A DNA stretch of 64,000 nucleotides, from assembly GCF_002368415.1 (NCBI RefSeq), contig NZ_AP018290.1, positions 1,119,470 to 1,183,469 on the forward strand. Direction: 5' to 3'. The position numbers were made by a program, and so were the translations under genes. Under the pieces are notes generated by a model. That model had not been told where the DNA came from and searched no databases. It saw nothing but the letters and a program-made list of their open reading frames with translations. Below, piece by piece: positions 1 through 64,000 of this stretch. Within the stretch, counting starts at the first letter, position 1; each line of letters begins with the position of its first letter. The DNA is from Calothrix sp. NIES-4105 (GTDB lineage Bacteria > Cyanobacteriota > Cyanobacteriia > Cyanobacteriales > Nostocaceae).

Positions 1-1
1 G

Positions 2-1507
2 CAAATCTTTTATGCAACTCGTAGTTCCGCTAGACTGGTTACAGGTTGGACTGTAGCTTCAGGGTTTGTTTTAGCTATCACGGCAGTATTATCCTACTTG
101 ACTCCAGCTATAGCAGGGTTAATTGGTGGAAGCTTATGGGCTGTGCTAATAGTTGCTCCTAGCTTTGCAATGGTTCATGTCAACCGACTTTTAACTCAAC
201 ATAAATTTCAACAAGCAAGCAAGATCGCCCAAATTGTGCGATTATTACACCCAGCAGATGGATTAAGAGAGCAACCAGAATTAATTAAAGGACTAGAGAT
301 GGCTCAAAAGGGGTTGATTGACGAAGCGACTCTTATTTTTCAACGTTACCAATCATCAACACCAATTGGCAGATATGCTACGATTTGTCTTTACCAAATT
401 AATTCTCGTTGGTCGGAATTACTGATATGGCTCCAATTAAATACTACAAAAGATATACTGACTAAAGAATCATATATATTGCTAATGTACCTGCGCTCTT
501 TAGGAGAAATTGGTGATGTTAACGGGTTGTTAGAAGCATGGCAGCAATTTAAGTTAAGTATAGAAAAAACTAACTTAGGAACGCGCAATCTCGCAAGAAT
601 GTATGTATTGGCATTTTGCGGAGAGAAGGAACAAGTCGCAAAATTATTTAATGACTCGCTAGCTATTTACCCTCAAACTGTTAAAGATTTTTGGTTAGCT
701 ACTGCCGAACAAGCAGCGGGAAATTATGAAATAGCGCGCGAGCTACTTTTAAATCTAACTGAGTGCGAAGATAGACGTATTCGCGAAGCTGCACAGTGGC
801 GCCTATCTCAAAAAAACATGGTGCCTTACGAACGAACCCCCCTATTTGAAGGTATTGTTGAGCAAATAATTACAGAAATTCAACAAGAAGCGTGGTACAA
901 AGGAAGCATAATTAAGCGGCAACCAAAAACTACGTATTTAATTATAGGATTTAATTTAATAGCATTTGCCTTAGAAATTGCGTTTGGTGGTAGTACGAAT
1001 TTAATTACTTTATATAATTTGGGTGCATTAGTCCCACAAAAAGTATTAGCTGGAGAGTGGTGGCGCCTTTTTACCGCAACATTTCTTCACTTCGGCTGGT
1101 TGCACTTAACAATGAATATGTTCGGTCTGTATTTCTTTGGTCGTTTGGTAGAATTTATCTTAGGAGTACAACGATATTTGTTTGTATATTTAGTTACGGG
1201 TTTTGGGTCAATGCTGACAGTGACTTTGATGTCAGTTAATGGTTATTCAAAATCAGGATTTCTAGTTGGTGCTTCTGGTGCCATAATGGGTTTAGTTGGT
1301 GTTTCTGTAGCTATATTTTTACGCGACTGGTCAAGAGATAAAGTTGCTATTGCCTCTAAAAACTTGCGACAATTTTTGTTAATTATTTTGCTGCAAACAG
1401 TTCTTGATTTAACTACACCTCAAATTAGCTTTATCGGTCATTTTTCTGGGACAATTATTGGCTTTTTGCTTGGCATGATGGTCAAACATGATTGGAAAGT
1501 TAGATAG
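2..1507 (+). CDS. Rhomboid family intramembrane serine protease (5' end outside window)
   Basis: The frame is open back to the first bases of the window, so a TTG at 98 is probably not the true start and the gene begins upstream. An N-terminal hydrophobic stretch is followed by a long soluble helical region, perhaps TPR-like, covering roughly half the protein. The C-terminal half is a rhomboid domain. It has the HLTMN motif on the second rhomboid helix, the serine in GASGAIMG, and the partner histidine in FIGHFSG. Rhomboids cleave transmembrane segments inside the membrane; the substrate here is unknown. The soluble N-terminal region plus rhomboid layout is familiar from cyanobacterial proteins. 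The family call is firm; the biological role is not predictable. Confidence 0.9.
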   Translation, partial: QIFYATRSSARLVTGWTVASGFVLAITAVLSYLTPAIAGLIGGSLWAVLIVAPSFAMVHVNRLLTQHKFQQASKIAQIVRLLHPADGLREQPELIKGLEMAQKGLIDEATLIFQRYQSSTPIGRYATICLYQINSRWSELLIWLQLNTTKDILTKESYILLMYLRSLGEIGDVNGLLEAWQQFKLSIEKTNLGTRNLARMYVLAFCGEKEQVAKLFNDSLAIYPQTVKDFWLATAEQAAGNYEIARELLLNLTECEDRRIREAAQWRLSQKNMVPYERTPLFEGIVEQIITEIQQEAWYKGSIIKRQPKTTYLIIGFNLIAFALEIAFGGSTNLITLYNLGALVPQKVLAGEWWRLFTATFLHFGWLHLTMNMFGLYFFGRLVEFILGVQRYLFVYLVTGFGSMLTVTLMSVNGYSKSGFLVGASGAIMGLVGVSVAIFLRDWSRDKVAIASKNLRQFLLIILLQTVLDLTTPQISFIGHFSGTIIGFLLGMMVKHDWKVR

Positions 1508-1510
1508 CGT

Positions 1511-1558
1511 AAACTCCTATATAGCGCAGATATATTTTAAAGAATGGAGTTTTTCTTT
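1511..1558 (+). terminator. Possible terminator of the rhomboid gene
   Basis: AAACTCC (1511-1517) and GGAGTTT (1546-1552) can pair across a long A+T-rich loop, followed by a T-rich run. It lies between two convergent genes. The long loop makes this a weak candidate. Confidence 0.35.
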
Positions 1559-1576
1559 CCTGCTGCACGGCAACAT

Positions 1577-2206
1577 TTACAGGTAAAAAAAACCGCGCTT
1601 GAGGGCAACAATAATCGCCTGGGTACGATCACTCACGCCCAATTTTTGTAGGATATTCCGAACGTGAAACTTTACAGTGCCATCAACTATACACAGCGCT
1701 TCACTGATTTCGTAATTGCTTTTACCCTGGATCATCAAAGCCAACACTTCTAGTTCTCGTTCTGTCAATTCTTCTGCCTGGAGTCGCTCTGTTAATTTTA
1801 GGGCAACTTGGTTCATTAGGTATTTTTGTCCAGCATTTACTTTGCGAATTCCGTCAAACAGTTCCTGGCTGGGAACGTCTTTGAGCAAGTACCCGTAAGC
1901 TCCAGCTTTAAGGGAGCGATAAATGCCTTCATCGCCATCATAGGTGGTCAGGATTATAATGCGCGCGCTGGCAAATTCAGCTCGGATAGCAGCAACTAGT
2001 TCGCTTCCTTCCATACCGGGCATGAAGAGGTCTAGCAACAGCACATCAGGTTGGTGTTCGTGGTAAAGGGCGATAGTCTCCAGACCGTCCTTAGCCAAAG
2101 CAACCACTTGGAAATCAGGCTGTAGCCCCAATAAGGCTGCCAGCCCCTCTCGCATAGATGGGTGGTCATCAGCAATGAGAATGCGAATCTTTCCAGGATT
2201 TATCAT
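1577..2206 (-). CDS. NarL/FixJ-type response regulator
   Basis: A 209-residue protein with an N-terminal receiver domain (about 1-120) and a C-terminal LuxR-type helix-turn-helix (about 145-205, with the LTERELEVL signature). The acidic pocket is ADDH near residue 13, the phospho-acceptor is D59 in LLLDLFMPG, and the conserved lysine is in GYLLKD. Its start overlaps the stop of the upstream kinase gene by 4 bases, so the two are translationally coupled and are almost certainly a cognate pair. The protein should bind DNA after phosphorylation. Target genes cannot be read from the sequence. No GGCGCC palindrome occurs in this pair or its flanks. Confidence 0.93.
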   Translation of the reverse strand: MINPGKIRILIADDHPSMREGLAALLGLQPDFQVVALAKDGLETIALYHEHQPDVLLLDLFMPGMEGSELVAAIRAEFASARIIILTTYDGDEGIYRSLKAGAYGYLLKDVPSQELFDGIRKVNAGQKYLMNQVALKLTERLQAEELTERELEVLALMIQGKSNYEISEALCIVDGTVKFHVRNILQKLGVSDRTQAIIVALKRGFFYL

Positions 2207-3084
2207 TGGCTACTTTCAACTTCAATTATCACTTGGGTTCCCTGCCCCAGTTGGCTGGATATAGAAAACTTTGCTCCTATCTTTTGAGTACGCTCTTGCA
2301 TACTGATTAAGCCAAAGCCATTTGTTGCTGTGGATTCGGAGAGTGAAAACCCACTACCGTTGTCCTGTACTAATAACCGGACTTTCTGAGGCATGAATAT
2401 CAGTTGCACCACGATTTTACTCGAAGCAGCATGTTTGCAGGTATTGGTAATGGCCTCCTGAGCAATTCGCAACAGTTCAACCTCCACGTTAACGGGTAGA
2501 GTCGCGGGCAAACCCACAACGCAAAATTCGCTTTCTATACCTGTAAGTGCAACAATGGAGTGCAAACATTTTTTTAGTGCCTCCTGGAAACTTCTCCCCT
2601 CCAAGTGTTGGGGGCGGAGGGCGTAGACCGAGCGACGGGCTTCTGCTAGACCAAAACGAGCTAGTTCGCAGGCATGGTAGATATTGGTTTGGGCTGTCTC
2701 AATATCCTTGGGAAGAGAAAGTTCGGCAGTTTGCAAACGCATGAGGATGCTGGTAAAGGATTGCGCGAGGGTATCGTGGATTTCTCGGGCTATACGGTTG
2801 CGCTCAGAGCTAATTGCTGATTCTGCTGATTGTCTCAAAACATTATTGGCTTTGATTTGTTGTTCCGCAAACTGCTGTGATGCTTTTTCTTGCTCGCGGG
2901 CGAAGGATAGTTGTTCTTCCAATTGTTGTTCTCGTTGCCGCAGTTGCAACACCTCTGCCTGCAACAGCCCATAAGCCACTTCCATTTCCATTTTGGAAAT
3001 GCTCTGAGCGGAGAACACATCCTCATACTGCCCTGAGAAAAGTCTCTCTACTGTTTCATCTGTCTTTGTATTCTCATATCTCAT
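2203..3084 (-). CDS. Cytoplasmic NarX/DesK-type sensor histidine kinase
   Basis: 293 residues. Residues about 36-85 are a glutamine-rich coiled coil. The HisKA_3 dimerisation box RIAREIHDTLAQS follows with H103 as the phospho-acceptor, then a HATPase domain with the N-box (EAITNTCKHA) and a G-box (VQDNGSGF). There is no transmembrane segment and no recognised sensory domain, so the signal is presumably cytoplasmic and perhaps sensed by the coiled coil or a partner protein. It is coupled to the downstream regulator gene by a 4-base overlap. A Crp/Fnr-like gene lies about 210 bases upstream on the same strand. Family call firm; signal unknown. Confidence 0.92.
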   Translation of the reverse strand: MRYENTKTDETVERLFSGQYEDVFSAQSISKMEMEVAYGLLQAEVLQLRQREQQLEEQLSFAREQEKASQQFAEQQIKANNVLRQSAESAISSERNRIAREIHDTLAQSFTSILMRLQTAELSLPKDIETAQTNIYHACELARFGLAEARRSVYALRPQHLEGRSFQEALKKCLHSIVALTGIESEFCVVGLPATLPVNVEVELLRIAQEAITNTCKHAASSKIVVQLIFMPQKVRLLVQDNGSGFSLSESTATNGFGLISMQERTQKIGAKFSISSQLGQGTQVIIEVESSQ

Positions 3085-3293
3085 AACAAATCACCTGTTT
3101 TTTTTTGACAAATATGCCAGTCCCTGTAAATTGATTGCAGGTATAAAACAAAACGCAATTGTGATTAGTAACTTTACGAGTTAAAAAAACATCTCCTGAG
3201 AAAAACCAGTCAAACTATACCAAGGCAGAAAGTATAAACGCTTGATTCAAATCAATTTTGGTTAATTTTGACAAAAATATTTACATTACATAT

Positions 3294-3908
3294 TCAGCCA
3301 TTGATTTCAGGATTGAGGATAATCCGCCCTGTTACACGACTGATAGTTTTTTCTGACTCTAATTGTGTTAAAGCGCGAGATAGACTTTCTGGGGTTAAAT
3401 CCAGGTCGCGGGCTATCTCTTTGAGCAAGCGGTCGAGAACAACAATATTTGTCTTCGGTTTGGCAACTATTTGCAGGTAGCTCAGTACGCGGTCGCGGGC
3501 CGAGCGAATTCCTCGTAAACGCATGATGATTTTGGTCATATGCAAGCGATAAGCCACTTCTCCAAGGAAGGCGAGCGTCAAATCGGGATACTCTCGAAGA
3601 GCATCCAAAAAAGGTTGCTTGGGGATGATTAACACCTGTGAAGGTTCCTCAGCCATACAAGTACAAAGACACTGGTCGCTTGCAATCAAAACTTCACCAA
3701 AAAATTCTCCGGCCATTACTGTGTAATGATCAGCAGTTTGCCCAGATAGGGTATAGTTAAGCAAACGAATTTGCCCAGATTCCAGATAATATATAGCCTG
3801 CGCGGTGTCTCCCTCCTGAAAGAAAATTTCTGAGGCTCCTAATTGCCGTCGGTCTATCTGAACTCGCAGTTCTTTTGGTATATTATCAATTGTGAAACGT
3901 TTCAACAT
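3294..3908 (-). CDS. Crp/Fnr family transcription regulator (copy 1)
   Basis: 204 residues: a cyclic-nucleotide-binding-like beta barrel (about 15-105) and a winged helix-turn-helix (about 145-200, around LDLTPESLSRALTQLESE). The linker carries RLRGIRSARDRVLSYL, nearly identical to that of the second Crp-like protein at 13673-14290. The family binds DNA as a dimer in response to cAMP, oxygen, redox state or other ligands. I see no N-terminal cysteine cluster of the Fnr Fe-S type. Its start lies inside the 3' end of the upstream peroxiredoxin-like gene, so the two are likely one transcript. Effector unknown. Confidence 0.9.
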   Translation of the reverse strand: MLKRFTIDNIPKELRVQIDRRQLGASEIFFQEGDTAQAIYYLESGQIRLLNYTLSGQTADHYTVMAGEFFGEVLIASDQCLCTCMAEEPSQVLIIPKQPFLDALREYPDLTLAFLGEVAYRLHMTKIIMRLRGIRSARDRVLSYLQIVAKPKTNIVVLDRLLKEIARDLDLTPESLSRALTQLESEKTISRVTGRIILNPEING

Positions 3909-4543
3909 CAGCTCTTTTCATGCCATCGCCTGTAATGATATCAAACCAAAGTATAACTCCTTGTACTACAGAAAGTCCATTCGCTCCTAATACTGGCGCA
4001 CCATTAATCCATTCTTGCTGAGGAACGCGAACTTGTTTAACTTGGGGTGTATCATAAGCTTCGTAGCGGTAATCCGAGCGAGTCTCCATTATTGCACGCA
4101 AATCGTGCCGCAATTCTTCAACAGTAGGTCGCCCAACGAAGAACCAACCGTTGTAAATTTTGTAGATAGTTAAATCGGGACTTAAAATAAAAGTATAAGG
4201 TTGCGCGCGATAAGCATACTCTCCTTCTGTGCTATCCAAAATATTAATTTTTGTTATGAGTTCGCGCTTCTCATCACACAAAAATGACCACTGCGCTCCT
4301 AACCCTGCCCGGAAGGCAGCTTGTACCATTGGTGGATCAACGCTAATCGTTACTAATCTGGCATAATTAATTGCCAATTCGTTTTGAAATAGTACTAACT
4401 GCGCTCATTTGCTGACGATCTCGCGGACAAAAAAAGCCACGATAAAAGACAACAATAAGGGGATAGCCATCTGTAAAGCCTGTATGGTAATCCATAAGGC
4501 TGGGTTGAGTGAAATTGCCAAGCAATACGGCGTTTATTTTCAT
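3886..4543 (-). pseudogene. Peroxiredoxin-like (AhpC/TSA family) gene broken by a frameshift
   Basis: Two adjoining frames make one protein. The upstream frame (to about 4381) holds the redoxin signature FYRGFFCPRDRQQM with a cysteine at the usual peroxidatic position. The downstream frame (from about 4390) continues with NELAINYARLVTISVDPP and the rest of the domain, including DEKRELI and FILSPDLTIYKIY. Moving between them needs a net shift of one base near 4380-4395. Without the shift the first part stops after about 58 codons. The likely start is the ATG at 4543. The product would reduce peroxides using thiols. This is either a recent inactivating mutation or a sequencing error. The 3' end overlaps the crp-like gene. 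Confidence 0.72.
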
Positions 4544-4843
4544 GGTTCGGCAATTCAATATCCACAAAGCGCTCGCCTAATTGTAAATTTGTTGACTACT
4601 CATAAAGCACCACTGGTTTATTTGCTCGATTACCTGATCGCAAGTCTAGTTCAGAAACTACCTGTAAAGAAAGCTGATTATCATTACCCCCGGTCAGTAT
4701 TAAGACTATCTTTCAGGAATGTGACTCTCAACGCTGTTGAGGCCTAAACTTACATTAACTAATAAAGTCCTTAGCTATTAATGTCGAGGTCTTCCATTGT
4801 TGTTTATTTCCAATTAATGACTTACTAATCGAGGAGTTGAACG

Positions 4844-5218
4844 GTGAAAAAAGTTGCGATTATGACTGTAGCTCTAGGTTGTATAGCTAGCGTTTCTGGA
4901 CTACCAAATCAAATAATTAATCCTTATAGTGGACAGGTTCAAGCCCAGTCTATGAAAGATGTAACTGGGTTAAGCATCTCGCAGAAATTAGACTTACTTG
5001 CTAAAGAAAAAGGTCAGTTTGGCAGTGGAGATGCTTTGCGTCGCTTCTTCTTTGGCGATTTAGAACCACTCGGTGTCCAACCTGGTGGGGCAGGTATGGT
5101 TGTAAACCTTTATAACAAGGCTAATGACATGACATTTTCCTACTGCTCTACCTATGACGTAGTTGTGGCAATGAAGAAAGGCAAGATTAAGAATTTCCCT
5201 GCTAACGAAGTAAAGTAG
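4844..5218 (+). CDS. Small exported protein, paralogue of the lipoprotein at 15200-15637
   Basis: 124 residues with a GTG start preceded by a GAGGAG ribosome site. A signal peptide (about 1-22, possibly cleaved later near AQS) precedes a globular domain. That domain shares a long conserved block with the protein at 15200: RRFFFGDLEPLG, QPGGAGMVVNL, TFSYC and TYDVVVA. One conserved cysteine lies in FSYC. I do not recognise a named family. It sits 112 bases upstream of the DUF4079 gene, which belongs to a run of redox genes, so a periplasmic or thylakoid-lumen role in redox stress is possible, but this is inference only. Confidence 0.85.
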   Translation: MKKVAIMTVALGCIASVSGLPNQIINPYSGQVQAQSMKDVTGLSISQKLDLLAKEKGQFGSGDALRRFFFGDLEPLGVQPGGAGMVVNLYNKANDMTFSYCSTYDVVVAMKKGKIKNFPANEVK

Positions 5219-5330
5219 ACCGAAAGTATAGGGGGAGCGTATGAAGCAGAAATCCCCTTAACACTAACTTACTCATAGTTAAGTAGTTCGGAAGTTATGT
5301 TGATTTTTTAAAGTAAGTGTGAGGTAACTT

Positions 5331-6038
5331 ATGACTCTTAACCTCGAAGATTATTATATCCTTTTGCATCCAGCACTTGCCATTGTCGTGGGTTTTCCAA
5401 TGCTGGGGTTAATCGCGCGACTGGCTTGGCAAACTCGTCAACGGCGCCTTAAAACTGCGAGCGGAGAACGGAACGCAATTCAAACGAGCGTAGGGACTGA
5501 GCATTTGCGCTTGGGACGCTGGTTTAGTTCGGTTGTAGTTGGGCTATCTCTGTTAGGACTTGGTAATTCTATCTTTTCGACAATGGTGTTCAAAGGAGGA
5601 TTTAGTAAAGAACCACTACGATACGTTCTCTTATCGTTTATGTTTTTAGCTACAATCGTCTCTTTGATTCTGCTTTACCAAGCAAAACCAAAGCTGTGGC
5701 GGGGTATATTTGCCACCCTTACGGGAATGGGCGTGATAATCTTAGGCAGTCAAAAAGAAGTATTTCGCCGGACGAACGAATGGTATATTTCCCACTACTA
5801 TTACGGCATAGTACTGACAATGCTTATGATTTTCTCTGTAGCGATTGTGCCGGACATCTACCAGGATCGGAAGAATCGCTGGCGCAATGTTCATATCATA
5901 CTCAACACAATAGCTTTAGTGTTGTTCATTGTCCAGGCATCTCTTGGCGCCAGAGATTTGCTCGAAATTCCTCTAAGTTGGCAGGAGGCTTTTATCAGCG
6001 GCAAATGCGACTTTGTGCTTAAGGGCTGTCCAAAGTAA
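5331..6038 (+). CDS. DUF4079 family integral membrane protein
   Basis: 235 residues with about five hydrophobic spans (near 12-30, 63-80, 96-115, 125-140 and 155-210). Histidines sit in or beside membrane helices (LLHPALAI, ISHYYYGI, RNVHIILN), and the last part resembles cytochrome b561-type proteins, so heme b binding is plausible. The family is mainly cyanobacterial and uncharacterised. The next gene (44 bases on) is a membrane-tethered flavin/2Fe-2S reductase, so the two could form a transmembrane electron-transfer unit that accepts electrons from NAD(P)H or ferredoxin. The family is recognised by sequence; the electron-transfer role is inference. Confidence 0.87.
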   Translation: MTLNLEDYYILLHPALAIVVGFPMLGLIARLAWQTRQRRLKTASGERNAIQTSVGTEHLRLGRWFSSVVVGLSLLGLGNSIFSTMVFKGGFSKEPLRYVLLSFMFLATIVSLILLYQAKPKLWRGIFATLTGMGVIILGSQKEVFRRTNEWYISHYYYGIVLTMLMIFSVAIVPDIYQDRKNRWRNVHIILNTIALVLFIVQASLGARDLLEIPLSWQEAFISGKCDFVLKGCPK

Positions 6039-6081
6039 CTGCTAGCTCCTGGTTAAGTGAAATTTTTAAAGGAGGTTAAAT

Positions 6082-7416
6082 ATGAGAGCAACAGCAAATA
6101 ATGCAAATAATATTTTTTTGGAAAGTGCGAAATATGCAGGAGCAGGCTTTGCTATTGCTACCCTCGTGAGCGGTGTAATGATTGGTCTACTAAGTCCTAA
6201 AGAACGCGCGGCAAATCGTTGGGGAGTGTCAGCTGCTCTGTTAGGGTTAGTTGGGGGAGGGGCAGTTGGGCTAATTCAGAAGCGACAAAGCCAGTCAGGT
6301 CTTGATAATGAACAAATAAAAATAGACCCACAGCCAACTGGGAAGGAACACTGGAAAGGTTGGCGAAATTTCATCGTCGCCCATAAAGTAAAAGAGAGCG
6401 AAGAAATCATTTCCTTCTATTTGGAACCCCAAGATAGGGGGGAATTGTCACAGTTTGAACCTGGTCAATTTCTGACGCTAAAACTTAATATTCCCGGACA
6501 AGAAAAGCCTGTTATTCGTACTTATTCGCTGTCGGACTATCCCATTCCTGTCGCATATTATCGTCTATCGATCAAAAGAGAACCCGCACCGTCCGGACTA
6601 AACGTGATGGCAGGGATTGTTTCTAACTATCTTCACGATCATATTGGCGAAGGTTCGGTAATTGCTGTTAGACCACCCAGCGGTAATTTTGTAATTGATG
6701 TTCATAAGTCTCTCCCTGCTGTGCTAATTAGCAATGGCGTGGGAATTACACCCATGATTAGTATGGCGATTGCCTGCTGTTATCTCAATCCCAATCGCCC
6801 TATCTGGTTTGTACACGGAACCAGAAATGGACTATCCCATGCCTTTCGAGATGATATATTAGCTTTGGCTCAAAAGCATCCCAACATGCATGTACACTTT
6901 GCTTACAGTCGTCCTCGACCAGAAGATAATGGCTTTTACCACAGCGAAGGTTATATAGATAGCCAAAAAATCAAGCAACTGGTAGCTAAAGAGGCAGAAT
7001 TTTTCCTTTGTGGTTCACCATCCTTTATGGAATCTCTACGGTCTGGATTGAAAATGTGGGGAGTTCCCGATAACCAGGTTTTTTATGAATCCTTCGAGCG
7101 CGTCGTTAGTAATTCTATTGAGCAACCTCAAATTGCTGCAACCGATAAGGGTATTGCTTTATCGCAAATTGTATTCGCCGAATCCAGTCGCGAACTGACC
7201 TGGACTATAGATGATGGTACTTTGCTGGAATTTGCAGAAGCAAATAATATTTATCCACCTTTTAGCTGCCGTTCGGGTATTTGCGGCACTTGCATGTGCA
7301 AAATCCTAGAGGGAGAAGTTGCTTATCAACAGGCGCCGACAGCAGCCATTGAACCTGGCTCTGCCTTGATATGTATTTCCAAACCTCGTACTTCTAAAGT
7401 TATTTTAGCCCTTTAA
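6082..7416 (+). CDS. Membrane-anchored FNR-type reductase with C-terminal 2Fe-2S ferredoxin domain
   Basis: 444 residues preceded by an AAAGGAGG ribosome site. Two hydrophobic segments (about 18-35 and 46-62) anchor the protein. They are followed by an FAD-binding barrel (about 85-195, RTYSLSDYP), an NAD(P)-binding domain (about 205-330, SNGVGITPM, CGSPSFM) and a plant-type 2Fe-2S domain (about 350-444). The cluster ligands are CRSGICGTC plus the later ALICIS cysteine. This order matches the reductase part of flavohemoglobins and the Hcr type. It probably passes electrons from NAD(P)H through FAD and the cluster to a partner, and the DUF4079 protein encoded just upstream is the obvious candidate. 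Confidence 0.9.
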   Translation: MRATANNANNIFLESAKYAGAGFAIATLVSGVMIGLLSPKERAANRWGVSAALLGLVGGGAVGLIQKRQSQSGLDNEQIKIDPQPTGKEHWKGWRNFIVAHKVKESEEIISFYLEPQDRGELSQFEPGQFLTLKLNIPGQEKPVIRTYSLSDYPIPVAYYRLSIKREPAPSGLNVMAGIVSNYLHDHIGEGSVIAVRPPSGNFVIDVHKSLPAVLISNGVGITPMISMAIACCYLNPNRPIWFVHGTRNGLSHAFRDDILALAQKHPNMHVHFAYSRPRPEDNGFYHSEGYIDSQKIKQLVAKEAEFFLCGSPSFMESLRSGLKMWGVPDNQVFYESFERVVSNSIEQPQIAATDKGIALSQIVFAESSRELTWTIDDGTLLEFAEANNIYPPFSCRSGICGTCMCKILEGEVAYQQAPTAAIEPGSALICISKPRTSKVILAL

Positions 7417-7439
7417 ATGTTATCAGGAAAAGTTATATA

Positions 7440-8435
7440 ATGCGAACAAAATTTATAAAAGTTTTGGGGCAAGACAATCAATGTTTAAATAATTTAAATA
7501 TTGATGGCAAAGATATTATTAGAGGCTTAAATCAAGTTCCAAAAACTTTACCATCGAAATATTTTTATGACGATATTGGGTCTGAAATATTTCAAAAAAT
7601 CTGTGAGCTACCAGAATATTACCCAACACGAACAGAAACATCAATTTTACGCCAATGTGCTGATGAAGTAGCTCAAATAACGGGTGCTTGTGAACTAGTA
7701 GAATTAGGCAGCGGCAGTTCTACAAAAACCCAGTTTTTATTAAATGCTTACCAAAAAATATCAGATAAATGTAAATATATACCGATTGATGTTAGTGGAG
7801 GAATTATTAAAACAAGTATACTAAATTTACAAAAAAAGTATCCTGATTTATTAATTGAAGGTTTAATCGGAAGTTACGAACAAGCTTTAGCCATACTCGA
7901 ATCGGTTATCGTGCCATCAAGGATGATTTTTTTCCTAGGAAGTTCTATTGGAAATTTTACAGCACAAGAGTGCAATAGCTTTTTAAGGCGAATAGCTCAT
8001 ACTTTAAAACCAAGTGACTATTTTCTTATCGGCATTGATTTACAAAAAGATATAAAAATTTTAGAAGCAGCATATAATGACAGCAAATCAATAACTGCTG
8101 CCTTTAATTTAAATATTTTATCCCATTTAAATTGGCGTTTTCAAAGTAATTTTAACTTAAATTTATTTAGACATGAAGCAATTTATAATCAAGCGAATAA
8201 TCAGATTGAGATGTATCTTCATTGCCTTGAAACTCATCGGGTATCCCTAGATACTCTAAATCTAAATGTTTTCTTTGAAGCTGGAGAAAGCATCCTCACT
8301 GAAATTTCTCGCAAGTTTGATTTGACAATTCTTCAAAACGAACTTGAGTTACAGGGACTAAAAACACTGAAAATTTGGACAGATAAAAATCGGTGGTATG
8401 GAGTAATTCTGTGCCAAGCTGTCGAACTTAAGTAG
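7440..8435 (+). CDS. egtD: L-histidine N-alpha-methyltransferase, EgtD-like
   Basis: 331 residues. EgtD transfers three methyl groups from S-adenosylmethionine to histidine to give hercynine, the first step of ergothioneine synthesis. Visible signatures are LPSKYFYDDIGSEIF, the SAM-binding VELGSGSSTKT, FFLGSSIGNF, and the block AAYNDSKSITAAFNLN followed by FRHEAIYN and IEMYL, all typical of EgtD. It starts 23 bases after the reductase gene. No EgtB-like formylglycine-type sulfoxide synthase is in this window, so the second step must be encoded elsewhere or the end product differs. Function of the family is well established; the local pathway is inferred. Confidence 0.9.
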   Translation: MRTKFIKVLGQDNQCLNNLNIDGKDIIRGLNQVPKTLPSKYFYDDIGSEIFQKICELPEYYPTRTETSILRQCADEVAQITGACELVELGSGSSTKTQFLLNAYQKISDKCKYIPIDVSGGIIKTSILNLQKKYPDLLIEGLIGSYEQALAILESVIVPSRMIFFLGSSIGNFTAQECNSFLRRIAHTLKPSDYFLIGIDLQKDIKILEAAYNDSKSITAAFNLNILSHLNWRFQSNFNLNLFRHEAIYNQANNQIEMYLHCLETHRVSLDTLNLNVFFEAGESILTEISRKFDLTILQNELELQGLKTLKIWTDKNRWYGVILCQAVELK

Positions 8436-8490
8436 TAACCCTGAATACATACAACAGAAATATCCACAATATCCAACGAGGTTAAAAATT

Positions 8491-8871
8491 ATGAAACGTT
8501 TAATTCCAACCAGTTTATCTGTTCTATCTGCAATGTTAATATTTGCAGCTAGCAATCCAGCCAACGCGCAAACAAGACATAATAAACAAGAATCTGTAAC
8601 TCAAACTGCACCAAGCAAAACTCCTAACAGTATTTCGCCTCATTTGACTCCTTTCCATCTTGTTAATTTAAGCTATCAAGGATATTTTACAAAGCAAGGT
8701 ATTCCTAGTTTTGCAACTTTTATCTCTGAATATAGGCAAAAGAAAATTACTGCTAGAGATTTAGTGAAAGCTGGAATTGAACATTATATGCTATCGGCAG
8801 ATATGTTAAATGATCAAGAATATATAAATGCAGTTGATAGCCAATTTTTGGCATTTAATACTGGTAACTAA
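8491..8871 (+). CDS. Small exported protein of unknown function
   Basis: 126 residues with a clear signal peptide (MKRLIPTS start, hydrophobic core, cleavage near ANAQT) preceded by an AACGAGG ribosome site. The mature part has a low-complexity Ser/Thr/Pro segment and then a helical region with YFTKQGIPSF and YRQKKITARDLVKAGIEH. I recognise no family. It follows egtD by 55 bases and is likely co-transcribed with the run 4844-8435, so an envelope role in the same stress response is possible. Confidence 0.75.
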   Translation: MKRLIPTSLSVLSAMLIFAASNPANAQTRHNKQESVTQTAPSKTPNSISPHLTPFHLVNLSYQGYFTKQGIPSFATFISEYRQKKITARDLVKAGIEHYMLSADMLNDQEYINAVDSQFLAFNTGN

Positions 8872-8995
8872 TTTATGTGTAGGTTGGGTGTAGTGGCAGC
8901 ATAACCCAACATATCAGTATTCTAACTTTTTAGGGCATGTTGATAACCTCTCCCCCGACCCCTCTCCTACGAAAAGAGGGTGAGCAAATGTACTT

Positions 8996-9018
8996 CCCCT
9001 TCCCTACAAGGGAAGGGG
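8996..9018 (+). repeat. Intergenic palindromic repeat (CCCCTTCCC hairpin)
   Basis: CCCCTTCCC and GGGAAGGGG flank a 5-base TACAA loop, inside a longer C-rich then G-rich stretch (about 8948-9030). This is the style of dispersed hairpin repeat common between cyanobacterial genes. It is read through by an open frame starting at a GTG at 8980, which is why I do not use that start. Confidence 0.6.
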
Positions 9019-9081
9019 GTTGGGGGGTTAGGTTTTCCACATAATTATAGAAAGACAAAGAAAGCGAAAGTAGATAAAAAT

Positions 9082-9582
9082 ATGAAACATGCATTAATTG
9101 GATTTTTTGACACCCACACTGAGTTAGATAAAGCTATAGGAGAAGTATACAAAGCTGGGTTTCCATTGAGTCAATTTTCAATCGTAGGAAAAGAACAATC
9201 TAGCCCCGATTTTGTCAGTTGGCAGCAAACAGCCATAAGCGGCGCCTCACACGTTGGACAAGTCGGAGCAGTTTTTGGTGGACTGCTTGGTTTATTGGTC
9301 GGAAGTAGTGTTTTATCAATACCCGGACTCGGCGCCGTTTTTATGGCAGGACCAATTGCTGGCTTAATTGCTGGCGAAGTTGGCGGTCTTGCAGCAGGGG
9401 GAATCGTAGGGACAATGGTGGGAAAATTAAAGTTTGCTCATCACAAAGCCATATTTTGTGAACAAGCTATACAAGCAGGAAAATACGCGCTTCTGTTTCT
9501 AGGTACACCTCATCAGCAAGAACAAATAAGAAATACTCTACTGAGTGCTGGTTATAACTTAGATACTACAGAATGCCAATAA
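9082..9582 (+). CDS. General-stress-type protein with glycine-rich membrane segment
   Basis: The ATG at 9082 gives 166 residues. A longer open frame from a GTG at 8980 only adds translated repeat DNA and is rejected. The N-terminus (MKHALIGFFDTHTELDKAIGEVYKAGFPLSQFSIVG) resembles the heat-induced/general stress protein 17M family, which has a ferredoxin-like fold for regulation or ligand binding. The middle (about 55-120) is a glycine/alanine-rich hydrophobic stretch, possibly two membrane helices. The C-terminus repeats the fold (KAIFCEQAIQAGKYALLFL). The family has no known activity. It lies 145 bases upstream of a sigma factor gene. Confidence 0.75.
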   Translation: MKHALIGFFDTHTELDKAIGEVYKAGFPLSQFSIVGKEQSSPDFVSWQQTAISGASHVGQVGAVFGGLLGLLVGSSVLSIPGLGAVFMAGPIAGLIAGEVGGLAAGGIVGTMVGKLKFAHHKAIFCEQAIQAGKYALLFLGTPHQQEQIRNTLLSAGYNLDTTECQ

Positions 9583-9726
9583 AATATTATCTATTTTTTA
9601 GTACAAAAATCATATCACATTAAATCTAAGAAAAAATATTTGTTTTTTAAATGAAAACTTAGAATGTTCTCAGCAAATTCTCAGTTAATAAGCTGATAAT
9701 AATCGGATTAGGAGGCTAAGTTAAGC

Positions 9727-10725
9727 ATGAATAACCCAAATATCAAAACTAATGTAACTAGCAATCAAAAAGAAAAATACCACCATTCAAATGATATTGT
9801 TAAAACTTTTCTTTGTGAGATTGGACGTATACCATTATTGACTATTGAGCAAGAAGTATTTTATGCGAAACAAGTTCAGCAGATGATGGTTTTGCTCGAA
9901 GCTAAGGAAAAATTAGAATTTGAATTAAAGCATGAGCCTACAAATTTAGCATGGGCTAATAGAATGCAGTTGAGTGAAGAAACACTTTTAGAACAACTAA
10001 GTCAAGGACATATTGCCAAGCAGGCAATGATTCAAGCTAATTTAAGATTAGTAGTTTCTATCGCTAAGAAATACCTAAAACGGAATGTGGAATTTTTAGA
10101 TTTAATTCAGGAAGGAACGCTAGGATTAGAACGGGGGGTAGAAAAATTTGACCCGACTCTTGGTTATAAATTTTCGACCTATGGTTATTGGTGGATTCGT
10201 CAAGCTATCACAAGAGCAATTTCTCAACAAGGACGCATCATTCGTTTACCCGTCCACATCACAGAGAAATTAAATAAAATTAAGCGCGTTCAGCGAGAAT
10301 TGTCTCAAAAACTAAGTCGCACCCCAAATGTAACAGAAATCGCTCAAGCATTATCTTTAGACCCTCAACAAATTCGAGATTGTCTGCTAATGGCTCGCCA
10401 ACCTTTATCTTTAGATACACGGATTAGCTCAGATAAAGATACTGTACTGGAAGATACATTAAAAGATGAAAAACTTGATACTAAACTAGATGCAGACCAG
10501 GAATTTTTATGCCAAGATATTGATAAACTGTTATTAATGCTACCTCCTTTACAACGGGAAATTTTGAGTTTACGCTTTGGTTTAATTAATGAAAAAGAAC
10601 TATCTTTAGCACAGGTTAGTCTACGTATAGGAATTAGCCGCGAACGAGTGCGACAGCTAGAAAAACAAGCTCTCAGTACGTTACGAAGATACCGAGATAA
10701 AGTACACGGTCATATAGCTAGCTAA
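9727..10725 (+). CDS. Group 2 sigma-70 family RNA polymerase sigma factor
   Basis: 332 residues with a TAGGAGG ribosome site. It has region 1.2 (FLCEIGRIPLLT), region 2 (NLRLVVSIAKKYLKR, LDLIQEGTLGLERGVEKFDP, FSTYGYWWIRQAITRAI), region 3 (VHITEKLNKIKR) and region 4 (LPPLQREILSLRFGL, SRERVRQLEKQAL). There is no long region 1.1, which places it with the non-essential group 2 factors (SigB-SigE type) used by cyanobacteria for stress and nutrient responses. It is 23 bases upstream of a cellulose synthase-like gene, suggesting that the factor or its signal controls matrix production. Confidence 0.93.
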   Translation: MNNPNIKTNVTSNQKEKYHHSNDIVKTFLCEIGRIPLLTIEQEVFYAKQVQQMMVLLEAKEKLEFELKHEPTNLAWANRMQLSEETLLEQLSQGHIAKQAMIQANLRLVVSIAKKYLKRNVEFLDLIQEGTLGLERGVEKFDPTLGYKFSTYGYWWIRQAITRAISQQGRIIRLPVHITEKLNKIKRVQRELSQKLSRTPNVTEIAQALSLDPQQIRDCLLMARQPLSLDTRISSDKDTVLEDTLKDEKLDTKLDADQEFLCQDIDKLLLMLPPLQREILSLRFGLINEKELSLAQVSLRIGISRERVRQLEKQALSTLRRYRDKVHGHIAS

Positions 10726-10748
10726 TAATTATTCTTAGGCAAAACAAA

Positions 10749-13016
10749 ATGAGAATTACACACGACAAAAAAGACTCTCATCGTATCGAAAGTAAACATT
10801 TATTTAAATTCCGCACGGCAACATTAGTTATATTAGCCATTGTTGCCTTATCTGCCATTATCGTTTTAGCATGGTTTAATGGTGAAGGTACAATTAACAG
10901 AATTTTTTCCCAAATAAATGCTTTCGAGCAAAAACCACCAATGTGGTTAGCAGTACCAATGGTAGCAGTAAAATATTTACTAGTACCTACTGTTGCAGTT
11001 TTTATAGCATTACTATTAGTTAAAAAAATTTCCCCCCAACCTCGTGTTTGGTCGCGATGGTTGGTAATAGGGATGCTGATTTTTTTAACTGGACGCTATT
11101 TAACATGGCGAATTTTTACCACTCTAAATGTTTCAACTCCTCTAAATGGCGTTTTTAGCCTAGGATTATTTTTCCTAGAAATGATTATTTTGATTAGTAG
11201 CACTATCCAACTCTTTTTAATGTTAAGCGTCAAAGACCGTCGCCAAGAAGCTTCGGAAAATTCCTTAGCTGCTATTCATAATAATTTTACTCCCAACGTT
11301 GATATTTTGATACCAACTTACAATGAACCTGTATTTATTCTACGTCGGACAATTATTGGTTGCCAAGCTTTAGATTATACCAACAAAAAAATATATCTGC
11401 TAGATGATACCCGGCGCCCAGAAATGAAAGCATTAGCAGAAGAATTAGGGTGTAATTATTTAACGCGGGCTGATAATCTTCATGCAAAAGCAGGTAACTT
11501 AAATAATGCTTTTACTAAGATTAATGGTGAATTTATAGTAGTTTTTGATGCTGATTTTATTCCTACCAAAAACTTTTTAACTCGCACTATTGGGTTTTTT
11601 CAAGATGAGAAAGTTGCTCTTGTACAAACACCTCAAACCTTTTATAATGCTGACCCAATTGCTCGCAATTTGGGTTTAGAAAACGTTATTACCCCAGAAG
11701 AAGAAGTTTTTTATCGCCAAATTCAACCAATCAAAGATGGAGCGGGTAGTGTGGTTTGCGCTGGAACTTCTTTTGTTGTGCGTCGCAGTGCATTAGAAGA
11801 AACAGGAGGTTTTGTTACTGAATCTTTGAGCGAAGATTACTTTACAGGAATTCGCCTTTCCGCAAAAGGTTATAAATTAATTTATTTAGATGAAAAATTA
11901 AGTGCAGGTTTAGCTGCCGAGAATATTTCAGCCCATGCTACTCAAAGATTGCGCTGGGCACAAGGTACGCTCCAAGCCTTTTTTATTCAATCTAACCCTT
12001 TAACAATTCGTGGATTGCGACCAATACAAAGACTTGCTCACTTAGAGGGGTTGCTACATTGGTTTACTAGTATTTCTCGTGTCGGATTTTTGATGATGCC
12101 ATTAGCTTATTCATTTTTAAACGTTATCCCTATTCACGCGACCGAAACCGAAACATTGTATTATTTTTTGCCTTATTTCGGCGCCAACATAACTGTTTTT
12201 TCTTGGTTAAATTCCCGTTCGCGTTCTGCTATACTATCAGAAATTTACAGTTTAGTATTTGCTTTTCCCCTAGCGCTGACTGTGATTCAAGTAATGTTAA
12301 ATCCATTCTCAAAAGGATTCAATGTCACTCCAAAAGGTACGGTGAATAATAAATATTATTTTAATTGGAGTTTAGCTTTACCTTTAATTGTTTTGTTTAT
12401 TGCCACTGCTGTCAGTTTTTGGCGAAACCTGGGAATGTGTCTGATGAAATTGTCGATAGGAGTAAGTACGCCTGAACTGGTGCAACATGTTGAAGGTCTT
12501 GGTTTGGGCTGGATTTGGAGCGCTTATAACTTGATATTGCTTGCCGTTTCTTTATTAATTTTAATCGATGCTCCTAAATCAGATGCATATGAATGGTTTG
12601 ATTTACGACGAGTGGTTTGTTTAACTTTAGATGGAAAGCAGGTGTGGGGTGTAACAACAATAATATCAGAAATTGGGGCAGAAATTGCTCTTACTCAAAA
12701 ACCTCCAATGAATTTAGTTGTAAATCAACAAGTTAATTTAGAAATTCTTGAGTCAGATTTACAATTAGAGGGAATAATTCTTAGCAGTAGACTTATAAAT
12801 CAATTTCCCATTCTTAGAATACAGTTTGACTCAATCACTTTAGAACAGCACCGTAGCTTGGTGGAAATGTTATTCTGTCGTCCAGGGCAATGGAAGCAAT
12901 ACTGTACGCCAAATGAATTTAGTTCATTTTTGTTGTTATTAAGAATTTTATCTAGACCAAAGATAATTTTTGATAGGAACTTGGATGCGAGTGTGGTGAA
13001 AGTTAACAAAGTTTAA
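10749..13016 (+). CDS. Cellulose synthase-like glycosyltransferase (BcsA type)
   Basis: 755 residues. N-terminal membrane helices (about 25-45, 65-90, 95-115, 130-155) are followed by a GT2 domain with the UDP-sugar aspartates (LLDDTRRP near 217, FDADF near 266), the catalytic SEDYFTG (near 360) and the QRLRWAQG motif (near 398). More membrane helices follow, and a C-terminal domain (from about 610) starts YEWFDLRRVV, which looks like a PilZ domain of the c-di-GMP-activated type, although the usual second motif is poor. The enzyme polymerises glucose from UDP-glucose and exports it. No bcsB or cellulase gene is next to it, as is common in cyanobacteria, where such enzymes make a cellulose-like matrix. 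Confidence 0.9.
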   Translation: MRITHDKKDSHRIESKHLFKFRTATLVILAIVALSAIIVLAWFNGEGTINRIFSQINAFEQKPPMWLAVPMVAVKYLLVPTVAVFIALLLVKKISPQPRVWSRWLVIGMLIFLTGRYLTWRIFTTLNVSTPLNGVFSLGLFFLEMIILISSTIQLFLMLSVKDRRQEASENSLAAIHNNFTPNVDILIPTYNEPVFILRRTIIGCQALDYTNKKIYLLDDTRRPEMKALAEELGCNYLTRADNLHAKAGNLNNAFTKINGEFIVVFDADFIPTKNFLTRTIGFFQDEKVALVQTPQTFYNADPIARNLGLENVITPEEEVFYRQIQPIKDGAGSVVCAGTSFVVRRSALEETGGFVTESLSEDYFTGIRLSAKGYKLIYLDEKLSAGLAAENISAHATQRLRWAQGTLQAFFIQSNPLTIRGLRPIQRLAHLEGLLHWFTSISRVGFLMMPLAYSFLNVIPIHATETETLYYFLPYFGANITVFSWLNSRSRSAILSEIYSLVFAFPLALTVIQVMLNPFSKGFNVTPKGTVNNKYYFNWSLALPLIVLFIATAVSFWRNLGMCLMKLSIGVSTPELVQHVEGLGLGWIWSAYNLILLAVSLLILIDAPKSDAYEWFDLRRVVCLTLDGKQVWGVTTIISEIGAEIALTQKPPMNLVVNQQVNLEILESDLQLEGIILSSRLINQFPILRIQFDSITLEQHRSLVEMLFCRPGQWKQYCTPNEFSSFLLLLRILSRPKIIFDRNLDASVVKVNKV

Positions 13017-13088
13017 TTTTTTAACAAGCTCTGATTGAGTCAAAGTATATATATTATACATTTGTAAGACTTTAGCACAAATAGTTTT

Positions 13089-13652
13089 ATGTATGGGGTG
13101 GCAATAATGATGCTTTCAACTGAAGCGGCTACCAAAGCAATTGGAACAATTATTGTTCCTGCGGTTTTGATTTCCGCCTGCGCGATTTTGCTTAACGGGT
13201 TAATACTGCGCTACAAAGCCATTGAGGACTTACTACGTTCTTTGAACCATGAGTGGCTAAATTTAAAGGAAATCGATGCAGGTAATGGTAATATCAGCAT
13301 AGACCGAGTTTATCATTTGGAACATTTAATTTCTAAGCTGTTTGTTCATCATCATATCCTGCACGATGTACTAATTTATATTTACCTATCTATTCTTATC
13401 TTTGTAGTTGATATGCTGGCGATTGCTGTTGCCGGAGCAACTTCAATTCAATGGGTTTCCTACTTGGTGTTATTTATTTTCCTATTAGGAGTAGGAATTC
13501 TCTGCTGGAGCTTATTTCTTACCTGTTATGAAATGCGCGCGGCTCATGAATTTATCCAAATTGAGTTACAAAAAAGCTGTCATTCATGCAATTCAAGACG
13601 AGGAAAAAGTCGCGCTAGCTTATTTAATTACAGTTCCACTTTTCATCACTAA
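13089..13652 (+). CDS. DUF2721-like membrane protein
   Basis: 187 residues. The start may be 13089 or the ATG at 13107, which begins directly with MMLSTEA. The family-like N-terminal helix (AIGTIIVPAVLISACAIL) is followed by a soluble helical segment with LILRYKAIEDLLRSL. Two more helices (about 95-118 and 122-147) end in a cytoplasmic tail. DUF2721 proteins are small three-helix membrane proteins of unknown function. It lies 72 bases after the cellulose synthase-like gene and just before the second Crp-like gene, so it may be transcribed with either. Confidence 0.78.
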   Translation: MYGVAIMMLSTEAATKAIGTIIVPAVLISACAILLNGLILRYKAIEDLLRSLNHEWLNLKEIDAGNGNISIDRVYHLEHLISKLFVHHHILHDVLIYIYLSILIFVVDMLAIAVAGATSIQWVSYLVLFIFLLGVGILCWSLFLTCYEMRAAHEFIQIELQKSCHSCNSRRGKSRASLFNYSSTFHH

Positions 13653-13672
13653 GATAATTTAATCATGTATTT

Positions 13673-14290
13673 ATGAAGTTTGAAATCAATCAGATATCCG
13701 CATTACAATCTGCAATTAGTTATCAAAATTTAGCAGTTGGAGAAATTCTTTTTAATCAAAATGAGCTTGCACAAGCAATTTTCGTTGTTGATTATGGATG
13801 TATCAAGCTGGTTCATTATACAAATACAGGTGGAACTGTCAATCATTACCTAGTCAAACCTGGGGAGTATTTTGCAGAAGTATCACTGTTTAACGATGTT
13901 TATGTTTGTACTGCAGTTGCTCAACTCCCAACAAGAATCATTTCTATTTCCAAGCAGCTATTTTCACAAGCATTAGAGCATGATGTCAACTTATCGAAAG
14001 CTTTTACAGAGCAGTTAGCACGACGCTTGCACTACACTAAGCTGCTATTAGAACTGCGGGGAATGCGCTCTGCGCGCGACCGCGTATTACATTACCTACA
14101 TGTTATTACTCCTCCTAATCAAAAAATCATCAATTTAGAGCATCCGCTCAAAGACATCGCTAATGATATTGGAATTACTCCTGAAGTATTATCGCGTACA
14201 TTAACTAAACTACAAAATGAAGGTGTAATTACCCGTATCAAGAAAAAAATTATCCTCCAATCCAAATTTCTCACCCTAGGCGCCATGTAA
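13673..14290 (+). CDS. Crp/Fnr family transcription regulator (copy 2)
   Basis: 205 residues, paralogous over its full length to the protein at 3294-3908: FNQNELAQAIFVV, HYTNTGGTVNHYLVKPGEYFAEVSLF, LRGMRSARDRVLHYLHV, and a winged helix with ITPEVLSRTLTKLQNEGVI. The N-terminal barrel should bind a small ligand and the C-terminal domain binds DNA. No Fe-S cysteine cluster is seen. It stands beside, and is convergent with, a chlorite dismutase-like gene. A paralogue of the small exported protein found near copy 1 lies 0.9 kb downstream, so a regulator plus small-protein set appears twice in this window. Confidence 0.9.
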   Translation: MKFEINQISALQSAISYQNLAVGEILFNQNELAQAIFVVDYGCIKLVHYTNTGGTVNHYLVKPGEYFAEVSLFNDVYVCTAVAQLPTRIISISKQLFSQALEHDVNLSKAFTEQLARRLHYTKLLLELRGMRSARDRVLHYLHVITPPNQKIINLEHPLKDIANDIGITPEVLSRTLTKLQNEGVITRIKKKIILQSKFLTLGAM

Positions 14291-14319
14291 GGTTTAATTT
14301 ATGAGTACAAATTCACTGA

Positions 14320-14877
14320 TTAGACAATATAGTCCCGCTCTAAGCGAACTTCAACCTCACGTTCCACATACTCCCATTCTTTGCTTGCACGCATCCGCAA
14401 TAATAATTCATCAAAAGCCTTAGTGTGTTCCGGTGCGAATTCAAACCATGTGAGAAAATCAAATGGTTCTCCGAGATCACGACAGTGAAGCAACCGACGC
14501 GCAACTCCTGGAAGATACTCCAAACCAACAGCTGTATGATGAGACTCTTCCTCAAAAATTGCTCGCCGCTCATCTTGTGCCATTTCCCACCACTGGAGAG
14601 ATTTTTTAATCGGAATCAGCACCGCAGAAACTGCTTCCGAGCGATTTAGCACAGGTTGTACTGCTTGTAGAACATCGAGTTCATTACGCATAGCATAGCG
14701 AATATTACTACTAAAACCTTGTAGAATCCACGAACTATCTAATGGCAATTCTGCGACTGCATCATTCACCACATTTACTCTTTCAGCATGTTCTAAACTA
14801 ATTCCAAAAACACCGCGAATATCTACCACTCTCCATATACCCTGATTGCCACCAATAAACGAATATCTGTTGTTCAT
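14320..14877 (-). CDS. Chlorite dismutase-like heme protein (short dimeric cyanobacterial type)
   Basis: 185 residues, the length of the short dimeric chlorite dismutases. The C-terminal half has the family block WWEMAQDERRAIF, HHTAVGLEYLPGVARRL and FDFLTWFEFAPEHTKAFDELL. H114 and R127 fall where the proximal heme histidine and distal arginine lie in the characterised cyanobacterial enzyme, which converts chlorite to chloride and oxygen. Related proteins include coproheme decarboxylases, but those are longer. Its chlorine or redox chemistry fits neighbours such as MsrB and the MerA-like flavoenzyme. The natural substrate in cyanobacteria is uncertain. Confidence 0.84.
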   Translation of the reverse strand: MNNRYSFIGGNQGIWRVVDIRGVFGISLEHAERVNVVNDAVAELPLDSSWILQGFSSNIRYAMRNELDVLQAVQPVLNRSEAVSAVLIPIKKSLQWWEMAQDERRAIFEEESHHTAVGLEYLPGVARRLLHCRDLGEPFDFLTWFEFAPEHTKAFDELLLRMRASKEWEYVEREVEVRLERDYIV

Positions 14878-15199
14878 AATAGTTACTATTGAATCATGGA
14901 ATCAATCTAAAATAGGAAATTATCAAATTCAGTCAAACATTTTTCTAAATATTATATTGCTGCGGCACAAAAGTCAATATTAACAATATTTATAATTTTA
15001 TAATTTTGTAACATTAAAAATTTTTGTATGTAAAGTTTATCCAAGAAATTGATTCTAATCATGTACAACCGAAAGTATAAAAGATAGGCTTCTACTGCAA
15101 ATGCTAATAATCGTCAGAAATTATTAATCAAATCTTAAGTTTGATTAATTTGGAATTAGCGAAGTTAGCAGTAATTTTTAAAGTACCGGAGTACACGCA
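14878..15199. other. Intergenic, divergent promoter region
   Basis: 322 bases between the divergent chlorite dismutase-like gene and the lipoprotein gene. It is very A+T rich (especially 14930-15040). It contains GAAAGTATAAAA at 15071-15082, a sequence also found ahead of genes at 5331 and 63368. No open frame or repeat of note. Confidence 0.6.
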
Positions 15200-15637
15200 A
15201 TGAAATCTCATTATTTACTAACAATCCTTCTAGCGAGCATCATCACTGCTTGCTCTGCTCCTGCTAATGAAACCAATAATAGTACTGCACCTGAACCTGT
15301 TCCTGTTGCAAAAACCAATAGCAGTACTGCACCAGAACCTGTTCCTGTTGATAAAAATAATAGCAAAGAGATGAAAGATTTAACGGGCATGACTCCTCAG
15401 CAACACATCGAAAAGATTGCAGCCAATAAAGGAAAATTTGGTACTGGCGATATAATGCGTCGTTTTTTCTTCGGAAATCTCGAACCATTAGGTACTCAAC
15501 CTGGAGGAGCTGGAATGGTTGTCAATCTTTTTAATAAAAAAAATGATGTAACATTTTCCTATTGTACAACTTACGATGTAGTAGTAGCAGTGAAAAAAGG
15601 TAAAGTAACTGAATTTCCAGCAGCAGAAGTTAAATAA
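15200..15637 (+). CDS. Small lipoprotein, paralogue of the exported protein at 4844-5218
   Basis: 145 residues. A lipoprotein signal ends in LASIITAC (lipobox cysteine near 18). A tandem acidic/proline linker follows: TNNSTAPEPVPVAK and TNSSTAPEPVPVDK are two near-identical 15-mers. The domain that comes next (about 55-145) is strongly similar to the protein at 4844: RRFFFGNLEPLG, QPGGAGMVVNLFNK, FSYCTTYDVVVA. Family unnamed as far as I can tell. The two versions differ in anchoring (soluble signal peptide versus lipid anchor). It is followed closely by the amidinotransferase gene. Confidence 0.85.
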   Translation: MKSHYLLTILLASIITACSAPANETNNSTAPEPVPVAKTNSSTAPEPVPVDKNNSKEMKDLTGMTPQQHIEKIAANKGKFGTGDIMRRFFFGNLEPLGTQPGGAGMVVNLFNKKNDVTFSYCTTYDVVVAVKKGKVTEFPAAEVK

Positions 15638-15689
15638 TAGTAGTACAACTGGGTTTTTGATTCTAGCGACTACAAAACAGATTGAAGCT

Positions 15690-16796
15690 ATGAGCGAATT
15701 TATGCAAGCATCTATCAAAAACGAAAATAACGTTTGCCCCGTCAACTCTTACAATGAATGGGATCCGCTTGAAGAAGTGATTGTCGGTCGATTAGAGGGA
15801 GCTAACATTCCTCCATATCACGTTATCGTTACTTATAACCTCCCTCGCTCTACGGCTAGATTATACCGTTTGTTTGCAGGACATCGATACCCAAGCTTTC
15901 TTATTAAACGTGCCCAAAAGGCTTTAGATGAGTTTATTCATATTCTCAATTCCGAAGGTGTTATCGTTAGACAACCAGATTTAACAAATTTCTCTGTTCA
16001 ATACAAAACACCGTATTGGAAATCAAAAGGTTTTTGTACCGCTTGTCCAAGAGATGGCTTTTTGGTGATTGGAAATGAGATTATAGAAACACCAATGCCT
16101 TGGCGCTCACGCTATTTTGAGGCGTTTGCTTACCGCTCGCTTTTCAAAGAATATTTTCTCAAAGGCGCCAAGTGGACTGCTGTACCAAAACCGCAGCTAC
16201 TTGATGAACTTTATCAACATAATTTTCAACCACCTATCTTAGGTGAACCAATTCGCTACATAATCAACGAATTTGAACCTGTCTTTGATGCCGCAGATTT
16301 TATTCGTTGCGGCAAAGACTTATTTGTTACTAAAAGTAATGTAACAAACGCTTTAGGAATTGAATGGTTGCGAAGGCATTTAGGCGGAACGTATACAATT
16401 CACGAAATTGAAAGTAAATGTCCCACCCCTATGCACATAGATTCTACATTTCTACCTTTGGCGCCTGGTAAAGTATTAGTTAATCCGGAATATGTAGACG
16501 TTGAAAGGCTACCGAGCATTCTCAAATCATGGGATATACTGATAGCCCCCCAACCTGATCCTGTTTCTGGAATAACAGGAGCAATGTGCAGCAAATGGAT
16601 TAGCTTGAATATGCTAATGCTAGATGAAAAACGAGTCATCGTGGATAGAACACAAGAATCGATGATTAAATCCTTAAAAGATTGGGGGTTTGAGCCAATA
16701 CCCTGTTCATTCATGGACTTTGCCCCTTTTGGCGGCTCTTTTCATTGTGCGACTTTAGATGTGAGGAGAAGAGGAGAGCTACAATCATATTTTTAA
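15690..16796 (+). CDS. Glycine amidinotransferase-like enzyme
   Basis: 368 residues from the ATG at 15690; an in-frame TTG at 15657 would add 11 residues. It is very similar to L-arginine:glycine amidinotransferase throughout: CPVNSYNEWDPLEEVIVGR, GNEIIETPMPWRSRYFE, EFEPVFDAADFIR (catalytic Asp), PMHIDSTF (catalytic His) and GSFHCATLDVRRRG (catalytic Cys near 353). The family moves an amidino group from arginine to an amine. In cyanobacteria, relatives (CyrA, SxtG) start toxin pathways, but no toxin genes are in this window, so guanidinoacetate or another guanidino compound as osmolyte or intermediate is more likely. The acceptor amine cannot be read from the sequence. Confidence 0.88.
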   Translation: MSEFMQASIKNENNVCPVNSYNEWDPLEEVIVGRLEGANIPPYHVIVTYNLPRSTARLYRLFAGHRYPSFLIKRAQKALDEFIHILNSEGVIVRQPDLTNFSVQYKTPYWKSKGFCTACPRDGFLVIGNEIIETPMPWRSRYFEAFAYRSLFKEYFLKGAKWTAVPKPQLLDELYQHNFQPPILGEPIRYIINEFEPVFDAADFIRCGKDLFVTKSNVTNALGIEWLRRHLGGTYTIHEIESKCPTPMHIDSTFLPLAPGKVLVNPEYVDVERLPSILKSWDILIAPQPDPVSGITGAMCSKWISLNMLMLDEKRVIVDRTQESMIKSLKDWGFEPIPCSFMDFAPFGGSFHCATLDVRRRGELQSYF

Positions 16797-16899
16797 AAAA
16801 TGCTTTGAAACACATTCTTAGCAAATTTTAATTATTTTATCAGGGCTAATTAAGGCTAAAAATTCATACTATTAGTTAGCATTCTCGGTAAAACAAATC

Positions 16900-17394
16900 A
16901 TGAAAAAACGGTATTTTTTACAAGCTAGTACAGCAATGGTTGGCACAGCATGGTTATCGCACTATTTTACAGGAAGGTCAAAAGTTATGGGAATTGCAAA
17001 GAATGAGTTTGAAATTAGCAAAACTAACGAAGAGTGGCGCCAAATTTTAACAGCCGAACAGTTTCGTGTGTTGCGTAAACATGGAACTGAAGTCGCTGGT
17101 AGTAGCCTTCTTGATAAACAATATAGTAAAGGTACTTATGCATGTGCTGCCTGCAAATTACCACTTTTTACATCCAATACCAAATTCAACAGTCATACAG
17201 GATGGCCAAGTTTTTATGAACCTGTTGATGGAGCGGTTGCTACAACCGTAGACAACTCATTGTTTATGACCAGGGTTGAAGTACATTGTCGTCGCTGCGG
17301 TGGGCATTTGGGTCATGTGTTTGATGATGGTCCTCTTCCTACGGGTAAGCGTTATTGCATGAATGGCGTGGCAATGAAGTTTACAGAAGCATGA
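16900..17394 (+). CDS. msrB: Peptide methionine (R)-S-oxide reductase
   Basis: 164 residues. It reduces methionine-R-sulfoxide in proteins. Zinc cysteines C82/C85 (CAAC) and C130/C133 (CRRC), the substrate motif HTGWPSF and the catalytic C153 in RYCMNGVAM are all present. Residues 1-30 form an extra hydrophobic leader beginning MKKRYFLQAST, which resembles a Tat-type signal but has KK rather than RR. A second start at M30 would give the usual cytosolic length. Export would place it with the lipoprotein and other envelope proteins of this neighbourhood. Confidence 0.93.
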   Translation: MKKRYFLQASTAMVGTAWLSHYFTGRSKVMGIAKNEFEISKTNEEWRQILTAEQFRVLRKHGTEVAGSSLLDKQYSKGTYACAACKLPLFTSNTKFNSHTGWPSFYEPVDGAVATTVDNSLFMTRVEVHCRRCGGHLGHVFDDGPLPTGKRYCMNGVAMKFTEA

Positions 17395-17537
17395 AGCGGA
17401 ATACATCAACGTGTTAATACTGATTTTCAACATTTACAATAAACATAGATTTTTGCCAATAACACCACATCCAGTTACGCTTGTCCAAAGTTTTTAGGCG
17501 CAGATGATAGTCACTTAAACATCCCAAGTATATTTTT

Positions 17538-18143
17538 ATGATGATCGACACCGATAAAAACAAGCAGGAGAAATTTGACGACCCCATGATAGATGCTGTG
17601 AGAACACTACTTATAGGTGTGGGAGAAGACCCAGAACGTGAGGGACTCCAGAAGACACCTAAGCGGGTTGCTGAAGCAATGCGGTTTCTCACTAGTGGCT
17701 ACAATCAGTCATTAGAAGAGATTATTAACGATGCTATCTTTGATGAGGGTCATAACGAAATGGTTATCGTTAGGGACATCAATATCTTCAGCCTTTGCGA
17801 ACACCACATGCTACCATTCATGGGTAAAGCTCACGTTGCCTATATACCCAATCAAAAAGTCGTCGGTCTGAGTAAACTAGCCCGAATTGTCGAGATGTAT
17901 TCCCGCCGTTTGCAGGTGCAAGAGCGACTGACGCGCCAAATTGCAACAGCAATCGAAACCATTTTAGTGCCACAGGGAGTTGCCGTTGTCATCGAAGCTA
18001 GTCACATGTGTATGGTCATGCGTGGCGTTCAAAAACCAGGTTCGTGGACAGTTACCAGTGCTATGGTCGGTTCGTTTATGCAAAACCAAAAGACTCGCCA
18101 AGAATTCTTAAACCTGATTCGTCATCACAATACTTTTTTCTAA
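17538..18143 (+). CDS. folE: GTP cyclohydrolase I
   Basis: 201 residues. It converts GTP to dihydroneopterin triphosphate, the first step of folate and pterin synthesis. Signatures are [17 protein letters not shown], the zinc-binding [11 protein letters not shown], the pterin site [24 protein letters not shown], and [15 protein letters not shown] with the third zinc cysteine. Full length, all key residues present. Cyanobacteria often have a second copy for pterin glycosides, so this need not be the only folE. It lies alone between msrB and the flavoenzyme gene. Confidence 0.95.
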
Positions 18144-18233
18144 AGAATTTGAACGGCGCCAACACTTATAACTTTTAACTAAAGTTTAACGCCTTTACGG
18201 GATACAATTGCTCACTTATTTACAGAGGTAACA

Positions 18234-19610
18234 ATGGAAACAGCAGATGTGATTGTGATTGGTAGCGGTCAGGGCGGAGTTCCATTTGCGGCTGACTTTG
18301 CATCATCGGGGCAGAAGGTCGTTCTGTTTGAACGTGATGCATTGGGTGGCAGTTGTGTGAACTATGGTTGTACTCCGTCTAAAGCATTTTTAGCCGCCGC
18401 TCATGGTGCCGGTCGCGCTCGACAAGCCTCAAAGCTAGGGGTACACGCGCAGTTGAGAGTCGATTTTTCTGTAGTGATGGAGCGCACGCGCGGAATTCGC
18501 AGTCAATTTAACCAAGGTGTTAAACGGCGCCTGGAAGGTGCTGGAGTGAAAATCGTATGTACTGAAGCTGCTTTCACCGGAGAGCGAACCGTAACAGGGG
18601 GTGGTGTGACAGTCCAAGCTCCAATCGTTCTCATCAATACCGGAACATCTTCTACTCTTCCTGATTTTCCCGGTTTAGGGGGAACACCTTATCTAACAAA
18701 CCGAAATTTCTTTGATTTACAGCAAATCCCGCCACGTTTACTCGTGGTAGGTGGTGGCTATATTGCATTAGAACTAGGACAGGGAATGGCGCGATTAGGA
18801 AGCCAAACCGAATTGATTGTGCGTGGCGATCGCTTGCTGGCTCAAGAAGAGTCTGATGTGAGTGCTGTGCTAACTGAGGCGTTTCGGCAAGATGGAATCG
18901 GGCTGCATTTCAACACGACCGTTCGGCAGGTAGCTTATGCCAACGGCGTATTTACCCTAACGCTCAACAACAATGAGACAATTGACGGTGAAGCATTGCT
19001 GATTGCTATCGGACGCAACCCAAATACTCAGGCATTGAATTGTACTGCAACAGGTGTTGAATTAGATGCACAAGGCTTTGTTAAAATCAATGAGCAGTTC
19101 CAAACCACCTGCGCTGGTGTTTATGCCATTGGGGATGTAGCCAAGCAACCTGCTTTTACTCATGTTGCCTGGGAAGATTATCGCCGATTGAAAGCGATTC
19201 TATGTGGCGAACACCGGACGCGCCAAGATCGGGTTCTTGCCTACGCTGTTTATACAGAGCCGCAAGTGGGTCGGGTCGGCATGACCCTAGAGCAAGCTCA
19301 GAAACAGGGCATCAACGCGCGCGAAGTCACGTTGCCGATGGCTCACATCGCACGTAGCATTGAGTGGGGGCACGATCTGGGCTTTTACCGCATGGTGATC
19401 GACACGCACACGAACTTGATTTTAGGTGCAACACTAGTTGGATATGAAACTGCTGAACTAGTTCACGTCTTTTTGTCGCTGATGGAAGCGGGAGCAACTT
19501 GGCAGGTACTTGAACAATCGGTTCATATTCATCCAACCTACGGTGAAGCATTGCCCAGTCTTGCGAGGCTATTAATTGGAGACGATATGCCTACCTGCCC
19601 CAACATGTAA
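18234..19610 (+). CDS. MerA/RclA-like pyridine nucleotide-disulfide oxidoreductase
   Basis: 458 residues with an FAD Rossmann motif (VIVIGSGQGGVPFAADFA), the redox-active disulfide GGSCVNYGCTPSK (C39 and C44), an NAD(P) motif (LLVVGGGYIALELGQGMARLG), an FAD C-terminal motif (YAIGDVAKQPAFTHVA) and the dimer-interface HIHPTYGEAL. No metal-binding C-terminal cysteine pair of true mercuric reductase is seen, so RclA-type or dihydrolipoamide-dehydrogenase-like functions are better guesses. RclA relatives protect against reactive chlorine. The codon and base composition is visibly more G+C rich than its neighbours, and it holds the only canonical HIP1 octamer I saw (about 18824-18831), pointing to transfer from another cyanobacterium. 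Confidence 0.87.
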   Translation: METADVIVIGSGQGGVPFAADFASSGQKVVLFERDALGGSCVNYGCTPSKAFLAAAHGAGRARQASKLGVHAQLRVDFSVVMERTRGIRSQFNQGVKRRLEGAGVKIVCTEAAFTGERTVTGGGVTVQAPIVLINTGTSSTLPDFPGLGGTPYLTNRNFFDLQQIPPRLLVVGGGYIALELGQGMARLGSQTELIVRGDRLLAQEESDVSAVLTEAFRQDGIGLHFNTTVRQVAYANGVFTLTLNNNETIDGEALLIAIGRNPNTQALNCTATGVELDAQGFVKINEQFQTTCAGVYAIGDVAKQPAFTHVAWEDYRRLKAILCGEHRTRQDRVLAYAVYTEPQVGRVGMTLEQAQKQGINAREVTLPMAHIARSIEWGHDLGFYRMVIDTHTNLILGATLVGYETAELVHVFLSLMEAGATWQVLEQSVHIHPTYGEALPSLARLLIGDDMPTCPNM

Positions 19611-19640
19611 GTTAAAAACCAAATGCTTTGAGCCGTTTTT

Positions 19641-19657
19641 CCGGACTAAAGTCACGG
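19641..19657 (-). repeat. Hairpin at the 3' end of tnpB (probable right end)
   Basis: CCG-GACT-AA-AGTC-A-CGG forms a stem with a one-base bulge and overlaps the tnpB stop codon. Subterminal hairpins of this kind mark the right end of IS605-type elements and, as RNA, form the scaffold of the guide RNA made from the tnpB 3' end. The guide would then lie just beyond, in the 3' end of the flavoenzyme gene. Confidence 0.5.
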
Positions 19658-21265
19658 AGATTCAGGCGAAACCACAGAATTATTGCTAATCCCATTTTTT
19701 CCTAACTTTTTGCCCTTATTCAAAGCTATCTGGTTAGGCTGTTTCGTCTTTACACAGTTCTGCTCTGCGGGGGAAATGACACCACCGGACTTAGAGCTAG
19801 TCTTCGTACTTGCAGTTTTAAACTCACTCCACGCCTGTGTTAAGAACGGCTCCGTCCTTTCCCAATCTCTACGAGCTTGAGACACGTTGAGTTCCGAGTT
19901 ATCATTAACGTATCTACTAAGATATGCAGAAAATAAATCCCTCTGCATTTCAAAACCACTTGCATCTTTATGAACCCTTTCTGATAATGACTTCTTCATC
20001 CGAGTTCCGTCAAGATGCGTTTGAGATAACGCGGTTTTGTTAGTAGAAAATGTCGTGAATTTGCCGCCAGCACTCTCAGCCTTGCGTGCTAATTCAGATT
20101 GAAAAAAACCTGGTGACTTGGCAGATATTGCTTTACCATAACGGCGTTGCCAAGCACGAACTGATACTTTTTCAGCTTTAATATTATTGCCAAAATCGCG
20201 AACTATTTTATTCGCCAAGCCTCGATTTTTAGATTTAGAGTAGGCAGCTTTTTTGCGTTCTAATTCGCGCTTTTTCCGTGCATACTTTTTATACGCATTG
20301 CTTTGCCTCCAACGTCGAGAGCCTTTTTTGACCTTGCCTTTTTTCCGCTTATTATTACGCCCGACTCTTTTTTCAAAGTCTGGTTCGTAATTATCTAAAT
20401 TGGTTGCACGACGCGACCGCTCCATTTTACGTTGTAATGTTTTTATTTCTTGCTCAAACGTGGGTACGTTTTCTGCAAATGGTAACAAACCTGCTTTGTC
20501 GTCACTAACTACAGCTACATTGCTAACATTTAAATCAATACCGACTAATCCAGTATTGGGATTAACTTTGTTATGTAGTTTATAAGCTGGAGTTTCTTTG
20601 TACGGCACGCCTTCATTAATAAGCTGTACATACCAACGACGCTTACCGTTTATTTCTCGCCATAAAATACGACAATATTTAACTGGCGAACGATACCCAT
20701 ATTCAAGTACTTCGTTCCATTTGTTGGGGAATCTGATTGGAATAGTTAAGTTTTTACCCCATTTTATGCAGCAATCATTACCACCAAAAAATCTAATCCC
20801 CGATGCATTAGTTTTGCTTTCTAAGGAGTGGAATGCATGAAAACTTTTAAATCTTACTTTTCTGGCTTTGCCAAACAACACACGTTCTGCTGCTTTGAAT
20901 GCGCGTGTCCCTATTTTTTGGATTGTGTGCGAATCTAATTTCTCCGCAATCCACTTTGCACTTTTAGCTGTTATGGTGGCAAATTCTTGCAACTCAAAAT
21001 CAGAAAAGCGTAATTGCTTTCGTGCAGTTGCAAATAGTTCATTCCTTAATTTATTGTCGTCATCACTTTTAACCTTTATTTTCTTTGCTTCTTGATATGG
21101 CTCAGAATTAGGTACTTGTTGTACACGAATTATTGCCTCACCCAGTACCGCATTATAAAGATGCCTACCAGATTTAAATCTAGCATCTAGTTCTTTCTCA
21201 GCTTGACTTGTTACTATCAATTCAAACTCAGTAACGAAGGATGGTTTCTTTTTTTTTTCCGCCAT
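19652..21265 (-). CDS. tnpB: TnpB-like RNA-guided nuclease lacking zinc-ribbon cysteines
   Basis: About 537 residues. The start is ATG 21265, eight bases after an ideal AAGGAGG site. The RuvC-like fold has D244 (GIDLNVSN), E365 (KAEKVSVRAW) and D443 (QRDLFSAYLSR), so the catalytic triad looks intact. TnpB normally carries two CxxC pairs between the last two motifs. Here that stretch (LSQTHLDGTRMKKS, SERVHKDASGFE) keeps the framework, but every cysteine is replaced. The basic region around 300-345 is extended, and the C-terminus has an extra polar tail (about 480-537). TnpB cuts DNA under guide-RNA control and helps retain the element. Activity without the zinc ribbon is uncertain. Confidence 0.87.
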   Translation of the reverse strand: MAEKKKKPSFVTEFELIVTSQAEKELDARFKSGRHLYNAVLGEAIIRVQQVPNSEPYQEAKKIKVKSDDDNKLRNELFATARKQLRFSDFELQEFATITAKSAKWIAEKLDSHTIQKIGTRAFKAAERVLFGKARKVRFKSFHAFHSLESKTNASGIRFFGGNDCCIKWGKNLTIPIRFPNKWNEVLEYGYRSPVKYCRILWREINGKRRWYVQLINEGVPYKETPAYKLHNKVNPNTGLVGIDLNVSNVAVVSDDKAGLLPFAENVPTFEQEIKTLQRKMERSRRATNLDNYEPDFEKRVGRNNKRKKGKVKKGSRRWRQSNAYKKYARKKRELERKKAAYSKSKNRGLANKIVRDFGNNIKAEKVSVRAWQRRYGKAISAKSPGFFQSELARKAESAGGKFTTFSTNKTALSQTHLDGTRMKKSLSERVHKDASGFEMQRDLFSAYLSRYVNDNSELNVSQARRDWERTEPFLTQAWSEFKTASTKTSSKSGGVISPAEQNCVKTKQPNQIALNKGKKLGKNGISNNSVVSPESP

Positions 21266-21461
21266 ATCATTCACCTCCTTGAACTGTTATTATACTTGAC
21301 ATGCTATCAAATATAGTATTATATAAAACAGTTGTCAAGATTTTTTTGCAAATGGATAATAGAGTTTTTCGTCATAATAATCACGGCTTTGGAAGCGCTA
21401 CTGTACCTCAACGTTTGGATTCCTAAACGAAGAAATAAAGTGCTGATAGAATAGTGTTAAA

Positions 21462-21775
21462 ACAAGATAATCGCAGCCATACTTACTGATATTGGCAGCG
21501 AGAATGGATGGATTATAAAAGCGATGGAAATTGCACCCGACCATGTTCACTTGCTCGTAGAGTACCCCCGTAACGGAAAGCGATTAATCAAATTGTAAAA
21601 GCTTTTAAAGGACGCTATCGATTGTTATTTAAGGCGTGAATGTCCACACTGAGAACGTCTTCCATCTATGCACACAAATGCTTATTTTTATGACACAACT
21701 GGCGCATGTTTCAACGGCTGTTATTCAGGACTATATTAACGACCCACCGGAATGCACTCACCATAGATTTAATAC
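21462..21775 (+). pseudogene. Decayed IS200/IS605 Y1 transposase tnpA
   Basis: Translations in shifting frames give IAAILTDIGSENGWIIKAM, then APDHVHLLVEYP (HUH metal motif), then in a second frame INQIVKAFKGRYRLLFK, then PSMHTNAYFY, and finally GHVSTAVIQDYI-like sequence (AHVSTAVIQDYINDPP) with the region of the catalytic tyrosine. The pieces are in the right order for a TnpA of about 130 residues, but at least two frameshifts and internal stops break it. The N-terminal part is missing or unrecognisable. Confidence 0.72.
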
Positions 21776-21789
21776 ATAAAATAGCGAAT

Positions 21790-21803
21790 GCGATTAAAAT
21801 CGC
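21790..21803. repeat. Palindrome GCGATTAAAATCGC, copy near the tnpB element
   Basis: A perfect 6-base stem with an AA centre. The identical 14-mer occurs at 32603-32616, just after the iscB gene. The shared sequence next to two different RNA-guided nuclease elements suggests a related element end or a dispersed repeat. Confidence 0.6.
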
Positions 21804-21835
21804 ACAATTGCTTTCATCCCCGTTATAAATAACAT

Positions 21836-21869
21836 AAAAGTCTTAATTCCAAAAAGAATTAAGACTTTT
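21836..21869. terminator. 14-base-pair hairpin, possible bidirectional terminator
   Basis: AAAAGTCTTAATTC and its exact reverse complement flank a 6-base CAAAAA loop. Each side has A/T runs, so it could end transcription in either direction, from the tnpA relic or from the crotonase gene. It may equally be part of the element end. Confidence 0.55.
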
Positions 21870-21987
21870 ACTACGGGGCTTTCAGCCTTTTCATTAAACA
21901 TGGTAAGCAGATGATTTATCTAAATCCTCCGGGAATGTGGATAACTTGCGGCTTGAACCGCAAGGATGAAACTTACAAAAAAAGATT

Positions 21988-22752
21988 TTAACCGTTGCGT
22001 AAATCAGTTGCAGTAATGCCTTCCAGAGCTAAACCGTAACCAATTCCTTCACTGACCAGTCGCTTGATCCGTTGGGTAAGAGCTACACGAGTATAGCGAA
22101 GATTGAGGGTGGGTTGCTTGGCAAGCTGTTTTGCGAGTTCCCAAGCACGGTCTAAAAGCTTGTGGGATGGCAAAACTTCATTGACAACTCCCAATTCATG
22201 CGCTTGCTGGGCAGTGAGTGTTTCTTGAGTCAGCAAAAAATAACGACCACGAGACGAACCTAATACTAGAGGCCATAGAATGTGGACTCCATCGCCCGGT
22301 ACAATACCTGCATTTAAGTGAGGCATATCTTGAAATACCGCATTCTCAGAAGCAAGAATAATATCTGTTGTGAGTATGTATTCAGTATGCAGTAGAGCCG
22401 GACCATTTACCGCGCTAATAACTGGGACTTCAATATCTAACAAGTTTTGCAACACTTTCCTACCTTCCCAGAAGGTTTTGTCCCACTCACGGGGATTAGT
22501 TACATCACCCAGACTAGCGAAATCAATTTGCGCCATCCAGGAATCCCCTGCACCAGTCAGAATAACCACTCGGTTATCGCGATCACGACTAATGTCGTAA
22601 AAGGCATCCGGAAACTCCCGATGCGTTTTTCCCGTAAAGACCAGAGAGTCTCCATTTGTGTGCATCTTAACTTCCAAAATACCGTTTTCATCGCGCTGGA
22701 AGCTTAGATTTTCGTACTTATTAAAATAATCAGGCTGGGTTGTCGAAGTCAT
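21988..22752 (-). CDS. Crotonase (enoyl-CoA hydratase/isomerase) family protein
   Basis: 254 residues with the crotonase fold: LEVKMHTNGDSLVF near the N-terminus, VVILTGAGDSWM, the oxyanion-hole region VISAVNGPALLHTEYILTTDIILAS, PHLNAGIVPGDGVHILWP and ALELGVV-like AHELGVVNEVL. Neither of the two hydratase glutamates is obvious at the usual place, so a different reaction (isomerase, hydrolase or lyase) is likely. Only CoA-ester chemistry in general can be inferred. It stands alone, upstream of a relic of a sugar-phosphate dehydrogenase gene. Confidence 0.85.
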   Translation of the reverse strand: MTSTTQPDYFNKYENLSFQRDENGILEVKMHTNGDSLVFTGKTHREFPDAFYDISRDRDNRVVILTGAGDSWMAQIDFASLGDVTNPREWDKTFWEGRKVLQNLLDIEVPVISAVNGPALLHTEYILTTDIILASENAVFQDMPHLNAGIVPGDGVHILWPLVLGSSRGRYFLLTQETLTAQQAHELGVVNEVLPSHKLLDRAWELAKQLAKQPTLNLRYTRVALTQRIKRLVSEGIGYGLALEGITATDLRNG

Positions 22753-23229
22753 AAGACATCAAGTATTTAAATGCTAATTTGACCATGCTTCTTTGACGCT
22801 TATGGACTTCCAAATAAAAAATACTCCACATTCCGGGAGAATTTAATTTTTGGAATTCCTTTATACACCAATATATTTGTCTAAACCACAGTATTAAGCT
22901 TATCTTTGGAGTGGCTTGAATGTCCTTAATCGAAAGTCATGTTAAATTACTATACTAAAGACAAGGTTAAATCAGGCGCCTACCACTAATATGTAGAATT
23001 TTATCTGTATAAACCCATTGCCATCACCGCAAATCAAACGATTTTTTTAGAAATTATGGTATTCGGGCACTCTCAAAATTTCATTTGGAGCGAGGCTACT
23101 GTATGATGATTGGTGGCGCTCCTGAAATAGTCGAACACCTTGACCCAATATTTAAAATTAAATATAGATAACTGGCGATGGGCAAGTGTAACGTTTTATC
23201 TACGTACAGTGAAAATTAATGATTTAATG
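22753..23229. other. Intergenic, holding a gene relic
   Basis: 477 bases between two minus-strand genes. The 3' part contains a short remnant of a 6-phosphogluconate dehydrogenase-like gene, listed separately. The rest is A+T rich with one GGCGCC (about 22975) and no clear open frame. Confidence 0.6.
23085..23171 (+). pseudogene. Remnant of a 6-phosphogluconate dehydrogenase-like gene
   Basis: One frame reads LERGYCMMIGGAPEIVEHL followed by DPIFK. This matches the conserved GLERGYCMMIGG and LDPIFKTLAPG region of the YqeC/Gnd type dehydrogenases. It is then cut short by unrelated sequence and a stop. Upstream sequence no longer resembles the family. It is about 25 codons only, so this is a relic and is not expressed as an enzyme. 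Confidence 0.55.
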
Positions 23230-24237
23230 TCAATTAGTACTTTTGACTTCTTCAAATTGACCAACCTCAAAAATTAATACAAAAGGCCGTCCCATTTGCT
23301 TTTTAATAAAGTCTTCTAATAATTCTACTTGTCTAGGAGTCACGGCTTCTTTAGCTCGCACATTTAAGCGAATTACTGGTGGATTTGATAACCAGTTAGT
23401 TTCACTTTTAAGTAATTCTAATCTTTGAAAAGTTACAGTTTTATTCAATAATGCTTGTCGTACATTGGCTTCTAATTGTGCCTGTCGAATTAAGCGAGTA
23501 AAACTTATACCCAAAGGAATTAAAAGGATTGTTGTTAAAGCAACAGTCCAGAACAGAGGTTTTCGCGCGCGTTTAATTGAGGTGTAACCTGCTATTAAAA
23601 ATGTCAGCATACATGATAGTGCAATACCTAGCAGGTTCGTTAAATAAAGGAGTGTTGCTCCTATACTAAGCGACCAGTTCAATTGTGCTAATCCTAAACC
23701 TATTACACATATTGGAGGCATTAGAGCAACAGCAATAGCTGTACCCGCCAAGCTACCTGATATTTTTGGCTCAAGTTTCGCGTATCCGCTTATACCACCT
23801 GCTGCTATAGCAATTCCTAAGTCTAATAAATTAGGGCTAGAGCGGGCTAATATTTCACTACCATAAGTAGGAAGACCTACAAGCTCTCCCAAGGAATAAG
23901 AAATTATAACTGCCAGCAGAGTACCTACACACAAAGATAATAAAGCTTTACGAAATAAAATGATATTTCCTTGTAAGGCGCCGAAAGCTAAACCACGAAT
24001 TGGTAGCATTAAAGGAGCAATAATCATGGCGCCGATGATAACAGCGGCACTATTAGATAATAAGCCAAAACTCGCAATAGCGCATGAACTTACAACTAAA
24101 GCCAGGTAAGATAAATCCAAACTTGATTCATCAGATAATTCGTTTTCTATTTGTTGAGGGTCAACCTTTTGAAATTGTTTAGTTCTAAAATTACGAAAGC
24201 GTTGACGAATCTTATTTTCCAAGTTTTCCTCCAACAT
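23230..24237 (-). CDS. DUF389 family membrane protein
   Basis: 335 residues from ATG 24237; a GTG at 24276 would add 13 residues. The DUF389 core is clear: SSCAIASFGLLSNSAAVIIGAMIIAPLMLPI, GISGYAKLEPKISGSLAGTAIAVALMPP and LLYLTNLLGIALSCML. About six to seven transmembrane helices are followed by a soluble domain (from about 255) with LEANVRQALLN and a final regulatory-like beta-alpha unit. The family is widespread, and its function (possible transporter) is not established. It lies downstream of aroB on the same strand, separated by a repeat-containing gap. Confidence 0.87.
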   Translation of the reverse strand: MLEENLENKIRQRFRNFRTKQFQKVDPQQIENELSDESSLDLSYLALVVSSCAIASFGLLSNSAAVIIGAMIIAPLMLPIRGLAFGALQGNIILFRKALLSLCVGTLLAVIISYSLGELVGLPTYGSEILARSSPNLLDLGIAIAAGGISGYAKLEPKISGSLAGTAIAVALMPPICVIGLGLAQLNWSLSIGATLLYLTNLLGIALSCMLTFLIAGYTSIKRARKPLFWTVALTTILLIPLGISFTRLIRQAQLEANVRQALLNKTVTFQRLELLKSETNWLSNPPVIRLNVRAKEAVTPRQVELLEDFIKKQMGRPFVLIFEVGQFEEVKSTN

Positions 24238-24307
24238 TTGAATCTTGTCCCCCCTGACACGCGCTACCGTGTGCACACAAGTCTCTTTTTTTTCTTTCTT
24301 CTCTTTC

Positions 24308-24375
24308 TTTGTGTCCTTTGTGACGAGCGTGGTTCTTTAAAGAGATAAACCACTTTGAACACAAAGGGCACAAAG
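24308..24375. repeat. Inverted repeat of a dispersed CTTTGTG-type motif
   Basis: TTTGTGTCCTTTGTG (24308-24322) is matched in inverted orientation by CACAAAGGGCACAAAG (24360-24375). Related copies stand at about 37326-37335 and 44751-44771. This is an intergenic repeat family of unknown origin. Confidence 0.5.
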
Positions 24376-24457
24376 GGGGGGAAAAAAGAGGGTTATTAAA
24401 GATGTGTGTACACCGTAGCCTTCCACGCGGGAGGTTAGGGCGATCATCATGGTCTAA

Positions 24458-25546
24458 TTACATTTTGTTAAGGACGCTGCGTATCGTGTCTGTTGGAACT
24501 TCATCGGTAATTTCGACTTTGCCTATTTGCGTAGGTAAGATAAATCTAACTTTGCCGTCTCTAACTTTTTTATCGATTTGTATTGCTGTAATAATGTCGT
24601 CTATATTTACTTTTGGTAAATGTGTTTGTAAACCCGCTTTGGCGATTAGATTATTTTGTCGTTCGGTTTCTTCTGTTGTCCACATTCCTAAAGACGCTGC
24701 CATTTCTCCTGCTGCCACCATTCCAATACCGACTGCTTCCCCGTGCATGACTTGTGTATATCCAGTCAAGCTTTCGACTGCATGTCCTATTGTATGACCA
24801 TAGTTGAGAATTGCTCGTAGTCCTGCTTCTCTCTCGTCTTGACCGACTACATCAGCTTTTGCTTGACACGATAGTTTGATTATTGTTTCTAAAAGTTCGG
24901 GGTTTATGGTTTTTATGCTATCTAAATGTGTGCTTGCTTCCATTTTCGCAAAAAAGTCAGCATCCCATATTACACCATATTTAATTACTTCTGCCATTCC
25001 GGCTCTAAATTCGCGTTCTGGTAATGTTTGTAGTACTTCTGGGTCTATTAAAACGAACTGTGGTTGATAAAAGGCGCCAATTAAGTTTTTACCTTTTGGA
25101 TGGTTAACACCTGTTTTACCACCTATCGATGAGTCTACCATTGCGAGGAGTGTTGTCGGCGCCTGAACAAAGTTAATGCCTCGCAAGTAAGTTGCAGCAG
25201 CAAACCCCGTCATATCTCCTATCACACCACCACCTAAAGCGACCAACGTCGAAGAACGCTCTAAGCGATTTTCTATACAGGCATCGTATATTTCTTTTAT
25301 AGAGTCAAGATTTTTATAGCTTTCTCCATCAGGCAAAATACAGGTAAATACTTCATAATTATTTGCCTTTAATGAATTAACAACACGTTCTCCGTAAAGC
25401 CTAAACACGGTAGGATTTGACACAATCAAAACTTTTCTACCGAGTTTTAATTTACTCATGTACTCCCCAAGCTGGTCAAGAGTTGACGGTGCTATGAGAA
25501 TTTCATATGACAACTGTGGTAAATTTACGTTGATTGTGCAAGCCAT
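24458..25546 (-). CDS. aroB: 3-dehydroquinate synthase
   Basis: 362 residues. It converts DAHP to 3-dehydroquinate in the shikimate pathway, using NAD and a divalent metal. Signatures are the NAD site [44 protein letters not shown], the metal ligands in [13 protein letters not shown] and [11 protein letters not shown], and HGEAVGIGM. Full length and intact. It is a housekeeping gene; three GGCGCC palindromes lie within or next to it, consistent with native DNA. Confidence 0.96.
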
Positions 25547-25824
25547 CTCTAAACCCCTAAACTAACGGCGCTCTGATATTTTGTAATTTTACTTCACCAG
25601 TAAGGTTTTCGGATTACCATATTTTTGGTAGCTGGTGCGTGAAGGCTACAAGTCTTATCGTTACGTCTCAATTTTTCCGAGGCGTCACACACCCGAAGCT
25701 TTTAATGTGCCGCGCAGCGTAAGTCCTATAAAATATATCTCATAACTGCATAATTGCCTAAAAGTGGCACCTATAGTTAATTAGCCTAATATTATATAAC
25801 TTTCATAGTACAAAAGTTCTGATT

Positions 25825-28299
25825 ATGCTGCAGAAACTGAAGCTAGGGAATAAATTTACTTTACTGCTTTTACTTGTATTTTTGGGTGGAATCATAATTA
25901 GTGGTTTTACTTTATCGAGTGCGATGCGTCGCAAAGCGGAGGATGAAGTAACAACCAAAACGGAAATCTTGACGCAGGTGATGAATTCTGTACGTAATTA
26001 TACTGCCAAAAATATTCGACCGCTGTTACAAGATAAAGTAAAAACTGAAATACGTTTTGTTGCTGAAGTAGTTCCTGCTTTCTCGGCAAACAAAGTATTT
26101 GAGAACTTTAAAACCAAACCAGAGTACAATAGTTTTATTTACAAAGAAGCAACTTTAAATCCAACTAACCTGAATGATAAAGTTGATGAGTTTGAAAAAG
26201 TAATACTTGAACAATTCCGTACACAGCCGGATGTGAAACGTACAAACGGATACCGCGCTAAAAATGGGGAGCAATTATTTTATATTGCACAACCGCTTGC
26301 AGTTACTGATGTTAGCTGTCTTGAATGTCATAGTACCCCAGACCGGGCGCCTAAAAGTATGATCGCTACTTATGGTGACAAAAATGGCTTTGGCTGGAAG
26401 CTGAATGATATTGTTACTGCTCAAATGGTTTATGTTCCCGCAGGTGAAGTTTTCGCGCGCGGTAATCAATATTTATTTTTAAGTATGGGTATATTTGTAT
26501 CTATATTTACATCAGTTGTACTATTGATTAATTGGTTACTCAAGCGTACTGTTATTCAACCGATTCGACAATTAACAGGAATAGCCAAACAAGCAAGTTC
26601 AGGTATTTTAATATCGGAGGTACTAAGTCAATTTGAGTCCCCCGAAGTATCTAAAGTGACTAATCGTTCGGATGAACCAGGAGAATTATCGCGCGCTTTC
26701 CAGTATATGGCACATGAAGTTGCCGAGCGCGAGCAAAATCTTAGTTCAGCTGTGGAAGAACGCACTTCTCAACTTGCTCTCAGTATGAAAGAAGCTGAAC
26801 GCGCGAAGTTAGATGCGGAAACTGCGAACAGTGCTAAAAGTCAGTTTCTTGCGAATATGAGTCATGAGCTTCGCACTCCTCTTAATGCCATTATTGGTTA
26901 TAGCGAAATGCTGACTGAAGAATTGCATGATGCTAACTATAGCGAACTTGTCCCCGATGTCCAAAAAATTCACGGCGCCGGTAAGCATTTGTTAGAGTTG
27001 ATTAATAGCATTCTTGACCTGTCGAAGATTGAAGCGGGTAAAATGGAGCTTTATCTAGAGACGTTTGATATTGCTGTATTGATAGATGACGTTGCTGCTA
27101 CTATTCGTCCTTTAATTAGTAAACGTGCTAATAGATTAATTCTAGATTGCCCGCGCAATATCGGCGCCATGTATGGTGATATTACAAAATTGCGTCAAAG
27201 TCTTTTTAACTTACTAAGCAATGCGAGTAAGTTTACTGAAAACGGTAGAATTACTTTGACGGTGAAAAAGCAGAACAATAGTATTATTTTTAGTGTTGCT
27301 GATACAGGTATAGGTATGACACCCGAACAGCAAGCAAATATATTTCAAGCATTTTCACAAGCAGATGCTTCTACAACTCGCAAATATGGTGGAACAGGTT
27401 TGGGTTTAGTCATTACACAAAAATTCTGCCAAATGATGGGAGGTAATATTAAGGTTGATAGTATTTTTGGTACTGGTACTACCTTTACTATTGTCTTACC
27501 CGAACAAGTACAACCTGGGGAATTTAAAAAAGAAGTTAAAGTTAAAGAAGCAATCAAAATTAAACAAGGTACGATTTTAGTTATTGACGATGACCCAGCA
27601 GTACTCGACTTAATGCAGCGTTACCTTGGACGTGAAGGATATAATGTTGTAACTGCTGCCAACCCAATAGACGGACTCAAGCTAGCTAAAGAGTCTCCCG
27701 ATGTCATCATATTAGATGTGATGATGCCGGAAATGAACGGTTGGTCTGTACTAAGTCAACTCAAACAAGACCCAGTTAGTGCGGATATACCTGTGATAAT
27801 GGCAACAATTATCGATGATAAAAATTTAGGTATGACGCTTGGTGCATCTGATTATTTACTCAAGCCCGTTAATCATGAGCGTTTAATCACGCTGCTGCAA
27901 AAATATCATACCAATTCTAACCCACAGGCGCCGCAATCAGTATTAGTGGTCGAAGATAATACAGCAAACCGTGACATGATGCGTCGTCAACTCCAAAAAG
28001 CAGGATGGCAAGTCATAGAAGCAGAAAACGGACGTATTGCACTTGAAGTAATGCAGCATCAGCAACCAGGCATTATTTTACTCGATTTAATGATGCCAGA
28101 AATGGATGGTTTTGAATTTATTACAGAACTTCGCAAAGTTGATAAATGGCAATCAATACCTGTTATTGTCTTAACAGCTAAAGATTTAACGCAAGAAGAC
28201 CGTCAAAGATTAGATGGACAAATAGAACGCATTTACCAAAAAGGTTCTTATAACCGTCAAACCCTCCTGAGCGAAATCAATAATGCTTTAAAAAAATGA
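25825..28299 (+). CDS. Heme-type (DUF3365) hybrid histidine kinase with two receiver domains
   Basis: 824 residues. After TM1 (about 12-32) comes an extracytoplasmic DUF3365 (Tll0287-like) sensor domain (about 40-210). It carries a c-type heme motif, CLECH (C165, C168, H169), so it probably senses redox, NO or oxygen. TM2 (about 214-238) leads to a HAMP linker (IQPIRQLTGIAKQA), a short coiled coil, and a HisKA with H348 in NMSHELRTPLNAIIGYSEM. A HATPase (DTGIGM, GGTGLGL) and two receiver domains follow (about 585-700 and 705-820, with ILDVMMPEM and LLDLMMPEM). Its stop overlaps the start of the next signalling gene by 4 bases, so the two proteins are made together. Confidence 0.93.
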   Translation: MLQKLKLGNKFTLLLLLVFLGGIIISGFTLSSAMRRKAEDEVTTKTEILTQVMNSVRNYTAKNIRPLLQDKVKTEIRFVAEVVPAFSANKVFENFKTKPEYNSFIYKEATLNPTNLNDKVDEFEKVILEQFRTQPDVKRTNGYRAKNGEQLFYIAQPLAVTDVSCLECHSTPDRAPKSMIATYGDKNGFGWKLNDIVTAQMVYVPAGEVFARGNQYLFLSMGIFVSIFTSVVLLINWLLKRTVIQPIRQLTGIAKQASSGILISEVLSQFESPEVSKVTNRSDEPGELSRAFQYMAHEVAEREQNLSSAVEERTSQLALSMKEAERAKLDAETANSAKSQFLANMSHELRTPLNAIIGYSEMLTEELHDANYSELVPDVQKIHGAGKHLLELINSILDLSKIEAGKMELYLETFDIAVLIDDVAATIRPLISKRANRLILDCPRNIGAMYGDITKLRQSLFNLLSNASKFTENGRITLTVKKQNNSIIFSVADTGIGMTPEQQANIFQAFSQADASTTRKYGGTGLGLVITQKFCQMMGGNIKVDSIFGTGTTFTIVLPEQVQPGEFKKEVKVKEAIKIKQGTILVIDDDPAVLDLMQRYLGREGYNVVTAANPIDGLKLAKESPDVIILDVMMPEMNGWSVLSQLKQDPVSADIPVIMATIIDDKNLGMTLGASDYLLKPVNHERLITLLQKYHTNSNPQAPQSVLVVEDNTANRDMMRRQLQKAGWQVIEAENGRIALEVMQHQQPGIILLDLMMPEMDGFEFITELRKVDKWQSIPVIVLTAKDLTQEDRQRLDGQIERIYQKGSYNRQTLLSEINNALKK

Positions 28300-30845
28300 C
28301 TAAAATACTGATAGTAGAAGATAATGAAGTTAACCGCGATATGTTGTCTCGTCGTCTAATTCGTCACGACTATGAGATTATTTTCGCACTTCACGGCGCC
28401 GAAGGAGTATCTAAAACTCTGGCAGAAAAGCCAGATTTAATACTTATGGATATGAACTTACCCGTGATGGATGGTTGGGAAGCTACCCGACAGTTAAAAG
28501 CAAATCCTCGAACATGCAAAATTCCGATAATTGCCTTAACAGCACATTCGATGCAGGGTGATAAGGAAAAAGCGCTTTCCACAGGTTGTGATGAATATGA
28601 AAGTAAACCGATTGATTTTCCCAGTTTACTTGGTAAAATTGAAAGTTTTATCGAAAAAGCTAAATCTGAAATTTCAGAATCTGCCTTTGATTTAAATATA
28701 TCTCAATTAAACCCTCACATCCAAAAAGCATTATTTTCACATTTACGTCACGAATTATGTACGCCGATGAATGCTATTATCGGTTACAGCGAAATATTAC
28801 TTGATGAATTAAAACAGCCAGATACAGATATATATAGAGATATTGATAAAATTTTAAAGAGTGGAAATCAATTGCTTGAATTAGCTAATAAAATTCTTGA
28901 CCCTACTGACTTTGAGTTGAACCAAGACCGTAGTTTTGATGACTTTGGCGCCAAAATACGTCTTGAGATGCTTACACCCCTCAGTACAATCATCGGTTAT
29001 TGTGATTTATTAATCGAAGATGCAGACGCTTTGTTTGTGCCAGACTTAGAGCATATTAACATTGCTGCCCAAAAACTGTTGAGCATGGTAAATGATATTG
29101 TAAACTTAGCGCAACAGCAGTTAAAAGCAATTGATATCGAGCATATTGAATCAAATAGCACCTCAGCATTAATACAAACTGCTGCCGATACGATGCATTT
29201 GCTGAGTCAAAATAATTCAGTTACATCGTCTGCTAAGTTGTCTGGAATGATTCTTATTATCGACGATAATGAGACAAACTGCGATTTACTATCAAGACAA
29301 CTTGAAAGGCAAGGATATACAGTAGCAGTAGCCACAAGTGGACAACAAGCATTACAAATTTTGCAAGTAATCCCATATGATTTAATACTACTCGATATCG
29401 TTATGCCAGGAATGAGTGGGTTGGAAGTACTAGCTCAACTAAAAATTGATCCAAATTGGCAGAATATACCCGTTATCATGATTTCTGCCCTAGATGAAAT
29501 TGATAGTGTAGTGCGGTGTGTTGAAATGGGAGCAGATGACTATTTATCTAAACCATTTAAACCTGTTTTACTACGTGCGAAGATTACTGCTTGCTTAGAG
29601 AAAAAACGATTACGCGAACAGCAAGTAGTGCAGGCGCCGCAATTAATGGATGCTGCTTTAGTTCCCGTGATGATATCTCGACTGAGTGATGGTTTAATAA
29701 TTTATGCAAATACAACTGCTGCTGCAACCTTTGCTTTACCAGTAGCACAGTTATGCAACCGCCACATTCAAAGTTTCTTATCACATGAAGATTATAGTGA
29801 GATTATCACAGTTTTGCAAAGAAACGAAGCGATTATAAATAGAGAATTTCTGGTTATGAATGCTAATGGTACACAGCTATGGGTGATAGCATCGCTACAA
29901 CCGTTAACCTATAACTCAGAACAAACAATTTTAACTGTATTGTGTGATATTAGTGACCGCAAGCGTGCAGAAGATGAGTTACGTATCGCTGAACAAAGTT
30001 ACCGAAGTATATTTGACAATGCATTACAAGGTATATATCAATCAACACCTGACGGGCAGATTGTATTTGTAAATAAAGCAATGGCAATGATTTATGGTTT
30101 TGATAATCCAATCAAGATGATAGAAACGGTTAATACACTCAATTATAAATTATATGTAGATATTGAGCAGCGCCAACAATTTCATTATTTACTCGAAGTA
30201 CAAGGACAAGTCACAGGAGTTGAATATCAAGTATATAAATACAACGGACAAACAATTTGGCTTTCAGAAAGCGCGCGGGTAGTACGTGATGCAAATGGAA
30301 ACACACTATATTACGAAGGAATAGTAGAAGATATTACCCAGCGCAAACTTTCTGAAGCAGCATTAAAGCGTGAACTCGAAGAACTACGAATGGAAATTAA
30401 CCAAACCAAACGCGCGCAAGAAGTAGCAGTTACCCAACCAAATTATTACCAAGATAACCAAGATAAGCAAGCTAAAACCACACCAACAGTATTACTAGTC
30501 GAAGATAACGAAATGAACCGAGACATGCTATCACGTCGTTTAAAGCGTTTAGGTTACGAAGTTCTAATTGCAGTTGACGGACAAGAAGGCATATCAATCG
30601 CTAATAGTACATATCCTGATATTATCTTAATGGACATGAGTCTACCTGTATTAGATGGATGGGAAGCGACAAAACAATTAAAAGCCAATAATAAAACAAA
30701 GCATATCCCAATAATAGCCCTAACAGCACATGCAATGTCAGGCGATAGAGAAAAAGCACTTAACAGTGGGTGTGATGAATATGATACAAAACCAATCGAA
30801 ATGTCTCGTCTGCTAAACAAAATTACAACCCTTTTAAACAAATAA
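28296..30845 (+). CDS. Three-receiver, two-PAS signalling protein without a kinase ATPase domain
   Basis: 849 residues. Order: receiver 1 (1-120, LILMDMNLPVMDG); a HisKA-like segment with a histidine (about 145-215, HLRHELCTPMNAIIGYSE); a second HisKA-like segment without the histidine (about 225-290, IRLEMLTPLSTIIGYCD); receiver 2 (about 325-440, LILLDIVMPGMSG); PAS (about 460-570); PAS (about 580-695); a coiled coil; receiver 3 (about 730-845, LMDMSLPVLDG). No HATPase N-, G- or F-box is visible. It may act as a phospho-relay or scaffold partner of the hybrid kinase encoded immediately upstream. The dimerisation-like segments could bind the kinase or be vestigial. Confidence 0.9.
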   Translation: MTKILIVEDNEVNRDMLSRRLIRHDYEIIFALHGAEGVSKTLAEKPDLILMDMNLPVMDGWEATRQLKANPRTCKIPIIALTAHSMQGDKEKALSTGCDEYESKPIDFPSLLGKIESFIEKAKSEISESAFDLNISQLNPHIQKALFSHLRHELCTPMNAIIGYSEILLDELKQPDTDIYRDIDKILKSGNQLLELANKILDPTDFELNQDRSFDDFGAKIRLEMLTPLSTIIGYCDLLIEDADALFVPDLEHINIAAQKLLSMVNDIVNLAQQQLKAIDIEHIESNSTSALIQTAADTMHLLSQNNSVTSSAKLSGMILIIDDNETNCDLLSRQLERQGYTVAVATSGQQALQILQVIPYDLILLDIVMPGMSGLEVLAQLKIDPNWQNIPVIMISALDEIDSVVRCVEMGADDYLSKPFKPVLLRAKITACLEKKRLREQQVVQAPQLMDAALVPVMISRLSDGLIIYANTTAAATFALPVAQLCNRHIQSFLSHEDYSEIITVLQRNEAIINREFLVMNANGTQLWVIASLQPLTYNSEQTILTVLCDISDRKRAEDELRIAEQSYRSIFDNALQGIYQSTPDGQIVFVNKAMAMIYGFDNPIKMIETVNTLNYKLYVDIEQRQQFHYLLEVQGQVTGVEYQVYKYNGQTIWLSESARVVRDANGNTLYYEGIVEDITQRKLSEAALKRELEELRMEINQTKRAQEVAVTQPNYYQDNQDKQAKTTPTVLLVEDNEMNRDMLSRRLKRLGYEVLIAVDGQEGISIANSTYPDIILMDMSLPVLDGWEATKQLKANNKTKHIPIIALTAHAMSGDREKALNSGCDEYDTKPIEMSRLLNKITTLLNK

Positions 30846-30916
30846 CCCAAAAATTTGTGTAAACTTAAAATGAACAGGCGCCGCGAACCATTATATTATA
30901 GGAATTTGAAGAACCA

Positions 30917-31093
30917 ATGAAAGCAATCAAAGTGATGGCAAACATTGATGAACATGGGCAACTGACGTTAGATAGCCCTATAAGAACTCCGAAGAACAGT
31001 CGCGTTGAAGTAATTGTCTTTATCCCAGAAGAAGCAGAATCGGAGGGTCAACGACTCAGCCCTGAAGGGACTGAGCTTCCAGCAATAGCTTGA
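30917..31093 (+). pseudogene. Truncated antitoxin-like gene, cut by the IscB element
   Basis: The start MKAIKVMANIDEHGQLTLD followed by IRTPKNSRVEVIVFIPEEAE resembles the N-terminal swapped-hairpin domain of small cyanobacterial antitoxin-type proteins, which are normally about 75-90 residues. The native sequence ends at about codon 43. The remaining 15 codons (SEGQRLSPEGTEL and onward) are translated from the left end of the IscB element. The missing C-terminal half and any toxin partner are not found on the other side of the element. Confidence 0.62.
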
Positions 31094-31305
31094 AGTCTCT
31101 ACTTTTTAGGATTAGTTGACCAGGTTGAGTATCTCCGGATACTACGTTATTAGTAAGAGTTAAAGACCTACCAGGAAATGCGAAGCTAGTTTCCTGCTCT
31201 AGAACCAAAGGATTAAACATTCATATTGAGTTAAGAAAGTGTCCTTTGGATAGTACCGACTAATAACATTACCGAAGCTAACATTACCCAGAAATGGAGG
31301 GACTT
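31047..31305 (+). ncRNA. Probable omegaRNA scaffold of IscB
   Basis: About 260 untranslated bases run from the left-end hairpin to the iscB start, the position and length at which IscB guide RNAs are encoded. It begins with the CTCAGCCC/GGGACTGAG hairpin and contains further pairing segments, such as TATCTCCGGATA (31129-31140) and GGAAA/TTTCC (31173-31177 and 31190-31194). In IscB systems the guide is the flanking DNA just 5' of the scaffold. Here that would be the last bases of the interrupted antitoxin gene. Boundaries are inferred, not measured. Confidence 0.62.
31055..31075 (+). repeat. Left-end hairpin of the IscB element
   Basis: CTCAGCCC, loop TGAA, GGG-A-CTGAG, followed by CTTCC. It matches the design of the right-end hairpin at 32632-32653. 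As RNA it would also be the first stem of the guide scaffold. Confidence 0.65.
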
Positions 31306-32589
31306 ATGTCCAAAATCTTTTTACTTGATACAAACAAAAAGCCGCTTAATCCCATTCATCCAGCACAAGCTAGACAGCTATTAAAAAATAAAAAAGCTGC
31401 AATTTTGAAACGTTTTCCATTCACGTTAATTCTCAAAGATGCGAGCAGTCACGCTGAAGTTCAACCACTAAGAATTAAGATTGACCCAGGTGCAAAAACT
31501 ACGGGGTTTGTATTAGTAAACGATGCAACTGGTGAAGTTATTTTTGCGGCGGAACTACAGCATAGAGGTTTTCAAATTAGAGATGCTTTGACTTCGCGTA
31601 GACAATTACGCCGGGGTCGCAGAAACCGCAAAACTCGTTATCGTGCCCCAAGATTTAATAACCGCAAGCGTAACGAAGGATGGATACCTCCAAGTCTTCA
31701 AAGTCGAGTTGAGAATATTTTGACATGGGTAAAACGTTTACAAAAGCTATCATTGATTGATTCTATTAGTCAGGAATTAGTTAAATTTGATATGCAAATA
31801 ATGCAGAACCCAGATATTCAAGGTAAGGAGTATCAACAGGGTACTCTTGCTGGTTACGAGACTAGGGAGTATTTACTTGAGAAATGGGATAGACAATGTG
31901 CATATTGTGGAATTAAAGATGTTCCACTTCAAGTAGAGCATATTAACCCACGTTCAAAGGGTGGTTCTAATTCAATATCGAACCTAACCTTAAGCTGTGA
32001 GAAATGTAACTTAAAGAAAGGAACTCAAGACATCAAAGATTTTTTGAAAAAAGATACTAAAAAGCTAGAGTCGATACTCAAACAAGCTAAAAAGCCTTTA
32101 GAGTCGGCAGCAGCAGTAAATACTACCAGATTTACATTACTGAATGCATTAAAAGCAACTAACTTACCTGTCGAAACTGGTAGCGGGGGATTGACTAAAT
32201 TCAACCGTATTCAACAAGGTTTGGAAAAGACTCATTGGATTGATGCTGCGTGTGTTGGGTTGGGAACACCAATATTAAATATTAAAGGAGTTAAGCCATT
32301 GTTAATAGCTGCAAAAGGTCATGGAACGAGACAAATGTGTAGAACTGACAAACACGGGTTTCCGACAAGGTATGTGCCACGAATCAAGTTTGTACATGGT
32401 TTTCAAACTGGTGACATAGTAAAAGCTGTCGTTAAAACAGGTAAGAAAGTTGGTGTTTATATTGGTCGAATTGCAACACGTTATACTGGTAGTTTCAACA
32501 TCTCGACCAAAACAGGTTTAGTACAAGGAATCTCATACAAACATTGCAAAACTGTTCATAAAAAAGATGGTTACTCATACTCAAAATAA
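31306..32589 (+). CDS. iscB: IscB RNA-guided HNH/RuvC nuclease
   Basis: 427 residues. The ATG at 31306 follows GGAGGG and is preferred to the ATG at 31294, which contains that site. Domains: PLMP-like N-terminus (here PLNPIHPAQARQLL), RuvC-I with the aspartate in KIDPGAKTTGF, an arginine-rich bridge helix (SRRQLRRGRRNRKTRYR), RuvC-II with the glutamate in SQELVKFDMQ, and an HNH domain with two zinc pairs (CAYC, CEKC) and the catalytic VEHINPRSKGGSN. RuvC-III (THWIDAACVG) and a C-terminal TAM-interacting-type domain follow. All catalytic residues are present. IscB is the ancestor-like relative of Cas9 and cuts DNA guided by an omegaRNA. It appears intact and likely functional. Confidence 0.95.
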   Translation: MSKIFLLDTNKKPLNPIHPAQARQLLKNKKAAILKRFPFTLILKDASSHAEVQPLRIKIDPGAKTTGFVLVNDATGEVIFAAELQHRGFQIRDALTSRRQLRRGRRNRKTRYRAPRFNNRKRNEGWIPPSLQSRVENILTWVKRLQKLSLIDSISQELVKFDMQIMQNPDIQGKEYQQGTLAGYETREYLLEKWDRQCAYCGIKDVPLQVEHINPRSKGGSNSISNLTLSCEKCNLKKGTQDIKDFLKKDTKKLESILKQAKKPLESAAAVNTTRFTLLNALKATNLPVETGSGGLTKFNRIQQGLEKTHWIDAACVGLGTPILNIKGVKPLLIAAKGHGTRQMCRTDKHGFPTRYVPRIKFVHGFQTGDIVKAVVKTGKKVGVYIGRIATRYTGSFNISTKTGLVQGISYKHCKTVHKKDGYSYSK

Positions 32590-32602
32590 TTTAAGATTCA
32601 AT

Positions 32603-32616
32603 GCGATTAAAATCGC
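32603..32616. repeat. Palindrome GCGATTAAAATCGC, copy near iscB
   Basis: Identical to the 14-mer at 21790-21803 beside the tnpB element. Here it lies between the iscB stop and the right-end hairpin. Confidence 0.62.
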
Positions 32617-32631
32617 TTGGGTCGCTTTCCT

Positions 32632-32653
32632 CTCAGGGCTAAAGCCAACTGAG
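32632..32653 (+). repeat. Right-end hairpin of the IscB element
   Basis: CTCAG-GGC, loop TAAA, GCC-AA-CTGAG, followed by TTTCCC. Its mirrored likeness to the left-end hairpin supports these as the element ends. Coding sequence of the interrupted response regulator resumes within about 14 bases. Confidence 0.62.
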
Positions 32654-32663
32654 TTTCCCGTAT

Positions 32664-33012
32664 ACTAGGTGGTCTTATGAGTATGATGTGATTATCCTTG
32701 ATATTATGGTGCCGGGTAAAGATGGTTTATCTATATTAAAGCAGCTACGGCGCCAAAATAATAATACGCCAGTAATTTTACTTACTGCTCGCAATGAACT
32801 CGATGACCGTTTACAAGGGTTGAATTTAGGCGCCGATGATTATATAGCGAAACCCTTTTTTGTTGAGGAGTTAGCTGCGAGAATACATGCGGTTGTGCGT
32901 CGAAGTGTTGGTGAGCGTCAAAATATACTATCTATAGGAGCGCTGAAGCTTGACCGTATTACGCGCTCGTGTACTTGTAATGGACGGGTGATAGAACTAA
33001 CTAGTCGCGATG
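32664..33012 (+). pseudogene. OmpR-type response regulator remnant, truncated at both ends
   Basis: The frame begins abruptly after the IscB right end with RWSYEYDVIILDIMVPGKDG, which is the middle of a receiver domain, so about 45 N-terminal residues including the acidic pair are missing. The phospho-acceptor aspartate (ILDIMVPG), TARNEL and the lysine of IAKPF remain. The winged-helix domain ends after its first strands (LDRITRSCTCNGRVIELTSRD), where the family normally continues EFALLEYL, and the sequence then joins the kinase gene in another frame. It cannot be a functional regulator. Confidence 0.8.
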
Positions 33013-34437
33013 GCAGGAAGCGCAATCGTTGGATTTGGCGCCGTCTGTTGGTATCAAATTTATAATGCTCAAATCAGCCGTCTTGATGCACAGTTATTTA
33101 ATCAGTTGATGCGAGCAAATCGTTTGCCAGATAGAGAATGGCTATTTTATAAAGATTCTTTAACTACCAGTTTTGAAACTAATACAAAAATTCCAATTGC
33201 TTTATTAGTTAAAGATACAAATGGTAATATAATATATCAATCTGATGAAGTAATTGCCGATGCCCAAATAAATAGTTTGTTGCTACAGCGCTTAAAGTTA
33301 GCACCCCCACCACCACCAAGACCTAATAGACCTCCACTAAGTGAACGTATAATACGCATTGCACCACCTCCAGCAAGGCGCCCACTACCTCAATTTATAA
33401 CAGAAAAAACTCCAGCAGGAACTTGGCGAATTACTGCACTTAACTTTCCGAATGCCAGCGTTGCAATTGGTGTTAGTCTCCAAGCTGTTAATCAACAACT
33501 AGCTACAATTCAAAATATCTTTTTAGTAACAATACCAGTAACTTTTATCCTAATTACTTTTGGAGCTTGGTTTGTTTCTGGTCGTACACTGCGTCCAATT
33601 CGGGAATTAACAGGCGCCATTCAACAAGTGACAGTTCAAGGACTCAATCAAAGAGTCGCATTTAATACCCTAGATATAGAGTTTGTAGAGTTAATTCAAG
33701 TATTTAACCAAATGCTAGAACGTTTAGAGCGCAGCTTTCTACAAGCCTCACGTTTTAGTGCAGACGCAGCTCACGAATTAAAAACTCCATTAACTATATT
33801 ACAAGGTACACTCGAACAAACACTACAACAAGTCGAAACAGGTAGCGAAGTACAGCAACACTTAAGTAACTTATTAGAAGAAGTCCGCCGCTTGAGTGGT
33901 ATTGTACGGAAACTATTATTGTTATCTCTCGCAGATGCAGGACAAATGAGCTTGTACTTAGTTGACGTAGATATATATAAGCTACTAATGGAAATGGTCG
34001 AAGATATAGAACTACTAGCTCCTCATTTAACTTTAGAAACTCATATACCTAACAACAAATTACAAGTAAAAGCCGACAGCGACCTTCTCGTTCAAGTTCT
34101 ACAAAACCTACTCAGCAACGCAATCAAATATAACCTAGATAATGGCTGGATAAAAATTTCTGCAGAGGCAACTCAAACAAACCTCCACATCACAATAACC
34201 AATGCCTCCAAAAACATACCACTTAATGAACGCACACGCATATTCGACCGCTTTTACCGCGCAGACCCCGCTCGAACTCGTAAAGTAGAAGGTATCGGAT
34301 TAGGATTAAGTTTAGCACGCGAAATAATGCGCGCGCATCATGGCGCCCTTATCCTTGAAGAAACAGCAGATGGTCAAACAGCATTTACTTTAACTTTGCC
34401 TTTAATCCCCCAACCCCCCGATAATTTCGGGGGCTAA
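33010..34437 (+). CDS. OmpR-partner sensor histidine kinase, N-terminally truncated
   Basis: 475 residues. It starts MAGSAIVGFGAVCWYQIYNAQISRLDAQL. The kinase family normally has a longer first transmembrane helix before this point, so the deletion that removed the regulator's DNA-binding domain probably also removed the kinase's first residues. Retained: a periplasmic loop with a proline-rich stretch (about 98-125), TM2 (about 173-195), HAMP (RTLRPIRELTGAIQQV), HisKA (FSADAAHELKTPLTILQGTL, His near 258) and HATPase (QNLLSNAIKYN, GIGLGLSLAREIM). The catalytic part is intact, but membrane topology and the cognate partner are compromised. Confidence 0.78.
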   Translation: MAGSAIVGFGAVCWYQIYNAQISRLDAQLFNQLMRANRLPDREWLFYKDSLTTSFETNTKIPIALLVKDTNGNIIYQSDEVIADAQINSLLLQRLKLAPPPPPRPNRPPLSERIIRIAPPPARRPLPQFITEKTPAGTWRITALNFPNASVAIGVSLQAVNQQLATIQNIFLVTIPVTFILITFGAWFVSGRTLRPIRELTGAIQQVTVQGLNQRVAFNTLDIEFVELIQVFNQMLERLERSFLQASRFSADAAHELKTPLTILQGTLEQTLQQVETGSEVQQHLSNLLEEVRRLSGIVRKLLLLSLADAGQMSLYLVDVDIYKLLMEMVEDIELLAPHLTLETHIPNNKLQVKADSDLLVQVLQNLLSNAIKYNLDNGWIKISAEATQTNLHITITNASKNIPLNERTRIFDRFYRADPARTRKVEGIGLGLSLAREIMRAHHGALILEETADGQTAFTLTLPLIPQPPDNFGG

Positions 34438-34490
34438 AATTCACCGTAATTTCTATAGCATTCCTATATTGGTTGTAAAAAATTATATCC

Positions 34491-34519
34491 GTAGAGACGC
34501 GATTTAATCGCGTCTCTAC
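34491..34519. repeat. Dispersed cyanobacterial hairpin (GTAGAGACGCG type)
   Basis: GTAGAGACGCGATT and AATCGCGTCTCTAC form a nearly perfect 14-base-pair stem with almost no loop. This sequence type is a well-known interspersed repeat of filamentous cyanobacterial genomes. Confidence 0.7.
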
Positions 34520-34563
34520 AACGCACGAATTTTATGGATGCGCTTCACGTCGCCTCAAAAATG

Positions 34564-34809
34564 TTATTGAACCATAATATTACGGCTCAAAATACTCATC
34601 ACCTCACCAGGGTTTGCGGTTGGTATTAACTGACTCCAGTCGCTAACTTGTGCATAACCCAGAACTTGTAACGAATTAATCGTGCTTTTAACTGCTTTTG
34701 GTGAACCAATAATCAGGTGTTTAAGCGTTTCACGACTTGGTTCGCTTGCTTTATCTAATAAAACAATTCCTTGCTCGTCTGCTTCAGGGTATCTTGATTG
34801 TGCCATCAT
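34564..34809 (-). CDS. Small conserved-looking hypothetical protein
   Basis: 81 residues: a polar N-terminus, then LIIGSPKAVKSTINSLQVLGYAQVSDWSQLIPT, which looks like a compact alpha/beta unit. No signal peptide, membrane segment or known motif. Start choice between two adjacent ATG codons is arbitrary. I do not recognise the family. Its size and regular composition suggest a real gene. Confidence 0.58.
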   Translation of the reverse strand: MMAQSRYPEADEQGIVLLDKASEPSRETLKHLIIGSPKAVKSTINSLQVLGYAQVSDWSQLIPTANPGEVMSILSRNIMVQ

Positions 34810-34897
34810 ATAATTGTTCTTCCTTACTTAGGGTTGGACATTTGGGCGGTCGTCTATTCTTGCCGGAAGGGGCGCCGCCCAAACTTATCTTGATTAT

Positions 34898-34929
34898 ATA
34901 CATAAATATGTAAATGTGTAAATATGTAT
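34898..34929. promoter_or_regulatory. Inverted repeat ahead of the ribbon-helix-helix gene, possible operator
   Basis: ATACATA (34898-34904) and TATGTAT (34923-34929) flank A+T-rich sequence with further ATATGTAAA-like repeats, 65-95 bases before the start of the small DNA-binding protein gene. Ribbon-helix-helix proteins often repress their own promoters through such sites. Confidence 0.4.
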
Positions 34930-34992
34930 TTTATGTTGGCAAAAAATTTGTCAAAATGAATGTTGAGATGTTTATGTATGTATGTAAAGATT

Positions 34993-35187
34993 ATGCCAAG
35001 ACCTAAACGAACAGAAAAAGACAAATATGGTGAGAGTAAGCAAAGGTATCAAATAATGCTTACTGAGACAGCTTCTGCGGAGTTGGATGCTGTTTCTGAA
35101 GAACTAGGAATTACTAGAAGCGAGTTACTAGAGCTTGTAATTCGGCAAGGACTAATTAAACAGGTTAAGCTTGACAATATGCCATAA
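34993..35187 (+). CDS. Ribbon-helix-helix (CopG-like) DNA-binding protein
   Basis: 64 residues from the ATG at 34993; earlier in-frame starts add only a non-conserved leader. The N-terminus MPRPKRTEKDKYGESK leads into a beta strand (RYQIMLTETASAELDAVSEELG) and the helices TRSELLELVIRQGLI, the usual layout of ribbon-helix-helix repressors and antitoxins. It is 15 bases upstream of the XisI-like membrane protein gene, so the two form an operon. It probably regulates that operon and may also bind the partner protein. Confidence 0.8.
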   Translation: MPRPKRTEKDKYGESKQRYQIMLTETASAELDAVSEELGITRSELLELVIRQGLIKQVKLDNMP

Positions 35188-35202
35188 GGCGCCCAATAAA
35201 AC

Positions 35203-36315
35203 ATGAATATTCCAGAAAGTACTAACAACGTCATTGAGCATAGAGAGATTGTTAAACAAGTTATTCTCCACCATGCCAGCTTAATTCCAAAAAGCAAAAC
35301 AATCGAAATAGTCACAAAATTTGATGACTCTAACAACCAATATGCACTTGTAAAAACTGGTTGGAAAAAGGGACGAGAAATTAATGAAATATTAATTCTT
35401 GTAATTTTAAGAGGTAAAGGAGTTGAAATTAGAGTTGATAAAACTAAGAAAAGAATAGCTAAAGACTTAATTAGACAAGGTATAAACAAAGACTATATAG
35501 CTTTACCAAGAAGCTTCTTTAATAATTTATCACTCCCAACTACTTCAGTATCAGGCGCCAGTTACATTCCTTCAAATAAATCGGGTAAACTATCCATATA
35601 TATAATCTTCTTCTTATTTCTACTAATAACAGGAGTAGTACTAGCCTTTTTATTACGATATAACTATCTACTTGATAAATTTAGCTTCTTTGGCGCCAGC
35701 ATAGTCCTCGCCTTTGGAATAATATTAAGCGTGGTCATCTGGACAATATTAGACAACCTTCCGAACCAATTAACTTATATAATAGAGAGTAACTATCAAA
35801 CAGCAGTAAATCAAACCTCCCTTAGCCAAGACAAAGTAAAACCTACGTGGGATATATCAATCACTACACTTTTAGCCTACTTTAATCGAAACCTTCAACA
35901 AATAGATTGGATTTTTCGACTCAGCGTTATTACAATGTTATGCGGTTTTGGGTTAGTAGCATTTACAATTGCACTTGTATATCAAAAACCTAGCTTAACT
36001 TTAGTATTAGTAGGCAGCATTAGCGGCACAGTCACCCAAATTATCAGCGTTATCTTCTTATTTATATATAGGTCAACAATTATACAAGCTAATAAACACG
36101 TTGAGACATTAATCACAACTAATTATATTGGCATGGCCATGCAAATATTAGACGGGGTTAAGGTTCAAGAATCAGAAACCTTAGATAAATTAACAGAAAT
36201 AAAAATAGAAATAGCCAAATTACTTCTGGCAAACGCCCAAGAAATACAGAAAGCGAACGATAATCAACCGAGAAGAAGACGCAGGCGCCGTAATGCTTTT
36301 ATTTCCAACCCCTAA
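35203..36315 (+). CDS. XisI-like domain fused to a four-TM region resembling TRADD-N-associated membrane domains
   Basis: 370 residues. Residues about 11-105 align by eye with XisI (fdxN element excision controlling factor): the HREIVKQVILHHASL helix, QYALVKTGW, and IAKDLIRQGINKDYIAL. Four predicted helices follow at 131-151, 161-184, 239-260 and 265-289. The last two, with FRLSVITMLCGFGLV and ISGTVTQIISVIFLFIYR, resemble the two-helix membrane domain found next to TRADD-N domains in cyanobacterial conflict proteins. A basic tail (RRRRRRR) ends the protein. No XisH gene is nearby. Function unknown; a membrane effector or regulator of a defence-type system is my inference. Confidence 0.75.
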   Translation: MNIPESTNNVIEHREIVKQVILHHASLIPKSKTIEIVTKFDDSNNQYALVKTGWKKGREINEILILVILRGKGVEIRVDKTKKRIAKDLIRQGINKDYIALPRSFFNNLSLPTTSVSGASYIPSNKSGKLSIYIIFFLFLLITGVVLAFLLRYNYLLDKFSFFGASIVLAFGIILSVVIWTILDNLPNQLTYIIESNYQTAVNQTSLSQDKVKPTWDISITTLLAYFNRNLQQIDWIFRLSVITMLCGFGLVAFTIALVYQKPSLTLVLVGSISGTVTQIISVIFLFIYRSTIIQANKHVETLITTNYIGMAMQILDGVKVQESETLDKLTEIKIEIAKLLLANAQEIQKANDNQPRRRRRRRNAFISNP

Positions 36316-36568
36316 CTATATATTTCTAACCTACGCTGCCATTAGTACTAGATGTGGTGCCACTTCATAATATCCTGTAGTACCAAGTAACGGTTTACCA
36401 TGCTGGCGCCGTTTTAAATCCCTACTGGTAAGGTTTGTGGTTGAACCTCAGATGTCGTAAGGCGTTGAGCATATTTTCTTCAGGTATTACCCCGTAAGCT
36501 ATGAAAATTTATAAAATTTTTGTAATATTTTAAATATTATAAGTAAATATACGCATAAAAACAAAGAT

Positions 36569-37285
36569 ATGAAAAGTGTGTTTGTTCTGGGACTACTTGC
36601 GGTAGCGGGATGTGAAGCCCAAAATTTAAGCAAAACTCCAAAAAGTGCTGAAACTACGGTAACTACAACTACATCTCAAGTGGTGCAAACTACGGCGCCA
36701 ACTCCACAAATACCGCAAATCACGACTTTACCAACTCCTTCTGCTTTACAAACGATACTACCAACGGCGCCTGCACAAACTTTACCACCATTACCACCGT
36801 TAACTCAACAAACATCGAAACCAGTAGTAACTAATATAGACAAGCCAATTACTTCTAGCAGCAAGCTCGCAGCAAATATTCGTTCATCTATTGGTTGTGG
36901 TGTAGTCAACGAAGAATATAGAACAAAAGTTGTAGCGATGGCTATTGCTCAAACTAACCCAAAAGCGACTGAGAAGTTAACTGAACCTCAGTTTTACCAA
37001 GCTGTAAAACAAAGTATTTCCTCAAACCAAGCAAAAGCTAATAATTTAGTTGCCCAGTTCCGCGCGCAAAACTGCTCTCAATCTACTAAAAAAACTACCA
37101 CAGATAAAACACAAGCTAAGGCGCCATCTGCTGCTGCAACTCCTGACGGCAAAGTTATTTTAGAGCAGTCTGGGAATTGTGGCGATTTGCGCGCGCGGGG
37201 TATCAGTAATATTGATGTAAAAATTAACCCTTGGGCAAGTGCCTTAGATACTGATAAAGATGGAATTGCGTGTGAAGCTAGTTAA
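36569..37285 (+). CDS. Excalibur-domain lipoprotein
   Basis: 238 residues. A short lipoprotein signal (LLAVAGC, cysteine at 15) is followed by a long Thr/Pro/Gln-rich low-complexity spacer (about 20-90). Next comes a helical region (about 95-165, with IGCGVVNEEYRTKVVAMAI), and finally an excalibur calcium-binding motif (CGDLRARG, then DTDKDGIACEAS). It should be anchored to the outside of the membrane, with a calcium site at its tip. Excalibur domains occur in secreted nucleases and surface proteins, but no nuclease domain is seen here. The gene stands alone after a promoter-like A+T-rich stretch. Confidence 0.85.
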   Translation: MKSVFVLGLLAVAGCEAQNLSKTPKSAETTVTTTTSQVVQTTAPTPQIPQITTLPTPSALQTILPTAPAQTLPPLPPLTQQTSKPVVTNIDKPITSSSKLAANIRSSIGCGVVNEEYRTKVVAMAIAQTNPKATEKLTEPQFYQAVKQSISSNQAKANNLVAQFRAQNCSQSTKKTTTDKTQAKAPSAAATPDGKVILEQSGNCGDLRARGISNIDVKINPWASALDTDKDGIACEAS

Positions 37286-37660
37286 GATACATTACATTCG
37301 TAAAATTTATGATTAAATAATGAACCACAAAGGGCACATAATCCGGAGGATTTCCCGCTCTTTAGGACACAAAGAAAAAAAGAAAGGAAAGAAAGAAGGA
37401 CATTAGAATATACCTTCTACCTAACTTTTATTACTTTTGAAGGTTTAATATTATTTTATTCACTAACTTTTCATACTTTTATAAATAATTAATGATGAAA
37501 AATCATAATTTTTTGTATTAAAAAAGTTGGCAAAATCTAATTTGCTGATCTATAATTATTTTCGGAGATTTACATATAAGCTAGGTGATATTTATATATA
37601 AGTAGCGCAGAATTTGCTTTACTATATTTAGATTAAGGCTATCCTATATACATCTAACGC

Positions 37661-37731
37661 CAAGTAATATTTATGCTTATTATGTTAAATAAGCGTAAGC
37701 TTACGCAAATAATATTTATGAATATTACTTG
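37661..37731. repeat. Long A+T-rich hairpin with inner palindrome
   Basis: CAAGTAATATT (37661-37671) pairs with AATATTACTTG (37721-37731). Inside lies the perfect palindrome GCGTAAGCTTACGC (37693-37706). It could be a miniature element or the folded part of an RNA. Confidence 0.55.
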
Positions 37732-37891
37732 CTTTTAGATATCTCTAACGCGGTTTTTACCAAGCGTAAATAAAAACCCTTGAGATTTAATGATTGATAT
37801 AATTCTCGTTGTAAGCTATGTCTTGTAACGAGATTACATATTTTGAATAAATATTTATTTAGAGAATAAATAGAGTATCTGATTCGATAGG

Positions 37892-37923
37892 TTGACAAAA
37901 TAAATAAATTATTTAAATATAGA
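37892..37923 (+). promoter_or_regulatory. Candidate sigma-70 promoter
   Basis: TTGACA at 37892-37897, with -10-like TAAATA at 37914-37919 (16-base spacer) or TATAGA at 37918-37923. Only about 30 bases separate it from a terminator, so the product would be a short RNA of about 50-60 bases. Confidence 0.4.
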
Positions 37924-37953
37924 AGTAGATATGTAAATAATGTAAATAACTTC

Positions 37954-37984
37954 GCCGAAGGTAGTTTGCCTTCGGCTTTATTTA
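37954..37984 (+). terminator. Rho-independent terminator
   Basis: GCCGAAGG, 7-base loop, CCTTCGGC, then TTTATTTAT. A strong G+C stem in A+T-rich surroundings, with no protein gene directly upstream. Confidence 0.7.
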
Positions 37985-38147
37985 TGGCAATTTATTTGGA
38001 GTTATAGCCTAATTACCAGAGGCGTTTCTACAATTATTGTTAAGTTTTGAATCGGAAAATAAATAATTAGCGCAAATTGCTTAAAGGCGCCTGTAAATAG
38101 CAGATAATTTAATTGGCATCAGTAATAACATAATTAAGTAGGTAAAT

Positions 38148-38981
38148 ATGGCATCACTAGCTATAGTTACAGGTGGAACACGTGGTATTGGTTATGGAAT
38201 AGCACAACAATTAGCATCACAAGGGTATAACCTTATACTTGGTTATAATGCAAATCAAGAATCAGCATCTACTGCAAAAGCAACGCTTGAATCTACTTAT
38301 AATATACAAGTATGCCTTGTAAAAGGTGATATAGCTCTTGAATCGACTATTGAAAAGATATTTCAATGTTTAGAAGAAAACTTCCAAGGAGAACTAACAG
38401 CATTTGTTCATAATGCAGGGTTATACGTTGGTATGACAACCAAAAGTGAATCTAGTGGAGCAATATCAGCAGCTTCGGATGCAAACTCATTATTAGGTAG
38501 CGGTAAATGGGATAGTTTTGATAAGTACGATTATTATCAGAATGTGTATCCTAAGTGCTTTATTAGATGTGTAGAAAAAGCAATTAATTACATGAAGGAT
38601 GCTCATGGTTATATAGTAGCAATATCTTCTCCTGGATGTAATAATACCACTACGCCGAAGTTGCAATACGCTTTGCCCGGTCAAGCAAAGACAGTGGTAG
38701 AGTTTTTAACAAGATATTATGCTTTGACACTTGCTAAAAGAAGAATAACAGTAAATGTAGTTATTCCCGGTTTTGTTAAAACTGAAGCTTGGGACTTTGT
38801 AACATCTAAATTCGGTGGGGTAGAGAGCGAAGTTATAAAAGATAGAATACAAAGCACTCCTATGCAACGTTGGGCATCACCATTAGAAATAGGCGCCGTT
38901 GTAGCCTTTTTATGTTCGCCTCAAGCTGCATTTATCACTGGAGTTGCGCTGCCCGTTGATGGTGGTCTACATCTTAGTTAA
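38148..38981 (+). CDS. Short-chain dehydrogenase/reductase family protein with altered active site
   Basis: 277 residues with the Rossmann motif TGGTRGIGYGIA, the HNAG motif, the catalytic-loop serine in VAISSPGCN, and the C-terminal PVDGGLHLS typical of FabG-like enzymes. At the catalytic YxxxK position it reads PGQAK: the lysine is kept, but the tyrosine is a proline. A tyrosine seven residues before the lysine (QYALPGQAK) might substitute. An insertion of about 25 residues (SSGAISAASDANSLLGSG) follows HNAG. It may be a variant subfamily or an enzyme with changed chemistry. It stands alone. Confidence 0.85.
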   Translation: MASLAIVTGGTRGIGYGIAQQLASQGYNLILGYNANQESASTAKATLESTYNIQVCLVKGDIALESTIEKIFQCLEENFQGELTAFVHNAGLYVGMTTKSESSGAISAASDANSLLGSGKWDSFDKYDYYQNVYPKCFIRCVEKAINYMKDAHGYIVAISSPGCNNTTTPKLQYALPGQAKTVVEFLTRYYALTLAKRRITVNVVIPGFVKTEAWDFVTSKFGGVESEVIKDRIQSTPMQRWASPLEIGAVVAFLCSPQAAFITGVALPVDGGLHLS

Positions 38982-39090
38982 ACATTTTGCTTCTAAGCGC
39001 CGTTCCACAATATAAATCGCAGTAAGCATTTGGATTAACATAATATATATATACAATGTTCGGCGCCTTCACATTCATAAGTAAAAATCT

Positions 39091-40578
39091 ATGCTTATCC
39101 AAGAAAAACCGCAGTCACGTAATTGGAAACCGATAATTAAGGAACTTGAAGCTGTACTGGGATATAAAAACGTTGTGCAGCGACGTGAGGAACTTATTAC
39201 TTATGAATGTGATGGTTTAGCTAGTTATCGCGAACGTCCTGCTTTAGTGGTGTTGCCTCGAACTACTGAGCAAGTGGCAGCAGCAGTTAAAATTTGTAAC
39301 AAGTATAATATACCTTTTATCGCACGCGGTTCGGGTACTGGCTTATCGGGTGGCGCCTTGCCTGTTGAGGAGTGTGTATTAATTGTCACTTCTATGATGC
39401 GGCAGATTTTGAATGTAGATTTAGAAAATCAGCGTGTAGTAGTGCAACCGGGAGTTATCAATAGTTGGGTTACACAGACAGTGAGTGGTGCTGGTTTTTA
39501 CTATGCTCCTGACCCTTCGAGTCAAATTATTTGTTCTATTGGTGGGAACGTTGCTGAAAATTCAGGTGGGGTACATTGTCTCAAGTATGGTGTGACAACA
39601 AATCATGTGTTGGGACTAAAAATAGTTACTGCTGCTGGTGATATTGTTGAATTGGGTGGAATGATTCCAGAAATGCCTGGTTATGATTTAACTGGTATAT
39701 TTGTTGGTTCTGAGGGGACATTGGGTATTGCTACCGAAGTTACGCTGCGAATTCTCAAAACTGCTGACTCGATATGTGTACTCCTTGCTGATTTTACTAA
39801 TGTTGAAGCTGCTGGCGCCAGTGTTGCTGATATTATTAGTGCAGGCATAATTCCTGGTGGTATGGAAATAATGGACAATCTCAGCATTAATGCAGTTGAG
39901 GATGTCGTTAAAACTAACTGCTATCCGCGCGATGCCACAGCTATTTTACTTATTGAAATCGATGGTTTAGAAGTTGAAGTCGCTCATAGTAAAAAGCTAG
40001 TCGCAGAAATTTGTCGAAAAAACGGCGCCCGCAATATCACCTCAGCAAGTGACCCCGAAACCCGTTTGAAATTATGGAAGGGTAGAAAAGCAGCGTTTGC
40101 AGCCGCAGGACATGTTAGTCCAGATTATTACGTGCAAGATGGAGTCATACCGCGTACACAACTACCATACGTATTACAAGAGATTGAAGAATTAAGTCAA
40201 AAGTCAGGATACAGAATAGCCAACGTTTTCCATGCTGGAGACGGAAATTTACATCCACTCATTCTTTATGATAATTCTATACCTGGCGAATTAGAGAAAG
40301 TTGAAGAAGTCGGTGGCGAAATCCTCAAATTATGCGTTCGCGTTGGTGGTAGCATTTCTGGAGAACATGGCATCGGCGCCGAAAAACGCTGCTACATGTC
40401 CGATATGTTCTCAGACTGCGACTTAGAGACAATGCAATATGTCCGAGAAGTATTTAACCCCAAAGGTTTGGCTAACCCTACCAAAATTTTTCCCACCCCT
40501 CGCACTTGTGGGGAAGCTGCGAGAGCAATGGGTGATGGCACTAAAAAGTTTGAAGCCATTGGAGTCGAAAGATATTAG
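39091..40578 (+). CDS. glcD: Glycolate oxidase subunit GlcD-type FAD-linked dehydrogenase
   Basis: 495 residues. It oxidises glycolate (or D-lactate) to the keto acid and belongs to the photorespiratory pathway in cyanobacteria. The FAD-binding PCMH domain (about 50-225) has FIARGSGTGLSGGALPVEE, PDPSSQIICSIGGNVAENSGG and GIFVGSEGTLGI. The C-terminal FAD-oxidase domain has NVFHAGDGNLHPLI and GGSISGEHGIGAEK. Full length. Five GGCGCC palindromes inside the gene mark it as native. It is followed by a strong terminator. Partner subunits GlcE and GlcF are not in the window. Confidence 0.92.
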   Translation: MLIQEKPQSRNWKPIIKELEAVLGYKNVVQRREELITYECDGLASYRERPALVVLPRTTEQVAAAVKICNKYNIPFIARGSGTGLSGGALPVEECVLIVTSMMRQILNVDLENQRVVVQPGVINSWVTQTVSGAGFYYAPDPSSQIICSIGGNVAENSGGVHCLKYGVTTNHVLGLKIVTAAGDIVELGGMIPEMPGYDLTGIFVGSEGTLGIATEVTLRILKTADSICVLLADFTNVEAAGASVADIISAGIIPGGMEIMDNLSINAVEDVVKTNCYPRDATAILLIEIDGLEVEVAHSKKLVAEICRKNGARNITSASDPETRLKLWKGRKAAFAAAGHVSPDYYVQDGVIPRTQLPYVLQEIEELSQKSGYRIANVFHAGDGNLHPLILYDNSIPGELEKVEEVGGEILKLCVRVGGSISGEHGIGAEKRCYMSDMFSDCDLETMQYVREVFNPKGLANPTKIFPTPRTCGEAARAMGDGTKKFEAIGVERY

Positions 40579-40642
40579 AGTTATCCTGATGCAACCCTAA
40601 TAACTATGGATATGTATATGGTAGATGCACCCTGATATTGAC

Positions 40643-40680
40643 GGCGCCAAATATCGTTCATCGATAGGCGCCTTTTTATT
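40643..40680 (+). terminator. Terminator of glcD built from GGCGCC palindromes
   Basis: GGCGCC-AAATATCG, loop, CGATA-GGCGCC, then CTTTTTATTTTT. The two copies of the iterated palindrome form the base of the stem. Confidence 0.7.
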
Positions 40681-40797
40681 TTTGTATTAAAGAAAAATAT
40701 GTAGGTTGGGGCGCCGCGTCGCAGTGGTACAAATTTCGATAAAATTATTTAATGTTCTTGGCATTCAATTTTTGCCGTTTATTTAAATTCCGTTGCC

Positions 40798-41361
40798 ATG
40801 AAAACCCAATATTACACCGCTACCAGTTTGGATGGATTTATTGCTGATTCGCATAACTCCTTAGATTGGTTATTTCAATTTGGCGAGATGGAAGGAGACA
40901 GCTATTCTAATTTTATTCAAGAAATTGGTGCAATTGCAATGGGTTCAACTACTTACGAATGGATTTTGACTCACCATGTCAACAAAAACCCTGACCATCC
41001 CCAAGCATGGCTTTACGAACAACCAACTTGGGTTTTCACCTCTCGTATTTTGCCTCCTATTGAAGGAGCAAATGTCCGATTTGTAAAGGGGGATGTTCGA
41101 CCTGTTCATCAAGAGATGATTGCCGCAGCAGGAAATAAAAACATTTGGTTGGTAGGTGGCGGTGATTTGGTTGGGCAATTTTACGATTATGATTTACTTG
41201 ATGAAATAATTGTCTCAATTGCGTCAGTTACACTTGGTAGTGGGGCGCCATTACTACCACGCGCGATCACAACACCTCCGCTCAAACTTTTAAGCGCAAC
41301 AGTACATGGAGACAGTTTTGTCTCACTTCATTATCAAGTGCAACATGCCTCCAAATCATAA
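40798..41361 (+). CDS. Dihydrofolate reductase/RibD C-terminal-like family protein
   Basis: 187 residues with the fold seen in bacterial DHFR-like and RibD reductase domains: YYTATSLDGFIAD at the start, AIAMGSTTYEWIL, WVFTSRILPP, and NIWLVGGGDLVGQFYDYDLLDEIIVSI near the C-terminus. These proteins use NADPH, but most have no known substrate, and true folate reduction is unlikely for this group. It stands alone between glcD and a broken GrpB-type gene. Confidence 0.87.
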   Translation: MKTQYYTATSLDGFIADSHNSLDWLFQFGEMEGDSYSNFIQEIGAIAMGSTTYEWILTHHVNKNPDHPQAWLYEQPTWVFTSRILPPIEGANVRFVKGDVRPVHQEMIAAAGNKNIWLVGGGDLVGQFYDYDLLDEIIVSIASVTLGSGAPLLPRAITTPPLKLLSATVHGDSFVSLHYQVQHASKS

Positions 41362-41403
41362 AATCAGCTTTTTTACAGATAAAAATGTTGACGAGCAGGT
41401 TAT

Positions 41404-41934
41404 CTAAGCGTGTTCTTGTTGCCGATACCATTCTACTGCGACTGGCTCAATCTGCTTGATCCACTCGTTTTTGCTGTCGTTGTAGGCTTCTATATCCGCC
41501 GGATGACGCGCGTAGACTTCTCGTTTCAGGGCTTCGTATTCTATGCAAACCTGCTTATGGCTTCTTAAATAAGCACAAAATGCCAAATGACGTTCAATAC
41601 CAGAATTATCGGCTTGATATATATGGATGTTGTGTGTGCGATACACACCGCGATCTTTTGTGAAATAACGGCGCCCCACCAAGCCGTATTCTCCCCATGC
41701 TTTGTAACCAGCTTTTACCAAGCTAGGGGTTTGGTCGTCAATATACTCAATGTTCCGAACCAGAGGTAGCAAATCTATAATGGGCTTTGCCGCTAATCCT
41801 GGTACTTAAGTACTGCAAATATGATGTATAGTAATAATCTCATCACCGAGCAGCGCTTTAAGTCGTTCGGCTTCTTGCTCAAAATCCAAAGGCCATTCTG
41901 GCGAATAGTCTGTGAAAGTATATTGGCTCGGCAT
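41404..41934 (-). pseudogene. GrpB family gene with an internal stop codon
   Basis: The full frame runs from ATG 41934 (MPSQYTFTDYSPEWPLDFEQE) through IITIHHICST, then a TAA stop at 41806-41808, then VPGLAAKPIIDLLPLVRN and on to the natural stop. The length of 176 codons fits the family. The stop falls in the family motif GSTSVPGLAAKP, where serine is usual, so a single TCA to TAA change explains it. The family (nucleotidyltransferase-like fold) has no settled function. This is either a recent nonsense mutation or a sequencing error. Confidence 0.82.
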
Positions 41935-42149
41935 CGCGCTCTCCAGTGTGTGTACGCATCAATATTAGCTGATAGGGATGATGGCAGGTTTATAATTTAA
42001 AAATGGGTAATATTACGTCCGGTAGCGTAACCGTAATAAAATCCTTAGTAGTCGTTTTAGACCCCTTTTAATCGGATAAAATGATGCAAAATCCAAAAAT
42101 AATTGGTATAAAAGTAGTATAATTATAACAAAATTATTGACAAAAATAT

Positions 42150-42428
42150 ATGAATAGCAACAAGTCTAAATTATCGTCTGATATCGACTTTACTACCTGG
42201 ATGGAAACATTAGAAAAAGAAGCTCAAGCTGGCTGTTTACGTGAAATAGCAATGCATAAGGCAGCAGGTAGGAATATATATTATTCAAATCATGGAGTCC
42301 CAACATTTGAAACGCCAGAAGGAAAGCATTTTGAATACAAATTACATCCAAATGGAACAGATGAAATTATCAGAGAAGTTAAGCGCAATATTAATAACGG
42401 AAAAGTAAACGGTAAAGATAATTATTAA
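42150..42428 (+). CDS. Small protein upstream of a zeta-toxin-like kinase, possible antitoxin
   Basis: 92 residues: an acidic amphipathic N-terminal half (FTTWMETLEKEAQAGCLREIAMHKAAGR) and a C-terminal segment with YYSNHGVPTFETPEGKHFEYKLHPNG. No family recognised. It is 19 bases upstream of the zeta-toxin-like gene and on the same strand, the usual place for an antitoxin. It does not resemble the epsilon antitoxin of plasmid systems. The role is inferred from position. Confidence 0.68.
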   Translation: MNSNKSKLSSDIDFTTWMETLEKEAQAGCLREIAMHKAAGRNIYYSNHGVPTFETPEGKHFEYKLHPNGTDEIIREVKRNINNGKVNGKDNY

Positions 42429-42447
42429 TTTTACTGATAAAGATACA

Positions 42448-43092
42448 ATGGTGCAAAACCCAAGACTAATAGTAATTGCCGGATCAAATGGAGCTGGAAA
42501 AAGCACATTTACTCGCAATGCTCATTCTCTAAATTTACCTATTATTGACCCTGATGCGGAGGCAAGAGCGATAAATCCAGATAATCCGGAATCAATCGCG
42601 GTCGCAGCTGGTAAAGTAGCAATTCGACGTGCCAGAGAATACTTAAGCAACAATCAATCATTTGCGGTAGAAACAACTTTATCAGGAAGCACCTACCTAA
42701 AAATGATGCGTGACGCTAAAGCAAAAGGATATGAAACCAATTTAATATACGTAGGAATAGACAATGTAGAAACTAATATAGGACGTGTAGCAACTCGTGT
42801 GTTAGCCGGAGGACACAATGTACCTGATGAGGATGTTCGTCGTCGCTATGAACGCAGCCTAAATAATTTACCTAAAGTCAAGGAAAATTCGGAAATTCCT
42901 ATAGGAGTCCAGTTAGTTATTCAAGGCTCACAGTATGACATGTTTGTTAGAAGTCGAGATTTATTAGTTGCCCAGCCAGATAAAATAAATGAACTTAATC
43001 AGTTAAAATTATCTCATTTTGGTGGTGATATGGGCAAATACGTGGAAGATAAAGGAGCATTCTTCACTAAGTTACTTCAAACTGATGGTTGA
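42448..43092 (+). CDS. Zeta-toxin-like P-loop kinase
   Basis: 214 residues. A Walker A motif (AGSNGAGKSTFTR, about 11-23) is followed by LPIIDPDAEARAI, the position of the catalytic aspartate in zeta toxins. Next comes the family motif FAVETTLSGSTYLKMMRDAKAKG, then arginine-rich VATRVLAGGHNVPDEDVRRRYERSLNNLP. Zeta toxins phosphorylate UDP-N-acetylglucosamine and block wall synthesis; close relatives act on other substrates. It pairs with the upstream 92-residue gene. No GGCGCC occurs from 41670 to 43260, which suggests recent acquisition of the pair. Confidence 0.85.
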   Translation: MVQNPRLIVIAGSNGAGKSTFTRNAHSLNLPIIDPDAEARAINPDNPESIAVAAGKVAIRRAREYLSNNQSFAVETTLSGSTYLKMMRDAKAKGYETNLIYVGIDNVETNIGRVATRVLAGGHNVPDEDVRRRYERSLNNLPKVKENSEIPIGVQLVIQGSQYDMFVRSRDLLVAQPDKINELNQLKLSHFGGDMGKYVEDKGAFFTKLLQTDG

Positions 43093-43190
43093 GGGAAAAA
43101 ACAAACTACGGTGTTGAACCAACGAGACGTGCAATACTTTTAGTATAAGGCGTATAAGTTTATTGTATCTTAGTTTACTTACACATCATT

Positions 43191-43607
43191 ATGCTAGAAA
43201 TATCCAGCAACGTAATTATACCGGAAAACGAAATCGAGATTAGTGCTGTACGTTCAGGAGGCGCCGGGGGTCAAAACGTTAACAAGGTTGCAACTGCCGT
43301 CCATTTGCGCTTTGATATTAAAGCTTCTTCTTTACCTGAGTTCTATAAAGAACGCTTATTAGAACTCAAAGACAAGCGTATTACCCAAGATGGTGTCATA
43401 GTTATCAAATCTCAAGAACATCGCACTCAACTTCAAAACCGCGAAGAAGCTTTAAAACGACTTCAAGAACTTATTAAAAGTGTTACTGTTATCAAATTAA
43501 AACGAAAACAATCTGTACCTACTCGTTCCTCCCAGTTGAGGCGCCTTGATAGTAAGAAGAAACGTGCCCAAGTCAAGCAAAATCGAGGAAATGTAACAGA
43601 TGAGTAA
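43191..43607 (+). CDS. arfB: ArfB-type peptidyl-tRNA hydrolase (ribosome rescue)
   Basis: 138 residues. It releases peptides from ribosomes stalled on broken mRNA. The class I release-factor GGQ motif is at 26-28 within SAVRSGGAGGQNVNKVAT, followed by ITQDGVIVIKSQEHRTQLQNREEAL. The C-terminal tail is very basic (KLKRKQSVPTRSSQLRRLD, SKKKRAQVKQ), as needed to enter the mRNA channel of the ribosome. Full length. Two GGCGCC palindromes inside. Confidence 0.93.
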   Translation: MLEISSNVIIPENEIEISAVRSGGAGGQNVNKVATAVHLRFDIKASSLPEFYKERLLELKDKRITQDGVIVIKSQEHRTQLQNREEALKRLQELIKSVTVIKLKRKQSVPTRSSQLRRLDSKKKRAQVKQNRGNVTDE

Positions 43608-43721
43608 TATATGATTATTGTGTTCAGGTTTATACTTGTGTGAAATATTTCCTGACATGGAACTTTCTAGTCAGGATATTGTCCATAGTTGGTAGTATCC
43701 TGCATTCTAGATTTGAAAACG

Positions 43722-44210
43722 ATGGTGTTAGACTTCAATATCAAGGTTCGTTTAAACGACAGTATATATAGCGACTTTGGTTTTTACCCTAGTAAATATA
43801 CCAAAATTGAAGTGACACCACCGCAGGATACCATTGCCAAATTAGAAGCGGACATAGCCAACTTGGAAATTATGAGCAATCAACTCGTACAAACTAAAAA
43901 GCAAAATCAACAGCTAACTCTAGAATCAAAAATTGAATTTGGAGTGCAAGAGTTAGAGCAAATTGCTGAGAAGATTAATCAATTAGCGGCTCAACTCGAA
44001 ACCGAAATGCACAATTTTAAAAGCGTTGCTGTTGAAGTCAACAAACATTATCATCAACAGCAATTACAATCTAATAATCACGATATCTCAAAATATAATC
44101 GCCGCATACCCCTAAATATTTGGGATATACATTTCTCATCACTCCCAACGATAATCAAACGCGGCACCAAGTTTATCATCGTTGAGAAAGTTATAAAATT
44201 ATTTAAGTAA
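43722..44210 (+). CDS. Coiled-coil protein of unknown function
   Basis: 162 residues from ATG 43722; an earlier GTG/TTG-type start would add 11. The N-terminal strand-rich part (VLDFNIKVRLNDSIYSDFGFYPSK) is followed by a long coiled coil (about 45-125, TIAKLEADIANLEIMSNQLV and QELEQIAEKINQLAAQLE). A basic C-terminus contains IIKRGTKFIIVEKVIKLFK. No family recognised. It lies between arfB and a convergent DUF4112 gene. Confidence 0.65.
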   Translation: MVLDFNIKVRLNDSIYSDFGFYPSKYTKIEVTPPQDTIAKLEADIANLEIMSNQLVQTKKQNQQLTLESKIEFGVQELEQIAEKINQLAAQLETEMHNFKSVAVEVNKHYHQQQLQSNNHDISKYNRRIPLNIWDIHFSSLPTIIKRGTKFIIVEKVIKLFK

Positions 44211-44219
44211 TGACAATAT

Positions 44220-44615
44220 TTAACCCACCTTCTGAAACCCTTTAAAATTAACTTTTTCTAATTCAGGTTCAACTTGATCCAAATGCTGTTCTAATATCTC
44301 TAAATTGCGAATATTCGATTTAAAATAAGCATCGAATAAATCTCCTACAAAAGGAATGCTACCAACTACAAATTCTAAACCAACGTTGACAATCATCCTC
44401 GTAAGCATTTCTTGAGGAAGATTAAACTGCATTGCTAAGTATATAATGTAACCAGAAATAACAGTACTAATCAAATCACCAAGACCGGGAATCAAACCAA
44501 TAATTGGGTCTAAACCAATGCGAAACTTGGTACCAGGGATACCAAACGCTGTATCCATCAGACGGCTGAATTTACGGATACGATTAAGAGTTTCTAGCCT
44601 TTTAGTTATGTCCAT
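44220..44615 (-). CDS. DUF4112 family membrane protein
   Basis: 131 residues with the family core LMDTAFGIPGTKFRIGLDPIIGLIPGLGDLI and two hydrophobic segments (about 43-63 and 75-95). These are followed by GSIPFVGDLFDAYFKSNIRNLEIL. Small membrane proteins of this family occur in bacteria and some eukaryotes, and their function is unknown. It converges on the coiled-coil protein gene with a 9-base gap. Confidence 0.86.
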   Translation of the reverse strand: MDITKRLETLNRIRKFSRLMDTAFGIPGTKFRIGLDPIIGLIPGLGDLISTVISGYIIYLAMQFNLPQEMLTRMIVNVGLEFVVGSIPFVGDLFDAYFKSNIRNLEILEQHLDQVEPELEKVNFKGFQKVG

Positions 44616-45034
44616 AATAATCTAATACTCCATTATTAAACATATAAAGTCTTGTACCTTTGGAAATAATTCTAAAATCAAAATCTTTCATACCTAGTAC
44701 TCCATGTCAATAGTTTTGGTAGGTTCACTTCTTAATAATTCTTACGAGTGTGTCCTTTGTGTCTTTGTGGTTTATTCTTCCAACCGTCCAAATTTAATGA
44801 CATGAAGCACTAGTAGTTCATGTCATAAGTTTTGGTAGGTTGTAAGGTGGGCAGTGCCCACCCTACTATGGGTGCTAACCAGCCAAAATTAATGACACAG
44901 ACCACTAGGTTCGGTTAGCTGTATATTTACTGGACGTAATAACCGGACTCAATTATTTGGATAAGCATGATAGTATTTGTGTTCGCTTGCGTCTGTTGAT
45001 GTCGATACATTATCGATAATAGATATAGTGCAAA
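44616..45034. other. Intergenic region made of dispersed repeats
   Basis: 419 bases. It contains GTGTCCTTTGTGTCTTTGTG (44751-44770), two diverged direct copies of a segment reading CATGTCA-TAGTTTTGGTAGGTT (44702-44724 and about 44819-44840), the hairpin at 44847-44863, and TTAATGACA twice. It looks like accumulated repeat debris. The last 100 bases should hold the promoter of the protease gene. Confidence 0.55.
44847..44863. repeat. Hairpin GGTGGGCAGTGCCCACC, copy 1
   Basis: A 7-8 base-pair stem (GGTGGGCA/TGCCCACC). A near-identical palindrome with C in place of the central G occurs at 61377-61393, where it ends a small gene. Confidence 0.65.
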
Positions 45035-46120
45035 GTGAACAAAAACTCAATCAATCACTGTGCCACGATAGGAGCGGCAGAAATGAGAGGAAATCTGCAA
45101 CAAGTGTCAAACGAATATATCGCGAGTGACAGTGGAGTTGGGCAAAGTATGTCAAAAGCCTCGGAGCAGCTACTTGATGCATATTCGCAGGCTGTTATTA
45201 GTGTTGTTCAAAAGGTGAGTCCGGCAGTTGTAAACATCGACGTGCAGCGGCAAGTAACAGGACGTAACCGTAATTATCCACAACAGGAAGTTCAGGGCAA
45301 TGGTTCTGGATTTATCTTTACACCTGATGGATACATTCTGACCAACTCTCACGTCGTCAACGGCGCCACCAAAATCGAAGTCACACTGTCAGATGGTCGT
45401 AGTTACGGCGCCCAATTAGTTGGAGATGACCCAGATAGCGACTTAGCGGTTATTAGAATTAATGCACCTAACTTAATTACCGCGCGTCTAGGTGACTCCG
45501 AATCATTGCAAGTTGGACAATTAGCAATTGCAATTGGTAATCCTTACGGGTTCCAAGCGACAGTTACTAGTGGTGTTATTAGTGCAACCGGACGTTCATT
45601 TAGAAGTCGTTCGGGTCGATTGATAGATAACATGATTCAAACAGATGCAGCACTTAACCCAGGCAACTCAGGTGGGCCACTTGTGACATCCCACGGAGAA
45701 GTAATAGGAATTAATACAGCAGTAATTCTTTCCGCTCAAGGGTTATGCTTTGCCGTACCAATTAACACAGCCAAACTAATAATTCCAATATTGCTCAAAG
45801 AAGGAAAAGTTAGACGTGGTTATATTGGTATCGGTGGACAAAATGTTGAATTGCCAAGGCGCCTTGTTTTGCATCACGAACTAAGTAAAGAACGTGGCAT
45901 TTTGGTCATCTCAACCGAAGCAAACAGCCCAGCGCGGTCATCTGGACTACGCGAAGGAGACGTAATAGTAGGGTTCAACAGCCAACCAATAGGTAGCATT
46001 GATGAACTGCATAAATTTCTAACCCACGACAGAGTTGGAATACGTGCGTCCGTTACTATCTTGCGTAAGAATCAAAAGTTAGTCCTTGATATCATCCCCG
46101 AACAATCACCTTCAAGTTAA
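45035..46120 (+). CDS. HtrA/Deg-type S1C serine protease with PDZ domain
   Basis: 361 residues from a GTG; an ATG at 45083 is an alternative. Trypsin-like domain with the triad in ILTNSHVVNGA (His), DDPDSDLAVIR (Asp) and ALNPGNSGGPL (Ser), followed by one PDZ domain (about 262-350, GILVISTEANSPARSSGLREGDVIV). Deg proteases degrade or refold damaged proteins. Unlike most cyanobacterial HtrA, HhoA and HhoB proteins, there is no signal peptide or N-terminal membrane helix, so this one may act in the cytoplasm, unless the start is wrong. Confidence 0.9.
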   Translation: MNKNSINHCATIGAAEMRGNLQQVSNEYIASDSGVGQSMSKASEQLLDAYSQAVISVVQKVSPAVVNIDVQRQVTGRNRNYPQQEVQGNGSGFIFTPDGYILTNSHVVNGATKIEVTLSDGRSYGAQLVGDDPDSDLAVIRINAPNLITARLGDSESLQVGQLAIAIGNPYGFQATVTSGVISATGRSFRSRSGRLIDNMIQTDAALNPGNSGGPLVTSHGEVIGINTAVILSAQGLCFAVPINTAKLIIPILLKEGKVRRGYIGIGGQNVELPRRLVLHHELSKERGILVISTEANSPARSSGLREGDVIVGFNSQPIGSIDELHKFLTHDRVGIRASVTILRKNQKLVLDIIPEQSPSS

Positions 46121-46161
46121 CTTTTGTTTCTCTGTGTTTGTGTAGGTGAAAAATTCATTCG

Positions 46162-46287
46162 CTACACAGATGCAGAGAATACTATGTGAAATAGTGCAAT
46201 ATCTCTTACATCCTCGACTGTAAACCCTAATGCTGCGATTTGAGGAGCTAGCGAACGCGGCATATTTTCATCAACTAGAAAATTCAA
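46162..46287 (-). pseudogene. Truncated DUF5615 PIN-like toxin
   Basis: From a TTG 3 bases after the DUF433 stop, the frame reads MNFLVDENMPRSLAPQIAAL then GFTVEDVRDIAL. This is the first third of a DUF5615 PIN-like protein, which is normally about 110-120 residues. The sequence then becomes unrelated and stops after 41 codons. The acidic residues D and E of the first PIN motif are present, but the later ones are lost. The partner DUF433 gene is intact. Confidence 0.7.
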
Positions 46288-46290
46288 GCA

Positions 46291-46530
46291 TCAAGCTCCC
46301 AATGGTACCACTTGCGTTTGTTTAACTAAATCGGTTGCATAAGCAAGAGCTGCCTCAACTTGTTCTTTGCGAAGTCCGTATTCTTGCATAACTTCATGCT
46401 TTTCCATACCACCTGCCAAGGAACCTATCACGATAGACACAGGGACTCTAGTTCCTGTAATCACAGGGGTACCATGATGAATCTCTGAGTCAACAGTAAC
46501 GTGTGGGGCTATTTCCATAGGATTCTGCAT
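46291..46530 (-). CDS. DUF433 family antitoxin-like protein
   Basis: 79 residues from ATG 46530; a longer open frame to 46647 would add 39 residues unlike the family. The core is HVTVDSEIHHGTPVITGTRVPVSIVIGSLAGG followed by HEVMQEYGLRKEQVEAALAYA, a small winged-helix-like DNA-binding fold. DUF433 genes usually precede DUF5615 PIN-like toxin genes, as here, but the toxin gene is cut short, so this is an orphaned antitoxin. Confidence 0.85.
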   Translation of the reverse strand: MQNPMEIAPHVTVDSEIHHGTPVITGTRVPVSIVIGSLAGGMEKHEVMQEYGLRKEQVEAALAYATDLVKQTQVVPLGA

Positions 46531-46745
46531 TTTGAGAGCAAGAACTATATTTAGTTTATATTGTACATCATTTTGCGGCATCGAATACAACCGATATAAC
46601 TGAGTGTACAGCTTTACTGTTGCCATGCAGGCAAGCGTATCATGCATTTAACTGTTTCCTTAAACAATGATGAATAATCTAACCACATCTTGTATCAGGG
46701 ATAACATAGGAGTTATAAAGTTCGGAAGTTATTAGGCGGAAAAAC

Positions 46746-47009
46746 ATGGGACGTTTAAATCCATTCTCATTACAGTTACAGATTACCCGGATGTTTGAGC
46801 AAGGGCAATCATTTTTTGCAACTACAAAAGTGCATGACTGGTTAAAAGAACATGGACATGACCCTAATGAATATGATATTACCTTTAAACAAAAACCGGC
46901 GCCTCCAGGTTCTAAGTCTGTAATGGTAATAGAAATTGAGTTTCAGCGTAAAGATGGTCAACCAGTAGACCCTTGGTTAGTCGAACAAGCAAATTTACAA
47001 GCAGGATAA
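46746..47009 (+). CDS. Small hypothetical protein
   Basis: 87 residues: MGRLNPFSLQLQITRMFEQG, a helix with KVHDWLKEHGHDP, then beta-strand-like sequence ending VIEIEFQRKDGQPVDPW. One GGCGCC within. No signal or membrane segment and no family recognised. Even composition and length make a real gene likely. Confidence 0.6.
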   Translation: MGRLNPFSLQLQITRMFEQGQSFFATTKVHDWLKEHGHDPNEYDITFKQKPAPPGSKSVMVIEIEFQRKDGQPVDPWLVEQANLQAG

Positions 47010-47184
47010 ACGTAGGGTGCGTGGTGCCACAAAAAATACTTTTATAAATTATAATCTAATAGCGCCGCGCACCATCAACAATTAAATATTCAAGCAGGCA
47101 GCGCGCAAATATTCTAATTTATTTCGGAATTTTAGCTTAAACGAATGTAAATAGTATTTGCCCCCCGTTTAATTTATCAGTGGC

Positions 47185-48267
47185 ATGAGTCAATATAATC
47201 GTAATATTTTTAGTTCAGGTATAATTAAGTTAACTGCATTACTTATATTGTTCGGCGCCACAAGTTGCATACAAAAGCAAAATGCTACTATTTCATCTGT
47301 TTCAACATATATTCAGCAGTTAAATCAAACCAACGATGCCCAAACACGTGTAAATATTATTGATGCTATTGCCAAAGCACCAGAAAAAGTAAATACTGTG
47401 GCGCCAATGCTAGTTAAAATGTTGCAAGATAACAATGCTCAAGTGCGTGCAAGTGCTGCAAAAGCTTTGGGTGAAATATATTTTCGGGGTGATGTAAAGA
47501 GTGTACCAAATTCTACGGTTATTCAAGCTTTAACAGTAGCCTTACAAGATAAAGAAGCACAAGTACGTGCTAATGCTGCAGGCGCCATTGCACTAATTGC
47601 TTTACCTTATAAAAGTGCTGATGCCTCAATTAACACTACTACAGGTGCCTTAGTTACAGCATCACAAGATAAAGATATAAACGTTCGTATAAATGCGTCG
47701 CGTGCATTAGGTATTGTTGGTGCAAATGCTACTTCGGGCGCCACTCCCAACAAATATATAGATACAAAAGCAGTTATATCAAGCTTGTTAAAACTGCTGC
47801 AAGACAAAAACCCTCAAGTTCGTGCGACTGCTGCGGGAGCATTGGTTGAGTTAGCAGGAGGAATAAAAGCAACTGATGGCGCCGTTCCAGAATTAATCAA
47901 AGCATTACAAGACTCAGAACCAGGAACACGCTTCTATGCAGCAAAAGCTTTAGGAAGAATAGGCGCTTTAGCTTGTGTTAGCATACCTGCTTTAACTTAT
48001 ATATTACAAAATAACCAGAAATACGAATTGATAAACACTGCTCATCAGTCAGTAGTCCCCGTGACAGTATTATCTTTAGGCAATATAGCAATGAGTTTGC
48101 AGTCAGCGAGTCATAACCTATCTAAAAGCGAACTAACAGCAGTAATTACAGATTTATCCACGACTATAAAAATTATCGAAGACCCTAAAAACAAATACTC
48201 TCCAGAAATTATCGCTTCTGTACGCAACCCCCTAGAAAACCTCAAAAAAGAACTAAAAAACAGATAA
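47185..48267 (+). CDS. HEAT-repeat lipoprotein
   Basis: 360 residues. A lipoprotein signal ends in FGATSC (cysteine near 29). The rest is a series of about six HEAT repeats of 30-50 residues, with recurring KMLQDNNAQVRASAAKALG, LQDKEAQVRANAAGAIA, LQDKNPQVRATAAGALVEL and LQDSEPGTRFYAAKALG. Related repeats occur in phycobilin lyases, but the lipid anchor argues for an envelope scaffold or binding role instead. The repeats are similar enough at DNA level that five GGCGCC palindromes occur in the gene. Confidence 0.88.
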   Translation: MSQYNRNIFSSGIIKLTALLILFGATSCIQKQNATISSVSTYIQQLNQTNDAQTRVNIIDAIAKAPEKVNTVAPMLVKMLQDNNAQVRASAAKALGEIYFRGDVKSVPNSTVIQALTVALQDKEAQVRANAAGAIALIALPYKSADASINTTTGALVTASQDKDINVRINASRALGIVGANATSGATPNKYIDTKAVISSLLKLLQDKNPQVRATAAGALVELAGGIKATDGAVPELIKALQDSEPGTRFYAAKALGRIGALACVSIPALTYILQNNQKYELINTAHQSVVPVTVLSLGNIAMSLQSASHNLSKSELTAVITDLSTTIKIIEDPKNKYSPEIIASVRNPLENLKKELKNR

Positions 48268-48426
48268 ATATAAAACTTGTAAAGGATGATTAACTTATGT
48301 AAATAAGAATTCATCCTTTACATCCTTTACAAATAAAGTTCACAATTACCATATATTTTGTACTGATAGAATAAACAACAACTCAGCTAGAATACAAATT
48401 AACTAAAAACCAGTTTCAGTGCATTT

Positions 48427-49245
48427 ATGTTCGATAACACTTGTAAATTCCTAGCAGAAAACTTTCCAGATGATTTTGCAACTTGGCTACTAGGAAAACC
48501 AGTAACACTGACTAAATTAAGTCCCAAAGAATTATCCCTCGAACCAATCCGCGCGGATTCTCTCATACTAATGCAGTCAGAAGAGTTAATTCTTCATATT
48601 GAGTTTCAAACCCTACCCGATGAAGAGATACCTTTTCGCATGGCAGACTATCGCTTACGCGGATATCGTCTCTATCCCGATAAACTTATGTATCAAATAG
48701 TAATTTATCTAAAAAAAGTAACAAGCAAAAAAGATTTAAAACTTGTTAAAACAAACAAATTTAAATTAGAAAACACAACTCATCGATTCCAAGTCATCCG
48801 ACTTTGGGAACAGCCAACAGACTTGTTTATGAACAATCCAGGCTTGCTACCCTTCGCGGTTTTAAGCAATACTAGTAATAAAAATAGCACATTACAGGAA
48901 GTAGCAGCCCAGATCAACAACATTAGCAACAGAAGGATACAGGATAATGTTACAGCATCTGCAGCTATTCTTGCTGGGTTAATATTGGATCAAGCAGTTG
49001 TTCAAAATTTACTAAGGAGAGATGTTATGCGCGAGTCAGTTATTTACCAATCTATTCTAGAAGAAGGTAGGGAAGAAGGCAGAGAAGAAGGTAGGGAAGA
49101 AGGCAGAGAAGAAAAAACGCGACAAATCGTTGTCAACTTACTCAAAGAGGGAGCTTCTATTGACTTGGTAGTAAAAGCCACTGGTTTAACAGTAGAACAA
49201 ATCCAACAAATACAGGCATCCCAACAAGAAAATCAGCAAGAGTAA
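48427..49245 (+). CDS. Rpn/PD-(D/E)XK family nuclease with intragenic start site
   Basis: 272 residues. The N-terminal nuclease domain has the family pattern R-A-D (D44) and HIEFQT (E59, Q61), then FRMADYRLRGYRLYP and YQIVIYLK. The helical middle is followed by a C-terminal module (201-272): MRESVIYQSILEEG, four REEG repeats and a helix-turn-helix-like end (VVNLLKEGASIDLVVKATGL, VEQIQQIQ). Rpn proteins of E. coli are DNases that promote recombination and act against phage; they are restrained by small proteins made from an internal start. Here an ideal AAGGAGA site precedes the in-frame M201. No GGCGCC falls in the gene. Confidence 0.87.
   Translation: MFDNTCKFLAENFPDDFATWLLGKPVTLTKLSPKELSLEPIRADSLILMQSEELILHIEFQTLPDEEIPFRMADYRLRGYRLYPDKLMYQIVIYLKKVTSKKDLKLVKTNKFKLENTTHRFQVIRLWEQPTDLFMNNPGLLPFAVLSNTSNKNSTLQEVAAQINNISNRRIQDNVTASAAILAGLILDQAVVQNLLRRDVMRESVIYQSILEEGREEGREEGREEGREEKTRQIVVNLLKEGASIDLVVKATGLTVEQIQQIQASQQENQQE
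49014..49029 (+). promoter_or_regulatory. Internal ribosome binding site and ATG within the Rpn gene
   Basis: AAGGAGA (49014-49020), then 6 bases, then ATG at 49027 in the same frame as the full-length gene. The same sequence with the same spacing precedes the free-standing copies at 49360 and 49671. Confidence 0.65.
49027..49245 (+). CDS. Predicted intragenic small protein (RpnS-like) from the Rpn 3' end
   Basis: 72 residues in frame with the Rpn gene, starting at the ATG preceded by AAGGAGA. It consists of a short helix, an Arg/Glu repeat segment (REEG x4) and a helix-turn-helix-like C-terminus. In E. coli the equivalent internally translated protein blocks the toxic nuclease. The presence of separate downstream copies with the same start signal supports real translation of this internal frame. 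Production and inhibition are inference. Confidence 0.5.
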   Translation: MRESVIYQSILEEGREEGREEGREEGREEKTRQIVVNLLKEGASIDLVVKATGLTVEQIQQIQASQQENQQE

Positions 49246-49253
49246 GTATGTAG

Positions 49254-49312
49254 GGTGCGTGAAAGCTTAAAAAATCATCACCATTATCACAATATAATAG
49301 CTTTCACGCACC
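49254..49312. repeat. Hairpin after the Rpn gene, repeated in each tandem unit
   Basis: GGTGCGTGAAAGCT (49254-49267) and AGCTTTCACGCACC (49299-49312) form a 14-base-pair stem with a 31-base loop. A second copy (about 49575-49632) has lost one G on the left arm. Confidence 0.7.
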
Positions 49313-49359
49313 ATTTGCACCATTTGACTTGAAAAATTTAAGGTCTAAGGAGAGATGTT

Positions 49360-49566
49360 ATGCGCGAGTCAGTTATTTACCAATCTATTCTAGAAGAAGG
49401 TAGAGAAGAAGGCAGAGAAGAAGGTAGAGAAGAAAAAACGCGACAAATCGTTGTCAACTTACTGAAAGAGGGAGCTTCTATTGACTTGGTAGTAAAAGCC
49501 ACTGGTTTAACAGTAGAACAAATCCAACAAATACAAGCATACCAACAAGAAAATCAGCAAGAGTAA
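49360..49566 (+). CDS. Free-standing duplicate of the Rpn C-terminal module
   Basis: 68 residues, almost identical to residues 201-272 of the Rpn protein but with three REEG units rather than four and a Y for S change near the end. It has its own AAGGAGA site at 49347-49353, 7 bases before the ATG. It has no nuclease domain. If the internal protein of the Rpn gene is an antitoxin, this is an extra dedicated copy. Confidence 0.72.
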   Translation: MRESVIYQSILEEGREEGREEGREEKTRQIVVNLLKEGASIDLVVKATGLTVEQIQQIQAYQQENQQE

Positions 49567-49670
49567 GCATGTAGGGTCGTGAAAGCTTAAAAAATCATCA
49601 CTATTATCAAAATATAATAGCTTTCACGCACCATTTGACTTGAAAAATTAAAGGTCTAAGGAGAGATGTT

Positions 49671-49733
49671 ATGCGCGAGTCAGTTATTTACCAATCTATT
49701 CTAGAAGAAGACAGACTTGAAGGCGCCTCCTAA
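49671..49733 (+). pseudogene. Third, truncated copy of the Rpn C-terminal module
   Basis: The same upstream TAAGGAGAGATGTT and ATG, then MRESVIYQSILEE as in copies one and two. After that it diverges (DRLEGAS) and stops after 20 codons, next to a GGCGCC. It marks the right border of the tandem duplication. Confidence 0.72.
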
Positions 49734-49990
49734 CCATAAAACCTAGGGTACTCCCCCAAGACTTTGAACTTCCCCCAACTACCAAACCCTAGTATTTACA
49801 AGCTAACTCATCACTTTTCCCAAAATTAGCTTCGGGGAATATGATTTGGGTACTCTATATTTACGAAGGTGGTTTGCGGGACTATGGCACGACTTCCGTA
49901 CCAGATTGTTAAACTGTCATACATAGTCGTACCGACATACCCCGAACCGCTTTCCCTTCAAATAATTATATTTAGCCAACCAAATATGTT

Positions 49991-51418
49991 ATGTTGAATT
50001 TAGAGTCCCGCGCGCAGCAAGTAACGCAGGAAGATTTAGTTATGTTTATTAACGCTTGCTACTCGTGTAGTGGTCAGCGTGAATTTTATGATGAAGCTTA
50101 CGGGCAAAGAGTATCGATTAATTTTTTACATGATTATATATTAGGTAATTACCGATTACTTTATGCTCGCACTTTAGCTGCTGGTATTAATCATTTTAAT
50201 CAAGCACAAATTATTATTAAGCTGTTAGCCACAGGACGCGATACATTATCTGAGTATCGCACTGAAGAAGGCGCCTTAATTACCGCTGCCTTGAATAAAC
50301 TACCACCTCAACGCGGATGGGGTATACTACAAGATTTACAGCGATTACGAGTAAATAATCGTCGTGCAAGAGCAATTACGCGCGATTATGTAGCAATGCG
50401 TCGAGATATTGATTTTGATGCTATCAAGTATCGTACTAAAGTAAAAGCGGCAATATCACATGCTCACTTAAAATTATCTGGTGAGCTAAAACAGTTTTTG
50501 TTTAGTTTTCATGAACAAAAGGCTTTTGATAGCACTTTATTTGAGCAATTTCGCAAAGCGCATTTTAGTAAAGAGGCAGTATATGAATTACCTTTTACTA
50601 TTGCAGAGGGTTTTGCTACTAAACACAATATTAAGCGGGAAGTATTTTTAAAGCGCATTGAACCGAAAATGACTCCAGCAGAAAAACTTCGCTTCAGTGG
50701 CACCGCATCACGCAGCGAAGTTGATATAAATGTAAATTGGGAACGTTTACCGTTAACCAAGCTGGCTTTATATATTCTCTCACTACAACAAGACGCGCGT
50801 ATTCAAGCATTCGATAAATTCAACCAAGCAATGGAAGCTGCTGCACGTAACGCTTTGAAAAAAGCACCAATGCAGTTAGGACGAGTTGCTGCTGTTCTCG
50901 ACTGTAGTTATTCTAGTTCTGGTTCTTCTGAAAAACGGCGCCGTCCTTTGGGTGTGGTACTTGCTGCACATTATCTACTTTCAAAGGCATCACAAAGCTA
51001 TCGTGCGTTTTGGACTGTTCCACCTTCACACCCGCTATTAGTCCGTCCGTATGGACAAACTGACTTGGCGACACCGCTCTTGGCAGCACTTGGTTCGGGC
51101 GCCGAAACTATAATTATTGTATCTGACGGCTGCGATAATGACCCACCCAACGGCGCCGCTGAAGTACTGCGTGTTTATCAAAAACTCAACCGTTCTAAAA
51201 CAACCTCGATAATTCACTGTAACCCGGTATTTAGTGCTGAAGATTACTCTTTACGTATTTTAAGTCCTTATGTGAGTACAGTCGGGTTACGCGACGCTGA
51301 AGATATGCCCACAATGTTAAGCTTTGCTAAATTTGCTCAAGGCTCATCTACATTATCTGATCTAGAAGCATATTTGGCACAAAGGGCGCAAGAATTCATA
51401 GGCAACGCATCACTCTAG
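49991..51418 (+). CDS. vWA-domain protein with helical N-terminal region (possibly TROVE/Ro-like)
   Basis: 475 residues. The helical N-terminal two thirds (LHDYILGNYRLLYARTLAAGINHFNQAQIIIKLL and beyond) is followed by a von Willebrand factor A domain with the metal-binding MIDAS: LDCSYSSSGS (near 302), the threonine in YGQTDLATPLLAALG, and the aspartate in IIIVSDGCDND. The layout recalls Ro/TROVE RNA-binding proteins, but I cannot confirm a TROVE domain. It is 116 bases upstream of a protein with a Fis-like helix-turn-helix, and the two probably form a unit. It may act in RNA quality control or conflict. Confidence 0.7.
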   Translation: MLNLESRAQQVTQEDLVMFINACYSCSGQREFYDEAYGQRVSINFLHDYILGNYRLLYARTLAAGINHFNQAQIIIKLLATGRDTLSEYRTEEGALITAALNKLPPQRGWGILQDLQRLRVNNRRARAITRDYVAMRRDIDFDAIKYRTKVKAAISHAHLKLSGELKQFLFSFHEQKAFDSTLFEQFRKAHFSKEAVYELPFTIAEGFATKHNIKREVFLKRIEPKMTPAEKLRFSGTASRSEVDINVNWERLPLTKLALYILSLQQDARIQAFDKFNQAMEAAARNALKKAPMQLGRVAAVLDCSYSSSGSSEKRRRPLGVVLAAHYLLSKASQSYRAFWTVPPSHPLLVRPYGQTDLATPLLAALGSGAETIIIVSDGCDNDPPNGAAEVLRVYQKLNRSKTTSIIHCNPVFSAEDYSLRILSPYVSTVGLRDAEDMPTMLSFAKFAQGSSTLSDLEAYLAQRAQEFIGNASL

Positions 51419-51534
51419 GATATAACGGATAGTTGATAGAAACAAAACAAAACCTTGTTCGTAATATATAGCTTATCCGTTACATCCGTTGTATCCGTTG
51501 CCAGCAACTACCTATAATTAATTATGTTACTAAT

Positions 51535-52674
51535 ATGTTACTAAAAGGACTTGAGATTGCTCCTTCTCAAATATGTGGCAGTATTCGTATCGTTCCTATT
51601 ATCCGTCGTAAAATTCGTAAAGATTTACGATTACAACGTCGTAACTATAGTGATAAATATAGCATTGTCTCACTTGAAGATAATATGCAATATATGTCTT
51701 ACATACCTCACGGGATGGTAATGTCTTGGACGAACGATAATGCTGTGGTAAATATAGGCGCCAATATTACGAAACCAGATGGTAAAAGCTTTAAAGGTGG
51801 ATGCAACGCGCAGGTGTTGCAACGTATGGCAAAACGCGAAACCAAAAATTCACTGCGGTTTCTACCCTTACACCTAGCAATGGAAGGTTTTCTATCGTTG
51901 TATTTTAATGCTCCAAAAATTGCATGGGAAGAATATTCTCGATATGCACTGACTTATGGGTTAGGGTGTCGTAGCGAATATTCATATTTAGGACACGCGA
52001 TAGCTGGGTTAGAAGAAGCGCTGCGTGTTTTTGAAATTCATCCAAACCAAGTAGGTGTACTAATATATGTTGCTGACGCATTAGCATCAGTCTTTGTAGT
52101 TCCCACTCCCGAAGACTATGTTTGTTTACACTATAACTTGCTCGAAGATTTTTATGGCGAGTTGATATATCAATATGCAATGTTATATGATAAAACTTAC
52201 GATGTTAACTTATCAATAGACGCATCTAAAATTAATAACTTAGCTGACTTGAGAAGCGGTGTTGTTAAAATGCGTTCAGAATGGGCAGCATTACATCAAG
52301 ATATAATGTCAACAGGGCTAATTGGACGCTCACTAAAATCAAAAACAATATACACTGCTGGTAATTTTGAATTACAACGATTTATAACTAATATCAATTC
52401 ACCTTTAGATGTAGATAATGAAAATCATATCGGTGAAGTTATATTGCGCGATAACGGAGAAATTGAGTATTTACACACTTACCGTCTTTCCGAAGCGCAA
52501 ATACATCGAGTTTACTATCTCAGCAAACTTGATGAAAATAATTGGAACCTCAAACAAACAGCCAAAGCTTTATCATGTACCGAAAATCAATTTATCCAAA
52601 AAATGGAAAAAGTTGGCTTTGGGTATTTATTTACACAACAATTACGTCACAAAGCTGCCAAAACTTTCAAATAA
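51535..52674 (+). CDS. Uncharacterised protein with C-terminal Fis-type helix-turn-helix
   Basis: 379 residues. The N-terminal part has MSYIPHGMVMSWTNDNAVV; the middle is helical (LPLHLAMEGFLSLYFNAPK, YSRYALTYGLGCRSEYSYLGHAIAGLEEALRVFEIHPNQVG). It ends with a Fis/HTH_8-like motif, NWNLKQTAKALSCTENQFIQKMEKVGFGYL. I do not recognise the main domain; it may belong to the families found beside vWA and RNA-repair genes. An earlier ATG at 51538 is the stated ORF start and another lies close by, so the start is uncertain. Context suggests a partner or regulator of the vWA protein. Confidence 0.68.
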   Translation: MLLKGLEIAPSQICGSIRIVPIIRRKIRKDLRLQRRNYSDKYSIVSLEDNMQYMSYIPHGMVMSWTNDNAVVNIGANITKPDGKSFKGGCNAQVLQRMAKRETKNSLRFLPLHLAMEGFLSLYFNAPKIAWEEYSRYALTYGLGCRSEYSYLGHAIAGLEEALRVFEIHPNQVGVLIYVADALASVFVVPTPEDYVCLHYNLLEDFYGELIYQYAMLYDKTYDVNLSIDASKINNLADLRSGVVKMRSEWAALHQDIMSTGLIGRSLKSKTIYTAGNFELQRFITNINSPLDVDNENHIGEVILRDNGEIEYLHTYRLSEAQIHRVYYLSKLDENNWNLKQTAKALSCTENQFIQKMEKVGFGYLFTQQLRHKAAKTFK

Positions 52675-52764
52675 ATTCATTCAATCTTTATTAAAGAGGC
52701 GCCATAATCTACGTAATACTACTTTTGAAAAGTGAAGAATAAATAAATCACTTTTAATAAAATT

Positions 52765-53154
52765 ATGAAGTCACATCGTTTTTGGATTATTGCTTTTTGG
52801 TTTTACCTGGGTATTTTATTAGCTATATCAGCATCAGCGTATTTGAAGGTTATTCCAACAGAGATAGCAAGCTTTCCTCACTACGATACAATTTTACATT
52901 TTCTTTTACTAGGAATTGCCGCTTACTTAAGTCATCTCGCTTTAAATAAACGTCAACTTCATATATTGGGTACAGCTTTACCTAGGAGCGCGTTTATAGT
53001 TTTCTTTTTTTGTATAGTAGATGAAATCATGCAAAAATTTACACCGCATCGCAGTGCAGATATTGTAGACCTACTTGCTGACGTATGCGGTATTATTGTA
53101 TTTACTTTCCTTGCAGAGCATACCCCTATACGTAAAACATCACAAGTTCGTTAG
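52765..53154 (+). CDS. VanZ-like membrane protein
   Basis: 129 residues with about four transmembrane helices (near 7-25, 40-58, 68-90, 100-118). The VanZ-type motif DEIMQKFTPHRSADIVDLLADVCGI carries the conserved acidic residues between helices three and four. VanZ relatives affect teicoplanin resistance in some Gram-positives, but in cyanobacteria their function is unknown. It stands alone between the vWA pair and the large repetitive gene. Confidence 0.85.
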   Translation: MKSHRFWIIAFWFYLGILLAISASAYLKVIPTEIASFPHYDTILHFLLLGIAAYLSHLALNKRQLHILGTALPRSAFIVFFFCIVDEIMQKFTPHRSADIVDLLADVCGIIVFTFLAEHTPIRKTSQVR

Positions 53155-53233
53155 ATACGTCTTCATAGGTAGAACGGCACCAGATAACATTGATTATGTG
53201 GCGCCTACAAAAGATAAGCGATGAAGTTACTGA

Positions 53234-55894
53234 CTAAGAAAATTGATATTCAAAGGCGCCGATATCAATTTTGCCGTTTTTGAGCCGGACGTAACCCGTG
53301 CCGCGTTGGTCTGTATTTGGCGCCGAAGTAAAATTAGGATCGCCTTTATCAATGGCAAGACTATCAGAAAGCAGTGCTATAGTCTGGGTGGAACCGCCGT
53401 TATCTTTCAACGTGTCGAGTTTGGGGTCAACGTTGACAATATCGCCCGTGGTATCGCCAGTGATGATAGTGTTAGAAGAGGTTGTGCTAATTAAGTTGTA
53501 ACCTTGTGAAGTCAACGTGCCATAAAAATCGGGATCGTTCTGTGCATAGTTTTTGGCAATGATAGTGTTTTTGGCTTTAACAGTTGCGCCAAAGATATTG
53601 TAAATACCGCCGCCGCTAGTTGCCGAGTTGTTAGCAAGGGTGCTATTCGTTACCGTCAACGTGCCAGCGTTACCAATACCGCCGCCACCGCCGCTAGTTG
53701 CCGAGTTGCTATCGAGGGTGCTGTTCGTTACCGTCAACGTGCCAGTGTTAACAATACCGCCGCCACCGCCGCTAGTTGCCGAGTTGCTATCGAGGGTACT
53801 GTTCGTTACCGTCAACGTGCCAGTGTTAATAATACCGCCGCCGCTAGTTGCCGAGTTGCTATCGAGGGTGCTGTTCGTTACCGTCAACGTGCCAGTGTTA
53901 ACAATACCGCCGCCCTCGTTTGCCGAGTTCCTAGACAAGGTACTGTTCATTACCGTCAACGTCCCATAGTTATAAAGACCGCCGCCGTAAACTGACTTAC
54001 CCGATTCAATGGTCAAACCATCAATATTTACAGTCTTGCCGCTGTTAATCGTAAAGACACGCACAGCATTATTTCCACTGACAGCGAGTTTGTTAGCACC
54101 CAAACCAGTAATATTGACATCATCGCTAATACTATCTAGCGCTCTTGCCAAAGTAATTGTGTACATTCCTGTCTTTGCTGTGTAACCAGTGTCTGTAGTG
54201 GGAATATTGAAAGTGATATTATCAGTCCCCGTAAAAGTATTAGCGTTAATGAGCGCTTGCCGTAAGGAACCTTGCATCTTAGTATAGTTAGTTCCAGTCG
54301 CGTCATCGTTAGTGTTAATTACTCCTGTGCCATTAGCAGCAATTGTGACTGTGGCATTGTTCTTGATAGTATCAATTTTATAATCTCCATCTGCCAGATT
54401 GAGTTTCAATGTCTCCGATGCCTCAGCAGCATTGCCGTCATTAAGTGCTGTAAAGGTAATATTCACAGATGACATTCCCACAGGAATAATAATACTCCTA
54501 GTTTTAAGAGTGCCAGAAATACTAGCGCCACTCAAGCTGTAGTCAACTCCAAAGGCGCCACCCGCGTTGCTTGTAACAGTGCTGCTGTCATCAATACTCA
54601 GATTCACAATTAAATCGGTATCCGTATCACCAATACGAGAAATTGTATAAGCGCTTGTTGTGCCTGCTTCTGTCGCGTTGGTAGTACTTGCGGTAATGCT
54701 TACACTTGGCGGCGTTGCATCATCATTCTTAATTGTATAAGTCGCTGTTTGGCCAGTTGCCAAACTTGCTCCACCTGTAACGTTATTAATATCGGTTTTA
54801 AGACCCAGTGAAACTTTGAAAATCGTATAGTTATACTCACCCTGACCAATGCTTATAGGCGCCTCAAAACCAAATGTGTTATCTCCCAACAGATGAATGT
54901 GCTGAATTTGATCAGGATTGGCTTTTTGGTAAGTAAAGTACGCGACAGGATTAGAAACTTCTTGATTGTTTTGGTTACTATTAATAAATTGTTCAGCAGT
55001 GCCATTAACAATGATGTAAGTTGCGAATAATCCCCCAGTTTCAATAGAACTTGAAGATGTACTGCTTTGATTAAAACTGACAATGCTTTGTCGGATGGCT
55101 GACGAGGCATAACCGACTTCACCAGGAGCAATTGTTTTTCCAGTCAACGAGTCGGTAACTGTGCCTTGAACATCATTGATTCGATAAAATCCAATTAATG
55201 GGCTATTAACAGAATTGTTATTGACTGTAAAATTAGCGTCAATCTGACCCGGTACACTACGTAAATCAATAATTTCCCCTTCTTTTTGTCCTTGTAATCC
55301 TGTCCCTAATGCGGGGAGAGTTTTAGCTATCTCCATTTTCAGCACTAAGTCGTTGAAGTCATTATCACCTCCACCTCTCAAATCTTCCCAAGCTAAATTG
55401 AAGGTATTACCTTCCTCAGTCACCCGTACATGGTCAAATTCATCTGTATTGGAAGCGCTTAGAGAAAAGAATATATTATCTGGGGTTTTGCCAGACTTCA
55501 TTAAAGCATCTACGCTACTGGTAGTATCGTTTGCCACCAAATAAAAGCCGAAGCGTTCCCCAGCCTTAAAGCTTAATTGACGAACAAAGTTAATCCCGGT
55601 TGAGACTTTTTCTGATAAAGACGAGAAAATTACGCGCGAAGTAGTCAAAGCTGCTTGCATGTAACCTTCAGTACCTGCGGTGATACCGTTAACTGTGCCT
55701 TTGTCATCAGAGACACTAAACACCCCGATTTCATTAATAAATGCTGCTTGTCTCTGGCTTAAGCTGAACTGGACATTGGTAATACTGCTACTGGCGGCAC
55801 TGAGATTAAAAATATGACTCAGACCGTTACTATCCTGAAAACTCAATTTATTGATACTAGCTTCGGTTGAGAGGTCGTTGCTATTTCTGTCCAT
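53234..55894 (-). CDS. Large secreted repetitive protein: DUF4114, Calx-beta and beta-helix repeats
   Basis: About 886 residues from ATG 55894. The N-terminus lacks a signal peptide (MDRNSNDLSTEASINKLSFQ), as is usual for type I-secreted cyanobacterial proteins. A DUF4114 domain (ERFGFYLVAND, then LAWEDLRGGGDNDFNDLVL) is followed by a second small domain, and a Calx-beta type domain (SVSITASTTNATEAG, then VNITFTALND). The C-terminal half is a right-handed beta-helix with five near-identical repeats based on GTLTVTNSTLDSNSATSGGG and a final GAFEYQ. Probably a surface adhesin or matrix protein. The repeats can expand or contract by recombination. Confidence 0.85.
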   Translation of the reverse strand: MDRNSNDLSTEASINKLSFQDSNGLSHIFNLSAASSSITNVQFSLSQRQAAFINEIGVFSVSDDKGTVNGITAGTEGYMQAALTTSRVIFSSLSEKVSTGINFVRQLSFKAGERFGFYLVANDTTSSVDALMKSGKTPDNIFFSLSASNTDEFDHVRVTEEGNTFNLAWEDLRGGGDNDFNDLVLKMEIAKTLPALGTGLQGQKEGEIIDLRSVPGQIDANFTVNNNSVNSPLIGFYRINDVQGTVTDSLTGKTIAPGEVGYASSAIRQSIVSFNQSSTSSSSIETGGLFATYIIVNGTAEQFINSNQNNQEVSNPVAYFTYQKANPDQIQHIHLLGDNTFGFEAPISIGQGEYNYTIFKVSLGLKTDINNVTGGASLATGQTATYTIKNDDATPPSVSITASTTNATEAGTTSAYTISRIGDTDTDLIVNLSIDDSSTVTSNAGGAFGVDYSLSGASISGTLKTRSIIIPVGMSSVNITFTALNDGNAAEASETLKLNLADGDYKIDTIKNNATVTIAANGTGVINTNDDATGTNYTKMQGSLRQALINANTFTGTDNITFNIPTTDTGYTAKTGMYTITLARALDSISDDVNITGLGANKLAVSGNNAVRVFTINSGKTVNIDGLTIESGKSVYGGGLYNYGTLTVMNSTLSRNSANEGGGIVNTGTLTVTNSTLDSNSATSGGGIINTGTLTVTNSTLDSNSATSGGGGGIVNTGTLTVTNSTLDSNSATSGGGGGIGNAGTLTVTNSTLANNSATSGGGIYNIFGATVKAKNTIIAKNYAQNDPDFYGTLTSQGYNLISTTSSNTIITGDTTGDIVNVDPKLDTLKDNGGSTQTIALLSDSLAIDKGDPNFTSAPNTDQRGTGYVRLKNGKIDIGAFEYQFS
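53621..53970 (-). repeat. Five tandem 72-78-base coding repeats in the beta-helix region
   Basis: Each unit contains a CCGCCGCCACC-type glycine stretch, GTTGCCGAGTTG and GTTACCGTCAACGTGCCAG. Units two to four are almost identical; the outer ones have diverged. Units differ in glycine number. Confidence 0.85.
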
Positions 55895-55957
55895 AATCAG
55901 TATAAAAATATCTAAATTATTAATATAATTCAGAATTGTTACTGATATTCGTTCCAA

Positions 55958-56839
55958 GAATTAAGACTAAAATAACATCAACGATCAAAAAAGTAGATAA
56001 TCTCTCTTGCAACAACGAAAGGCGCCTGATTATTCAGATTTTGTTAATCGAGCTACATATCAAATCATCAAAAAACTCGTTACATAAATTTGACCAAAAA
56101 TCTTAGGCTGCGGCGCCCTAGCTTGAAAGCACGGGGTAAGCTTGAACGGAAATTTATTCCCGGTCAATTTTCTTTTTTGGTTGATATTCCAGGTGAAATA
56201 TCTGAGCCTCCGACTGGCGCCGCAAATGCGTAAGTTAATATGAAACAAGCACATTTTTTTGAACCCTTGCTATCCAGCATATATGGTATTACTTCCATTA
56301 CCTGTGCGAATGAAATCACTACTAGCACCACCATAAATCAAATTATTGCCGGCGCCGACAGAAATTAAGTTTGTACCTTCACCCGCATATATAGTGTTGT
56401 TGCCATTCCCAAAAATGATATTATCATCACTGCTTTAGTAATAAACTGTCAAATTCGCATCTAGAGCAACAACTACGTACAATTCCTGTCAAAAAATATC
56501 TATATTTACATATGGTTAAAGCAACAACTACGTACAATTACCAGTCCTAATCTAGCTGCAATACACATCGTTAAACATTTAAGAGTTGGTTGCCAAATCT
56601 CAATTCTTTAGGTTTCATACTTAAGAATGTAGTGCGCGTATTAACTTTTACCTTCAAAAACACAATAGAATTTTTGCATCTTACTGTCAATAAGCTGCAA
56701 AGCTAATAATAGATTTTCGTAACATTTCATAATACTGACTTGCTTTTATATTTCTTCTCGCCACAAAAAAAGCGCGTTGCTTTAGAATGCAAAGGCGCCT
56801 AATGTTTGTAATTGTTTATTAAGCAATATGATGAAACGT
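55958..56839. other. Intergenic region with an RTX relic and an unrecognised short frame
   Basis: It holds the RTX remnant listed separately. On the plus strand, a 47-codon frame (56090-56233, TTG start, KFIPGQFSFLVDIPGEISE and PPTGAANA) has no recognised family; it may be another relic. Two short direct repeats of CAACAACTACGTACAATT stand at 56468-56485 and 56523-56540. Five GGCGCC palindromes (56022-56794). Confidence 0.5.
56270..56434 (-). pseudogene. Relic of an RTX-type calcium-binding repeat protein
   Basis: The minus strand reads SSDDNIIFGNGNNTIYAG then EGTNLISVGAGNNLIYGG then ASSDFIRTGNGSNTIYAG and a stop. These are typical GNGNNTIYAGEG nonapeptide-style calcium-binding repeats. A stop immediately precedes the frame and no start codon is visible. 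It is probably debris of a larger protein of the secreted class seen upstream. Confidence 0.72.
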
Positions 56840-57712
56840 TTAGTTTATTGACGATGGTTTTACTTTTGTGTGTCTGTGTTGAGCTAGTAAACCATGTCTA
56901 GGTGCGAATACCATTGCAATAAAGAAGAGTATTGTTAGTAAGACGACGATACAACCACCTGTGGCGCCATCTAGATAGTAGCTAATGTATGTACCTAAAA
57001 CGCATGATATTACGCTAGCTGAGACAGCGGCGCCAATCATATAATTGAATCGGTCACTCATTAGATATGCAATGGCGCCTGGTGTTACTAGCATCGAAAC
57101 TACTAGAATAATCCCAACTGCTTGTAATGCTGCGACTACTGTTAATGACATTAATGACAGAAACATGTAATAAAGGAACTGAGTATTTATACCGATGGAA
57201 CGCGCGTGGTTAGGGTCGAAGCAGAATAATAACAAGTCTTTGCGAAAGATGTATACAGCAGCAAGTGTTATAACACTAACAATCACTGTTTGAATAATAT
57301 CTTCATTGGAAATACCCAGCACATTGCCAAATAAAATGTGGAATAAGTCTATATTGCTACGTGCCCTAGAAATTAATACTAATCCAAATGCAAAAAAACC
57401 AGTAAATATAACGCCTATGACTGCATCTTCTTTAACACGAGTTTTTTCTTTCACGAAACCTATTGTTACCGTTGTTCCATATCCAAATATAAAGGCGCCG
57501 ATAGCAAAGGGTATTCCTGCCATGTAAGATAATACTACACCCGGCACTACTGCATGAGATATAGCATCTCCCATCAGTGACCAGCCTTTGAGTGTTACAT
57601 AACAAGAAAGCACGGCACAGACAACACCCACTAAAGCGCTGACACATACCGCTTTTACCATGAACTCATATTGAAATGGAGCAACTAACCATTGCCAAAC
57701 AGATAAAAGCAT
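56840..57712 (-). CDS. mntB: Manganese/zinc ABC transporter permease
   Basis: 290 residues with about eight transmembrane helices and the ABC-3 family signature (WSLMGDAISHAVVPGVVLSYMAGIPFAIGAFIFG). Last gene of a three-gene unit on the minus strand: binding protein, ATPase, permease. Specificity follows the binding protein and is more likely manganese than zinc, as needed for photosystem II. About 150 bases of tandem 9-mers separate it from the ATPase gene. Gene symbol by analogy. Confidence 0.9.
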   Translation of the reverse strand: MLLSVWQWLVAPFQYEFMVKAVCVSALVGVVCAVLSCYVTLKGWSLMGDAISHAVVPGVVLSYMAGIPFAIGAFIFGYGTTVTIGFVKEKTRVKEDAVIGVIFTGFFAFGLVLISRARSNIDLFHILFGNVLGISNEDIIQTVIVSVITLAAVYIFRKDLLLFCFDPNHARSIGINTQFLYYMFLSLMSLTVVAALQAVGIILVVSMLVTPGAIAYLMSDRFNYMIGAAVSASVISCVLGTYISYYLDGATGGCIVVLLTILFFIAMVFAPRHGLLAQHRHTKVKPSSIN

Positions 57713-57737
57713 ATATTTTTAGATTTTAGATTTTAGA

Positions 57738-57865
57738 TTTCCGTGTTCAGACATCCGTGACATCCGTGACATCCGTGACATCCGTCTAATCCGTGTTCAG
57801 ATTTCCGTGTTCAGACATCCGTGACATCCGTGACATCCGTGACATCCGTCTAATCCGTGTTCAGA
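57738..57865. repeat. Tandem ACATCCGTG 9-mers inside the manganese transporter unit
   Basis: Two long copies of a block, TCCGTGTTCAG, then ACATCCGTG three times, then ACATCCGTCTAATCCGTG. The array reaches the last codons of the ATPase gene (stop at 57861-57863). On the transcript it lies between the ATPase and permease genes. Confidence 0.85.
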
Positions 57866-58628
57866 TTTTAGATTCTCGACTGTTGTAAAAATTGCGATGA
57901 TGCAAAACTCCACCAAAGGTCATGGCTAAATTATCGTCTGTAAATACCTTTTCTACTGAACCGTAAGCAAGAATAGTTCTATTTATAAACACTACTTGGT
58001 CACAGAAAGTAGAAATTGACGCTAAATCATGAGTCGAGATTAAAATTGTGTGTCCTTGCGTGCGTAATGTTATAAGTAATTCAATAATTTCTTTTTCTGT
58101 GTTCGCATCAACACCTGTAAACGGTTCGTCTAAAAGCATTACCGTTCCTTGCTGTGCTAACGCGCGTGCGAGAAATACCCGTTTGCGCTGTCCACCCGAA
58201 AGCTCTCCTATTTGGCGCCTTCTTAATGAATACATACCTACTCGTTCGAGTGTATCGCGAACAATCCGCTGGTCTAAGGCACTGGGGACTCGTAACCAGT
58301 TCATATGTCCATAACGTCCCATCATCACGACATCTTCTACACTAACGGGAAAATGCCAATCAACTTCTTCTGACTGAGGTACATAAGCGACTATTTGCTT
58401 TTGCTGCGCTCTTTTTACTGGCAAATCATTAATTATTACTCTTCCCCGATGTGGAGTTAGAAAACCCATGATGGCTTTAAATAAAGTAGACTTACCACCA
58501 CCGTTCGGCCCAACTAATGCTGCAATGCATCCAGGATTTAACTCGAAAGAAGCATTGTGCAATACCACCTTTTCATGGTAAGCAACGTTAATATCTTCAA
58601 CTAAAATGCTTATAGGTTCGACTTGCAT
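57861..58628 (-). CDS. mntA: Manganese/zinc ABC transporter ATP-binding protein
   Basis: 255 residues from ATG 58628 (MQVEPISILVEDINVAYHEK); an earlier in-frame ATG adds a hydrophobic leader unlike the family. Walker A GPNGGGKST, Q-loop AYVPQSEEVDWHFPVSVEDVV, signature LSGGQRKRVFLARAL, Walker B VMLLDEPFTGVD, and switch histidine in ISTHD. The VDWHFP motif is typical of the metal-chelate ABC group. It energises the permease encoded downstream. Confidence 0.92.
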   Translation of the reverse strand: MQVEPISILVEDINVAYHEKVVLHNASFELNPGCIAALVGPNGGGKSTLFKAIMGFLTPHRGRVIINDLPVKRAQQKQIVAYVPQSEEVDWHFPVSVEDVVMMGRYGHMNWLRVPSALDQRIVRDTLERVGMYSLRRRQIGELSGGQRKRVFLARALAQQGTVMLLDEPFTGVDANTEKEIIELLITLRTQGHTILISTHDLASISTFCDQVVFINRTILAYGSVEKVFTDDNLAMTFGGVLHHRNFYNSRESKI

Positions 58629-58685
58629 AGGTTTAAGGATAAATAATAGAGGTAAGAAGAATGTAACTGGATACAATAATATTCT

Positions 58686-59651
58686 TCATTTTGATTTACT
58701 TAATAATCCCTGCACCAAGGTAGAAGCGTTGTACCTCTGAAGGTCTAAAAATGTTGCAGCAGGTTTCCCAACCTCAGATAGTGAATCTACGTACAGAACA
58801 CCAGCAAAAGTAGAATTACTTTCTCTTGCAACTTGCCTTTGTGCTTTATCGCTAACAGTTGTTTCACAAAACACTGCCGGAATTTTATTTTTCCTGACAG
58901 TATCAATAACTCTAGCTATTTGCTGCGGCGTTCCTTCCTGCTCAGAATTAACTGCCCACAAATACGCTTCCTGCAAGCCGTAGTCACGTGCCATATAAGA
59001 AAAAGCTCCTTCACACGTTACTAAATATCGCTGAGTTGGAGATAAAGTTGCTAGTTGCGTTTTTACTTCTTGGCTTACCTGCTGTAGCTTTTGAATATAA
59101 GCTTTAGCATTCGCGTTATAAGTTGCTTCGTTGGCAGGGTCTAGCTTGACGAAAGATGAGCGAATATTTTCTACATATATTGCTGCATCATTGGGAGACA
59201 TCCAGGCGTGGGGGTTTGGTTTGTTCAGATAGGCGCCGCTAGCTATTGCTATTGGTTGAACTCCTTCACTGAGATTTGCAGAAGTAACATTTCTCACTGA
59301 CCCCATAAATTTCTCAAACCAGCGTTCTAACCCTAACCCATTGAATAAAACCAAGTCAGCTTCCTGCGCGCGTTTAATATCGCTAGGTGTTGGTTCGTAG
59401 TCATGAATTTCGGCGCCTGGTCTTGTGATAGATTCTACAACTAACTTATCTCCTGCCACATTTCTGGCCATATCAGCCAATATGGTAAAAGTAGTTAGTA
59501 CCTTTTTCTTACCATCAACTCTTGGTGACGATGTTTGTACTTGTGCAGTATCCTCTGGTTTGAGAGATTGAGTACACCCAAAGACAGTTGTCAATGCAAG
59601 CATACTTAACATAATGAACACTGGTGGCTTTAACTTCTTGATTGCAGCCAT
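58686..59651 (-). CDS. mntC: Manganese-binding lipoprotein of the ABC transporter
   Basis: 321 residues. A lipoprotein signal ends in TTVFGC (cysteine near 26). A cluster-9 binding protein with metal ligands H in GAEIHDYEPTPSD, H in NPHAWMSP, E in VTCEGAFSYMARDYGL, and D in VDSLSEVGKPAATFLD. The H-H-E-D set is that of manganese-binding members (zinc members usually have three His and a His-rich loop, absent here). It captures manganese outside the membrane. A 16-base palindrome lies in the promoter region shared with moeB. Confidence 0.91.
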   Translation of the reverse strand: MAAIKKLKPPVFIMLSMLALTTVFGCTQSLKPEDTAQVQTSSPRVDGKKKVLTTFTILADMARNVAGDKLVVESITRPGAEIHDYEPTPSDIKRAQEADLVLFNGLGLERWFEKFMGSVRNVTSANLSEGVQPIAIASGAYLNKPNPHAWMSPNDAAIYVENIRSSFVKLDPANEATYNANAKAYIQKLQQVSQEVKTQLATLSPTQRYLVTCEGAFSYMARDYGLQEAYLWAVNSEQEGTPQQIARVIDTVRKNKIPAVFCETTVSDKAQRQVARESNSTFAGVLYVDSLSEVGKPAATFLDLQRYNASTLVQGLLSKSK

Positions 59652-59782
59652 ATTACCATTACGATTTATTTATATTCATTATTATTTCATTATTTTATCA
59701 TATTTGTCTCATAATTTTTTACCACTGATATAAAAATATCACTTGTACCACTGTAATCTTGATTTTGATTGTGATAATTTAT

Positions 59783-59798
59783 ACTCTTGATCAAGAGT
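59783..59798. promoter_or_regulatory. Perfect 16-base palindrome between mntC and moeB, possible operator
   Basis: ACTCTTGATCAAGAGT lies about 130 bases upstream of mntC and 90 bases upstream of moeB, in an otherwise A+T-rich promoter region. It does not match the Fur or Zur consensus as I know it. Confidence 0.5.
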
Positions 59799-59886
59799 CA
59801 ATAATAAATATGAATAAGGATTTGAATCGTGTTACCAATATTAGGTAGGATAAAAAATCCGTTCCTCAATAGTGATAGTGCATTAA

Positions 59887-61059
59887 ATGCTGAACCCGAA
59901 TCTAGATGAAGTGCAGCTAACGAAGGATGATTACGAACGTTACTCCCGCCACTTGATTTTGCCAGAAGTTGGTTTGGAAGGACAAAAACGCCTCAAAGCT
60001 GCTAGTGTGTTGTGTATTGGTACAGGTGGACTAGGTTCACCATTATTGTTATATTTAGCAGCAGCAGGTATTGGACGTATTGGAATTGTTGACTTTGATG
60101 TCGTTGATACTTCTAACCTGCAACGTCAAGTAATTCACGGTACGTCTTGGGTGGGTAAACCCAAGATAGAGTCGGCAAAAAATCGGATTCATGAAATAAA
60201 TCCTTATTGCCAGGTTGATTTATACGAAACCCGTATTTCTTCTGAGAACGCGCTTGATATAATTCGTCCGTATGACGTAGTGATTGATGGAACTGATAAT
60301 TTCCCCACACGTTATTTAACGAATGACGCTTGTGTGTTGTTAAATAAGCCAAACGTTTACGGTTCAATTTTCCGATTTGAAGGACAAGCTACAGTCTTTA
60401 ATTACGAAGGTGGTCCAAACTATCGTGATTTATATCCAGAACCACCACCACCAGGAATGGTACCTTCTTGTGCAGAGGGTGGTGTTCTCGGAATTTTACC
60501 TGGAATAATTGGTATTATTCAAGCTACCGAAGCTGTCAAGATTATATTGGGTAAAGGTACTACTTTAAGCGGGCGCCTTTTATTATACGATGCGTTGAAT
60601 ATGAAGTTTCGCGAATTGAAACTGCGTCCAAACCCAGAGCGCCCAGTCATTGAAAAATTGATAGACTATGAACAGTTCTGCGGTATACCACAAGCTATTG
60701 CAGAGGAGGCTAAACAGCAGATGGATATGTCTGAAATGACTGTACAGGAGTTGAAACAGCTACTTGATAGTGGCGCCAACGATTTTGTACTTTTAGATGT
60801 TCGCAACCCTCACGAATACGAAATTGCCAAAATTCCCGGTTCAGTGTTAATACCTTTATCGGATATTGAAGCTGGTGCAGGTGTTGGTCAGGTAAAAGAA
60901 TTACTCAACGGTCATCGTTTAGTAGTTCACTGTAAATCAGGCGCGCGTTCCGCAAAAGCGCTTGGTATCCTCAAAGAAGCCGGAGTTGATGGCACTAATG
61001 TTAAAGGTGGCATTTTAGCTTGGAGTAAAGAAATAGATTCCTCAGTTCCAAGTTATTAA
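59887..61059 (+). CDS. moeB: MoeB/ThiF-type adenylyltransferase with C-terminal rhodanese domain
   Basis: 390 residues. The E1-like domain (1-about 265) has the ATP site VLCIGTGGLGSPLLLYLAAAGIG and the family segments DFDVVDTSNLQRQVIHG, DGTDNFPTRYLTNDAC and VPSCAEGGVLGILPG. The rhodanese domain (about 285-390) has VLLDVRNPHEYE and the catalytic cysteine in VVHCKSGARSAKAL. Such fusions activate the C-terminus of MoaD/ThiS-like sulfur carriers for molybdopterin or thiamine and supply sulfur. I see no zinc CxxC pairs of the E. coli type. Divergent from mntC and followed by a terminator. Confidence 0.92.
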   Translation: MLNPNLDEVQLTKDDYERYSRHLILPEVGLEGQKRLKAASVLCIGTGGLGSPLLLYLAAAGIGRIGIVDFDVVDTSNLQRQVIHGTSWVGKPKIESAKNRIHEINPYCQVDLYETRISSENALDIIRPYDVVIDGTDNFPTRYLTNDACVLLNKPNVYGSIFRFEGQATVFNYEGGPNYRDLYPEPPPPGMVPSCAEGGVLGILPGIIGIIQATEAVKIILGKGTTLSGRLLLYDALNMKFRELKLRPNPERPVIEKLIDYEQFCGIPQAIAEEAKQQMDMSEMTVQELKQLLDSGANDFVLLDVRNPHEYEIAKIPGSVLIPLSDIEAGAGVGQVKELLNGHRLVVHCKSGARSAKALGILKEAGVDGTNVKGGILAWSKEIDSSVPSY

Positions 61060-61066
61060 CCCCCCT

Positions 61067-61093
61067 ACCCCCTGCAAGGGGGGTTTAATATTT
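61067..61093 (+). terminator. Terminator of moeB
   Basis: ACCCCC, TGCAA loop, GGGGGGT, then TTAATATTTT; directly after the moeB stop. Confidence 0.55.
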
Positions 61094-61193
61094 TAAATGA
61101 ATTATTAAGACTCACATTAAAATCAGATAATAATAATATAAGATTCATATATAATACAAGTATCGAATCTTATATTTATATTCGTGACAGATT

Positions 61194-61424
61194 ATGACCG
61201 AAACAAAAACAACTCGCCGTGGGCGCCGAGGACGTATTTTCCCAGAAATTCAGTGGACTGAAGAACAAAGAGCGCAGGATGAAGCTGAAATAGAAGCTTT
61301 CTATCAGCGCTGTAAACCGATCTTCGATAAAGTCAAAGCTGAATTAATTGAGACTCATTATAATATGATGCGTAGGGTGGGCACTGCCCACCTTACCCAA
61401 GCCAAAAGAAAGTGCAAGATGTGA
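61194..61424 (+). CDS. Small basic/acidic hypothetical protein ending in repeat DNA
   Basis: 76 residues. MTETKTTRRGRRGRIFPEI and QRAQDEAEIEAFYQRCKPIFDKVKAELIETHYNMM look like a real protein. The last 18 residues (RRVGTAHLTQAKRKCKM) are translated from the GGTGGGCACTGCCCACC repeat and its flank. The original C-terminus was probably lost when the repeat arrived. A short basic N-terminus and helical core suggest an antitoxin-sized regulator, but the family is not recognised. Confidence 0.6.
   Translation: MTETKTTRRGRRGRIFPEIQWTEEQRAQDEAEIEAFYQRCKPIFDKVKAELIETHYNMMRRVGTAHLTQAKRKCKM
61377..61393. repeat. Hairpin GGTGGGCACTGCCCACC, copy 2
   Basis: Same palindrome as at 44847-44863 apart from the central base, with the shared flanks GTAGG and CTTAC in inverted order. 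It lies inside the 3' end of a small gene. Confidence 0.68.
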
Positions 61425-61425
61425 G

Positions 61426-62259
61426 TTAATGGAACTCAACCTGTTCAGTTGTGGCACGGAAGAAATCTGAGTAACGGTCTGTTCCATACCACCAGCCCAA
61501 ACTAACTTGAGAAGGAATTGTAAAGCCTGCAAATGTACTTTCTTGCTGAACTTCTCCGCCAAAAGGAATGTAAGTATAACTACCATCTTCTGTGTGTTCT
61601 CCCCAACGTGGAAAAGAAAGCTTCAGCAGCTTACCGTTAGAATCTATAAATAGTGTTAGCGTTATTGGTTCGCCATCTATCTTGAAACTCGCTTGAATAG
61701 TTTTATCATCAATTGCCTTCCAGCTTACACCGTTTTGTGGTAATAAACCTGAAGGTAGCCATACCATTTCGCCAGCTAATCGCCCAATTGCAGAGCGTTT
61801 AGTATCAGGACTATTCACATTTACAAATGGAATCAAACCCCAAAGCGCAAACCGCACTCGACCTGAACCGTTGATATAGTAATCACCTCCTCGCATTTGT
61901 AAATGACGACTACCTATCACTGCTTTCCAAACAAATCCTTTTTTATCGGAAATAATCTCGGAAGCTACCATTGGCAACCACGGTTTGTCTTGACTAAGCC
62001 TAAAACTACCAGTCATTTTTAAATTAACAGAGGAAGCAAGGGGAGTTCCAAGCGCAATGGTATGCAAAAAGTAACGTTGTACAGGGGCAGGTAATTCTGC
62101 AATCATGTCTTTATTAAAACGATTTTCTGAGTCAGGTAAAGTTGACAGTGTTTGCCAAATGGAACTAACTTCTTTGTCGTTTTTTACCTGTACAATGACT
62201 AAAGCTAGAAATGCGCTTGCCAGCAATACCCCAGTACCAAGTAGAATTTTTGCTATCAT
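61426..62259 (-). CDS. DUF6544-like exported or membrane-anchored protein
   Basis: 277 residues. An N-terminal hydrophobic helix (about 5-24) is followed by a large beta-rich domain: LPAPVQRYFLHTIALGTPL, VNLKMTGSFRLSQDKPWLPM, GFVWKAVIGSRHLQMRGGDYYINGSGRVRFALWGLIP, RLAGEMVWLPSGLLP and WGEHTEDGSYTYIPFGG. This matches a family of about 280-residue proteins found in many bacteria without known function; a lipocalin- or LolA-like binding role is possible. Its 3' end meets that of the small hypothetical gene. Confidence 0.8.
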   Translation of the reverse strand: MIAKILLGTGVLLASAFLALVIVQVKNDKEVSSIWQTLSTLPDSENRFNKDMIAELPAPVQRYFLHTIALGTPLASSVNLKMTGSFRLSQDKPWLPMVASEIISDKKGFVWKAVIGSRHLQMRGGDYYINGSGRVRFALWGLIPFVNVNSPDTKRSAIGRLAGEMVWLPSGLLPQNGVSWKAIDDKTIQASFKIDGEPITLTLFIDSNGKLLKLSFPRWGEHTEDGSYTYIPFGGEVQQESTFAGFTIPSQVSLGWWYGTDRYSDFFRATTEQVEFH

Positions 62260-62308
62260 TTCTCACCTCTCTATTTTTCTACTCTCCGCGCGTTATGGGT
62301 GTTTTTAG

Positions 62309-62500
62309 CTAGATATGAACATTTATCTGCTCAATTTGTCTTGCAGCTTTCTCCCAAAATTTAGCCAAAATTTCATCTTTCCAATGGTTTCTGAGATTTT
62401 CTGCTTTTCTGTGGCATATTCGCTCTAACATCTCCAAAACGGCGCCTAATGTAAACTCATCAACTAATGCTTCTAGAGCATCCATCGCTTCTTTTTTCAT
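62309..62500 (-). CDS. Small helical hypothetical protein downstream of a universal stress protein
   Basis: 63 residues, all helical: MKKEAMDALEALVDEFTLGAVLEMLERICHRKAENLRNH and WEKAARQIEQI. It starts 4 bases after the stop of the universal stress protein gene and is surely co-transcribed. No family recognised; its pairing with the stress protein is the only clue to a role. Confidence 0.65.
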   Translation of the reverse strand: MKKEAMDALEALVDEFTLGAVLEMLERICHRKAENLRNHWKDEILAKFWEKAARQIEQINVHI

Positions 62501-62504
62501 GATT

Positions 62505-63041
62505 CTAATGATATTGAATAGAGGAAGTTTGTACTTGTTGCGTTTCTTTATTATCGGTTTTGATTAATTGTTGCACTGTTAAAACAGAGCAAGATGCATG
62601 ATGTAAAACATAATTACTAACACTACCTAAAAATAACTCACTTAATCCGGTTCGACCTCGACGACCGATAATAATTAAATCAGCACTCCAAGTCTGAGCT
62701 AATTCACAAATCATTCGACCGGGTTCGCCAGATTTTAACGTAAATTCTGCATTTATATTCAAGTCTGTTGCTTGCTGACAAAGTTTACTTAAAAATTTGA
62801 TTCTATCTTGTTTAAGTTCTTCCCATTGCCTCATGTATTCTTTGACAGATTCTTCGTGCAAAGTTGGAACAACCGTATTTGGGTAAACATACATTGGGTA
62901 AGGGTATTGTTCATCAAACGGTGATATTATGTTGACAAACATCAGATTTGTATTACTCAAAGAAGCTAGTGATATAGCTTTATCAACAACTTCATGACAA
63001 CTATCAGAATTATCAATTGCAACCAAAATTTTACTAAACAT
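62505..63041 (-). CDS. Universal stress protein (UspA family)
   Basis: 178 residues with the Usp fold: FSKILVAIDNSDSCHEVVDKAISLA at the N-terminus and the ATP-binding signature LIIIGRRGRTGLSELFLGSVSNYVLHHASCSVLTV near the C-terminus (G-2x-G-9x-G-S/T type). An insertion (about 40-85, with proline/tyrosine-rich PFDEQYPYPMYVYPN) is common in cyanobacterial members. It probably binds ATP and acts in stress survival. Forms a two-gene unit with the small helical protein. Confidence 0.92.
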   Translation of the reverse strand: MFSKILVAIDNSDSCHEVVDKAISLASLSNTNLMFVNIISPFDEQYPYPMYVYPNTVVPTLHEESVKEYMRQWEELKQDRIKFLSKLCQQATDLNINAEFTLKSGEPGRMICELAQTWSADLIIIGRRGRTGLSELFLGSVSNYVLHHASCSVLTVQQLIKTDNKETQQVQTSSIQYH

Positions 63042-63367
63042 ATCTAAAACTCCTATGTGTCGATTTAAATACGCGCGGATTAATCTGGGTATTGAAGTTA
63101 GTCTTCAGCACCTGTTAATTTTATTTATACGCCGATAATTTGAGGAACTTGTGAGGAACCTCAGAGTTAAGAAAGATTAAAAAAATTTTCTTTTTTTTAT
63201 TAAGTTATGTTGCGCTATTTTTAAGTTATATATCAGATTTAAAAAAAATATTAATATTATGAAATAATGGTCAAGAAAGTATAAAATAGTATAAATTTTT
63301 AGCCGTAAACTTCCAAACTCAGCTTTTTGCCGGGGTTAAAATTATGTAATGTCAGGAAAGTTTTGTC
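63042..63367. other. Divergent promoter region
   Basis: 326 A+T-rich bases between the stress protein and the response regulator genes. It contains GAAAGTATAAAA at 63275-63286, 82 bases before the regulator start, and no other gene-like sequence. Confidence 0.55.
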
Positions 63368-64000
63368 ATGAAAATATTAATTGTAGAGGATGATAAGTTA
63401 GTCTCAGAAGCGCTTGTAGCTGTTCTCAGCAATCAAAATTACGTTGTTGAAATAGCTTATAATGGTTTATCAGCTTGGGAGCTAATTGAAAACGTTGATT
63501 ACGATTTATTGCTTCTCGATGTCATGCTACCTGAGATAGATGGCATTAGTTTATGTCGCAAAATACGCGCTCATGGTAGGAACGTTCCAATTCTTGTATT
63601 AACTGGTCGAGATAGTAGTCACGAAAAAGCTGTTGCACTTGATGCTGGTGCAGATGATTATTTAGTTAAACCGTTTGACTGCCAAGAGCTTGTCGCTCGT
63701 GTCCGCGCGCTATTACGTCGGGGTATAGTTACTTTACAACCTGTTCTAGAGTGGGGTAAATTACGGCTTGACCCTACAAGTTGCGAGGTCAGTTACGATA
63801 ATCAATTAGTCTCATTAACTCCTAAAGAGTATGCACTGTTAGAGCTTTTTTTACGAAACAGCCGACGGGTGTTTAGCTGTAGCATGATTTTAGAGCATTT
63901 ATGGTCTTACGAAGATACTCCTGGAGAAGAAGCAGTTCGCACCCATATTAAGGGTTTGCGACATAAATTAAAGCAGAAAGGCGCAAAGGGTAGTTTAATT
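63368..64000 (+). CDS. OmpR/PhoB-type response regulator (3' end outside window)
   Basis: At least 211 residues, running off the window. Receiver domain (1-about 115) with the acidic pair in VEDDK, the phospho-acceptor in LLLLDVMLPEIDG, TGRDSS and the lysine in YLVKPF. A winged helix-turn-helix (about 130-211) has LTPKEYALLELFLRN, SRRVFSC and VRTHIKGLRHKLK. The linker is short. Further domains may follow beyond the window, because in many cyanobacteria such a head is fused to additional receiver and Hpt or kinase modules. Confidence 0.92.
   Translation, partial: MKILIVEDDKLVSEALVAVLSNQNYVVEIAYNGLSAWELIENVDYDLLLLDVMLPEIDGISLCRKIRAHGRNVPILVLTGRDSSHEKAVALDAGADDYLVKPFDCQELVARVRALLRRGIVTLQPVLEWGKLRLDPTSCEVSYDNQLVSLTPKEYALLELFLRNSRRVFSCSMILEHLWSYEDTPGEEAVRTHIKGLRHKLKQKGAKGSLI

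Follow-up and report, generated by a model that had tools for sequence, protein, structure and literature searches.

The locus described here lies in a window of 64,000 nucleotides from the 12.04-Mb genome of Calothrix sp. NIES-4105 (the window being this whole stretch) and is, on balance, probably a gene-within-gene toxin-antitoxin unit of the Rpn family, accompanied by a free-standing tail gene that is a spare tail of mismatched repeat number left by a recent duplication (Table 1). In the proposed mechanism, the full-length protein would be a DNA nuclease of the PD-(D/E)XK type, and its C-terminal tail, a predicted long helix of four-residue repeats followed by two short helices, would also be made alone from an internal start and would pair with the tail of the full-length protein, so that the nuclease is held inactive. 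Tandem copying of the segment that comprises the Shine-Dalgarno site, the tail and a palindrome has yielded one intact small gene and, behind it, a remnant. Translation of the free copy is probable, and as this copy has one repeat unit fewer, it would be expected to pair poorly with the resident nuclease under the published rule of repeat matching. Its likeliest consequence would be evolutionary, as a spare tail: the copies are nearly identical, lie about 320-330 bp apart and could recombine, which would replace the fused tail and its repeat number in one step.

Table 1. Features of the rpn locus, in window coordinates
Feature	Position	Strand	Evidence
Rpn-family nuclease gene, 272 aa	48427..49245	+	TIGR01784 profile match
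Internal Shine-Dalgarno site AAGGAGA (49014-49020) and in-frame ATG (49027-49029)	49014..49029	+	sequence
RpnS-like protein of 72 aa predicted from the internal start, one repeat unit longer than the free copy	49027..49245	+	
Palindrome GGTGCGTGAAAGCT...AGCTTTCACGCACC, dispersed repeat duplicated along with the tail	49254..49312	.	genome matches
Shine-Dalgarno site, copy 2	49347..49353	+	sequence, repeat search
Free-standing RpnS-like gene, 68 aa, one four-residue unit fewer; ATG 49360	49360..49566	+	
Palindrome spacer, copy 2	49578..49637	.	97% to 49258-49317
Third Shine-Dalgarno site (49658-49664) and 20-codon tail remnant (ATG 49671, 49671-49733)	49658..49733	+	

Organization of the Locus

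The site, the ATG, the 72-residue tail, the 68-residue gene and the 20-codon remnant lie, to the base, where a preliminary description of this DNA had placed them, and the tandem duplication of about 320 bases that it proposed is seen as direct repeats at spacings of 311-333: one of 185 nt at 96% identity (spacing 321) and a 97-nt family present three times (spacings 333 and 311). The tail contains four-residue REE(G/K) units, of which the nuclease gene has one more than the free copy, and the same description had noted that the repeat number varies between copies (4 versus 3). Apart from this 12-nt unit, the first two tail copies differ by four substitutions in 207 coding bases (three silent and one Ser to Tyr), and the two spacer copies by four differences in 104 bases plus 11 gap positions. 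The four differences between the tails are too few to show selection; by a hand calculation that takes one change in four to be silent, at least three silent changes among four have a probability of about 0.05. The computed duplex of the Shine-Dalgarno site with the anti-Shine-Dalgarno sequence has the same energy, -8.2 kcal/mol, in all three copies. A promoter before the free copy was considered and dropped, promoter-like sites being not in excess between 48300 and 50000 (4 versus 5.3 in shuffled sequences). Used as a query, the palindrome spacer has 23 matches in the genome, both window copies counted.

Family of the Encoded Protein

By the NCBIfam profile TIGR01784, the window protein is a member of the Rpn nuclease family (108 bits against a cut-off of 52.1, over residues 1-262), in agreement with the earlier reading of an Rpn-like gene; the same profile recognises E. 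coli RpnE at 172 bits. Nothing in Pfam scores above cut-off, PF04754 (YhgA-like) included, and the window protein is therefore placed in the wider Rpn family only and not in the PF04754 subfamily, to which RpnE, unlike the window protein, belongs (293.5 bits). Nor is DUF4351 (PF14261) matched by the tail in the Pfam search, and no PDB sequence matches the protein below E 0.2. The gene has its nearest named relatives in Calothrix, at 80-81%.

Among 33 aligned proteins, D44, E59 and Q61 of the N-terminal domain are invariant, as is M201, the residue of the internal start. The D...E-x-Q series formed by the first three is presumably the set of candidate catalytic residues of a PD-(D/E)XK nuclease. 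The structure model of the window protein has a mean pLDDT of 82.3, and E. coli RpnA-S is absent from the best 50 matches listed for this full-length model. When the model of the free copy is compared directly with RpnA-S (PDB 7th0), all 46 RpnA-S residues align at 1.8 Å, with 26% identity; RpnA-S is a helical tail protein, as is predicted for the window tail. Any part in phage defence would be a conjectural one for such a unit, and neither the window protein nor the DUF2887 protein considered below matches a PADLOC-DB 2.0.0 model up to E 0.01.

Conservation of the Internal Start

Conservation was assessed in 110 Rpn loci, namely the window and the 109 that topped the list from a search of 192 genomes of the family. 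The nuclease frame is interrupted by stops in six of them (L020, L046, L052, L079, L084 and L115), which were left out of the test; the 104 readable loci include L092, which has Val at the position of the internal Met, entered misaligned and was scored as a miss. A Shine-Dalgarno core (GGAG, GAGG or AGGA) precedes the internal Met in 95 of the 104 loci, compared with a mean of 13.8 and a maximum of 25 in 500 runs of synonymous recoding with pooled codon usage. After thinning to one locus per cluster at less than 80% nucleotide identity, the core is present in 27/31 loci versus 3.7 expected (maximum 11, 1000 runs). The mean pairing energy with the anti-Shine-Dalgarno sequence is -7.3 kcal/mol at the internal start and -3.3 kcal/mol after recoding, whereas 275 other internal Met codons show no Shine-Dalgarno excess (-1.1 versus -1.7 kcal/mol recoded). 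The internal Met is mostly preceded by Arg-(Ser/Arg/Lys)-(Asp/Glu)-Ile. On these sequence comparisons the internal start is conserved and selected for, as expected of the intragenic start for a small protein proposed earlier, and initiation at it is predicted.

Relation to Described Rpn Loci

Zhong et al. (2023; PMC10327210) showed that translation from within rpn genes yields RpnS proteins that inhibit the nuclease, and reported that RpnS also occurs as "a separate gene." Second RpnS copies lie downstream of rpnE (ypaA, or rpnES) and of rpnC, the ypaA protein has been detected in E. coli, free RpnS occurs as DUF4351 genes in some species, and rpnS has in some cases been lost through deletion or fusion (PMC10327210). 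The preliminary description, which knew of no account of such released copies, was mistaken on this point, and tuning of binding by repeat number is likewise found in that paper: RpnCL is blocked only by RpnCS with an equal number of 4-aa repeats, and a difference of one repeat abolishes inhibition (PMC10327210). Its Discussion also proposes that the DNA shared by a nested toxin and antitoxin leads to "obligatory co-evolution." Beyond Zhong et al., no other paper on free Rpn tails appears among the matches listed in a search of titles and abstract openings.

The closest parallel is E. coli rpnE/ypaA, in which a gene of the nuclease family likewise has an internal AAGGAG..ATG, and the site and tail recur at the stop codon as a free gene; in K-12, AAAAGGAGAGATTAATG is found inside rpnE and is repeated at the rpnE stop. 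The K-12 tails are one 4-aa unit apart (24 versus 28 residues to the anchor), as in the window, and the RefSeq annotation of K-12 gives RpnE as inactive and ypaA as a pseudogene. Unlike rpnE/ypaA, the window has a dispersed palindrome between the copies and a third remnant. The DUF4351 (PF14261) genes are also free tails of Rpn genes, from which the window tail differs in lacking a DUF4351 match, and one such pair is present in this genome: at L004:1486-2572 (C1:159167-160253), an N-terminally cut Rpn gene with a DUF4351 tail precedes a free 76-aa DUF4351 gene, and their helix lengths are equal. The arrangement in the window is thus of a kind already described, to which the present analysis adds the length mismatch, the exchange of tail cassettes and the DUF2887 relatives.

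Origin of the Free Copy

Calothrix sp. FI2-JRJ7 (L205) and HK-06 (L206) have, between the same two neighbours as in the window, an rpn gene with a single tail, and window-like sequence continues past this tail through a similar palindrome. Because these two genomes have the single-tail locus, the duplication is derived in the window lineage; by this comparison, the segment of Shine-Dalgarno site, tail and palindrome was copied tandemly there, and our verdict on the locus is a recent duplication of a spare tail. Relative to the conserved neighbours, the rpn block (window 47185-49733) is inverted in L205 and L206, and the HEAT-repeat gene in front of the window rpn gene is missing between those neighbours.

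The preliminary description held that its reading would fail if related genomes showed the duplicated unit as random debris, and the answer is mixed: among the 104 readable loci, an intact downstream free tail is present in eight, the window included, and the downstream tail is merely a broken remnant in three (L032, L043 and L058). A broken second copy of the whole gene is found in L041 and L066, and a remnant upstream of the gene in L060. Orphan tails occur in L129, L133, L136, L139 and L141, with no nuclease domain in the 1.4-1.5 kb searched upstream.

Mismatch in Repeat Length

Helix length was counted in 109 fused tails, six of which have no anchor; 101 of the other 103 fall into one class modulo 4. 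Fused and free tails were compared in 21 cyanobacterial pairs from 19 loci, nine of these pairs belonging to a single lineage (L178-L186), and 19 pairs could be scored by the anchor, including those of four loci (L150, L180, L181 and L184) whose nuclease domain is broken or was not found. In the two others, alignment gives a difference of +8 for the second copy of L077 and an equal helix for L068. The lengths are unequal in 16 of the 19 scored pairs, always by a multiple of 4. Equal lengths are thus seen in three pairs, compared with 4.0 under random pairing, so that selection for equal length is not seen in these 19 pairs, and with respect to selection against it there is no departure from random either. 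The four pairs with near-identical ends (93-98%: the window, L057 first copy, L138 and L145) are all unequal.

A similar picture was obtained from 19 E. coli rpnE records hand-picked for diversity (K-12 and 18 from the best 60 of 5,371). A free ypaA is present in 14, and rpnE and ypaA are unequal in length in all 14, in seven combinations; because the strains sampled are non-independent and few equal pairs are expected by chance, this result shows an absence of coupling rather than avoidance. The five single-copy records all carry a fused end of the ypaA type. In two cyanobacterial loci whose nuclease domains are 92% alike, the helix lengths of fused and free tail are 46/42 (L090, genome G030) and 42/42 (L144, genome G138), from which it appears that the fused tail changed in length and the free one did not.

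Exchange and Maintenance of Tails at Other Loci

In five pairs (L071, L093, L128, L131 and L137), the free tail and its own fused tail are 38-49% alike, whereas the tail fused to the closest nuclease relative with a single tail resembles the free tail at 83-95% and the fused tail of the pair at just 35-42%; for L071, this relative (L049) is another gene of its own genome. These five loci rule out that every free tail is a copy released from the gene next to it. In a search of 217 genomes of the family, the fused tail type of the five pairs was found at an identity of at least 84% in 12 loci, all of which have a second, different tail downstream (close by in 11, about 1 kb off in L184), with an intact start in 10. 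A recent arrival of a foreign fused tail in the five pairs was also rejected, because silent divergence is roughly parallel across the nuclease domain, the fused tail and the free tail, the values being scattered and often lower in the fused tail. The two-tail loci do not form one clade (AU p 1.7e-5), and the two-tail state has changed at least six times. Repeated loss from an old two-tail state therefore looks likelier, on a tree that by itself cannot tell gain from loss.

At one locus, exchange can be read from related genomes: L179 and L182, with two tails, and L074, with one, are the same locus and differ by a single tail-plus-spacer cassette of 222 nt from ATG to ATG. They align over about 350 nt before the gene, over the nuclease domain and over 1.4 kb from the free tail onwards, and in the nuclease tree L074 and L182 stand together (support 92/89). 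An omega of 1 is rejected for 10 free tails of one old lineage (2ΔlnL 79.8), and the value for three free tails of another group is 10.6; two further free tails, that of L187 with a damaged 5′ end and that of L188 with its ATG changed to ATA, were not included. As judged from codon substitutions, free tails can thus persist under purifying selection in one old lineage, and this selection together with the one-cassette difference indicates that free tails can last and can swap with fused tails via their shared first codons.

DUF2887 Relatives

A closely similar design is seen in another gene of this genome. The protein encoded at L012:886-2032 (C1:10157957-10159103) is assigned to DUF2887 (PF11103, 215 bits) and also reaches TIGR01784 (68.6 bits); the gene has an internal AAGGAG..ATG and is followed by a free tail with one 4-aa repeat fewer and by a further remnant. 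A search of 118 genomes gave a set of 30 loci, this one and its relatives, in which the Pfam assignment was made on the own-genome protein alone. A Shine-Dalgarno core stands before the internal Met in all 27 loci read by the pattern, compared with 8.0 in the null (maximum 15, 1000 runs); the other three (L295, L298 and L312) were missed by the pattern although their tails show the Met. A short free copy, shorter by 4, 4, 20 and 12 residues, is present in four of the 27, the own genome included, and a fifth match (L296) lies 0.8 kb downstream, within the region of a whole tandem gene. Although they differ from the Rpn genes in Pfam family, the DUF2887 relatives, which are unnamed in the literature searched, share by these patterns the design of a nested start and an occasional free tail.

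Possible Roles of the Free Copy

The preliminary description held that the duplication had made a dedicated antitoxin gene. The single-tail Calothrix relatives bear out that a tail was released as a gene, and the repeat mismatch makes the dedicated role doubtful. If the free protein were an additional inhibitor of the same nuclease, made independently of the translation of the long gene, one would understand why its Shine-Dalgarno site and start context are identical to those of the internal start, why the last 46 residues of the two tails are 98% identical, and why, at E 1e-10, the free tail matches no tail of its own genome besides itself and its parent; the production of the ypaA protein in E. 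coli (PMC10327210) and the purifying selection on free copies in one lineage also favour such a role. However, a one-unit difference abolished inhibition of RpnC (PMC10327210), length matches are no commoner than random in the cyanobacterial pairs and are not found among the E. coli ones (0/14), and mismatch extends to all four pairs whose ends are at least 93% identical. As the free copy in the window has one repeat fewer, its product is predicted, by analogy with RpnC, not to inhibit the neighbouring nuclease, and a dedicated antitoxin is accordingly a rather unlikely reading here.

To the same limited degree, one may suppose that the free copy is neutral debris, a recent product of slippage or recombination that has no function and will decay, like the third copy before it. 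The third copy is already a remnant of 20 codons, remnants or broken copies occur in L032, L043, L058, L151 and L157, and divergence is alike in the spacer and coding parts; yet the start, the site and the frame are intact in the free copy, the 10 intact free tails of the old lineage reject an omega of 1, and the DUF2887 locus in this genome is laid out in the same way. It is considerably more doubtful that the tail is mainly a DNA-binding autoregulator of the nuclease operon, acting through a helix-turn-helix, with the free copy as a separate regulator gene. The reading as a mismatched spare tail remains the one that we favour for the window.

Whether this reading extends to free RpnS genes in general can be answered only tentatively, and we would put it forward as a possibility short of an even case: such genes, and the DUF2887 free tails alike, may be spare tail cassettes of mismatched length and not backup antitoxins, and recombination may swap tails and so switch self-recognition, by which the "obligatory co-evolution" of the nested genes would be broken. 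Exchange would take place via the shared first codons, as between L179/L182 and L074 and in E. coli rpnE, and the spare cassettes might perhaps also confer immunity to Rpn proteins that are foreign or were once present. Tails of the wrong length would then offer an escape from forced co-evolution, as a stock of alternatives available for exchange. The orphan modules behind polymorphic toxins are comparable to such spare tails.

Elsewhere in the window, on the minus strand at 46162-46647, a DUF433 gene has behind it a 41-aa piece resembling DUF5615 (20.8 bits, below the cut-off of 23.8); DUF433 and DUF5615 are presumably a toxin-antitoxin pairing, and the two genes look like such a pair with a shortened toxin.
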